Shown here: piece by piece, positions 1 to 30,626 of the stretch | How positions within the stretch are numbered: the stretch's first letter is position 1 | Layout: the number at the start of each line of letters is the position of its first letter | IMG/VR virus record: IMGVR_UViG_3300042569_000089 | Location: 1 to 30,626 of that record | From: a virus | Direction: 5' to 3' (one strand) | DNA: 30,626 nt | Program-made: the position numbers and the translations under genes | The notes under the pieces: generated by a model | Databases searched by the model: none | What the model was told of the DNA's origin: nothing | The model's input: the letters and a program-made list of their open reading frames with translations, nothing else

Positions 1-276
1 AGCCAAACGGCAAAGACTTATATCCACGAGTTAGTATTAGAACACAAATACGGCATCAAGAAGGAGTTTTCAAGCCGTTACACGGACAAAGGCAACGCAG
101 TTGAAGATGAGTCTATCTCGTTGGTTAATGATGTCTTAGATGTAAAATTTATCTACAAAAACGAAGAGTCTTTTGAGAACGATTGGATAACAGGCACCCC
201 TGACGTAAACACGGAGGATGTATTGTTAGACGTCAAAAGCTCTTGGGATGCTACTACCTTTCCGTTTTTTGATACT
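1..276. repeat. Left copy of imperfect terminal overlap
   Basis: Aligns with 30351-30626 without gaps, with 17 mismatches that I counted by eye. Thirteen are at third codon positions of the nuclease gene. The differences lie mainly in the first 45 bases, followed by long identical stretches. It indicates genome closure over diverged variants, or a real duplication. Confidence 0.85.
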
Positions 277-606
277 GAAATCCCTACAAAAGATTATTAC
301 TACCAACTTCAGGGTTATATGTGGCTCACAGGAAAGACTCAATCAATGCTTTGTTATTGCCTTGTAGATACACCTATCGAAATGGTAGAGGATGAGATAC
401 GCAGAGCGCATTGGAAACTGCACAAGATTGACGAGGATTTAGATTTGCGTGAGGAAGTTGAGAGCAAGCATCAGTTTTCACACATACCAAAGAACCGCAG
501 AGTTAAAGTATTTTATGTACAAAAAGACGAACAAGTAATTGAGCAGATAAAAGCTCGCATAGAAGACTGCCGATTGTATTACAATGCCTTAATTGAAATG
601 CTATGA
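1..606 (+). CDS. PD-(D/E)XK recombination exonuclease (5' end outside window)
   Basis: The frame is open from the first base. The same gene appears intact at its 5' end at 30276, so on a circle the protein would be about 226 residues. In that numbering the nuclease core is visible: a Glu in GNAVEDE (about 60), the Asp of GTPD (about 93) and D-V-K at about 102-104, then a QLQGY stretch typical of RecB/YqaJ-like nucleases. Such enzymes resect double-stranded DNA and leave single strands for an annealing protein; the gene just upstream on the circle (29752) is an ERF annealing protein, so the two form a recombination pair. The stop overlaps the next start by ATGA. Family assignment is firm; whether it is an exonuclease or another PD-(D/E)XK enzyme is inference. 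Confidence 0.75.
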   Translation, partial: SQTAKTYIHELVLEHKYGIKKEFSSRYTDKGNAVEDESISLVNDVLDVKFIYKNEESFENDWITGTPDVNTEDVLLDVKSSWDATTFPFFDTEIPTKDYYYQLQGYMWLTGKTQSMLCYCLVDTPIEMVEDEIRRAHWKLHKIDEDLDLREEVESKHQFSHIPKNRRVKVFYVQKDEQVIEQIKARIEDCRLYYNALIEML

Positions 607-902
607 ACCAAGAAGTAAAAGACCGAGTAGTTTTATCCGTAATGGCGAAGTACGCTGAACGCTCTGCAACAGGACTACGAAAATACGGAGTAACATTAGA
701 CCGAGAAGACCTGACTATCTTTGATTGGATAAACCACGCTCAGGAAGAAGCTATGGACTTCACGTTGTATTTAGAGCGCATCCGTAAAGAGATAAGCCTT
801 GAAAAAGTTAAGAGCTTCAGCGAAGGATACCGGGAAGCAATGAAGCAAAACCAAAAGGCAGCTTTAATTGAGTTGAGCAATATGGACAAGTATAAGGGGT
901 AA
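603..902 (+). CDS. Small conserved phage protein, possibly MazG-like
   Basis: 99 residues, starting inside the stop of the nuclease gene (ATGA overlap), so probably co-translated. It is helical and charged, with a core KYGVTLDREDL followed by HAQEEAMDFTLYLERI. Phage proteins with this layout resemble the all-alpha NTP pyrophosphohydrolase (MazG-like) fold, whose helices carry acidic EExxD-type metal ligands; EEAMD here could serve. That would fit nucleotide-pool cleaning near recombination genes. The match is by pattern only and the family is not certain. The C-terminal 30 residues are lysine-rich and helical with no recognised motif. Confidence 0.6.
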   Translation: MNQEVKDRVVLSVMAKYAERSATGLRKYGVTLDREDLTIFDWINHAQEEAMDFTLYLERIRKEISLEKVKSFSEGYREAMKQNQKAALIELSNMDKYKG

Positions 903-945
903 AAATTGCCACATAAGTTAAAACGAAATGTAAACAACAAGAACA

Positions 946-1104
946 ATGAAAATAGAAATCACCCACTACGGACACAAAGCAAGCTATGAGTTTGAGCACG
1001 AGGATGTAACTCTTGAGGACTTGGTTTATCACTTGGATAAGTTGCTCAAGCTAACAGGATACCATTTTGACGGAACATTAGAAATCGTAAACGAGGAGCA
1101 ATGA
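946..1104 (+). CDS. Small hypothetical protein, 52 aa
   Basis: ATG at 946, stop TGA overlapping the next gene's ATG at 1101. The product is acidic and mixed alpha/beta, with a central helix LEDLVYHLDKLLKLTGYHF followed by a strand DGTLEIV. It has no membrane segment or metal motif. The stop-start overlap and open reading through its whole length support it as a real member of the early small-gene cluster. Function unknown. Confidence 0.6.
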   Translation: MKIEITHYGHKASYEFEHEDVTLEDLVYHLDKLLKLTGYHFDGTLEIVNEEQ

Positions 1105-1292
1105 AAATAAACGAAAAAGAATACAAGCGCAAGGCGCAGCATATTGTTGAAACCGTAGTAAAGCCACAAGTTAAGAAATACGAAAACAAGAAGCGAAACG
1201 AAGAACGAGAATACTACGCAGCAATAGGTACAATGATACTAGTAACAGTAATCAGCATTACTTTAATAATTGCATTAATCAGTAACATATAA
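1101..1292 (+). CDS. Small single-span membrane protein, 63 aa
   Basis: The first 40 residues are strongly basic and helical (many Lys, Arg and Glu); residues about 41-61 form one hydrophobic segment ending LIIALISNI. This predicts a tail-anchored inner-membrane protein with a cytoplasmic charged domain. It begins inside the stop of the preceding gene and is followed after 10 bases by the SSB-like gene. No family recognised; a role in host takeover or as a membrane anchor is only a guess. Confidence 0.65.
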   Translation: MKINEKEYKRKAQHIVETVVKPQVKKYENKKRNEEREYYAAIGTMILVTVISITLIIALISNI

Positions 1293-1302
1293 ACCCAACA
1301 TA

Positions 1303-1536
1303 ATGGAAAACAAAACAAACACAGGAGCAATCTTCAAGAACGACAAAAAGACGAATGAGAAACAACCTGACTACAAAGGTAAAGTAAACGTAAACGGAAA
1401 AGAAATGGAGGTAGCTTTGTGGGTTAAGCAAGGTAAGAACGGAAGTTACTTCTCAGCAGCATTCAGCGAGCCGTATGTAGCGCCTGTTGAACGTGCACCA
1501 ATCGGAGATAGTATTGATTCGGACTTACCATTTTAG
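1303..1536 (+). CDS. SSB-like / DUF736-like DNA-binding protein
   Basis: 77 residues. The middle (about 22-58) reads like a small beta-barrel, with alternating strands KGKVNVNGKEMEVALWV and YFSAAFSEPY. It ends in the acidic tip DSIDSDLPF, which closely resembles the C-terminal DDLPF/DDIPF peptide that single-stranded DNA-binding proteins use to recruit partners. Position next to the annealing protein and nuclease supports single-strand DNA work. It is shorter than a classical SSB OB-fold (about 110 residues), so it may be a minimal or diverged form. The tail motif is seen; the fold is inferred. Confidence 0.55.
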   Translation: MENKTNTGAIFKNDKKTNEKQPDYKGKVNVNGKEMEVALWVKQGKNGSYFSAAFSEPYVAPVERAPIGDSIDSDLPF

Positions 1537-1537
1537 T

Positions 1538-1759
1538 ATGTACATTGACGATTTAACACTTCGAAAGCAGCTTTGTAGAATCCTGCTTGTGAAAACACGA
1601 AACCAAATAGTCCAAGACATAAAAGCCAAAGGACTAAAGATGCATCAGTTTCAGTTAAACAACTTTTTACAAGGCAAAGACGTAACCTTATCAACCTTAC
1701 ACAAGATAGATAACTACGTTAGCAGAGAGATTTACTTAAACAATTTAGAGCCACTTTAA
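1538..1759 (+). CDS. Putative small HTH DNA-binding protein, 73 aa
   Basis: The ATG at 1538 directly follows the preceding stop, so it is preferred to an in-frame start at 1487 inside the SSB-like gene. The segment from IVQDIKAKGLKMHQFQLNNF to LSTLHKIDNYV has the spacing of a Cro/C1-type helix-turn-helix, with a recognition helix around HQFQLNNFLQGK. It is the last gene before a strong terminator and the sigma promoter, a position that suits a regulator. The family match is weak, so the regulatory role is inference. Confidence 0.5.
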   Translation: MYIDDLTLRKQLCRILLVKTRNQIVQDIKAKGLKMHQFQLNNFLQGKDVTLSTLHKIDNYVSREIYLNNLEPL

Positions 1760-1773
1760 CAGGTGGCTTTTTT
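1749..1773 (+). terminator. Rho-independent terminator of early operon
   Basis: Stem AGCCAC (1749-1754) pairs with GTGGCT (1763-1768), followed by six T. It overlaps the stop codon of the HTH gene and lies just before the sigma-factor promoter, separating early from sigma/late transcription. Confidence 0.85.
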
Positions 1774-1780
1774 AATTTTA

Positions 1781-1810
1781 TTGCATGATTAAAATATAGT
1801 CTTATATTTG
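1781..1810 (+). promoter_or_regulatory. Bacteroidetes-type promoter for sigma factor and downstream genes
   Basis: TTG at 1781-1783, a 19-base spacer, then TATATTTG at 1803-1810, matching TTG-N17-23-TAnnTTTG, the housekeeping promoter of Flavobacteria. The sigma gene starts 15 bases downstream. The sigma and packaging genes follow with minimal gaps, so this is the only visible host-type promoter for the head of the structural operon. Confidence 0.75.
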
Positions 1811-1825
1811 TTTAGAATTTAACCA

Positions 1826-2353
1826 ATGGATGCACTCAAGATATTAGCAGACCATCACAAAGAATGGGTAAAGATAGTCCGTTCATTTGGAGAGCAAGAA
1901 CTCGCTGAGGACGTTGTACAGGATGTTTACCTGAGAATAGTCAAGTATAACTACGAGGAGAAGATACTAAAAGACGGACGACCAAACATTGCTTTAATGT
2001 GGATGATGTTACGCAACAGGGCATTCGAAATAAACAAAACAGGCAGCGTTCAGTTTCTATCATTAGACGAAGTTAGAGGTGTGGCAGACGAAGATTGCGA
2101 GCTAGATAAACACGAAGCACTTGAAAGACTACACATCAGGATACATGAAGAGATGGATAATTGGCATTGGTACGATTCAATGCTGTTTAAAGTTTACAAG
2201 GAAGGCAACGCATCAATGAGAGACATTGCTAAAGACTCAGGCATCTCACTTACGTCTATTTTTAACACGCTAAAGAACTGCAAGGAACGATTGAAAGAAG
2301 AAGTAGGCGAGGACTACCAAGATTTTACTAACCAAGATTTTGATTTAATATAA
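1826..2353 (+). CDS. Phage-encoded ECF-like sigma-70 family factor
   Basis: 175 residues, the two-domain size of ECF sigma factors. Region 2 spans about 10-70, with HKEWVKIV then ELAEDVVQDVYLRI (core-RNA-polymerase and -10 recognition) and a WMMLRNRAFEIN helix. Region 4 spans about 127-158, with a helix-turn-helix MRDIAKDSGISLTSIFNTLK followed by a basic helix. The C-terminus is acidic. It has its own host-type promoter and sits 5 bases before the next gene, heading the structural operon. It probably redirects host RNA polymerase to late promoters, but no matching late promoter could be identified by eye. No anti-sigma gene is adjacent. Confidence 0.8.
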   Translation: MDALKILADHHKEWVKIVRSFGEQELAEDVVQDVYLRIVKYNYEEKILKDGRPNIALMWMMLRNRAFEINKTGSVQFLSLDEVRGVADEDCELDKHEALERLHIRIHEEMDNWHWYDSMLFKVYKEGNASMRDIAKDSGISLTSIFNTLKNCKERLKEEVGEDYQDFTNQDFDLI

Positions 2354-2358
2354 CTAAA

Positions 2359-2733
2359 ATGGCAAAAACACGAACACCAAGAAAAGCTCAAGGCTTAGGA
2401 GATACCATAGAGCAAATAACTGAAGCTACCGGGATAAAGAAACTTGTTGAATTTATAGCAGGGGAAGATTGCGGATGCGAAGAGCGCAAGCATAAACTCA
2501 ACGAATGGTTCCCATACCGCAAACCTGAGTGCTTAACTGAAGACGAATACAATTGGCTTACGGAAACACGAATCCTTGAAAAGGACACATTTAAACCAAG
2601 CGAAGTAACAAGAGTAAGAGAAATCTATTCACGAGTAATGAAAGTACGTTTAGAACCAAGCTCATGCGCTTCATGCTTTAGAGAGATAGTATTCAACTTA
2701 AGAAAGATTTACCAAGCATACGAAGCTAACTAA
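2359..2733 (+). CDS. Conserved phage protein with two Cys clusters
   Basis: 124 residues. The basic N-terminus is followed by GLGDTIEQITEATGIKKLV, then DCGCEERKHKLNEWFPY and, near the C-terminus, SSCASCFREIV. The four cysteines (CxC and CxxC) are well placed for one zinc site linking two helical parts. I recognise the layout as one that recurs next to terminase genes in Bacteroidetes phages, but no function is established. Position between sigma factor and terminase suggests a packaging or late regulatory role (inference). Confidence 0.6.
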   Translation: MAKTRTPRKAQGLGDTIEQITEATGIKKLVEFIAGEDCGCEERKHKLNEWFPYRKPECLTEDEYNWLTETRILEKDTFKPSEVTRVREIYSRVMKVRLEPSSCASCFREIVFNLRKIYQAYEAN

Positions 2734-2747
2734 ACACGGACACCATT

Positions 2748-2936
2748 ATGCCAATACCAACCCCACTACCCAAAGAGCAAACAAACGAGTTTATCCAAAG
2801 GTGCATGATGGATGACACAATGTCAAGAGAGTACAAAGACATTGACCAACGTTACGCAATATGCAGAGAACAACTAACAAAACACGAACTAACCAATGGC
2901 AAAAGTAGGAAGACCAAGAAAGATAGACAGTCCTGA
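2748..2936 (+). CDS. Small conserved phage protein, 62 aa
   Basis: The proline-rich start (MPIPTPLPK) leads into EFIQRCMMDDTMSREY and QRYAICREQL, a pattern (FIxRCM ... QRxAxC) recurring in short phage proteins and at the ends of some head proteins. Two cysteines lie in helices about 25 residues apart. The last 41 bases overlap the start of the small terminase gene in another frame. Function unknown; possibly head-associated. Confidence 0.6.
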   Translation: MPIPTPLPKEQTNEFIQRCMMDDTMSREYKDIDQRYAICREQLTKHELTNGKSRKTKKDRQS

Positions 2937-3354
2937 AACTCTCCTAAACCTATTCAGAGAATACAAGACTTGGGTAAAAGACAACCCAAGATACAAGTAT
3001 ACACTCAACCAAAGAAGCGGAGAGATGGTAGCAGAGCCTCTTGAATGTCCTCTCACGATGGAGGGGTTTGAGGTCTTCTGCTTTGAGAAACATGACCTGA
3101 CTGTATCGAATTACATTCAAAATCAGCACAAGGCTTACGATGAATTTTATGCTATCTCATCACATATAAAGCAGCAGATACGTCAAGACCAAATCAACGG
3201 AGGCTTAGTAGGGCAGTACAATGCGAACCTCACAGCACGTTTAAACGGACTAACTGAGAAGACTGAGACCACCGTAACAATGGAGATGCCGCTATTCCCT
3301 GAAGAAACCAAAGTAATTGACGCTGATGTTCAAACGAACTACCTCGATAAATAA
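2896..3354 (+). CDS. terS: Terminase small subunit
   Basis: 152 residues. The N-terminus GRPRKIDSPETLLNLFREYKTW is typical of phage DNA-packaging small subunits (P22 gp3-like/Bacteroidetes type). A helical middle follows (EGFEVFCFEKHDLTVSNYI; ISSHIKQQIRQDQINGGL), then a short acidic tail. It should bind the packaging initiation site and feed DNA to the large subunit, whose gene overlaps it by 38 bases. The start is set by ATGGCAAAAG at 2896, inside the preceding gene. Sequence pattern and context agree. Confidence 0.8.
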   Translation: MAKVGRPRKIDSPETLLNLFREYKTWVKDNPRYKYTLNQRSGEMVAEPLECPLTMEGFEVFCFEKHDLTVSNYIQNQHKAYDEFYAISSHIKQQIRQDQINGGLVGQYNANLTARLNGLTEKTETTVTMEMPLFPEETKVIDADVQTNYLDK

Positions 3355-4486
3355 AATCCTATCTCTAAAAAGACGGATAAAAATAATTCAGGGGGGAACT
3401 TCCGCAGGAAAGACGTTTGGCATCCTCCCAATACTGATAGACAAGTGCGCTAAAGAAAAAGGCTTAGAAGTCTCCGTAGTGGCTGAGACTATACCTCACC
3501 TCCGTAGGGGTGCGCTTAAAGACTTCCTGAAAATCATGCGATGGACAAATCGCTACTTTGACGATAGGTTTAATAAGACCCTACTTAGATACGAATTTGC
3601 TAACGGCTCATCAATAGAGTTCTTCTCAGCAGACGATGCTTCTAAACTGCGTGGTGCGAGACGTGACATCTTGTATATTAACGAGTGCAACAACGTTACG
3701 TTTGAGTCTTACAATGAGCTTGCTATCCGTACCAAGAGAGAGGTTTATTTGGACTTTAACCCTGCAAATGAGTTTTGGGTACACAAGGAACTAAAAGACG
3801 AACCTGACACGGACTTTATAATCTTAACCTACAAGGACAACGAGGCTTTAGATGAGTCTATAGTCACACAAATAGAAAAGAATCGTGACAAAGCAGCTAC
3901 GAGTTCGTATTGGGCTAATTGGTGGCGAGTGTATGGTCTTGGCGAGGTAGGTAGCCTTGAGGGGGTGGTCTTTAACAATTGGAAAGAGATTGACACAATA
4001 CCAAAAGAGGCGAAGCTGATAGGCATAGGATTGGACTTTGGGTACACGAATGACCCTACTGCAGCGATTGAGATTTACAATTATAACGGAACACGGATAA
4101 TAAACGAATTAGTCTACCGCACAGGCATGGTCAACTCAGACATCGCTAAAATACTTCCGTCAGGCGTTATTATTTACGCTGATTCAAGTGAGCCTAAATC
4201 AATCGAAGAGATAAGACGTCAAGGCAAAACCATCAAAGGGGTTACCAAAGGAGCTGATTCGATTAACTACGGGATTGATGTAATGCAAAGGCAAGATTAC
4301 TTAGTGACCAAGCAAAGCACAAACCTCATCAAAGAACTACGCTCCTATTGTTGGGATGTAGACAAACAAGGTCAACGCATGAGAAAGCCGATAGACCACT
4401 ACAATCACGCTATTGATGCGCTAAGATACCATGAAATGGAAGCATTAGGACTAAAATCAAACTATGGACAGTACGCAATCAGATGA
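3317..4486 (+). CDS. terL: Terminase large subunit (ATPase and nuclease)
   Basis: 389 residues. The packaging ATPase has Walker A GGTSAGKT at 26-33 and Walker B RRDILYINE at about 115-123 with the catalytic Glu. Coupling motif candidates follow around LDFNPAN (about 145-151). The RNase-H-like nuclease starts at about 237 with GIGLDFGYTNDPT; later acidic residues appear in YADSSEP and HYNHAIDALRYHEME near the C-terminus. It translocates DNA into the prohead and cuts concatemers. An in-frame ATG at 3326 is an alternative start. It is somewhat short, as in other compact siphophages. Confident assignment. Confidence 0.93.
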   Translation: MTLMFKRTTSINKILSLKRRIKIIQGGTSAGKTFGILPILIDKCAKEKGLEVSVVAETIPHLRRGALKDFLKIMRWTNRYFDDRFNKTLLRYEFANGSSIEFFSADDASKLRGARRDILYINECNNVTFESYNELAIRTKREVYLDFNPANEFWVHKELKDEPDTDFIILTYKDNEALDESIVTQIEKNRDKAATSSYWANWWRVYGLGEVGSLEGVVFNNWKEIDTIPKEAKLIGIGLDFGYTNDPTAAIEIYNYNGTRIINELVYRTGMVNSDIAKILPSGVIIYADSSEPKSIEEIRRQGKTIKGVTKGADSINYGIDVMQRQDYLVTKQSTNLIKELRSYCWDVDKQGQRMRKPIDHYNHAIDALRYHEMEALGLKSNYGQYAIR

Positions 4487-4649
4487 GTTGCCTAAAATGA
4501 TTAGGGTAGTTGAGCAGTATATTCAAGATTCCACCGGGAAAAAGGTGCGCATTGTATTCAACGATGTGTTTAACGTGCGCAGACACACTCAAATGTTGGC
4601 TCAGGCTTATGCGTATGTGTTACAAAAAGACGGACAAAAAGTTAAATAA
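4464..4649 (+). CDS. Small hypothetical protein, 61 aa
   Basis: Overlaps the end of the large terminase by 23 bases and ends 2 bases before the tail chaperone gene, so it fits the operon tiling. The sequence has a beta-hairpin-like part (KKVRIVFNDVFNV) and a helix (RRHTQMLAQAYAYVLQK). No motif recognised. It could be a head-tail accessory protein, but nothing in it proves this. Confidence 0.55.
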   Translation: MDSTQSDELPKMIRVVEQYIQDSTGKKVRIVFNDVFNVRRHTQMLAQAYAYVLQKDGQKVK

Positions 4650-4651
4650 TT

Positions 4652-5407
4652 ATGGAAGTACAAATAAACGTACCATCAAACTTAAACGAGATACCACTAA
4701 AGCACTATCAGGACTTCTTGAAAGTGCAGCAGAACTCTACTGACGAAGAATTTGTAGCTCAAAAGATGGTAGAGATATTTTGCGGAATACGATTGACTGA
4801 GGTGGCTAAGATTAAACTCACTTCCTTGAATGAATTAATAGTGCATTTCACTACACTTTTTAGCACCGTGCCTAAATTCCAACCTACATTCAAGATTAAA
4901 GACGTTGAGTTTGGCTTTATTCCTGAGTTGGAAGAAATTAGCTTTGGTGAGTATGTAGATTTAGATTCTCATTTGCAGAGTTGGGATAACTTCCATAAGG
5001 CAATGGCTGTGCTTTACAGGCCTATTAAAACACGAAAGAAAGACAAGTACGATATACATGACTACGACCCTAACATCGGAGCGCAGGACTTAATGAAATT
5101 TGCACCCTTAGACGTTTGTATAGCAGCATCGCTTTTTTTTTGGACTTTAGAAAGCGACTTACTTCAAGCTACCCTGAACTATTTGGAGAAGGAAATGAAG
5201 AAGCAGACGAACCTATCGCAGACTTTAGCGAAACAACTCAATTTAGCAAACGATGGGGATGGTATCAGTCACTTTATGCAATCGCTCAAGGAGATATCAC
5301 AAAATTTGACGAGGTTGCCAAATCACGACTTACTCGGTGTCTCACTTATCTCACCTTCGAGAAGCAAAAAAACGAAATTGAACAAAGACAACTCCAAAGA
5401 CAACTAA
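4652..5407 (+). CDS. Tail assembly chaperone, 0-frame product
   Basis: 251 residues. The first 160 residues form a coherent domain (VPSNLNEIPLKHYQDFLKV ... EEISFGEYVDLDSHL ... KAMAVLYRPI) like the N-terminal part of tail assembly chaperones in Bacteroidetes phages. Around codon 161 lies a run of nine T. Two frames are open beyond it: this one continues to 5407, the -1 frame to 5415. The final 60 residues here are basic and could be either a true short form or simply the unshifted ending. It should coat the tape measure during tail assembly; the tape measure is about 7 kb downstream. Confidence 0.7.
   Translation: MEVQINVPSNLNEIPLKHYQDFLKVQQNSTDEEFVAQKMVEIFCGIRLTEVAKIKLTSLNELIVHFTTLFSTVPKFQPTFKIKDVEFGFIPELEEISFGEYVDLDSHLQSWDNFHKAMAVLYRPIKTRKKDKYDIHDYDPNIGAQDLMKFAPLDVCIAASLFFWTLESDLLQATLNYLEKEMKKQTNLSQTLAKQLNLANDGDGISHFMQSLKEISQNLTRLPNHDLLGVSLISPSRSKKTKLNKDNSKDN
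5134..5140 (+). other. Candidate -1 ribosomal slippery site T_TTT_TTT
   Basis: Nine T at 5133-5141 give the canonical X_XXY_YYZ heptamer in the chaperone frame, where codons 162-163 are TTT TTT. A -1 slip joins the 0 frame to the open frame ending at 5415. Tail chaperone genes of many siphophages use such a shift, so position and gene identity agree. A homopolymer read error is the main alternative. Confidence 0.6.
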
Positions 5408-5415
5408 GACGATGA
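5140..5415 (+). CDS. Tail assembly chaperone, -1 frame extension
   Basis: This frame is open from 5074 to 5415 but contains no ATG at all, so it is unlikely to start on its own. Read after a slip at 5134-5140 it adds 91 residues, giving a fused protein of about 254. The sequence is convincing: an acidic linker (GEGNEEADEP) and then FSKRWGWYQSLYAIAQGD, KFDEVAKSRLTRCLTYLTFE and a charged helical tail, a pattern typical of Bacteroidetes phage tail chaperones. Its stop overlaps the next gene's ATG by ATGA, as elsewhere in the operon, which supports this frame. Shift frequency is unknown. Confidence 0.65.
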   Translation: MDFRKRLTSSYPELFGEGNEEADEPIADFSETTQFSKRWGWYQSLYAIAQGDITKFDEVAKSRLTRCLTYLTFEKQKNEIEQRQLQRQLRR

Positions 5416-6062
5416 CAGGATTTTATAGGGTATTAGAGTTAATTAAATGGCATTTTGACAATGACCCTTTAGTGAACACTACAACGGAGGGAGACATCTT
5501 CGAGGTGGACTTAAACAAGCAGACTATCTTTCCGCTTGTCCACTTAATGACAAACAACGTGTCCTTTGAGACTAACGTAGTGCGTTATAACCTTTCGTTG
5601 ATTGCTATGGACATCGTTGACATCAGCAAGAAGGCAACTACTGACGTTTATGTCGGCAACTCAAATGAACAAGACGTACTCAACACTCAGCTAGCTATCT
5701 TAAACCGCTGCTATGACATGATGTTACACGGCAACCTGTGGGATTTAGAGTTCGTAGTAGACGGCAATCCAACGTGCGAACCTTTTACTGAGCGATTCGA
5801 GAACTATCTTGCCGGGTGGACGATGACATTCGATGTTCTGATTCCTAACGAGATGACCATTTGCGAGACTGACGGCTACTCTCCGTTTTGCCCAAGTGCA
5901 GAGGTCAGAAACACGGATTCAAGCTACACAGCATCAGTTGTTAGCGGTGGCACTTTGGTATTACCTGACACAACTTTCAACGTACAAATAGACGGAACCC
6001 AAGTAGCTAGCTCTACTTACGCAACTTTAAGCAATCAAACAATAAATCTGACATGGCAGTAA
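5412..6062 (+). CDS. Tail structural protein (tail completion or terminator-like)
   Basis: 216 residues. Residues 1-150 (MTGFYRVLELIKWHF, TTEGDIFEVDLNKQTIFPL, QDVLNTQLAILNR, ERFENYLAGWTMTFDVLIPN) follow a pattern I recognise from flavobacterial phage tail modules. The mix of a helix and strands with the ELAGW-like motif resembles tail completion proteins. The last 45 residues are a Ser/Thr-rich beta segment (SGGTLVLPDTTFNVQ) that may decorate the tail or help attach the fibre encoded next. It overlaps the fibre gene by 10 bases. The virion role is likely; the exact part is inference. Confidence 0.6.
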   Translation: MTGFYRVLELIKWHFDNDPLVNTTTEGDIFEVDLNKQTIFPLVHLMTNNVSFETNVVRYNLSLIAMDIVDISKKATTDVYVGNSNEQDVLNTQLAILNRCYDMMLHGNLWDLEFVVDGNPTCEPFTERFENYLAGWTMTFDVLIPNEMTICETDGYSPFCPSAEVRNTDSSYTASVVSGGTLVLPDTTFNVQIDGTQVASSTYATLSNQTINLTWQ

Positions 6063-7582
6063 CTATTAACATACCATCACAAGTAAAAACCTACGCTAAT
6101 TTAGCTGCATTCCCTGCCTCAGGGAGCTTAAAAACTATTTTCATAGCTGAGGACACTAACAAAACTTATCGTTGGACGGGCAGCGTTTACGTTGAGATTT
6201 CAGGAGCTGACTTTTCGGGTTATGTACCTACGTCAAGAACCCTAACAATAAACGGAACTACTCAGGATTTATCTGCAAATAGAACGTTCACGGTTCCTAC
6301 TGATTTAACCATAGGCACTACACCGATATCTTCGGGTACAATAGGAAGAGTATTGTTTCAAGGTACGGGGAATGTGTTGCAGCAGAGTTCGTCTTTATTT
6401 TGGGACTCAACAAACAACCGCTTAGGGATTGGTACGAGTAGCCCCGCTCAATTCTTAGACATTCAAGGTACTTTAAATGGAGATGTAGTTGGTGTAAAAT
6501 TGAGAAACACCGCTACAAATGGTTATACCGAAATCAATTGTTTTAACAATGCAGGCACTTCTAACGATAGAATGTATATGGGTATCGGTGGTACTGCCAC
6601 AGGTGATGCCTTCCAAAATCGAGGTTACTTTTTTAGCGCAAGCAATTTAGATGGTATAAACTTTACGGCCAACAAAGCAACAACAGGCGATATTCGTTTT
6701 TTTACGGGTGGTGTAAACGAAAGGCTACGAATACACGGAAACGGCAACGTCCTAATAAACACAACAACCGATGCAGGCTTCCGTTTAGACGTCAATGGTA
6801 CTGCGAGGGTGAGTGGTACACTAACGCTTAACAACACAAGCGGAACGAATAGAAGCACTCAATTAAGTACAAGCGGTTCATCGGACAACCTACCTTCCAT
6901 CAGTTTCTATCCTGCAACGGGTACAAATGTTGGCCAATCATTTGACATCATCCCAAAAGGAACGGGTTATAGCAGTGGTATAAAAACCCAATTTGGAATT
7001 TGGGGAACTGACTTTATAGCGAACCAAACTAACTACGAACTATTGCTTGTAAGAGCAACGGGTAGTTCATACACTTTTGAAAGTTTTAAAGGTGGCGCGG
7101 GAGCGCATAGACCTATTTTATTTTCGGCAGGTGCTTCAAATCAATTGTGGGCATATACAAGCGGAAACATCGGCATCAACACCACCACAGACGCAGGCTT
7201 TAGACTTGACGTGAACGGGACTGCAAGGGTGAGTGGGGGAGTAACTTCAGGAGTTGCTTTGGTTGGTACTTGGTCAGTAAGTGCTTCTTATGCGAGATTT
7301 GGTCACAACCTATTTAATGGCGGAACTACATTTGGTTTTCTTCAACAACAAAATGGGGATTGCTTCATAAATGGACCGAGCAATTTTATTAGTGCTTCAA
7401 ATAATAATATATTTGAAACCAACGGAGCTGAAAGAATGAGGATAACCTCATCAGGAAACGTGCTTATTGGCACAACAACAAATGGAGCTTCAAAACTTAG
7501 AGTAGTAGGATTACCAACCTCAAGCGCAGGACTTTCAGCAGGCGACATATGGAATGACGGAGGAACATTAAAAATAGTATAA
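6053..7582 (+). CDS. Tail fibre or spike protein with repeats
   Basis: 509 residues, rich in Gly, Thr, Asn and Ser as in beta-structured fibres. The N-terminus (about 1-50) is probably the attachment region. Two copies of a 25-residue unit, G-N-x-x-INTTTDAGFRLDVNGTARVSG, occur at about 231-255 and 371-395, and a weaker third (GNVLIGTTTNGASKLRV) near 470. The end, LPTSSAGLSAGDIWNDGG, is typical of Bacteroidetes phage fibres. No S74 chaperone domain is visible. It probably binds the host surface. The operon continues 11 bases downstream. Confidence 0.7.
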   Translation: MAVTINIPSQVKTYANLAAFPASGSLKTIFIAEDTNKTYRWTGSVYVEISGADFSGYVPTSRTLTINGTTQDLSANRTFTVPTDLTIGTTPISSGTIGRVLFQGTGNVLQQSSSLFWDSTNNRLGIGTSSPAQFLDIQGTLNGDVVGVKLRNTATNGYTEINCFNNAGTSNDRMYMGIGGTATGDAFQNRGYFFSASNLDGINFTANKATTGDIRFFTGGVNERLRIHGNGNVLINTTTDAGFRLDVNGTARVSGTLTLNNTSGTNRSTQLSTSGSSDNLPSISFYPATGTNVGQSFDIIPKGTGYSSGIKTQFGIWGTDFIANQTNYELLLVRATGSSYTFESFKGGAGAHRPILFSAGASNQLWAYTSGNIGINTTTDAGFRLDVNGTARVSGGVTSGVALVGTWSVSASYARFGHNLFNGGTTFGFLQQQNGDCFINGPSNFISASNNNIFETNGAERMRITSSGNVLIGTTTNGASKLRVVGLPTSSAGLSAGDIWNDGGTLKIV

Positions 7583-7593
7583 TAAATAAAAAT

Positions 7594-7863
7594 ATGAAAA
7601 CACAACCAACACAAGGAGTAGCGATTGAACCAATTGTATACCCACTTAACGCAGGAACGGCAACGCAAATGTCCGTTTTAGTTCTTAACTTTACAACCGA
7701 AGCAACGACTTGCACAACGTATTGGCAGCTCCTAACTGAAGACGGACTACAACTTTCGCAAGGTAACTACACTTTGACTGAGGAAGAATTCGCAGCATGG
7801 GGTACTGACAACAACTACGTTAACGAGTGCGTTGCTCAAGCAATCGGAGTAACTTTAAAATAA
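7594..7863 (+). CDS. Hypothetical protein next to tail fibre, 89 aa
   Basis: A small, acidic, beta-rich protein (TATQMSVLVLNFTTEATTC, TYWQLLTEDGLQLSQGNYT) ending in a short helix. The leader TAATAAATAAAAAT before its ATG resembles the one before 15658. It lies between the fibre and tail-completion genes, so it may be a fibre accessory or structural protein. No motif supports a specific role. Confidence 0.6.
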   Translation: MKTQPTQGVAIEPIVYPLNAGTATQMSVLVLNFTTEATTCTTYWQLLTEDGLQLSQGNYTLTEEEFAAWGTDNNYVNECVAQAIGVTLK

Positions 7864-7868
7864 AACAT

Positions 7869-8027
7869 ATGTTAACGCTATCAGAAAAACAAGTAAAGCA
7901 ATTGGAATCGGTAATTAGTCAGATGCCTACAATGTGGGGTATTCAGATTATCAACATCCTAAACGCAAAGGACGAGGAAAACACGGATGCAGAAAGCGGA
8001 AGTTCAGAAGGAGTTAGAGAAGTTTAG
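7869..8027 (+). CDS. Small hypothetical protein, 52 aa
   Basis: ATG at 7869, five bases after the preceding stop, is preferred over an in-frame start at 7827 inside that gene. The product is helical (LSEKQVKQLESVISQMPTM, GIQIINILNAK) with an acidic tail. The last 41 bases overlap the next gene in another frame, so the acidic tail may be shaped by the overlap. Function unknown. Confidence 0.55.
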   Translation: MLTLSEKQVKQLESVISQMPTMWGIQIINILNAKDEENTDAESGSSEGVREV

Positions 8028-8514
8028 AGACTATGTGATTGAAACGTCAAAGAAAAACCTTGTAAGGTTAAAGAAATCTGACGGCAAATTATACAAGTCA
8101 CTACGAGGAACAGTAAAGACGATGCCAAATAGTATCTCCATCGAATTTATGATGGAGGACTATGGCATTTACCAAGATGCAGGTGTCAACGGACTAAAGA
8201 AAAATAGAGGTTCAAAGTATAGTTATCGCAAAGGAGTGCCAAATGCGAAGATGTTAAAGTCTTTAGATGTTTGGTTAAGACGAAAAGGTTTGTCTCCGAG
8301 AGATAGCTCAGGTAAATTCGTAAAGAGAACAAGCATGAAGTTTGCTCTTGCACGAAGCATCTTTAACAACGGCTTAAAAAAGAGCTTGTTTTTCACTAAG
8401 CCATTTGAAGCTGCCTATAAGAAACTACCTGAAGAACTCGTAGAAAAATACGGATTAGATGCGCTAAAATTATTCAACCAACAAGTAGACCAAATCATAA
8501 AACAAAATGGCTAA
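7987..8514 (+). CDS. Putative head-tail or tail completion protein (HK97 gp10-like)
   Basis: 175 residues, basic. The N-terminal helix (MQKAEVQKELEKFRDYVIET) is followed by KNLVRLKKSDGKLYKSLR, a strand, and EDYGIYQDAGVNG. The phrase 'YGxYQDxGV' with a later AR-rich helix and KPFEAAYKK is the usual layout of HK97-gp10-like tail completion proteins. It overlaps the next gene by 8 bases. Such proteins close the tail-tube/head interface. The pattern supports this moderately; a different structural role is possible. Confidence 0.55.
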   Translation: MQKAEVQKELEKFRDYVIETSKKNLVRLKKSDGKLYKSLRGTVKTMPNSISIEFMMEDYGIYQDAGVNGLKKNRGSKYSYRKGVPNAKMLKSLDVWLRRKGLSPRDSSGKFVKRTSMKFALARSIFNNGLKKSLFFTKPFEAAYKKLPEELVEKYGLDALKLFNQQVDQIIKQNG

Positions 8515-9556
8515 CATAAATGCAAGGAGTCCATACATCGTAACGATAAACGAAACAGGACAAATAGAAACGAAATTAGAAATCTATCTTTGGAACGGCA
8601 CAGGCTCAATGCCTGCCTCGCCTCAATACACGCTTTCTAAGCTCATTCCGTCATCAAACAATCCTGCAACTTACTACGATGTATCTCCGTTCATTAGAGA
8701 GTACATTTCACACGCATCTTTGCAAAGTATCACAACGATAATTACCGCAACTCCAAGTGCGCAATGGTGCAACGTAGGCTTAAAGCTATTCAAGAAAGTT
8801 ACCACCTCATTCATTCAGGTAGGCTCAACTCAAACGCATTTTGGTTTGGATGGCTACGGACTATATTTAGACGGAGCAAACCCTGCTCTTGGAAACTACT
8901 TACTTAGCTCATCAACCTATACTTACAACTACGATTTCTCAGGAGAGTACGGATGGTTAACTTTGTACACAGGGAGTGGCAACTCGGTGAAATACACGAA
9001 CCTTGCAACCGGTGGAAGCTCAACAACAGGATTGACTAACAACGTTTGGAGAGACATTCCTAGAGTACGCTCAGGATACGCTGCTGATGGCAACCGCTTA
9101 GAAATAATTGACGGCAGTTCTAATGTACTTTTTTCGGCTACGTTTGTACCAAAACAAGAATGTAAATACACACCTGTTCAGATTGACTTTGTAAACAAGT
9201 TTGGCGCATGGCAACGTGAGTGGTTTTTCAAAGCATCTTACAACGGATTGAACGTGGAAAACACTGAGTATAATTTGATGCCTGTTACCTACCCTTCATA
9301 CGATACAAAAGAAGGTCAGAGAAAGGTCTTTAATGCTAACGGCAAGGAAACTATCCGAGTAAATACTGATTGGGTTTCTGAGAGCTTTAACGAGGTCATT
9401 AAACAAATCATGTTGAGCGAAAGAATCCTGATTGACAAGAAAGCCGCCAAGCTAAACACGAAATCCGTAGACCTAAAGAAATCTATCAACTCTTCTCTGA
9501 TTAGCTACGAAATGGAATTTGAATACGCATTTGACACCATCAACTCAGTATCCTAA
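8507..9556 (+). CDS. Tail or baseplate structural protein
   Basis: 349 residues, beta-rich and Ser/Thr/Tyr-rich. The start ARSPYIVTINETGQIETKLE and later PATYYDVSPFIREYI follow a pattern I associate with tail-tip genes of flavobacterial phages. The C-terminal third has long alternating strands and the segment WVSESFNEVIKQIMLSERI. It abuts the larger tail protein by a TAATG stop-start, so the two are probably made in step and act in the same assembly. No enzymatic motif is visible. Confidence 0.65.
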   Translation: MANINARSPYIVTINETGQIETKLEIYLWNGTGSMPASPQYTLSKLIPSSNNPATYYDVSPFIREYISHASLQSITTIITATPSAQWCNVGLKLFKKVTTSFIQVGSTQTHFGLDGYGLYLDGANPALGNYLLSSSTYTYNYDFSGEYGWLTLYTGSGNSVKYTNLATGGSSTTGLTNNVWRDIPRVRSGYAADGNRLEIIDGSSNVLFSATFVPKQECKYTPVQIDFVNKFGAWQREWFFKASYNGLNVENTEYNLMPVTYPSYDTKEGQRKVFNANGKETIRVNTDWVSESFNEVIKQIMLSERILIDKKAAKLNTKSVDLKKSINSSLISYEMEFEYAFDTINSVS

Positions 9557-11829
9557 TGAATAGAAGCGTAACAATATACATCGAAGGTCAGCGCATTGAA
9601 CTCTTCAACGATGAGACTATCAACGTAACTTCGTCAATTCAAAACGTCAAAGATTTATCCTTAACCTACACGGACTTCTCGCAGGGGTTTACCGTGCCTG
9701 CAAGTGCACACAACAACGCTATCTTTGAGCATTGGTATCAATCAGATGTCAACGCAACTACTGACCCGAATCTACGCAAAGACGGATACATTGAGATAGA
9801 CTTAGTAACCTTCCGCAAGGGCAAGATACAACTTGACGGAGCTGTAGTTTCAAACGGCAAACCATCAGCTTATAAAATCACTTTCTTTGGAGAGGGTGTA
9901 ACGCTTAAAGATTTATTCGGAGAGGACTTGCTGTCTGATTTAGACTATACTGCATATTCCCACGAATATACCTCTGCTGCAGTTAAAGCGAGGATAGAAA
10001 ACTCAACTAACACCTACGATGTAAAGTGGCCGCTAATCACGTCTAATCGAATTTGGCAGTATCAATCTACTACGGTAAACGCTCCGCTTCCAAATTGGTT
10101 AACAGCAACTCTAACAAATAACGATATTCATACCAATTCAGGTGCAATAGATAAAAACGAATTATTCCCTGCGCTTAGAGTTACTAAAATACTTGAGGCT
10201 ATAGAAAACAAATACGGCATTACTTTTAAAGGAACGTTCTTAAACGATGAGCGATTTACAAAGTTGTTTTTATGGTTCAAAGGCAAAGAGAAATTTTATA
10301 ATTCTTCAGCTCCGTATCAAATAGATTTTACAAGCGTTACTCCATCGTATACTACTTACGATTTAAGTTCCTATGTTAACCTTGCAAATAACACCGTAAC
10401 CATTCAGTACATTGACCCGGATGTTATTTACCATCAGCTTGGTGTCTCAATAACTTCCGTGAGTACATCAGACCCGTATTACATTGACATTTATCAAAAC
10501 GGAAACTTGTTTAATACAATTACAGGTTCAGGTGTTCAGGTTTATTTACTTGACATTATTTACAACACTATTGGTTTAAATTCAGTTTATAGCTTTGACA
10601 TTAGAACTACAGGCGCAAATAACTTAGCATTATTTGTAGGTTATCAAGTAAACTATGTATCAGGAAGCACAACGGTAAACGATGATTTACTCATTTCGGC
10701 AAACAACGTAATAACAACATCAGGAATTAATTTATCAGCTAACGCTCCTCAAATAAAAGTAGGCGATTTCTTAAAGGGAATCATGCTCATGTTCAACATG
10801 ACTATTTACTCACTTGTAGAAAACGAATATTGGCTTGAACCTTTAGACGATTGGTATAGCAAAGGCGCAGTTGTTGACATTACACAACACACGGACGTTA
10901 CCACTATCGAAATGGAGCGCATGCCGTTGTACAAAAAGATTCAGTTTAAATTTGAAGACTCTGAGTGCTTTTTGAATAAATACTTTGCTCAAACATTCAA
11001 TCGTAATTACGGAGATACAACTTATCAATACAATTACGATGGTGGCGAGTTCACAATTGACGTGCCATTTGAAAATCTACTCCAAACTAAATACAACGGA
11101 ACGCAGCAACTGCAACTTGGCTACTCTTTAAATTCTTCTTTTTCTCCGTATATACCAAAGCCTGTGCTGCTTTATCAGTACGATAATCAAACTACTGATT
11201 TTAAATACAAAAACGATGGTGGCGGTCATTCAACAATCACTACATACACACCATTTGGTCAGGACTTGTTATTTAATACGGAAAACACTACGTTAAACTT
11301 TGCGCCTGAGACATCAACGCTTTTAAATACACCGGTTCAAAACACGCAGTTCAGTCAGTATTACTTCAGCTATTTGTACAACCTATACAACCTAAAGCAG
11401 CGATTGGTCAACGTAAAAACGAATCTTCCAACAAGCCTAATTACAAACTTGCAGCTCAACGATAGATTAGTAATCAGAGACAAGCGATATATCATCAACG
11501 AAATGCAGTCTAATCTAAATACAGGTGATGTAGACTTTCAGTTGTTACTTGATTTCAGACCGATTATAAACTCAACCGTACCGCAACCAAAGACATCTAC
11601 TGCCGGTGGAGATGTAAACTATGCAGTCAATTTACCAAACGGAGCATATGAGGCGACTTTATCCTCAGAAAACTCAGATGTAACATTCTCAGTAAATCCT
11701 GTGGAGAGCTCGCAGATTATTCAAATAGGTATTCCTGCAGGTTCAGCAGGCACGGTTTATACAATTCGCATCACTTATAGTTATATAAATGGAACTTCTA
11801 CTGAAGAATTCTTTAACATATTACAATGA
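9556..11829 (+). CDS. Large tail-tip or baseplate hub-like protein
   Basis: 757 residues, the longest protein here. It begins NRSVTIYIEGQRIELFND, then DLSLTYTDFSQGFTVPAS and LRKDGYIEIDLVTFRKGKI. It then has a helix-containing part near 195-240 and long beta-rich stretches. Near the C-terminus, IKTNLPTS-like and LNDRLVIRDKRYIINEM segments resemble the tail-hub folds of siphophages. Order (tail proteins then tape measure) supports tail-tip assembly. Weak similarity prevents naming a specific hub family. It overlaps the next tiny gene by ATGA. Confidence 0.65.
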   Translation: MNRSVTIYIEGQRIELFNDETINVTSSIQNVKDLSLTYTDFSQGFTVPASAHNNAIFEHWYQSDVNATTDPNLRKDGYIEIDLVTFRKGKIQLDGAVVSNGKPSAYKITFFGEGVTLKDLFGEDLLSDLDYTAYSHEYTSAAVKARIENSTNTYDVKWPLITSNRIWQYQSTTVNAPLPNWLTATLTNNDIHTNSGAIDKNELFPALRVTKILEAIENKYGITFKGTFLNDERFTKLFLWFKGKEKFYNSSAPYQIDFTSVTPSYTTYDLSSYVNLANNTVTIQYIDPDVIYHQLGVSITSVSTSDPYYIDIYQNGNLFNTITGSGVQVYLLDIIYNTIGLNSVYSFDIRTTGANNLALFVGYQVNYVSGSTTVNDDLLISANNVITTSGINLSANAPQIKVGDFLKGIMLMFNMTIYSLVENEYWLEPLDDWYSKGAVVDITQHTDVTTIEMERMPLYKKIQFKFEDSECFLNKYFAQTFNRNYGDTTYQYNYDGGEFTIDVPFENLLQTKYNGTQQLQLGYSLNSSFSPYIPKPVLLYQYDNQTTDFKYKNDGGGHSTITTYTPFGQDLLFNTENTTLNFAPETSTLLNTPVQNTQFSQYYFSYLYNLYNLKQRLVNVKTNLPTSLITNLQLNDRLVIRDKRYIINEMQSNLNTGDVDFQLLLDFRPIINSTVPQPKTSTAGGDVNYAVNLPNGAYEATLSSENSDVTFSVNPVESSQIIQIGIPAGSAGTVYTIRITYSYINGTSTEEFFNILQ

Positions 11830-11987
11830 TACAACAAATAATCACCATGCTGCAGTTAGATGATTTCTACGGAAACACGGAAGCCATTGACATCGCCAAA
11901 GGAAAATACAAGCTACACACGTCTCTGAAGAAAGGAATCAAACAAGCAAAACGTGAACTCATAAACAAACGAAATGGCAGAGGTTAA
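11826..11987 (+). CDS. Small hypothetical protein, 53 aa
   Basis: ATG at 11826 overlaps the preceding stop, and the end overlaps the tape measure start by 14 bases, so it tiles neatly into the tail operon. The product has an acidic middle (LDDFYGNTEAIDIAKGK) and a strongly basic helical end (KKGIKQAKRELINKRNGRG). It could be a tail-assembly partner of the tape measure. Function unknown. Confidence 0.5.
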   Translation: MIQQIITMLQLDDFYGNTEAIDIAKGKYKLHTSLKKGIKQAKRELINKRNGRG

Positions 11988-13824
11988 AAATATTAAAATA
12001 AACGTAGACACTAAACAAGCTACACAGGCGATGGATGACCTCGCCAAAGCTACGCACGATGTCTCTGCAAGTTTTGAAGAAGTCTATGGTGATTTACAAC
12101 CGCTTACTACCCGTATGGGAGAAGCTGAAGATAGGTTGTATGAATTAGCAAATGCAGGTCAAACCGCAACCAAAGAATATCAGGATTTATTAACCACCGT
12201 AGGAAACTATCGTAAGGTTCAGATTCAGACTGACATGGCTGTAGATGCTGCGGCAACTACAATGACACAAAAGCTAAGCGGTGCGCTTGGTGGGGCTACG
12301 GCAGGATTCCAACTTGTGCAGGGTGCAATGGGTGCTTTCGGTACGGAATCAGCTCAAGTAGAGGAGGCCTTACTTAAGGTTCAGTCAGCAATGGCTATTG
12401 CGGAAGGTGTCAAAGGATTCAAAGAGGCTATTCCATCTATCAAGGCATTTGGACTAGCTCTAAAAGGCGCAATTGGTGCAAGTGGTATTGGCTTACTTGT
12501 AATTGCTTTAGGAACTGTTGTAGCGTATTGGGATGACATCAAGGCTGCAGTAAGTGGAGTAAGCGAAGAACAAAGTAGACTCAACGCAAAGACGGACGCA
12601 AACGTACTAGCTCAGCAGGCTAAATACGAAGCTATCTCGGGTCAGGATAACATCTTAAAACTACAAGGTAAATCTGAGGAGGATATTTTAAAAATAAAAT
12701 CCAAACAAATTGACGCAGTAATTAAGGCAACTGAAGCGCAGTTGATTCAACAAGAATCTACAAAGAAAGCGCAGGTAATGGCTGCGAGAAGGAACCGGGA
12801 AATACTAGAAGGTATTTTAAAGTTCTTGACTGCTCCATTGCAGTTGTTGTTAAAGACAGTTGATACCGTTGGTTCGGCATTAGGCAAAGATTTTAATTTA
12901 GAAAAAGGATTCAACAAGTCTATTACGAATTTAATTTTTGACCCTGAAGAAACTGCCAAAGAAGGTGATAAAACAATTGAAGAAACTAAAGCAAAGTTAG
13001 CCCAACTAAAAAACGAAGCAGCAGGATTTAAAATAGCCCTAGCTGAAATAGGTAAACCCGGAAAAGAAGTAGCGAAAAGCGTAAAAGACGATATTAAAAC
13101 TTTCTTTATTGACCCTTCGGTACAGGCATTTGATGAGGCAGTTTTAGAACAAAATTGGTACGACGAAGAATTTTATAAGAAAAGCAGAGAAAGAGCTGCC
13201 GAGGAAATTGCCGAAATAGAAAAAGATAATCAGGCAATAGTTGATGCTCACGCAAGTGTTCAGCAGCAACTTTACGATGCAACTTCAGCAAGAATAAAAT
13301 TAGAAGAAGAAGCAGAAGCAGAAAAACAACGCAAGTTTAAAGAGAATTTAAAAACCTCAGTTCAACTATCAATACAAGGCTTAAACCTTATTGCGAGTAT
13401 TGCTGAAATGAATGCAGGTGAAGATGAGAAACGTCAAAGAACTGCGTTTAATATCCGTAAGGCTGCGAACATCGCATCTGCTACAATGGATGGTTATAAC
13501 GCTGTTTTATCTACGTTTGCTGACACCAAAGGTGGTATTGTTTTAAAATCTATTGCAGCAAGTATTGCAGGTGGATTCGCAGCATTACAAATTGCAAGCA
13601 TAGCTAAAACTCAATTTGAAGGTGGCGGTGGTTCTCCTAATAGTGTATCAATGCCAAGCGTAGGCGGAGGTGGAATGTCTCCATCGTTCAACGTAGTGGG
13701 CAACTCAGGTATGAATCAGCTTGCACAAATTCAGCAAACACCAATTCAAGCCTATGTAGTTTCAGGTGAGGTAACATCAGCACAGGCACTTGACCGCAAT
13801 CGTGTCAAAAACGCAACATTGTAA
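11974..13824 (+). CDS. Tape measure protein
   Basis: 616 residues, second longest protein. The long helical N-terminus (VDTKQATQAMDDLAKATHDV; MGEAEDRLYELANAG) leads to an Ala/Gly-rich segment and a hydrophobic helix at about 164-186 (LKGAIGASGIGLLVIALGT), then long charged coiled coil (EEIAEIEKDNQAIVDA; EEEAEAEKQRKFKE) and a Gly/Ser-rich end. This is the usual build of siphophage tape measures, which set tail length and are ejected to help DNA entry. At about 0.15 nm per residue the tail would be near 90 nm (inference). No muramidase or peptidase domain is apparent. Confidence 0.8.
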   Translation: MAEVKNIKINVDTKQATQAMDDLAKATHDVSASFEEVYGDLQPLTTRMGEAEDRLYELANAGQTATKEYQDLLTTVGNYRKVQIQTDMAVDAAATTMTQKLSGALGGATAGFQLVQGAMGAFGTESAQVEEALLKVQSAMAIAEGVKGFKEAIPSIKAFGLALKGAIGASGIGLLVIALGTVVAYWDDIKAAVSGVSEEQSRLNAKTDANVLAQQAKYEAISGQDNILKLQGKSEEDILKIKSKQIDAVIKATEAQLIQQESTKKAQVMAARRNREILEGILKFLTAPLQLLLKTVDTVGSALGKDFNLEKGFNKSITNLIFDPEETAKEGDKTIEETKAKLAQLKNEAAGFKIALAEIGKPGKEVAKSVKDDIKTFFIDPSVQAFDEAVLEQNWYDEEFYKKSRERAAEEIAEIEKDNQAIVDAHASVQQQLYDATSARIKLEEEAEAEKQRKFKENLKTSVQLSIQGLNLIASIAEMNAGEDEKRQRTAFNIRKAANIASATMDGYNAVLSTFADTKGGIVLKSIAASIAGGFAALQIASIAKTQFEGGGGSPNSVSMPSVGGGGMSPSFNVVGNSGMNQLAQIQQTPIQAYVVSGEVTSAQALDRNRVKNATL

Positions 13825-13844
13825 CAATTAAAAGTTGAATAGAT

Positions 13845-14429
13845 ATGAACGTAATTGAACTTATCATAGACGAAAAAGATGCACAAAGCGGAATTGATGC
13901 CGTGAGTGTAGTTGAATCTCCTGCCATTGAGGAAAACTTTGTAGCCCTAGCAAAACACGAAGTAGAGCTTAAAGAGGTTGACAAAGAAAAGCGTATCCTA
14001 ATGGGAGCTGCTCTGATACCTAATAAAAAAATCTATCGTGTAAACGCAAAGAAAGAGGAATACTACATCTATTTTTCGGAGGACACGGTACGTCAGGCAA
14101 TGGAGTTGTTCTTTAAAAACGGAAACCAATCTAACGCAACCTACGAACACAAAGACGCAGTCAAAGGAATGACCGTAGTAGAATCTTGGTTGATTGAGGA
14201 TAGCGAAAAAGACAAGTCTAAGCTCTACGGATTCAGCTTACCAAAAGGAACATGGATGATTTCCATGAAGGTAGACAACGATGAGGTATGGCAAGATGTA
14301 AAAGCGGGCAAGGTTAAAGGCTTTTCAATTGAGGGTTACTTTGCTGATAAGTTAGAAATGTCTTTAGAGCAACAAAAGAAAAATGAAATTATTGAACAAC
14401 TTAAAAACCTACTTAATGAGCAAATTTAA
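13845..14429 (+). CDS. XkdF-like prohead serine protease
   Basis: 194 residues. The core from KRILMGAALIPNKKIYRVN (50-68) through NATYEHKD (H102) to WMISMKVDNDEVWQ and GKVKGFSIEGYF (S161) matches the phage XkdF/Peptidase_S78_2 pattern, with His102 and Ser161 as likely catalytic residues. The short helical tail is probably cleaved or binds scaffold. It lies 1.2 kb before scaffold and capsid genes, as expected for a protease that trims head proteins. An acid residue of the triad cannot be fixed by eye. Family call fairly firm. Confidence 0.72.
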   Translation: MNVIELIIDEKDAQSGIDAVSVVESPAIEENFVALAKHEVELKEVDKEKRILMGAALIPNKKIYRVNAKKEEYYIYFSEDTVRQAMELFFKNGNQSNATYEHKDAVKGMTVVESWLIEDSEKDKSKLYGFSLPKGTWMISMKVDNDEVWQDVKAGKVKGFSIEGYFADKLEMSLEQQKKNEIIEQLKNLLNEQI

Positions 14430-14622
14430 AACACCAAGCAAAGCAAGTCCAAGAGCAGGTAGCAAAAGAGGCTGCCTATGTGAAGACGAAACATACTCAA
14501 CCAAGTGTTGTGATGGCAGTTTACAAGCTCAGGGCATCGGTAAAACTGCAGAGGTCAACGAGCCTGCTCCTACTCAAACTGAAGTGAACGGAGTGAGAAC
14601 TATCGTGCGTCAAAACGGATAA
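14416..14622 (+). CDS. Small conserved phage protein with Cys motif
   Basis: 68 residues from ATG 14416; an in-frame ATG at 14383 is possible but lies deep in the protease gene. The basic start (SKFKTPSKASPRAGSKRG) is followed by CLCEDETYSTKCCDGSLQAQGIG, split here for length as CLC, TYS, KCCDGSLQ and AQGIG. I recognise the C-x-C ... KCCDGSL ... QGIG pattern as recurrent in Bacteroidetes phages next to capsid genes. The four cysteines could bind zinc or form disulfides. Function unknown; position suggests a head accessory protein. Confidence 0.65.
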   Translation: MSKFKTPSKASPRAGSKRGCLCEDETYSTKCCDGSLQAQGIGKTAEVNEPAPTQTEVNGVRTIVRQNG

Positions 14623-14641
14623 AAACTTTTCTACATTTATT

Positions 14642-14681
14642 ATATGTAAGTGCCTTTGCATACTTGATATGTAGGTGCACT
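14642..14681 (+). repeat. Short direct repeats and hairpin in intergenic gap
   Basis: ATATGTAAGTGC (14642-14653) and ATATGTAGGTGC (14667-14678) match at 11 of 12 bases, 25 apart. The same bases can fold as a hairpin (AGTGCCT ... AGGTGCACT) with inner CATA/TATG pairing. It lies just before the bidirectional terminator and may be a protein-binding site or an extra terminator stem. Confidence 0.35.
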
Positions 14682-14690
14682 CTAAAAAAG

Positions 14691-14718
14691 AAAGGGGATG
14701 CTTACTGCTCCCCTTTTT
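14691..14718. terminator. Bidirectional terminator
   Basis: Stem AAAGGGGA (14691-14698) with TCCCCTTT (14709-14716). T-runs follow on both strands (TTTTT on +; TTTCTTTTTT on -). It ends the plus-strand packaging/tail operon and the minus-strand gene pair, overlapping the minus gene's last codons. Confidence 0.85.
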
Positions 14719-14983
14719 CGTATAAAAGACTATAATACTTTGTGCTATTACAAGTATTTAAAAAATCTTCTGACTCTATATAAATATCATCATTTTTAGC
14801 TAATTGATATCCTGCATCAACTCCATCAGTGTGAGCCGTCATTATCTGAAATTTTTCCATTTCTTTGGCATTTTGTTTTCTAATACTAAGTAGAGTTTGA
14901 AATTCATTTTTATCTATGAGTTTCATATCTAATTCAGCATCTAAATGCAACCATTCATCTATCAACCATTCTACTGCTGTCAT
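14702..14983 (-). CDS. Small 'TAVEWL' phage protein A
   Basis: 93 residues on the minus strand. The start MTAVEWLIDEW and later AKEMEKFQIMTAHTDG match a small-protein pattern that is very common in Bacteroidetes phages and of unknown function. It is helical and acidic. The neighbouring minus gene (15003-15209) shares TAVExLI and AKExE, so the two are paralogues. It ends in the bidirectional terminator. The opposite direction to all structural genes suggests a separately expressed moron-like cassette. Confidence 0.7.
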   Translation of the reverse strand: MTAVEWLIDEWLHLDAELDMKLIDKNEFQTLLSIRKQNAKEMEKFQIMTAHTDGVDAGYQLAKNDDIYIESEDFLNTCNSTKYYSLLYEKGEQ

Positions 14984-15002
14984 TGTTGTTGTTGTTTAAA
15001 TG

Positions 15003-15209
15003 TTATTTTATAGGGTTTGAATCTTTTAATGGTTTCTTATACTTCTTACCTCTTTGGTAAGCTGATTTAAGTTTTTGTTGTTCAGCTTCCTTAGCTTTTA
15101 AAAAAATATCATTGAATAAAAGTGGATTGCTGCTATACATATCTTGCAATTGTTTTGCAAAATTATTCTGAAGTTCTTGAATTAAGCACTCTACTGCTGT
15201 TTGTTTCAT
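15003..15209 (-). CDS. Small 'TAVEWL' phage protein B
   Basis: 68 residues from the ATG at 15209 (MKQTAVECLIQELQNN); an in-frame ATG at 15260 would add a hydrophobic stretch that does not match its paralogue, so the internal start is preferred. It shares TAVExLI and AKEAEQQKLKSAYQRGK with the gene downstream on this strand, and ends in a basic tail. A TATGTTTG element lies 15 bases upstream of the ATG. Function unknown. Confidence 0.65.
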   Translation of the reverse strand: MKQTAVECLIQELQNNFAKQLQDMYSSNPLLFNDIFLKAKEAEQQKLKSAYQRGKKYKKPLKDSNPIK

Positions 15210-15223
15210 AACGTAATTTTTGA

Positions 15224-15231
15224 CAAACATA
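15224..15231 (-). promoter_or_regulatory. Minus-strand -7 element
   Basis: On the minus strand this reads TATGTTTG, fitting TAnnTTTG, 14 bases before the ATG of the first minus gene. No TTG lies at the usual 17-23 spacing, so the -33 part is weak. It is the most likely promoter for the minus-strand pair. Confidence 0.45.
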
Positions 15232-15287
15232 ATTGAAAAATACAACAAAGAAAAATACAATTAGTTTTTATTTATATAAACCAACTT

Positions 15288-15644
15288 ATGAACACTACAA
15301 AATCAGTTTACGACAGATTATTTAAAGAAGAGGCTACTGAGCTTGCTTCCCACAAAGTTGAGTTAGGTGCTATTGACGATTTGCAAAACAAATTTAAAGC
15401 AATCGCAGCTAAAGCACCAAAACTTAAAGACCAAATTGTAAAACTCGCTTCAGAGCTTTCAGGTGTTGCAGGTGATTTGGGTAAATTACAATCTGACTTT
15501 GTTAAACTACAAGCAATGGCTAAAGAACTTGGTGCGGATAGTGTTGAGTTAACTGCTAAAACTCTTGCTGAAACTACAGGTAATTTTAGTTCTGATTGGG
15601 GTAAAGCAGCAACAAACATATCTAACGCTGCTAAAACAATTTAA
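15288..15644 (+). CDS. Putative head accessory protein, coiled coil
   Basis: 118 residues, almost all helix-forming (LFKEEATELASHKVELGAI, KLKDQIVKLASELSGV, KLQSDFVKLQAMAKELG), with heptad-like spacing of Leu and Ala. No cysteine, membrane segment or enzyme motif. It is first after the minus-strand cassette and 13 bases before the scaffold gene. It could be a second scaffold or a decoration protein; both are inference. No TAnnTTTG promoter lies directly upstream, so its transcription may depend on the phage sigma factor. Confidence 0.6.
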   Translation: MNTTKSVYDRLFKEEATELASHKVELGAIDDLQNKFKAIAAKAPKLKDQIVKLASELSGVAGDLGKLQSDFVKLQAMAKELGADSVELTAKTLAETTGNFSSDWGKAATNISNAAKTI

Positions 15645-15657
15645 TAAATAAAAACAA

Positions 15658-16254
15658 ATGAACGAAAAATCAATCTTAAACAAAGTCCGCACACTTTTAG
15701 GTTTAGAAGTGAAGTTGGAAACTATGCGCCTTTCGGACGGAGTATCTATGCTTGAAGCAGATGCTTTTGAAGCAGGTCAACCTGTGTTTATCCTAACGGA
15801 AGACGAACAACGTATCCCTGTTCCTGTAGGAGAATACGAATTAGAGGATATGCGTATCCTTGTAGTTATCGAAGAAGGTGTAATTGCCGAAGTTCGTGAA
15901 GCTGCAGAAGTGGAAGAAGAAGTAGAAGTAGAAGCTCCTGAAGTAGAAGAGGAAGTTGAGGCTGCTACTGAAACTGCTCCACAAGCTAAAAAAATCGTTG
16001 AGTCTATCGTTAAAGAATCTTTCTTTAGCGAAATCGAAGCACTTAAAAAAGAGAACGAAGAATTGAAAGCGAAACTTTCAGCACAAACTACTGAGGTTGC
16101 AGAAGAAGTTGCACCGGTAGAATTAAGCGAAGAGCCTAAGCCGATTTCTTTCAATCCTGAAAACACACAAGCTACTGACGTATTCAAGTTCGCTTCTAAA
16201 AGAAACGCAACTACTATGGATAGCGTATTATCAAGAATTTCAAACATTAAATAA
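15658..16254 (+). CDS. Putative scaffolding protein
   Basis: 198 residues. The N-terminal beta domain (SDGVSMLEADAFEAGQPVFIL ... PVPVGEYELEDMRILVV) is followed by a Glu-Val-rich stretch (about 81-102), a coiled coil (EIEALKKENEELKAKLS, about 124-141) and a lysine-containing C-terminus ending TTMDSVLSRISNIK. It lies just 9 bases before the major capsid gene, the usual place for scaffold. The acidic middle and coiled coil fit a scaffold removed during maturation by the XkdF-like protease. No sequence family is certain. Confidence 0.6.
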   Translation: MNEKSILNKVRTLLGLEVKLETMRLSDGVSMLEADAFEAGQPVFILTEDEQRIPVPVGEYELEDMRILVVIEEGVIAEVREAAEVEEEVEVEAPEVEEEVEAATETAPQAKKIVESIVKESFFSEIEALKKENEELKAKLSAQTTEVAEEVAPVELSEEPKPISFNPENTQATDVFKFASKRNATTMDSVLSRISNIK

Positions 16255-16263
16255 TTTAATAAA

Positions 16264-17214
16264 ATGGCAACAACAACTTCAATTACTACTACTTACGCAG
16301 GCGAGTTCGCAGGTAAGTACATTGCTGCAGCTTTATTGTCTGCTCCAACCCTTGACAAAGGCGGTATCACTATCATGCCTAACGTTAAGTACAAACAAGT
16401 TATCAAACGTGTAGCTACTGATGGTATCATCAAGAACGCTACTTGTGATTTCGACCCTACGTCTACAATCACTTTGACTGAGCGTATCCTTCAACCTGAG
16501 TATTTCCAAGTTAACTTACAACTTTGTAAAACTGACTTCCGTTCAGATTGGGATGCTATCCAAATGGGTTACTCTGCATTTGATACCCTTCCTAAATCTT
16601 TCGCTGACTTCTTGATTGCACACGCTGCTGAGAAAGTTGCTGCAGGTATGGAAACTTCAATTTGGCAAGGTGTTAACGCTACTGCAGGTGAGTTCGCAGG
16701 TATCATGACACAATTGACTACTGATGCGTCTTTGCCATCAGGTCAAGAAGTTGCAGGTACTACCGTTACTGCCGCTAACGTAATCACTGAGCTTGGTAAA
16801 ATCGTTGACGCTTGTCCTGCTGCTCTTTACGGAAAAGAAGACTTGACACTTTACGTTTCTTCTAACATCTATCGTGCTTATGTTCGTGCATTGGGTGGTT
16901 TCGCTGCTTCAGGTGTAGGTGCAAATGGTTACGACAACAAAGGTACAAACCAACAACTTGGTGATGTTTACTTTGATGGTGTTCGTGTATTCATGGCTAA
17001 CGGTCTTGCTAACAACACTGCATTGTTGACTCAAAAATCTAACCTTTACTTTGCTACAGGTCTTTTGAATGACATGAACGAAGTTAAAGTATTAGACATG
17101 GGCGACCTTGATGGTTCACAAAATGTTCGTGTAATTCTCCGTTTTTCAGCAGATGCTAAATACGGCTTTGCTCAAGATGTTGTTACTTACGGAATCACAA
17201 ACTCTGCTAACTAA
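16264..17214 (+). CDS. Major capsid protein (HK97-like)
   Basis: 316 residues with a Thr/Ser-rich N-terminus, DKGGITIMPNVKYKQVIKRV, a central QPEYFQVNLQLCKTDFRSDW segment, helical FADFLIAHAAEKVAAGMETSIWQG and a beta-rich C-terminus (LTLYVSSNIYRAYVRALGG; FDGVRVFMANGLANNT). Size, order after protease and scaffold, and its own terminator identify it as capsid. Codon use is notably biased to fewer codons (GGT, GCT, AAC, CGT), as in highly expressed proteins. The HK97 fold is inferred. Confidence 0.85.
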   Translation: MATTTSITTTYAGEFAGKYIAAALLSAPTLDKGGITIMPNVKYKQVIKRVATDGIIKNATCDFDPTSTITLTERILQPEYFQVNLQLCKTDFRSDWDAIQMGYSAFDTLPKSFADFLIAHAAEKVAAGMETSIWQGVNATAGEFAGIMTQLTTDASLPSGQEVAGTTVTAANVITELGKIVDACPAALYGKEDLTLYVSSNIYRAYVRALGGFAASGVGANGYDNKGTNQQLGDVYFDGVRVFMANGLANNTALLTQKSNLYFATGLLNDMNEVKVLDMGDLDGSQNVRVILRFSADAKYGFAQDVVTYGITNSAN

Positions 17215-17236
17215 TCTTAGCTGAACTTAAATAATC

Positions 17237-17265
17237 GGGGAGGGGTATACGCTCCTCCCTTTTTT
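17237..17265 (+). terminator. Terminator after major capsid gene
   Basis: GGGAGG (17238-17243) pairs with CCTCCC (17254-17259), followed by TTTTTT. It lies in the 73-base gap before the next gene. No host-type promoter follows, so it probably only reduces readthrough. Confidence 0.8.
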
Positions 17266-17287
17266 ATAACATTTAAAATCTAAAAAT

Positions 17288-17851
17288 ATGTCTTGTGATT
17301 TAGCAAATGGTCGCTTAGAAGTATGTAAAGATGCCGTTGGTGGTATTGAAACGGTATACTTCATTAACTATGGTGACTTTAACCCTGAAGTAGACGTTGC
17401 CTATGTAGCCGGTACTGATACTATCGACACTATCGCCAACGTAACTTCCCTATACAAATACGAACTCAAAGGAACAAACTCTTTTGAGCAAGTTGTAACC
17501 TCTTCCCGTGAGAACGGAACTACATTCGTTGAGCAAACTTTAACAATGACTTTGAAAAAGCAAGATGCTACTACACACAAGTCGGTTAAATTGTTAGCTT
17601 ACGGACGTCCACAAATTGTAGTTCGCAACCGCAACAACCAATTCTTCCTTATGGGTCTCGAGCATGGTGCCGAGTTGACTACTGCAAACGTGTCAAATGG
17701 TACTGCAATGGGCGACCTTAATGGTTACACTTTGACTTTCGTAGCTCAAGAAACTTTGCTTGCTAATCTTCTTGACTGCACATCTGAGGCAGGTCTTACA
17801 GGTTCAGCAGGTGATGTCTTTGGTGCAACAACTACTATTGTAACTGCTTAA
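17288..17851 (+). CDS. Major tail protein
   Basis: 187 residues, beta-rich, with LYKYELKGTNSFEQVVTSS, ENGTTFVEQTLTMTLKKQD and AYGRPQIVVRNRNNQFFLMG. These fit the tail-tube proteins of Bacteroidetes siphophages. It sits alone between two terminators, a common setting for an abundant structural protein, and directly after the capsid gene. Codon use resembles the capsid gene. Tail-tube identity is well supported by position, less so by direct sequence match. Confidence 0.72.
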   Translation: MSCDLANGRLEVCKDAVGGIETVYFINYGDFNPEVDVAYVAGTDTIDTIANVTSLYKYELKGTNSFEQVVTSSRENGTTFVEQTLTMTLKKQDATTHKSVKLLAYGRPQIVVRNRNNQFFLMGLEHGAELTTANVSNGTAMGDLNGYTLTFVAQETLLANLLDCTSEAGLTGSAGDVFGATTTIVTA

Positions 17852-17874
17852 TCGTTTTCTTCATAGCGTGTGAG

Positions 17875-17899
17875 AAGGGTGGCTTTGGCTGCCCTTTTT
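17875..17899 (+). terminator. Terminator after major tail gene
   Basis: AAGGGTGGC (17875-17883) pairs with GCTGCCCTT (17888-17896) with two G-U pairs, loop TTTG, then TTTTT. The sequence CATAGCGT (17862-17869) just before it recurs before the terminator at 24601. Confidence 0.8.
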
Positions 17900-17938
17900 G
17901 CTTTTAAAACAAAATACATTGCTGTTAGTTAATTTAAT

Positions 17939-18268
17939 ATGATTGTACTAACCACATCTACATCAGCTCAGACGTTTTCTTTTATCCCGAGAGATACACC
18001 TACCTCAATGGTTTTGACTGATGACCAAACAAACGTACCGGCTACAATAGCTATCACATCACAAACGTCAGGAAACTACGTTAACACAATCACCGCAGAA
18101 TTTGATTTAATTGAAGGTCATTTTTATGACTTGGTATTGTACAAAAACACGGACATCGTTTACAAGGATAGAATCTTTTGTACTGACCAAAACATCGTTT
18201 CATTTTCCGTAAACAACGGAGAGTATACATCTAACACCACCACAAATACGTTCATAGTTTATGAGTAA
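17939..18268 (+). CDS. Conserved structural protein, 109 aa
   Basis: Beta-rich, Thr-rich protein: TSAQTFSFIPRDTPTSM, LTDDQTNVPATIAI, then GHFYDLVLYKNTDIVYKDRIF, with the end EYTSNTTTNTFIVYE. This layout recurs beside portal genes in Flavobacterium-type phages. Its end overlaps the portal start by 8 bases. It is probably a small head or tail structural protein, but no specific function is assigned. Confidence 0.6.
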   Translation: MIVLTTSTSAQTFSFIPRDTPTSMVLTDDQTNVPATIAITSQTSGNYVNTITAEFDLIEGHFYDLVLYKNTDIVYKDRIFCTDQNIVSFSVNNGEYTSNTTTNTFIVYE

Positions 18269-20036
18269 CAACGTACACGTCTTAAATCTATCGGCTTACA
18301 CTACTCCTGTTATTCAGGAGAGCAAACGTGATGCTTGGGTAGATTACGGAGAAGACAACAATTACTACCAATTCCTATTGGATAGATACACGAACAGCAC
18401 CACCAACAATGCAATCATCAACAACATTACACGTTTAATTTACGGACGTGGTTTGTCTGCAGTAGATGCTTCTCGTAAGCCTAATGAGTACGCTCAGGCT
18501 ATGGCTATGTTCTCAAAAGAATGTTTACGCAAAATTGCTATTGACCGCAAGATGCTTGGTCAGTTCGCTATTCAAGTACACTACAACGACAAGCACGATA
18601 GAATCCTAAAGGCTTTCCATATGCCGGTGAACTTGTTGCGTGCTGAGAAATGCAATAAAGACGGAGAAATTGAAGCGTACTACTATTCGGACGATTGGAC
18701 TGATGTAAAGAAATATCCACCTGTAAGAATCCCTGCTTACGGATATTCTAAAGATAAGATTGAGATTCTATTCTCAAAGCCTTACGCAGTTGGTATGAAG
18801 TATTACGCTTACCCTGACTATCAAGGTGCAGTTCCTTACGCACTATTGGAAGAGGAAATTGCTGATTACTTGATTAATGAGGTTCAAAACGGATTCTCAG
18901 GAACTAAGGTAGTCAACTTCAACAACGGAGTGCCTACTGAGGAGCAGCAATCTATCATCACAAACAAGGTTTTAAGCAAGCTGACAGGCTCTAAAGGTCA
19001 GAAAGTAATCGTAGCGTTCAATGACAACATGGACACGAAAACTACAGTAGACGATTTACCTTTAAACGATGCTCCTGAACACTACACATATTTAAGTGAG
19101 GAGTGTATGCGTAAAATCATGCTAGGCCACAACGTTACATCACCGCTACTTTTTGGTATTGCAGGCGCTAACGGATTTAGTTCTAACGCTGATGAGCTTC
19201 AAAACTCGTTTATCTTGTTTAACAACATGGTAATTAAACCGCTTCAGGACGAAATACTTGAAGCCTTAGACACTATTTTGTCTTACAACGGCATATCCCT
19301 CAATTTATTCTTTAAGACGCTTAAACCGCTTGAATTTACGGATTTAGAAAACGCTCAAAACCAAGAACAAGTAGCTGAAGAAACAGGAACTGAACTAAGC
19401 AAACACAATCACCTGAGTAAAGACGTTGCAAAAGCGTTGATTGAACTCGGTGAAGAGCCTGAAGCTAATTGGCTTCTAATAGACGAAGCACCTGTAGACT
19501 ATGACTTGGACGATTCGGAGAATGAAATGCTCTCTAAAGACCTTAAAAAGAGCTTATTTTCAAAGTTAGTTGAGCTTGTAAGCACAGGCGATGCACGTCC
19601 TAACATCACATCACGACAAGATAAGGTAATTGACGGAATCAAGTTTATTACTCGCTATGTTTATCAAGGTGAGACCGGTGGTAAGAGTGGAAAGGCTAGA
19701 GACTTTTGTACTGAGATGATAGAAGCAAAAAAAATCTATCGCAAAGAGGATATCCAAAAAATGAGCAGTCAACAAGTGAACGCAGGATTTGGTCCTAGAG
19801 GCGCTGCTACTTATGACATTTGGTTGTACAAAGGCGGTGCAAATTGTCACCATAGATGGAACAAACAAGTCTATGCAACTTTCTCAGGTAAGGCATTGAA
19901 CATAGGTAGCAAAGAATTAAAGCAAGTGGCAGTCCGTAAAGCTGAGAAATTAGGCTACGTTGTCAAGAATGAGGCTTTGGTTTCTACACGTCCTATTGAC
20001 ACACCAACGAGAGGTTACTTACCTAAAAACGATTAA
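18261..20036 (+). CDS. Portal protein with C-terminal extra domain
   Basis: 591 residues. Residues about 1-380 fit an HK97-type portal: DAWVDYGEDNNYYQFLLDRY, IINNITRLIYGRGLS, NLLRAEKCNKDGEIEAYYYS, LGHNVTSPLLFGIAG and ADELQNSFILFNNMVIKPLQ. After an acidic linker, residues about 455-550 form a second region with FITRYVYQGET, ARDFCTEMIEAKKIYRKEDI, WLYKGGANCHHRW (C529, H530, H531), possibly metal-binding. Portals make the DNA gate of the head. The position after the major tail gene is unusual. The extra domain may be a fused minor head protein (inference). Confidence 0.75.
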   Translation: MSNNVHVLNLSAYTTPVIQESKRDAWVDYGEDNNYYQFLLDRYTNSTTNNAIINNITRLIYGRGLSAVDASRKPNEYAQAMAMFSKECLRKIAIDRKMLGQFAIQVHYNDKHDRILKAFHMPVNLLRAEKCNKDGEIEAYYYSDDWTDVKKYPPVRIPAYGYSKDKIEILFSKPYAVGMKYYAYPDYQGAVPYALLEEEIADYLINEVQNGFSGTKVVNFNNGVPTEEQQSIITNKVLSKLTGSKGQKVIVAFNDNMDTKTTVDDLPLNDAPEHYTYLSEECMRKIMLGHNVTSPLLFGIAGANGFSSNADELQNSFILFNNMVIKPLQDEILEALDTILSYNGISLNLFFKTLKPLEFTDLENAQNQEQVAEETGTELSKHNHLSKDVAKALIELGEEPEANWLLIDEAPVDYDLDDSENEMLSKDLKKSLFSKLVELVSTGDARPNITSRQDKVIDGIKFITRYVYQGETGGKSGKARDFCTEMIEAKKIYRKEDIQKMSSQQVNAGFGPRGAATYDIWLYKGGANCHHRWNKQVYATFSGKALNIGSKELKQVAVRKAEKLGYVVKNEALVSTRPIDTPTRGYLPKND

Positions 20037-20038
20037 TA

Positions 20039-20539
20039 ATGGCAACTGCACTACTTATAACACGAGACGATTTGGTGAGGTTTACTGCGGTGAATGGCAA
20101 CGTAGATACTGACAAGTTCATTCAGTTCATTAAAATCGCTCAGGACATTCACATTCAAAACTACTTAGGCACTAAGTTACTTCAGAAGATACAGGCTGAT
20201 ATTATCGCAGGTACGCTTACCGGTAACTACGAAAACTTAGTTGAGACGTATGTAAAGCCTATGCTGATTCATTGGGCGATGGTTGAATACTTACCTTTCG
20301 CAGCTTACACAATCGCTAACAAAGGTGTCTATAAACATTCGTCTGAGAACTCTGAAAACGTAGAGAAAAACGAAGTAGATTTCTTGATTGAGAAAGAACG
20401 TCAGATTGCGCAGCACTACACGGAGCGTTTCATTGATTACATTGTATTTAGAAATGACTTGTTTCCTGAGTACACTACAAACTCTAACGGGGATATGTAC
20501 CCTGATACAGCAAATAATTACACCGGGTGGTACATATGA
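20039..20539 (+). CDS. Head-tail connector or adaptor protein
   Basis: 166 residues starting 2 bases after the portal stop. Helical and well ordered: LITRDDLVRFTAVNGN, IQFIKIAQDIHIQNYLGTKL, ENLVETYVKPMLIHWAMVEYL, DFLIEKERQIAQHYTERFI. This is the arrangement of connector proteins that follow the portal in Bacteroidetes phages (I recall a family DUF6712, not verified). It likely joins the portal to the tail. The following tiny gene overlaps its stop. Confidence 0.65.
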   Translation: MATALLITRDDLVRFTAVNGNVDTDKFIQFIKIAQDIHIQNYLGTKLLQKIQADIIAGTLTGNYENLVETYVKPMLIHWAMVEYLPFAAYTIANKGVYKHSSENSENVEKNEVDFLIEKERQIAQHYTERFIDYIVFRNDLFPEYTTNSNGDMYPDTANNYTGWYI

Positions 20540-20634
20540 AAACACGAACTAAGGTAGGAACTTACAAACCAAAAGAAGAAAACATTGAGAAACTCCGTGT
20601 TTTTCTAACTAAACTTATAAAAGATGGCAAATAG
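20536..20634 (+). CDS. Very small hypothetical protein, 32 aa
   Basis: ATG overlaps the preceding stop (ATGA) and its own end overlaps the next start by 11 bases, which supports it as a translated link in the operon. It is basic: MKTRTKVGTYKPKEE then KLRVFLTKLIKDGK. No known family. Confidence 0.45.
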   Translation: MKTRTKVGTYKPKEENIEKLRVFLTKLIKDGK

Positions 20635-21529
20635 CAACGGATGGGGAGATGGCGCAGCGAACAACGCAATAGGTTGGGGTCAAGGCGCAAACAACGCAAT
20701 TGCTTGGGGTGATTCTCACGCTAAATCTTGGGCAGGCGCTACTGACATTGTAGGTATTGATGCAGACGCTCAGGCGTTCATTACTGCTGCTGCTATAACT
20801 GACCCTATTCAGATTAACGCAATCAACACTTTGGTTGAAGGCATGAAGACTGACGGAATTTGGACTAAAATGAAAGCCATCTATCCGTTTGTTGGTGGAA
20901 CTGCATCAACTCACAAATACAACCTTAAAGACCCTCGTGATTTAGATGCAGCTTTCAGATTAGTATTCAACGGAGGATGGACGCATTCAAGTAATGGTGC
21001 TACTCCTAATGGAACTAATGGATTTGCTGATACGAAGTTTAATAATCAAGGAAATTGGACTGCTACCTCAAATGGTTCAATTGGTGTTAATATAGCAACA
21101 AATCCAACTGCAGGAATTCAGTGTGATATGGGTTCAGGAAATGGTGCTGACGGTTCTAATTCATCAATAATTTATTCACGTTTTGTAGGAGATGTTTACT
21201 ATGCGGGATTGAATTGTACGTCTGTAATTCTTGGAAATGCAAATACATCTTCAATAGGTTTGTTTGTAACTTCAAGACTAAACACAACCCAACATTCATT
21301 ATACAAAAGAGGTTCAAGCACTATTAATAGCACCGCAACAAATGCTATTGGTGGAAATCCTAATAGAACTTTTTATATTGGAGCGGCAAATAGTACCGTA
21401 ACAGGTAATGCCTCAAACTATTCAGATAGAAGATATAACTACAGTTTTATTGGTGATGGATTGACTCAAAGTGAAGTTGATTTATACTATGCAAGAATTA
21501 CAACATTTAATACTGCTCTATCAAGATGA
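20624..21529 (+). CDS. Putative receptor-binding or lectin-like virion protein
   Basis: 301 residues. The N-terminus has a repeated motif, NGWGDGAANNAIGWGQ followed by ANNAIAWGDSHAKSWAG, resembling a capsid or tail attachment signal. A helical middle (AFITAAAITDPIQINAI; MKTDGIWTKMKAIYPFVGG) leads to a Ser/Asn/Gly-rich C-terminal part like a concanavalin A-type jelly roll, ending LTQSEVDLYYARITTFN. Proteins with this layout occur in flavobacterial phages. It could bind host glycans. It is followed by a gene overlapping its stop (ATGA). Confidence 0.6.
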   Translation: MANSNGWGDGAANNAIGWGQGANNAIAWGDSHAKSWAGATDIVGIDADAQAFITAAAITDPIQINAINTLVEGMKTDGIWTKMKAIYPFVGGTASTHKYNLKDPRDLDAAFRLVFNGGWTHSSNGATPNGTNGFADTKFNNQGNWTATSNGSIGVNIATNPTAGIQCDMGSGNGADGSNSSIIYSRFVGDVYYAGLNCTSVILGNANTSSIGLFVTSRLNTTQHSLYKRGSSTINSTATNAIGGNPNRTFYIGAANSTVTGNASNYSDRRYNYSFIGDGLTQSEVDLYYARITTFNTALSR

Positions 21530-21783
21530 TAACTTACAACACAAAAGATTTAACTGACATTGATGTAACAACCTTGGTCGGACTATTGACTGAGGTACAA
21601 AAAGACGAATTAGTCGGAGTTTACTACTCCGATGATTCTATCTACAACCCTATTCAGGACATCGACAACAATTGGGTCATCTCAGTAGAGGAGATGCTTT
21701 ACACGACCAATCCTGATACGTTGTGGGTGAAAGACCTTGAGCTGATTGAGTACAAACCGAAACCATCACCAAGTCCGTTCTAA
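21526..21783 (+). CDS. Small structural accessory protein, 85 aa
   Basis: ATGA overlap with the preceding gene. Acidic, beta-rich (LTDIDVTTLVGLLTEVQKD; DELVGVYYSDDSIYNPIQ), with a C-terminal Pro/Lys tail KPKPSPSPF. Its place directly after the lectin-like gene suggests a partner or chaperone for that protein, but nothing specific is recognised. Confidence 0.6.
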   Translation: MITYNTKDLTDIDVTTLVGLLTEVQKDELVGVYYSDDSIYNPIQDIDNNWVISVEEMLYTTNPDTLWVKDLELIEYKPKPSPSPF

Positions 21784-21941
21784 TGAGACATAAAGATGCA
21801 ATAGGTTCAATGTACTTCGTGTGTGGCTATGCTGCGTGTATGGCTCTTATATTCGAAGGAGAACACGTTTACCATAAATTACTCGCTGCGGCTTACGGCT
21901 TTTATTTAACGTGGCACATAGTAAATCAATATGAAAACTAA
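21783..21941 (+). CDS. Small membrane protein at head of lysis cassette
   Basis: 52 residues; ATG overlaps the preceding TAA (TAATG) and the end overlaps the holin start by 11 bases. Two hydrophobic stretches (MYFVCGYAACMALIF; LLAAAYGFYLTWHIV) with a short acidic loop predict a two-span protein. It could be a small holin, antiholin or pinholin-like partner of the next gene. No sequence family is recognised, so this is inference from shape and position. Confidence 0.5.
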   Translation: MRHKDAIGSMYFVCGYAACMALIFEGEHVYHKLLAAAYGFYLTWHIVNQYEN

Positions 21942-22353
21942 ATCACTCTTACTCATTTCGATGGTGTCCGTGTTAGCACCCGTCAAACCGATGGTCTTAA
22001 TGGCAATTGCTACTATCGTTCTTGATATGTTCTTTGGTATTTGGCGCAGCGTAAGAAAAAACGGATGGGCTTCAATACGCTCTCGTAGGCTTTCTAACAC
22101 GATTTCTAAGAGCCTTTTGTATAGCGGAGCGATAGTATTTATCTTTTTACTAGAAAAGTACGTCCTAAGCGATTTATTGAGCTATTTTATCTCAGTTGAC
22201 TTGGTGTTGACTAAAGCATTTACTGCGTTCTGCGTTTTCACGGAAGTTAAAAGCATCAACGAATCTTACTTCTCAGTTACCGGTATCAACGTTTGGGATA
22301 AGTTTATTGCCTTTGTTAAGCGTGGTAAAGAGCAAGTAGAAGAATTAAAATGA
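21931..22353 (+). CDS. Phage holin (family 4-like)
   Basis: 140 residues. Hydrophobic segments at about 4-16, 20-38 (VLMAIATIVLDMFFGIW), 62-80 (LLYSGAIVFIFLLEKYV) and 82-105. The DMFFGIWRSVRKNGW.. RSRRLSNTISK pattern between the second and third spans is typical of the phage holin_4/toxin-secretion holins (Cph1 and phi-like). The basic C-terminus is cytoplasmic. The holin permeabilises the inner membrane so the amidase encoded next can act. Well supported by pattern and context. Confidence 0.8.
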   Translation: MKTKSLLLISMVSVLAPVKPMVLMAIATIVLDMFFGIWRSVRKNGWASIRSRRLSNTISKSLLYSGAIVFIFLLEKYVLSDLLSYFISVDLVLTKAFTAFCVFTEVKSINESYFSVTGINVWDKFIAFVKRGKEQVEELK

Positions 22354-22392
22354 CCCCACTCTACTGCTCACTATAGGTGAACACGGAGAATC

Positions 22393-22418
22393 CCCCTGTG
22401 GTACTGCTGCAGGGGTTT
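22393..22418 (+). terminator. Hairpin terminator after holin gene
   Basis: CCCCTG (22393-22398) pairs with CAGGGG (22410-22415), followed by a short T-rich tail TTTATT. The T-run is weak, so termination may be partial; the amidase gene follows 25 bases later. Confidence 0.55.
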
Positions 22419-22442
22419 ATTAATGTCTAAAAAATCTCCAAA

Positions 22443-23090
22443 ATGAAATTAGATATATCCAAAATCAAACAGGTACGGCTCAAAGAAACTCAGTTCTTTG
22501 CAGAGGAAGCCGATAAGACACAAATTTACCTACACCATACAGCAGGAAGCGGCAACGCTGAGGCAGTCAGTCGCTATTGGAACGGCACAAGTGAACGCAT
22601 AGCAACCGCATTTGTAGTTGGTCAAGATGGATTGATTGTGCAATGTTTTAGCTCAAAGCATTGGGCATGGCATTTGGGTATTGACCAAAAAGAATTTAGA
22701 GGACAAGGCGCACCCTACACTAACTTAAACAAAAGTTCGGTTGGTATTGAGGTTTGCAATTGGGGTTACTTGAAAGAAAAAGACGGAAAGTTTTACAACT
22801 ACGTTGGCACTCGTGTACCGGAATCAATGGTAACTACTTTAGATGCACCATACAAAGGGTTTAAACATTGGTATAAATATACGGACGCTCAGATTGAAAG
22901 CACACGTCAACTGCTTGTGTACCTGTGTGAGACTTACGATATCCCTAAAACATACCGTCCTGAAATATTCAGCTTAGACATTGAGGCCTTCAAAAACACG
23001 AAAGGAATCTACACCCACAACTCAGTTCGTAAAGACAAGTCTGACATCTATCCGTGTCCGAGAATGATAGAAATGCTTAAAAACCTGTAA
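22443..23090 (+). CDS. N-acetylmuramoyl-L-alanine amidase (Amidase_2) endolysin
   Basis: 215 residues. The zinc amidase core shows LHHTAGS (His31-32), RIATAFVVGQDGLIVQCF, WAWHLG and VGIEVCNWG. The C-terminal site THNSVRKDKSDIYP provides His192, Lys199 and Asp201, in the order H, K-x-D expected for the T7-lysozyme-like family. The enzyme cleaves the amide between MurNAc and L-Ala in peptidoglycan. No signal peptide is seen, so release depends on the holin just upstream. No separate cell-wall-binding domain. Confidence 0.88.
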   Translation: MKLDISKIKQVRLKETQFFAEEADKTQIYLHHTAGSGNAEAVSRYWNGTSERIATAFVVGQDGLIVQCFSSKHWAWHLGIDQKEFRGQGAPYTNLNKSSVGIEVCNWGYLKEKDGKFYNYVGTRVPESMVTTLDAPYKGFKHWYKYTDAQIESTRQLLVYLCETYDIPKTYRPEIFSLDIEAFKNTKGIYTHNSVRKDKSDIYPCPRMIEMLKNL

Positions 23091-23092
23091 TA

Positions 23093-23527
23093 ATGAGAAG
23101 TTCGCTACTTATTTTGTCGCTAATATCTACTATACTTGCGACATCTTGCTCAGTAAATTACCACGTCCGTAAAGCCTTTGATAAGGGTTATCGTTGCGAG
23201 GTGGGTGGCGCTGATACAATCCGTATAACTTCGGTTGACTCAATTCCGTACGTTTTAAGAGATTCTATTGCTTGGAAGAAGGTATTAGTCCAAAAAGATA
23301 CAATAGTGCGTTACAAGCGTTCTTTTGTGCCTCAAACGCGATTTGAGAAGCGTATTGAATACAAGTTAAAGCGAGATACCCTGCGAATGATTGAAAAAGT
23401 AGAGGTTGTTAAGTGGAAAACTGAGAAGAATAAAAACAAGAAACCGAACCTATGGTTGTTTATTATCGGCTTCATTGCAGGTTTTGCAGCTAAGTATTTA
23501 ATGAAGTTTGCTAAAACTACAATATGA
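23093..23527 (+). CDS. Putative unimolecular spanin (lipoprotein with C-terminal TM)
   Basis: 144 residues. An N-terminal signal (LLILSLISTILATSC) with Cys19 suggests lipid attachment to the outer membrane. The middle, about 20-115, is charged and strand-rich (DTIRITSVDSIPYVLRDSI; DTIVRYKRSFVPQTRFE). The end has one membrane span, LWLFIIGFIAGFAAKYLM (about 120-137). This is the layout of u-spanins, which link inner and outer membranes and complete lysis after amidase action. It lies directly after the amidase and overlaps the next gene by ATGA. Sequence identity to a known spanin is not established. Confidence 0.6.
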   Translation: MRSSLLILSLISTILATSCSVNYHVRKAFDKGYRCEVGGADTIRITSVDSIPYVLRDSIAWKKVLVQKDTIVRYKRSFVPQTRFEKRIEYKLKRDTLRMIEKVEVVKWKTEKNKNKKPNLWLFIIGFIAGFAAKYLMKFAKTTI

Positions 23528-24561
23528 GGAAACACAACCGCTATCGCTTGAAGCAAGATGAAATAGAAATCATCGAACAATACCGGGCGATAAAAGAGGA
23601 GTCCAATTCAATGGGCTTAAACGATGCTGACGTAAAACACGGATGGCTAAAATCTAAGAAGGCTTCGCTTTTTTTTAAGAACCCAAACTACAAACCTGAA
23701 GAGGAGCAGAACTACGATAAAATTCGTGAGGCTATTCTAGATGATATCAAGAATCACAAGCCTGTTTACCCTACAATTAAACGGAATCCATCAACTGAAG
23801 GACATTTATTAGTAATAGACCCTGCTGATATCCACATAGGTAAGCTCTGCGATGCTTTTGAAGTAGGAGAGATATATAACAACCAAATTGCAGTACAACG
23901 TGTCTTAGAAGGTGTGCAAGGCATTTTAGACAAAGCAAGCGGATTTCAAATTGACAAGATACTATTTATAGGCGGCAACGATATCCTTCACATTGATACT
24001 CCCAAACGGACTACAACGTCAGGAACTCCACAGGATACTGACGGAATGTGGTACTCTAATTTCTTAATTGCTAAAAAACTCTATGTCGAAATTCTTGAAA
24101 AACTTATTGGGATTGCTGATGTTCATTTTACTTTCAATCCCTCAAATCACGATTATACTCACGGCTTCTTTCTTGCTGATGTTATTCAGACTTGGTTTAA
24201 AGATTGCAAGAACATTACTTTTGACTGCTCTATTGCACATCGAAAAGGCTTCCAATACGGAAAAAACCTTATCGGAACGACTCACGGAGATGGAGCGAAA
24301 CATCAAGATTTACCTTTATTGATGGCAACTGAGTTCCCGGTAGAATGGTCTCAAACCAAACACCGATATGTTTATACGCATCACGTCCATCACAAAACCT
24401 CAAAAGATTACATCGGAGTTACCGTTGAATCGTTACGCTCACCATCAGGCACGGACTCTTGGCACCATAGAAACGGATACACAGGTGTTCCGAAAGCTGT
24501 TGAAGGCTTCCTGCATCACAAAGAATTTGGGCAGGTTGCACGTTTAACTCACATATTTTAG
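23524..24561 (+). CDS. Calcineurin-like metallophosphoesterase
   Basis: 345 residues. All usual motifs of the two-metal phosphoesterase fold are seen: ADIHIG (Asp102, His104), GGND (about 150-153), NPSNHDY (Asn208, His209), THGDG (His254) and THHVHH (about 285-290). The N-terminal 80 residues are helical and charged. Such enzymes in phages may cut nucleic acid or hydrolyse nucleotides or phosphoesters; SbcD-like nuclease is one option, with no partner ATPase present. It lies downstream of the lysis genes, at the end of the late operon, so it may be a packaged or late-acting enzyme. Fold firm, substrate unknown. Confidence 0.75.
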   Translation: MRKHNRYRLKQDEIEIIEQYRAIKEESNSMGLNDADVKHGWLKSKKASLFFKNPNYKPEEEQNYDKIREAILDDIKNHKPVYPTIKRNPSTEGHLLVIDPADIHIGKLCDAFEVGEIYNNQIAVQRVLEGVQGILDKASGFQIDKILFIGGNDILHIDTPKRTTTSGTPQDTDGMWYSNFLIAKKLYVEILEKLIGIADVHFTFNPSNHDYTHGFFLADVIQTWFKDCKNITFDCSIAHRKGFQYGKNLIGTTHGDGAKHQDLPLLMATEFPVEWSQTKHRYVYTHHVHHKTSKDYIGVTVESLRSPSGTDSWHHRNGYTGVPKAVEGFLHHKEFGQVARLTHIF

Positions 24562-24569
24562 TATATTTG
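24536..24569 (+). promoter_or_regulatory. Bacteroidetes-type promoter overlapping end of late operon
   Basis: TTG (24536-24538), 23-base spacer, TATATTTG (24562-24569), at the upper limit of the consensus spacing. The -7 box directly follows the metallophosphoesterase stop. A terminator lies about 30 bases beyond, so the promoter would yield only a short RNA or an attenuated leader. Confidence 0.5.
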
Positions 24570-24600
24570 TGACATCCTAACCACTACTCCATAGCGTAAG

Positions 24601-24623
24601 AGCCTCCATTCGGGGGCTTTTTT
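24601..24623 (+). terminator. Rho-independent terminator of late operon
   Basis: AGCCTCC (24601-24607) pairs with GGGGGCT (24612-24618), loop ATTC, followed by six T. Strong stem and T-run. It ends transcription from the lysis/phosphoesterase genes and also any transcript from the promoter at 24536. Confidence 0.85.
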
Positions 24624-24742
24624 GTTAAATCTATTATACCTAATCGGGTATATTCCGACTATAAAGTTGAATTTTTACACCCTAAAGGGTATTTAAACAC
24701 ACATTAAAGTGGTGTTTTGTACATTATATGATACTTTATGTC

Positions 24743-24792
24743 ACAAAATCAGGGTAAAAATGTGACTATTTTGTAACAAAATAAGGGTAAAA
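24743..24792 (+). repeat. Two direct repeats, 33 bases apart, with a central palindrome
   Basis: ACAAAATCAGGGTAAAA (24743-24759) and ACAAAATAAGGGTAAAA (24776-24792) differ at one base. Between and overlapping the second copy is TATTTTGTAACAAAATA (24767-24783), a perfect 8-1-8 palindrome. The layout suits a dimeric repressor or initiator binding two faces of the DNA about three turns apart, upstream of the promoter at 24834. Confidence 0.7.
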
Positions 24793-24833
24793 CCTTATAC
24801 TCGAAAAAAAACTTTAAACATTTTGAAACTTTT

Positions 24834-24865
24834 TTGTTTATATATCGAATAAGTTTATATCTTTG
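24834..24865 (+). promoter_or_regulatory. Main early promoter
   Basis: TTG (24834-24836), 21-base spacer, TATCTTTG (24858-24865), a good match to TTG-N17-23-TAnnTTTG. The first early gene starts 23 bases downstream. The operator-like repeats lie 42 to 91 bases upstream of the TTG. Confidence 0.75.
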
Positions 24866-24888
24866 TCTAAACTTTTAATTTAAACGCT

Positions 24889-25044
24889 ATGAAAGAACAC
24901 ACAAAACTAATGCTTGTTGAAGAGGAGAAACTTTGGCAAGAATACAAAACCAAACGAGACACGCTTGGTATTGAACACAAAGAAACTCAACACGCTTTTG
25001 CTCTTTATAATTTAATGTTAAAACTTTTAAAAGATACGCTATGA
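24889..25044 (+). CDS. Small hypothetical early protein, 51 aa
   Basis: First gene after the main early promoter; ATG 24889 lies in the context ACGCTATGA, which recurs at other early starts. The product is helical: LMLVEEEKLWQEYKTKRDTL and a Leu-rich end LYNLMLKLLKDTL. It ends by ATGA overlap with the next gene. First genes of early operons often encode host-takeover proteins, but no family is recognised. Confidence 0.6.
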   Translation: MKEHTKLMLVEEEKLWQEYKTKRDTLGIEHKETQHAFALYNLMLKLLKDTL

Positions 25045-25280
25045 AAAAACTGATTAAAGAATTTAGAATGTTAGACTCAGAAGAGCAAGCATTCTTTGGA
25101 TACGGAGCTTTGGTGTTGCTAGGAGCAATGTTCTTGTTTTGGTTGGCTACTACGGTAAGACCGCCTGTTGTTGACCATCACACAACTGACTACCAAACGT
25201 ATCAGGAAGCAAGCTACGAACTTTCGAAATCTTATTACAAATACGCAAATAGAATCTACAATGAAAAATACGGAAAATAA
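25041..25280 (+). CDS. Small single-span membrane protein, 79 aa
   Basis: The start overlaps the preceding stop and has the ACGCTATGA context. A basic N-terminus (KKLIKEFRMLDSEEQ) leads to one hydrophobic span (YGALVLLGAMFLFWLATTV, about 21-40), followed by a His/Asp/Tyr-rich periplasmic or cytoplasmic tail. It could alter the host membrane or exclude other phages, but no motif supports a specific role. Confidence 0.6.
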   Translation: MKKLIKEFRMLDSEEQAFFGYGALVLLGAMFLFWLATTVRPPVVDHHTTDYQTYQEASYELSKSYYKYANRIYNEKYGK

Positions 25281-25569
25281 ATATTACTTTGAGTCGCTAT
25301 CTGAGAACATTAGCGCACAAATATTAGAGGTAGAATGCTACGACCTCAACACGGACGAAAAAGTAGCTACAATTGAACTAAAATATATTTACGATGGATA
25401 CGACGAAGAATGGAAAGTGGAATCAAGTGAATTCCATACCAACCCAACTATCAAAGAAATCAGTGAGCTTATCGAAGAACTTAAATTTAGAGCAAGTGAC
25501 GAGTTCCATGAGTTCTGCTACGAGTGCTCAATGTACGAGGAGTTCAACGAGGATAAATGGTTTATTTAA
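25261..25569 (+). CDS. Hypothetical acidic early protein, 102 aa
   Basis: ATG at 25261 is preferred to an in-frame start at 25168, because it lies just 20 bases inside the previous gene and begins with a typical MKNTENKYYFES. The product is acidic and alpha/beta: ILEVECYDLNTDEKVATIEL, a Tyr/Asp loop, a helix (ISELIEELKFRASDEFHEF), and Cys-x-x-Cys-containing FCYECSMYEEF. The acidic charge suggests a DNA mimic or inhibitor only as a possibility. Confidence 0.6.
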   Translation: MKNTENKYYFESLSENISAQILEVECYDLNTDEKVATIELKYIYDGYDEEWKVESSEFHTNPTIKEISELIEELKFRASDEFHEFCYECSMYEEFNEDKWFI

Positions 25570-25579
25570 CAGGCAACAA

Positions 25580-25654
25580 ATGGAGCATTTTTGGACTAAT
25601 TTTAACTACGATTTATATAACCGCATTTGCGAAATCAAATACTCAGAGCTATGA
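25580..25654 (+). CDS. Possible very small protein, 24 aa
   Basis: Short frame with ATG at 25580, product beginning MEHFWTNFNYDLYNRICEIK and ending with CTATGA that overlaps the next start, as at other early genes. The coupling supports expression, but the length is too short for confidence. Confidence 0.35.
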   Translation: MEHFWTNFNYDLYNRICEIKYSEL

Positions 25655-25797
25655 GATTTAAACTTACATACGAAATAGGACTTGCCGTAGTTCAGGAATG
25701 GATATTCACTTCAAAGAGTTTAGCTTATTGGAAGAAAATGGACTTGATAGAATCAGGCAGATACAACGACGGACGATTTAAAGTAACACCGCTATGA
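25651..25797 (+). CDS. Small hypothetical early protein, 48 aa
   Basis: Start within GCTATGA of the preceding frame and stop overlapping the next start. Mildly basic, with MRFKLTYEIGLAVVQEWIF, SLAYWKKMDLIESGRYNDG and GRFKVTPL. No recognised domain. It lies in the dense early cluster and is likely co-expressed with the DnaA-like gene. Confidence 0.5.
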   Translation: MRFKLTYEIGLAVVQEWIFTSKSLAYWKKMDLIESGRYNDGRFKVTPL

Positions 25798-25994
25798 CAC
25801 CAAAAGAAAAAGCAATAGAGTTAGTAGAGGAATTTGCATCCGTTTTAATGCACGATGAGGTTTATGAAGAATCCATTAAGTGCGCATTGATTGCAGTTGA
25901 TAAAGTAATTGAATCTTTACACGAGCACCATTGGCAAAATAGACTAATAATAAATTATTGGGAAGAAGTAAAACACGAAATCGAAAAGCTATGA
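25794..25994 (+). CDS. Small conserved phage protein, 66 aa
   Basis: Acidic and helical: TPKEKAIELVEEFASVLMHD, IKCALIAVDKVIESL and YWEEVKHEIEKL. I recognise the 'TPKEKA ... CALIAVD ... YWxxVKxEIEKL' pattern as a recurring small protein in Bacteroidetes phages, function unknown. Both ends overlap neighbours by ATGA. Confidence 0.7.
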   Translation: MTPKEKAIELVEEFASVLMHDEVYEESIKCALIAVDKVIESLHEHHWQNRLIINYWEEVKHEIEKL

Positions 25995-26401
25995 ACATAG
26001 AACAAGTAAAACAATACATTGAACAGGAAGAATTAAACGGACGCAGCAGAGAGCAGTTTTACGTCTTTAGGAGGCATTATCTTTCTTATGCTTTGTACCG
26101 AACTCAGGAACTAACCTTGAGCGAAATAGGCAGGGTGTTTAACCGGGACCATTCAACCGTATTACATTCGATACGAAAACACGAAGAACTAAAGAACGAT
26201 AGATTGTATCAAAAGATGATAGAAGACTGCGTACAACTGATGTCAGAGCCGTTGACGTTCACTAGGCAAAAACGTAATATATTTGAGGATATAGCTAAAG
26301 CTACAAACTACGAAAAACTACGCAGAGTTAGACGTTGGCTAAATGAGGGTAGATATGACCATCAAAATACTTTTCAACAATCGGAACAAAATGCAAGTTA
26401 G
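25991..26401 (+). CDS. Stand-alone DnaA domain-IV-like DNA-binding protein
   Basis: 136 residues. Residues 17-75 match the DNA-binding domain of DnaA: RSREQFYVFRRHYLSYALY, ELTLSEIGRVFNRDHSTVLHSI, with signature RDHSTVLHSIRKH at 52-64. There is no AAA+ ATPase part; the remainder (about 75-136) is helical and basic. ATG 25991 is preferred over 25958. It lies early, before the replication genes and about 1 kb after the control region, so it may mark the phage origin or act on the host oriC. Motif clear, role inferred. Confidence 0.78.
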   Translation: MNIEQVKQYIEQEELNGRSREQFYVFRRHYLSYALYRTQELTLSEIGRVFNRDHSTVLHSIRKHEELKNDRLYQKMIEDCVQLMSEPLTFTRQKRNIFEDIAKATNYEKLRRVRRWLNEGRYDHQNTFQQSEQNAS

Positions 26402-26406
26402 ATAGT

Positions 26407-26414
26407 TATATTTG
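26407..26414 (+). promoter_or_regulatory. Bacteroidetes-type -7 element
   Basis: TATATTTG, an exact match to TAnnTTTG, 6 bases after the DnaA-like gene. A clear TTG at 17-23 spacing is not seen, so the -33 element is weak. It would start the structured leader at 26415. Confidence 0.5.
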
Positions 26415-26509
26415 TACATGGTTCGCTCTCACAACATAGAACCTTAAGGTATTATTGACCCTTGTAATGAAGTAGATGTGAGAGCCTACGGATTTGCGAG
26501 GGTTTTTTT
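26415..26509 (+). ncRNA. Candidate structured leader or small RNA
   Basis: The 127-base gap between the DnaA-like gene and 26528 has a 9-bp inverted repeat GCTCTCACA/TGTGAGAGC (26425-26433, 26477-26485), an internal 10-base palindrome ACCTTAAGGT (26441-26450), and ACCCT (26458-26462) complementary to AGGGT (26499-26503) outside the stem, which would make a pseudoknot. It begins after a -7 box and ends at a terminator-like hairpin. Folding is by eye, and no Rfam family was checked. Confidence 0.35.
26485..26509 (+). terminator. Weak terminator or attenuator hairpin
   Basis: CCT(A)CG pairs with CGAGG across a GATTTG loop (one bulge), followed by seven T. A short stem with a good T-run, 19 bases before the next gene, suggesting attenuation of the replication genes. 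Confidence 0.5.
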
Positions 26510-26527
26510 ATTACTAAAAATTACAAA

Positions 26528-26710
26528 ATGATTGAAATTAAAAATGATTGGTACTTAATCAAAGCAGAAAGGTCTGAATTTAAAGAAAATGGCAATGTTT
26601 ATATTATTGCTAATTATTCAAATGGATTAGAAGAGCGTTCAAGACGTTTTATAATTGGTTCGTTTATTCCAACAATGATTAATTATGAGCAAGGAACTAC
26701 CATTTTTTAA
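26528..26710 (+). CDS. Small hypothetical protein, 60 aa
   Basis: Mixed strand/helix protein (IEIKNDWYLIKAERSEFKEN; YIIANYSNGLEERSRRF). The last 26 bases overlap the next gene. No motif recognised. It is first in the replication block after the structured leader, so it is probably expressed with replication functions. Confidence 0.55.
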   Translation: MIEIKNDWYLIKAERSEFKENGNVYIIANYSNGLEERSRRFIIGSFIPTMINYEQGTTIF

Positions 26711-27302
26711 GTTTAACGCTACTGAGTGGATAACCGGTAACATTAGTTACGAGCCATTTGAATTGCAAGGTGCATTTATTAGTGTGTGCGCAGAGTATTG
26801 GAATAGGAATAATAACCTAACAATTGACGAAGCAAAGCTACGCTTAAGGCATGCTACAATAGTTGATTTATTGATTGAAAAAAGTTATTTAAAGACGAAA
26901 AAAAATAAAATAGTTATTTCGTTTTTGGATAAAGAACGTGAGGATATTGAATCTAAACGATTGAAACTCAGTGAATCAGGACGTAAGGGTGGCTTAAGCA
27001 GGGCTAAAGCATCGCTAAAGCAAGGCTCAAGCATTAAAGAAGTAGATAAAGATAAAGAATATAATATAGCTGAACGCAAACAAAAGTTTGCTTCTAATTT
27101 AACTTCTTTTATAGATGTCTATGGTAAGCAAATGATTAGAGACTTTTATGACTATTGGACTGAACACGGAGAGAAAGATAAAAAAATGCGTTACGAAAAG
27201 GAAACAAGTTTTAACTTAGATGCCCGTTTGAATCGTTGGAATAAAAACGTACAAGAACGTAACAAGCCAAAGTTTAACGCACCTACAACAATTATCGACT
27301 AA
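26685..27302 (+). CDS. Replisome organiser / helicase-loader-like protein
   Basis: 205 residues. The N-terminus (LPFFKFNATEWITGNISYEP, ELQGAFISVCAEYW, DEAKLRLRHAT) resembles the winged-helix domain of phage replication initiators (Lin1244/Lin1753, DUF4373-type). A charged linker containing SESGRKGGLSRAKA is followed by a C-terminal helix with FYDYWTEHGEKDKKMRYEK and FNLDARLNRWNKN, a motif seen at the ends of many such proteins. It likely loads the helicase encoded next (1-base TAATG overlap). ATPase motifs are absent, so it may be an organiser rather than a DnaC-type loader. Confidence 0.65.
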   Translation: MSKELPFFKFNATEWITGNISYEPFELQGAFISVCAEYWNRNNNLTIDEAKLRLRHATIVDLLIEKSYLKTKKNKIVISFLDKEREDIESKRLKLSESGRKGGLSRAKASLKQGSSIKEVDKDKEYNIAERKQKFASNLTSFIDVYGKQMIRDFYDYWTEHGEKDKKMRYEKETSFNLDARLNRWNKNVQERNKPKFNAPTTIID

Positions 27303-28327
27303 TGTATAAAAGACTAACAGACCTAAATTCCGAAATGTTTGCTGTACGTCAACAGGCAGATGTTAAAGGTAAATCAATCGGTTGGGATTGGGATATGCTT
27401 CCGTTTACAATCAAAGAAGGAGCTACAACTTACATAGGCGCAGCACCTGCATCAGGAAAGACGGAACTATGGTTTGAATTTCTTATAAACCTATCATGTT
27501 TACACGGTTGGAATCACGTAGTATTTTCGCCTGAGACCGGAAGCAGCGCAGAGATATTTGCAGAGCTTTGCTACAAATACATAGGTAAGCCATACGTTCA
27601 AGGCAAAAACTCAATGACTAACAGCGAGCAGGTAAGTGCTGAGATGTTTATAAATGAGCATTTTATTGTTATAGACCCTATTGATGAGGATTTAACTATC
27701 ACAAAATTCTACCAACTTGTAGACGAAATTGAACGAAAAGAGCAAATTACTATTCATACTACAACTATTGACCCGTGGAACGAGCTTACTGAGGAATTTA
27801 TTCCTGCTGATTTAGGACGTGAAGATAAATACTTGAGCAGGATTCTTGGTTTAGTTCGTAAGAACGCACGAAAAACAGGTAGACACAATTGCGTTATTAA
27901 CCATGTTAGAGACCAACCAATGGTCAGCGCTAAAACAATAGCAGGAACTGACATAAGTTATTTTCCTATGCCAAGTGCTCGAGATTTTGCAGGCGGTCAG
28001 GTATGGTTTAGAAAAGGTTTAAGCGTGTTAATTCCATGGCGTCCACCTTACGGACTTGGAGATGCAGACGGGGTAGGAGCAGAAAAAAACGAAGTGCATT
28101 TGAAAGTAGCTAAAAGCAAGCCAAAAGGCGTATCAAAAAACGGAGTTTACAAAATGTTTTTAGACGTTGACCGGTATCAGTATTACATGCTTGACTTTAA
28201 AGGCAAACGTGTTTATGCAAACCGAGGCACAACATACAAAAAAGAAAGTCAGGTAAAAATACCTCAAGATGGAATATTATCAACATCGGAGAAACTCCGT
28301 AATTTAGCAAACCAAAACCCTTTCTAA
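27302..28327 (+). CDS. DnaB-type replicative helicase (RecA-fold ATPase)
   Basis: 341 residues. Walker A GAAPASGKT at 46-54, FSPETG with catalytic-type Glu78, Walker B-like TIDPWNE at about 155-161, INHVRD with His201, and an arginine-rich DFAGGQVWFRKGLSVLI segment follow the DnaB C-terminal (RecA-fold) helicase order. It lacks the DnaB N-terminal primase-binding domain, giving a compact form. It should unwind phage DNA, probably loaded by the preceding protein. No primase gene is visible, so the host primase may be used. Confidence 0.75.
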   Translation: MYKRLTDLNSEMFAVRQQADVKGKSIGWDWDMLPFTIKEGATTYIGAAPASGKTELWFEFLINLSCLHGWNHVVFSPETGSSAEIFAELCYKYIGKPYVQGKNSMTNSEQVSAEMFINEHFIVIDPIDEDLTITKFYQLVDEIERKEQITIHTTTIDPWNELTEEFIPADLGREDKYLSRILGLVRKNARKTGRHNCVINHVRDQPMVSAKTIAGTDISYFPMPSARDFAGGQVWFRKGLSVLIPWRPPYGLGDADGVGAEKNEVHLKVAKSKPKGVSKNGVYKMFLDVDRYQYYMLDFKGKRVYANRGTTYKKESQVKIPQDGILSTSEKLRNLANQNPF

Positions 28328-28629
28328 TGGACATAGGACTACAAAAAATAAAGACAGGAGCAAACCTTTGGAGTATAAAAAAACGAATCCAAAACGCTAG
28401 GGAGCAAATACTAAAAACAAGGCCTGAAGCAACTGACTACATCAAAGGCGCAGAGCAAAGCGAACAAGAGCTATTAGAGGCAATCAGCTTTCTTACAAAC
28501 CTATACGAACACGCAGTAGCGATAAGCCGAGAGAATACAATTTTAGCTAATCGAAACATGGAGCAAACACGAATAATACACGAATTAGAAAACCAAATCA
28601 AGTACAATAAAATAGAAAACGAGTTATGA
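28327..28629 (+). CDS. Coiled-coil hypothetical protein, 100 aa
   Basis: Start overlaps the helicase stop (TAATG). Strongly helical with heptad-like spacing: QNAREQILKTRPEATDYIKG, AEQSEQELLEAISFL, and a C-terminal EQTRIIHELENQIKYNKIEN. No enzymatic motif. It may be an accessory for the helicase or nuclease; the role is unknown. Confidence 0.6.
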   Translation: MDIGLQKIKTGANLWSIKKRIQNAREQILKTRPEATDYIKGAEQSEQELLEAISFLTNLYEHAVAISRENTILANRNMEQTRIIHELENQIKYNKIENEL

Positions 28630-28883
28630 CAAAGACAAAAAAATTAGTAGCATTGACTGCTTTCCTGCCTGTATTGGCAGATTTCATTGAAGATTTAAAC
28701 GACCAATACGTTTTTAAACGTTCACTTAAGCGCAAGGCAAATATTCTCGCTGAGGAAATCCAACGAGTAGACCGGGAAATCCTACGAATAGACGGAGAGA
28801 ACGCAGGTAAGATATTTGACGAGCAGATTCAGTTGCAGATTTTGTTTCGCCAATGGATTGAGGAAGTAATTGAACTTGACTGA
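28626..28883 (+). CDS. Small helical hypothetical protein, 85 aa
   Basis: The start overlaps the preceding stop and its end abuts the NinG-like start. The N-terminus has a moderately hydrophobic stretch (LVALTAFLPVLADFIEDL), then basic and acidic helices (FKRSLKRKANILAEEIQRV; FDEQIQLQILFRQWIEEV). The stretch is too short for a clear membrane span. Function unknown. Confidence 0.55.
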   Translation: MTKTKKLVALTAFLPVLADFIEDLNDQYVFKRSLKRKANILAEEIQRVDREILRIDGENAGKIFDEQIQLQILFRQWIEEVIELD

Positions 28884-29398
28884 TGCGCTGCAAGAACTGC
28901 AAGGAGAAGTTTGAGCCTATCCGCTTTAATCATAAATACTGCCTGAAAGACGAGTGTGTCCGTGCTTTCGTAGCTGAAGCCAAAGAGAAACAATGGAAGC
29001 AGACTAAAACACGAATGAAAGCCGACCTCAAGACAACATCAGATTGGTTAAAAGAAGCACAGGTAGTGTTCAACAAGTACATAAGAGAGCGAGACAAAGG
29101 ATTGAACTGCATAAGCTGCAACAAACCGCCACTTAAAAAAAACTGCGGACACTACTACTCTCAAGGAGGTCACTCAAATGTCAGGTTTGATGAGGACAAC
29201 TGCCACTTACAATGCGAGCATTGCAATACTTATTTAAGCGGAAACCTACTAAACTATCAAATCGGTATAGAAAAACGAATAGGAGCGCAAAGATTGATTG
29301 AATTGCAAGGCAGAGCGCATTTAGAAAAGCGATGGTCAGTAGACGAACTGAAAGAACTGATAAAAAAATATAAAAAAAAGATTGCAGAATTAAAATAA
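28883..29398 (+). CDS. NinG/Rap-like Holliday junction nuclease
   Basis: 171 residues. The N-terminal zinc motif CKNCKEKF ... YCLKDEC leads to a KxxSDWLKEAQVVFNKYIRERD helix, CISCNKPPLKKNCGHYYSQGG and CHLQCEHCNTYLSGNLLNY, followed by a charged C-terminal helix. The order matches lambda NinG (Rap), a structure-specific nuclease that resolves branched recombination intermediates. The four cysteine pairs and the His/Cys of CGHYY suggest a metal-bound fold. It fits the annealing and exonuclease genes located a few hundred bases downstream. High confidence in family. Confidence 0.85.
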   Translation: MRCKNCKEKFEPIRFNHKYCLKDECVRAFVAEAKEKQWKQTKTRMKADLKTTSDWLKEAQVVFNKYIRERDKGLNCISCNKPPLKKNCGHYYSQGGHSNVRFDEDNCHLQCEHCNTYLSGNLLNYQIGIEKRIGAQRLIELQGRAHLEKRWSVDELKELIKKYKKKIAELK

Positions 29399-29410
29399 GT
29401 ATTATATTTG
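29382..29410 (+). promoter_or_regulatory. Bacteroidetes-type promoter for recombination genes
   Basis: TTG (29382-29384), 18-base spacer, TATATTTG (29403-29410), overlapping the end of the NinG-like gene. The next start codon lies 22 bases downstream, in the ACGCTATGA context. Confidence 0.7.
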
Positions 29411-29432
29411 CATATAACAAAAACGCAACGCT

Positions 29433-29666
29433 ATGAAATTAACTAACGAATTTATCCAAAACAACAAAGTAAATAACAACTTTCAAAAAGTAGTTAAGTA
29501 TTTTGGAGATGTAAATGTTATCATTACTACAATTACGGAAACACGCATTAACTACAGAATTTTAGGAGCTGCTCAAGGTAAAGGAAGATTTAACAGTGCT
29601 AACGGTTGGTTTAAAAATGACGAAACAAGAACTCAATGGTATTTAGATAATAGAATAATTAAATAA
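29433..29666 (+). CDS. Hypothetical early protein, 77 aa
   Basis: Basic, Asn-rich protein (NNKVNNNFQKVVKYFGDVN, ETRINYRILGAAQGKG, RTQWYLDNRIIK) with a mixed beta/alpha pattern. It is the first gene after the promoter at 29382 and precedes the leader hairpins and the annealing gene. No family recognised. Confidence 0.6.
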   Translation: MKLTNEFIQNNKVNNNFQKVVKYFGDVNVIITTITETRINYRILGAAQGKGRFNSANGWFKNDETRTQWYLDNRIIK

Positions 29667-29680
29667 TTAAAAACAAAAAT

Positions 29681-29730
29681 CCCACAGTATTCGTACAGGG
29701 TTGACGGCTCGGAAAGACGAGCATTTTTTT
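29681..29730 (+). terminator. Leader hairpins and terminator before annealing gene
   Basis: GTA-TTCG-TAC (29687-29696, TTCG tetraloop) inside a CCC...GGG region is followed by GCTCG (29707-29711) pairing with CGAGC (29718-29722) and seven T. It lies between two genes without a new promoter after it, so it probably attenuates the annealing and exonuclease genes. Confidence 0.65.
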
Positions 29731-29751
29731 AAAACAAAATAATTAAACGCT

Positions 29752-30279
29752 ATGAAGAATTTATTTAAATCGTTGGCAATGTTCCAACAAGAAGTGCCTG
29801 TCATTCACAAGGCAACACAAGGTTACGGATACTCTTATGCAGACCTTCCGAAAATCTTTGAGGTAATCAATCCGCTACTAAAAAAACACGGACTTGGATT
29901 TACTCAAACCCTACACACCAAAGACGATGTCAATTACATTGCTACGATGGTATTCCATGTTGAATCAGGTGAAAACTTAGAAAGCCTTGTTGCCATCCCT
30001 TACGTTCAATTAAAGGGTATGAATGACTTTCAGTCTTTCGGTTCAGGTGTAACGTATTACCGCAGATATGCACTCAGCTCTGCCCTTGGTTTAGTAACTG
30101 ACAAAGACACGGACGCATCAGGTGAGCAAGTAAAGACGGAGAAGAAACTTCCTGCAATTGACCAAAAGCGATTCAGTGCAGCAGTACAAGCCATTGCTAA
30201 AGGTGAGTATACTCGTGAAAAGCTCGAATCATCGTTTGCATTAACTGAAGGTCAAACCGATATGCTTAACGCACTATGA
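29752..30279 (+). CDS. erf: ERF-family single-strand annealing protein
   Basis: 175 residues. The ERF layout is seen: QKVPVIHKA-like start (PVIHKATQGYGYSYADLPKI), an EVINPLLKKHGLGFTQTL helix/strand, a beta segment with TMVFHVESGENLES, GMNDFQSFGSGVTYYRRYAL and ALGLVTDKDTDAS. ERF proteins anneal complementary single strands, circularise phage DNA and aid recombination. The exonuclease gene begins inside its stop (ATGA at 30276), so the two are translationally coupled. The C-terminal tail is short and basic. Confidence 0.85.
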   Translation: MKNLFKSLAMFQQEVPVIHKATQGYGYSYADLPKIFEVINPLLKKHGLGFTQTLHTKDDVNYIATMVFHVESGENLESLVAIPYVQLKGMNDFQSFGSGVTYYRRYALSSALGLVTDKDTDASGEQVKTEKKLPAIDQKRFSAAVQAIAKGEYTREKLESSFALTEGQTDMLNAL

Positions 30280-30626
30280 AAACTCTCAAGATTCGGTGTT
30301 CTGCCATTGGTAAAATAATGGCAACACCTCGCTCTAAAAGCGAACTACTAAGCCAAACTGCAAAGACTTACATCCACGAACTTGTGCTGCAAGAGAAATA
30401 CGGCATCAAGAAGGAGTTTTCAAGCCGTTACACGGACAAAGGCAATGCAGTTGAAGATGAGTCTATCTCGTTGGTCAATGATGTCTTAGATGTAAAATTT
30501 ATCTACAAGAATGAAGAGTCTTTTGAGAACGATTGGATAACAGGCACACCTGACGTAAACACGGAGGATGTATTGTTAGACGTTAAAAGCTCTTGGGATG
30601 CTACTACCTTTCCGTTTTTTGATACT
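30276..30626 (+). CDS. PD-(D/E)XK exonuclease, 5' part (3' end outside window)
   Basis: ATG 30276 lies in the stop of the annealing gene. The first 25 residues, starting MKTLKIRCSAIGKIMATPRS, are absent from the left window edge; the rest aligns in frame with positions 1-276, with two amino-acid differences (E to Q and H to E) despite 17 base differences. It contains GTPD and DVK of the nuclease core. It is the same gene as 1-606 if the genome closes on itself. The alternative is a tandem copy. Confidence 0.7.
   Translation, partial: MKTLKIRCSAIGKIMATPRSKSELLSQTAKTYIHELVLQEKYGIKKEFSSRYTDKGNAVEDESISLVNDVLDVKFIYKNEESFENDWITGTPDVNTEDVLLDVKSSWDATTFPFFDT
30351..30626. repeat. Right copy of imperfect terminal overlap
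   Basis: Partner of 1-276; see that entry. The implied repeat period is 30350 bases. Confidence 0.85.

Follow-up and report, generated by a model that had tools for sequence, protein, structure and literature searches.

A stand-alone DnaA domain IV protein and an adjacent structured RNA leader in the replication region of a phage

An open reading frame at 25991-26401 of the window, i.e., the whole 30,626-nt stretch of virus DNA analysed here (IMG/VR record IMGVR_UViG_3300042569_000089), is confirmed to encode a stand-alone DnaA domain IV followed by a C-terminal tail, without an AAA+ part (hereafter the DnaA-IV protein). Directly 3' of its gene lie a promoter and an RNA of about 90 nt (together 26407-26509) with two complementary hairpin loops, and this RNA element may matter more than the DnaA-IV gene. 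As for function, the protein may be a DNA-binding component of the replication module that marks the phage's own origin, a reading to which we give somewhat less than an even chance: gene order favours it, while the studied precedents, GafA and GafY, favour transcription control. The features are collected in Table 1.

Table 1. Coordinates of the DnaA-IV gene, the RNA element and the neighbouring replication genes in the window.
Feature	Position	Strand	Basis or remark
Stand-alone DnaA domain IV protein with C-terminal tail, 136 aa	25991..26401	+	ORF; PF08299; structure match; pN/pS
DnaA domain IV proper, codons 10-63	26018..26179	+	PF08299 search of window record, E 4.9e-14
C-terminal tail, residues 88-136, conserved NIFEDI..KATN....RR.RRW.NEGRY	26252..26398	+	alignment; model
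Conserved AAC at the place of the Bacteroidota -33 TTG box	26385..26387	+	inside DnaA-IV 3' end; 72 promoters
Promoter -7 element TATATTTG, TAnnTTTG type	26407..26414	+	sequence
Structured RNA element, type A, 5' leader of next gene	26415..26509	+	covariation; no Rfam match
5' hairpin P1 (GGTTC/GAACC)	26420..26443	+	loop holds X1 = GCTCTCAC, 26425-26432
Terminator hairpin	26458..26503	+	apical loop X' = GTGAGAGC, 26478-26485; inner stem 26472-26475/26486-26489
T run behind terminator hairpin	26503..26509	+	sequence
Small ORF, 60 aa, directly behind RNA element	26528..26710	+	no significant family match
Probable loader/replisome-organizer-type protein	26685..27302	+	phrog_19415 (unknown function), E 9.5e-22
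Helicase-like ATPase, replication module	27302..28327	+	phrog_5482, E 9.5e-36; phrog_239 DNA primase/helicase, E 6.9e-11

The sequence-only reading of this DNA had proposed a DnaA domain IV signature lacking the AAA+ part, and both database and structure searches bear this out. The PF08299 (Bac_DnaA_C) model matches residues 10-63 with 47 bits (E 2.7e-12), above its curated cut-off of 31.5, and the full-length DnaA model TIGR00362 reaches 38.8 bits against a cut-off of 343.9; because the latter match is confined to the C-terminal end (model positions 361-430 of 437), the AAA+ part is absent. The five best phmmer matches in the PDB are DnaA chains (top E 4.7e-4). An AlphaFold model (mean pLDDT 82.3) retrieved the DNA-binding domain of Mycobacterium tuberculosis DnaA as the top Foldseek chain (E 0.046, probability 1.00) and, with residues 1-87, in VIA-align (3pvp_B, Z 9.5, rmsd 3.0), where ranks 1-5 are all DnaA chains (Z 9.5, 8.8, 7.6, 7.3 and 6.7; residues 1-89) and the first non-DnaA chain is Spo0J (Z 6.5). 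Z values below 8 are insufficient alone, and the assignment uses sequence and structure, which agree. The fold match covers residues 1-89 and hardly reaches the tail of about 50 residues, which is modelled as two helices with a disordered end. The ATG of the gene at 25991 overlaps the stop of the preceding ORF (25794-25994) as ATGA, and the two genes are therefore probably translationally coupled. The earlier reading had also placed the gene between the control region and the helicase genes; it does lie there, with AT-rich control DNA on one side and a helicase gene on the other.

Close relatives of the protein were found at 35 loci in IMG/VR, or 37 when alignment-derived patterns were used, the loci compared being contig fragments; a protein scan of a bacterial genome collection confirmed none. 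Judged by pN/pS, which ranges from 0.08 to 0.38 by segment among 27 distinct close-relative sequences, the gene is under purifying selection. The minimum falls at residues 19-36 and the maximum at 88-92 and 37-51, and from this distribution the gene appears to be maintained while the helix-turn-helix region and the patch at 88-92 change fastest. Across a 57-member family alignment, Arg20 (57/57), His54 (56/57) and Thr or Ser at 56 (57/57) are nearly invariant, position 55 is Ala in 43, Ser in 13 and Cys in one, and position 53, inspected by eye, is Asp, Asn, His, Thr or Ser. Arg20 is presumably the minor-groove arginine and the others the helix anchor and base-reading residues, going by DnaA-DNA structures. 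Since the former set is conserved and positions 53 and 55 vary, the family probably retains duplex DNA binding with changed specificity. Among eight diverged proteins encoded upstream of RNA elements (see below), seven match PF08299 at E <= 4.1e-5, two of the eight scoring above the cut-off and five below it, and one is unmatched.

The clearest variation of this kind is seen between loci L012 and L030, which are 98.1% identical across 4966 bp and yet carry exchanged helix-turn-helix motifs. Their 99 differences are clustered, 35 of them within the 70 nt encoding the helix-turn-helix and eight near residues 89-92; the recognition helix is RDHSTVLH in the window and L012 and RTHCTTFN in the other allele, which is shared by L033 and L034, two loci of other samples. 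Given that other clusters of differences exist, the swap may reflect general mosaic recombination or assembly chimerism. An operator swapped along with the helix-turn-helix was sought in the shared 5 kb, where none is evident.

That the protein competes at host DnaA boxes had been suggested in the earlier reading; as a way of silencing host initiation or host DnaA-regulated promoters this is now disfavoured, and we regard it as improbable. The idea draws on the window helix RDHSTVLH, which differs from the RDHTTVLH of E. coli by one conservative change, and on an apparent avoidance of the box TTWTNCACA, counted in the 90 of 155 loci kept after removal of redundancy, with 40 permuted patterns as control. 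The window holds none where about five are expected, and in 69 further non-redundant loci there are 70 against 112.0, a shortfall that only three of the 40 permuted patterns match. Against it, five of the 40 permuted patterns are likewise absent from the window, 10 of 40 are as low as the 26 observed against 35.7 expected in the 21 non-redundant close loci, and for the stricter TTATNCACA the counts in the larger sets are about as expected (11 against 11.8; 40 against 38.3). Nor are DnaA boxes of the TTATCCACA type enriched in the 21 and 69 loci counted, which speaks indirectly against them as the protein's targets; the base-reading positions are variable in the family, and RTHCTTFN stands in a relative whose stretch is otherwise 98% identical. 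The window protein could still bind DnaA boxes, its helix being near that of E. coli, but host boxes are probably not the main target. Taken together, the L012/L030 exchange, the variable base-reading positions and the missing enrichment suggest a phage-specific target.

A candidate for such a target had been the control region at 24562-24888, and comparison lends this no support. Two repeats of TNACAAAATNAGGGTAAAA lie in 24736-24792. As regards the repeats at 24745 and 24778, the window is the only one of the 90 retained loci with two exact copies of AAAATnAGGGTAAAA, and similar sequence is present in L004, L008, L078, L110 and others and absent from L012. The repeats do not track the recognition helix, as L012 shares the helix without having such sequence and L078 and L110 have repeat-like sequence with other helices, and they were rejected as target. 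The same region holds a second short promoter-to-terminator unit (24562-24626), running from TATATTTG to CATAGCGTAAGAGCCTCCATTCGGGGGCTTTTTT, of which CATAGCGTAAGAGCCTC is conserved in many relatives. Since CACTACTCC in this unit and GGAGTAGTG are exact reverse complements, a role as antisense RNA to the core of one of the two RNA element types described below (type B) was considered; it was discarded, the stretch being missing in several type B phages, such as L078, L115 and L037.

The RNA element and the loader-type ORF were both unmentioned in the earlier reading. In the window, the apical loop of the terminator hairpin, X', is complementary to X1 in the P1 loop, which would permit loop-loop pairing, and a hairpin with a T run close upstream of a coding start has, by sequence, the layout of a terminator or attenuator leader. 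A simple terminator scan, limited to loops of 3-8 nt, does not list this hairpin, and the folding energy of the element is unremarkable (z -1.76). Upstream of the -7 element, the usual Bacteroidota box is TTG, which is replaced here by AAC: in 72 distinct element promoters, positions -30 to -28 are A in 72, A in 57 and C in 49, the TAnnTTTG motif being present by construction as a parser requirement and the sequence further upstream being unconstrained. The reading frame in which this box meets the DnaA-IV 3' end differs from locus to locus, so that the constraint appears to act on the DNA.

Elements of two types were recognized, namely type A, that of the window, mostly with complementary loops of 8-9 nt, and type B, with loops of 6-7 nt ending in GCAG. 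Scans with the cores alone yielded 27 stretches of type A and 92 of type B, and a parser that required the promoter, P1, loop complementarity and the terminator returned 83 distinct strings. One of these was set aside as false, and the other 82 comprise 39 elements of type A and 43 of type B. For type A (the 39 strings plus an element of Tenacibaculum phage Gundel_1), 96.7% of cells are paired, 24 of 27 pairs show double changes, and the covariation score is 0.609 against 0.194 when shuffled and 0.053-0.108 when slid, even though the four GAGTCTCA rows and the Gundel_1 row, being partly out of register, weigh against the structure. None of 500 shuffles reaches the observed value on four of five measures, and 16 of 500 do so on the fifth, further pair types. 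Type B, counted on the 25 strings with 6-nt loops (the 18 of 43 with 7-nt loops being left out), gives 93.5% paired cells, 14 of 24 pairs double-changed and a score of 0.388 against 0.139 shuffled and at most 0.124 slid. Complementarity being a parser requirement, the paired percentage of the kissing helix is in part built in; the diversity of words that match is not. A later, looser type A core scan demanded neither loop complementarity nor the upstream gene, and an 8- or 9-nt complementary pair was present in 30 of 31 new elements, the exception being cut by a contig end, against 18 of 660 combinations of loops from loci of different words. By these comparisons, the covariation evidence for the type A structure is strong.

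The element is undescribed in the sense that it is unmatched in Rfam 15 and was not found in literature searches. Rfam gave no matches at the gathering threshold in the window or in eight element loci, and none on the element itself up to an E-value of 5; no literature was found on a kissing loop combined with an intrinsic terminator in Bacteroidetes phages. A scan of bacterial genomes with the type B core returned no matches.

The association of the element with the DnaA-IV gene was assessed with a profile of 57 aligned DnaA-IV proteins (E < 1e-3), built partly from the same loci after three of 60 upstream ORFs had been dropped as outside the family. Among places found by the RNA core, the DnaA-IV gene is the last ORF upstream in 16 of 21 of type A and 24 of 48 of type B; it is not directly upstream in 29 of the 69, five of which (one A, four B) are cut by contig ends, and the places without it often have an HNH-like gene, a 791-aa ORF or others behind the element. 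In the loci fetched later by the RNA core alone and unused for the profile, the gene stands upstream in 28 of 31, two of the three misses being cut by contig ends and one (L166) being real. These 28 are not all independent, six being at least 95% and nine more 90-95% identical to a profile member; the remaining 13 proteins are below 90% identity, and nine of these below 70%.

Such synteny, which recurs in Gundel_1, invites the idea that the DnaA-IV protein binds the adjacent RNA element and switches it, much as Rop acts on the kissing RNAs of ColE1. This we consider very improbable: DnaA domain IV is a binder of duplex DNA, the same element follows very different DnaA-IV proteins, L012 and L030 share their element despite the exchanged helices, and the 29 RNA-core places just mentioned have no DnaA-IV gene directly upstream.

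Several contigs add to the picture of where elements occur. On L100, L120 and L090 both types are found together, with loop words that differ; in L065, L071 and L101, where DnaA-IV is not directly upstream, a type B element lies 23 nt before the 791-aa ORF (MISIYKSVQQTF); and in L051, L052, L069, L088 and L149, RNA elements precede HNH/NUMOD4-like homing endonuclease genes (profile-searched in L051 only).

Downstream, 80 of 82 elements have the next ATG at a distance of 8-23 nt from the T run; in the window it is 18 nt, and the exceptions are L063 (45 nt) and L103 (a GTG start). With this spacing no second promoter of the TAnnTTTG kind fits before the next gene, which is thus most simply read from the element's own transcript. 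Of 56 type B elements, 51 are followed by an ORF of at least 150 aa. Behind type A, 18 of 35 next ORFs reach that length and 16, like the window's, stay below 100 aa; small ORFs whose sequences vary follow the leader in many relatives. In 40 of 82 elements, though not in the window's, a 6-mer from the element's own loop word is found again at or ahead of the next start; by hand count these are 38 of 43 of type B and two of 39 of type A. Per distinct combination of word and leader, the own word is found in 35 of 73, against 13 of 1235 for the words of other elements; the cases share ancestry and are not independent, yet several different words are matched by their own copy. With X1 and this third copy, X3, both covarying with X', each phage would have a private loop code, as antisense-controlled plasmids likewise do. 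Many Bacteroidota phages might control replication through an undescribed RNA switch behind the DnaA-IV gene, in which X' would pair with X1 or, in many phages other than that of the window, with an identical X3 at the helicase-loader start codon; X1-X' pairing would free the loader start and X3-X' pairing would shut it. This proposal is speculative and less likely than not to hold.

The genes behind the leader bring the argument back to replication. In addition to its phrog_19415 match, the ORF at 26685-27302 weakly matches phrog_9327, 'primosomal protein' (E 0.0067), and phrog_19415 is shared with a relative's gene at the same place, itself matching 'primosomal protein' and 'replisome organizer'. 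Among the genes behind the RNA in five relatives, one matches DnaD-like helicase loader, primosomal and O-like proteins, another primosomal protein/replisome organizer, two belong to families of unknown function and one is an HNH endonuclease.

Named phages, some of which (Gundel_1, phi19:3, Pelagibacter HTVC035P) were reached by routes other than a search with the window protein, extend the comparison. Cultured Gundel_1 has the order of the window, with a DnaA-IV gene (16309-16734), an RNA element, a 'replication protein' at 16904 and a 'DNA replication protein'. The element in this gap comprises TATATTTG, P1 (GTATA/TATAC), the loop word GTAGGATTC matched by GAATCCTAC, a terminator stem, a T run and an ATG; in an unfiltered model search of 7 kb it scores 23.8 bits (E 0.0026), and the filtered search did not list it. 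A second Gundel_1 element, of type A (33902-33998; L158:4009-4106; E 7.3e-9), stands 16 nt before an 'antirepressor protein' gene, so that one phage holds two elements whose loop words differ. In Cellulophaga phage phi19:3, an element with a loop word of 9 nt (23.1 bits, E 0.019) lies just before a gene pair ending in 'DNA replication protein', and its DnaA-IV gene lies about 2 kb before the latter, several small genes separating it from the element. A relaxed parser listed no element in seven other stretches from named or public phage records; it misses some, the known Gundel_1 element in L158 being unlisted, and in shuffled sequence (257,945 bases, two strands) it had no hit. From the promoter type and the named phages that carry the element, the host of the window phage is inferred to be a member of the Bacteroidota.

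Gene order is not uniformly favourable to an origin role. A DUF1376 gene precedes the DnaA-IV gene in Rhizobium phage RHph_N28_2, which counts in favour. Against that role, a methyltransferase gene follows it in Olleya phage Harreka_1, reverse-strand genes without a named replication function in two Pelagibacter phages, and unnamed genes in Bradyrhizobium phage ppBjS10J-1, phi19:3 and a Caudoviricetes record; the 29 RNA-core places lacking the gene directly upstream count on the same side.

The protein could also be conceived as a phage transcription regulator that binds early/replication or late promoters and either recruits RNA polymerase or blocks it, with the RNA leader as an independent second layer of control; this is a serious contender, if short of an even chance and slightly behind origin marking. 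GafA binds three promoters, namely its own, that of RcGTA and that for lysis (PMC6363796), and GafY, a homologue of DnaA domain IV, binds GTA operon promoters in ChIP-seq (PMC9632790). The non-canonical box conserved in the RNA promoter beside the gene would be in keeping with such a regulator, although it is conserved despite widely differing recognition helices and is thus not an obvious target; no operator could be named, and gene order points to replication in several phages.

Origin marking is an inference from gene order, because no binding site of the DnaA-IV protein was found. In the mechanism envisaged, the protein would bind a phage-specific duplex site as a monomer, contacting the minor groove through Arg20 and the major groove through the helix at about residues 54-59, while the C-terminal tail would contact a partner. 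It would thereby act as the sequence-reading component at the phage origin, the part that O plays in lambda, and mark the loading place for a DnaD/O-like loader and the helicase. A promoter within the 3' end of its gene would yield a leader with two kissing hairpins, the second a terminator, and this leader would set the output of the loader operon, expression depending on read-through; in relatives, the structured leader behind the DnaA-IV gene precedes a loader-type gene, in some cases with a small ORF interposed, as in the window.

In the records consulted, phage DnaA-IV genes go by names such as 'DnaA protein' or 'DNA replication initiation', and no test of their job was found; literature searches on DnaA-like phage proteins in Flavobacterium, or on the DnaA of Gundel_1 or Harreka_1, likewise returned nothing. 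The family offers natural experiments in the form of phages differing mainly in short patches that include the helix-turn-helix. The RNA leader ties replication, homing endonuclease and antirepressor genes of different phages to one kind of control, and its presence in cultured Gundel_1 and phi19:3 makes it testable.

DnaA-IV-only proteins are already a known kind, represented by GafY/HdaB and several named phages. The phage genes called 'DnaA' in Gundel_1, phi19:3, Harreka_1 and Pelagibacter HTVC035P and HTVC203P likewise encode short proteins with a DnaA-IV-like domain, with identities to the window protein, over the matched segment, of 35.1% (Harreka_1) and 39.3% (HTVC203P). The best studied examples, GafA of Rhodobacter and GafY/HdaB of Caulobacter, are transcription activators, GafY being a DNA-binding DnaA-IV homologue linked to a phage-like element (PMC6363796; PMC9632790). 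Like GafY/HdaB, the window protein has the domain, lacks the AAA+ part and is predicted to bind DNA; it differs in that the Gaf proteins are alphaproteobacterial, that GafY works with GafZ and that transcription activation has been shown for them, and no orthology is claimed. The DnaA initiator has the same domain IV fold and helix-turn-helix, whereas the window protein is missing the AAA+ part and has diverged at the base-reading positions. Lambda O and other phage origin-binding proteins are, like the window protein, small DNA-binding proteins encoded beside a helicase loader gene, but they have a different fold, and no iterons tied to the window protein were found. Finally, the RNA element shares with ColE1 RNAI/RNAII its fully complementary loops of 6-9 nt, and with attenuators a terminator in the leader; unlike in ColE1, both loops belong to one transcript, and in many relatives a third copy of the loop word lies at the downstream start codon.
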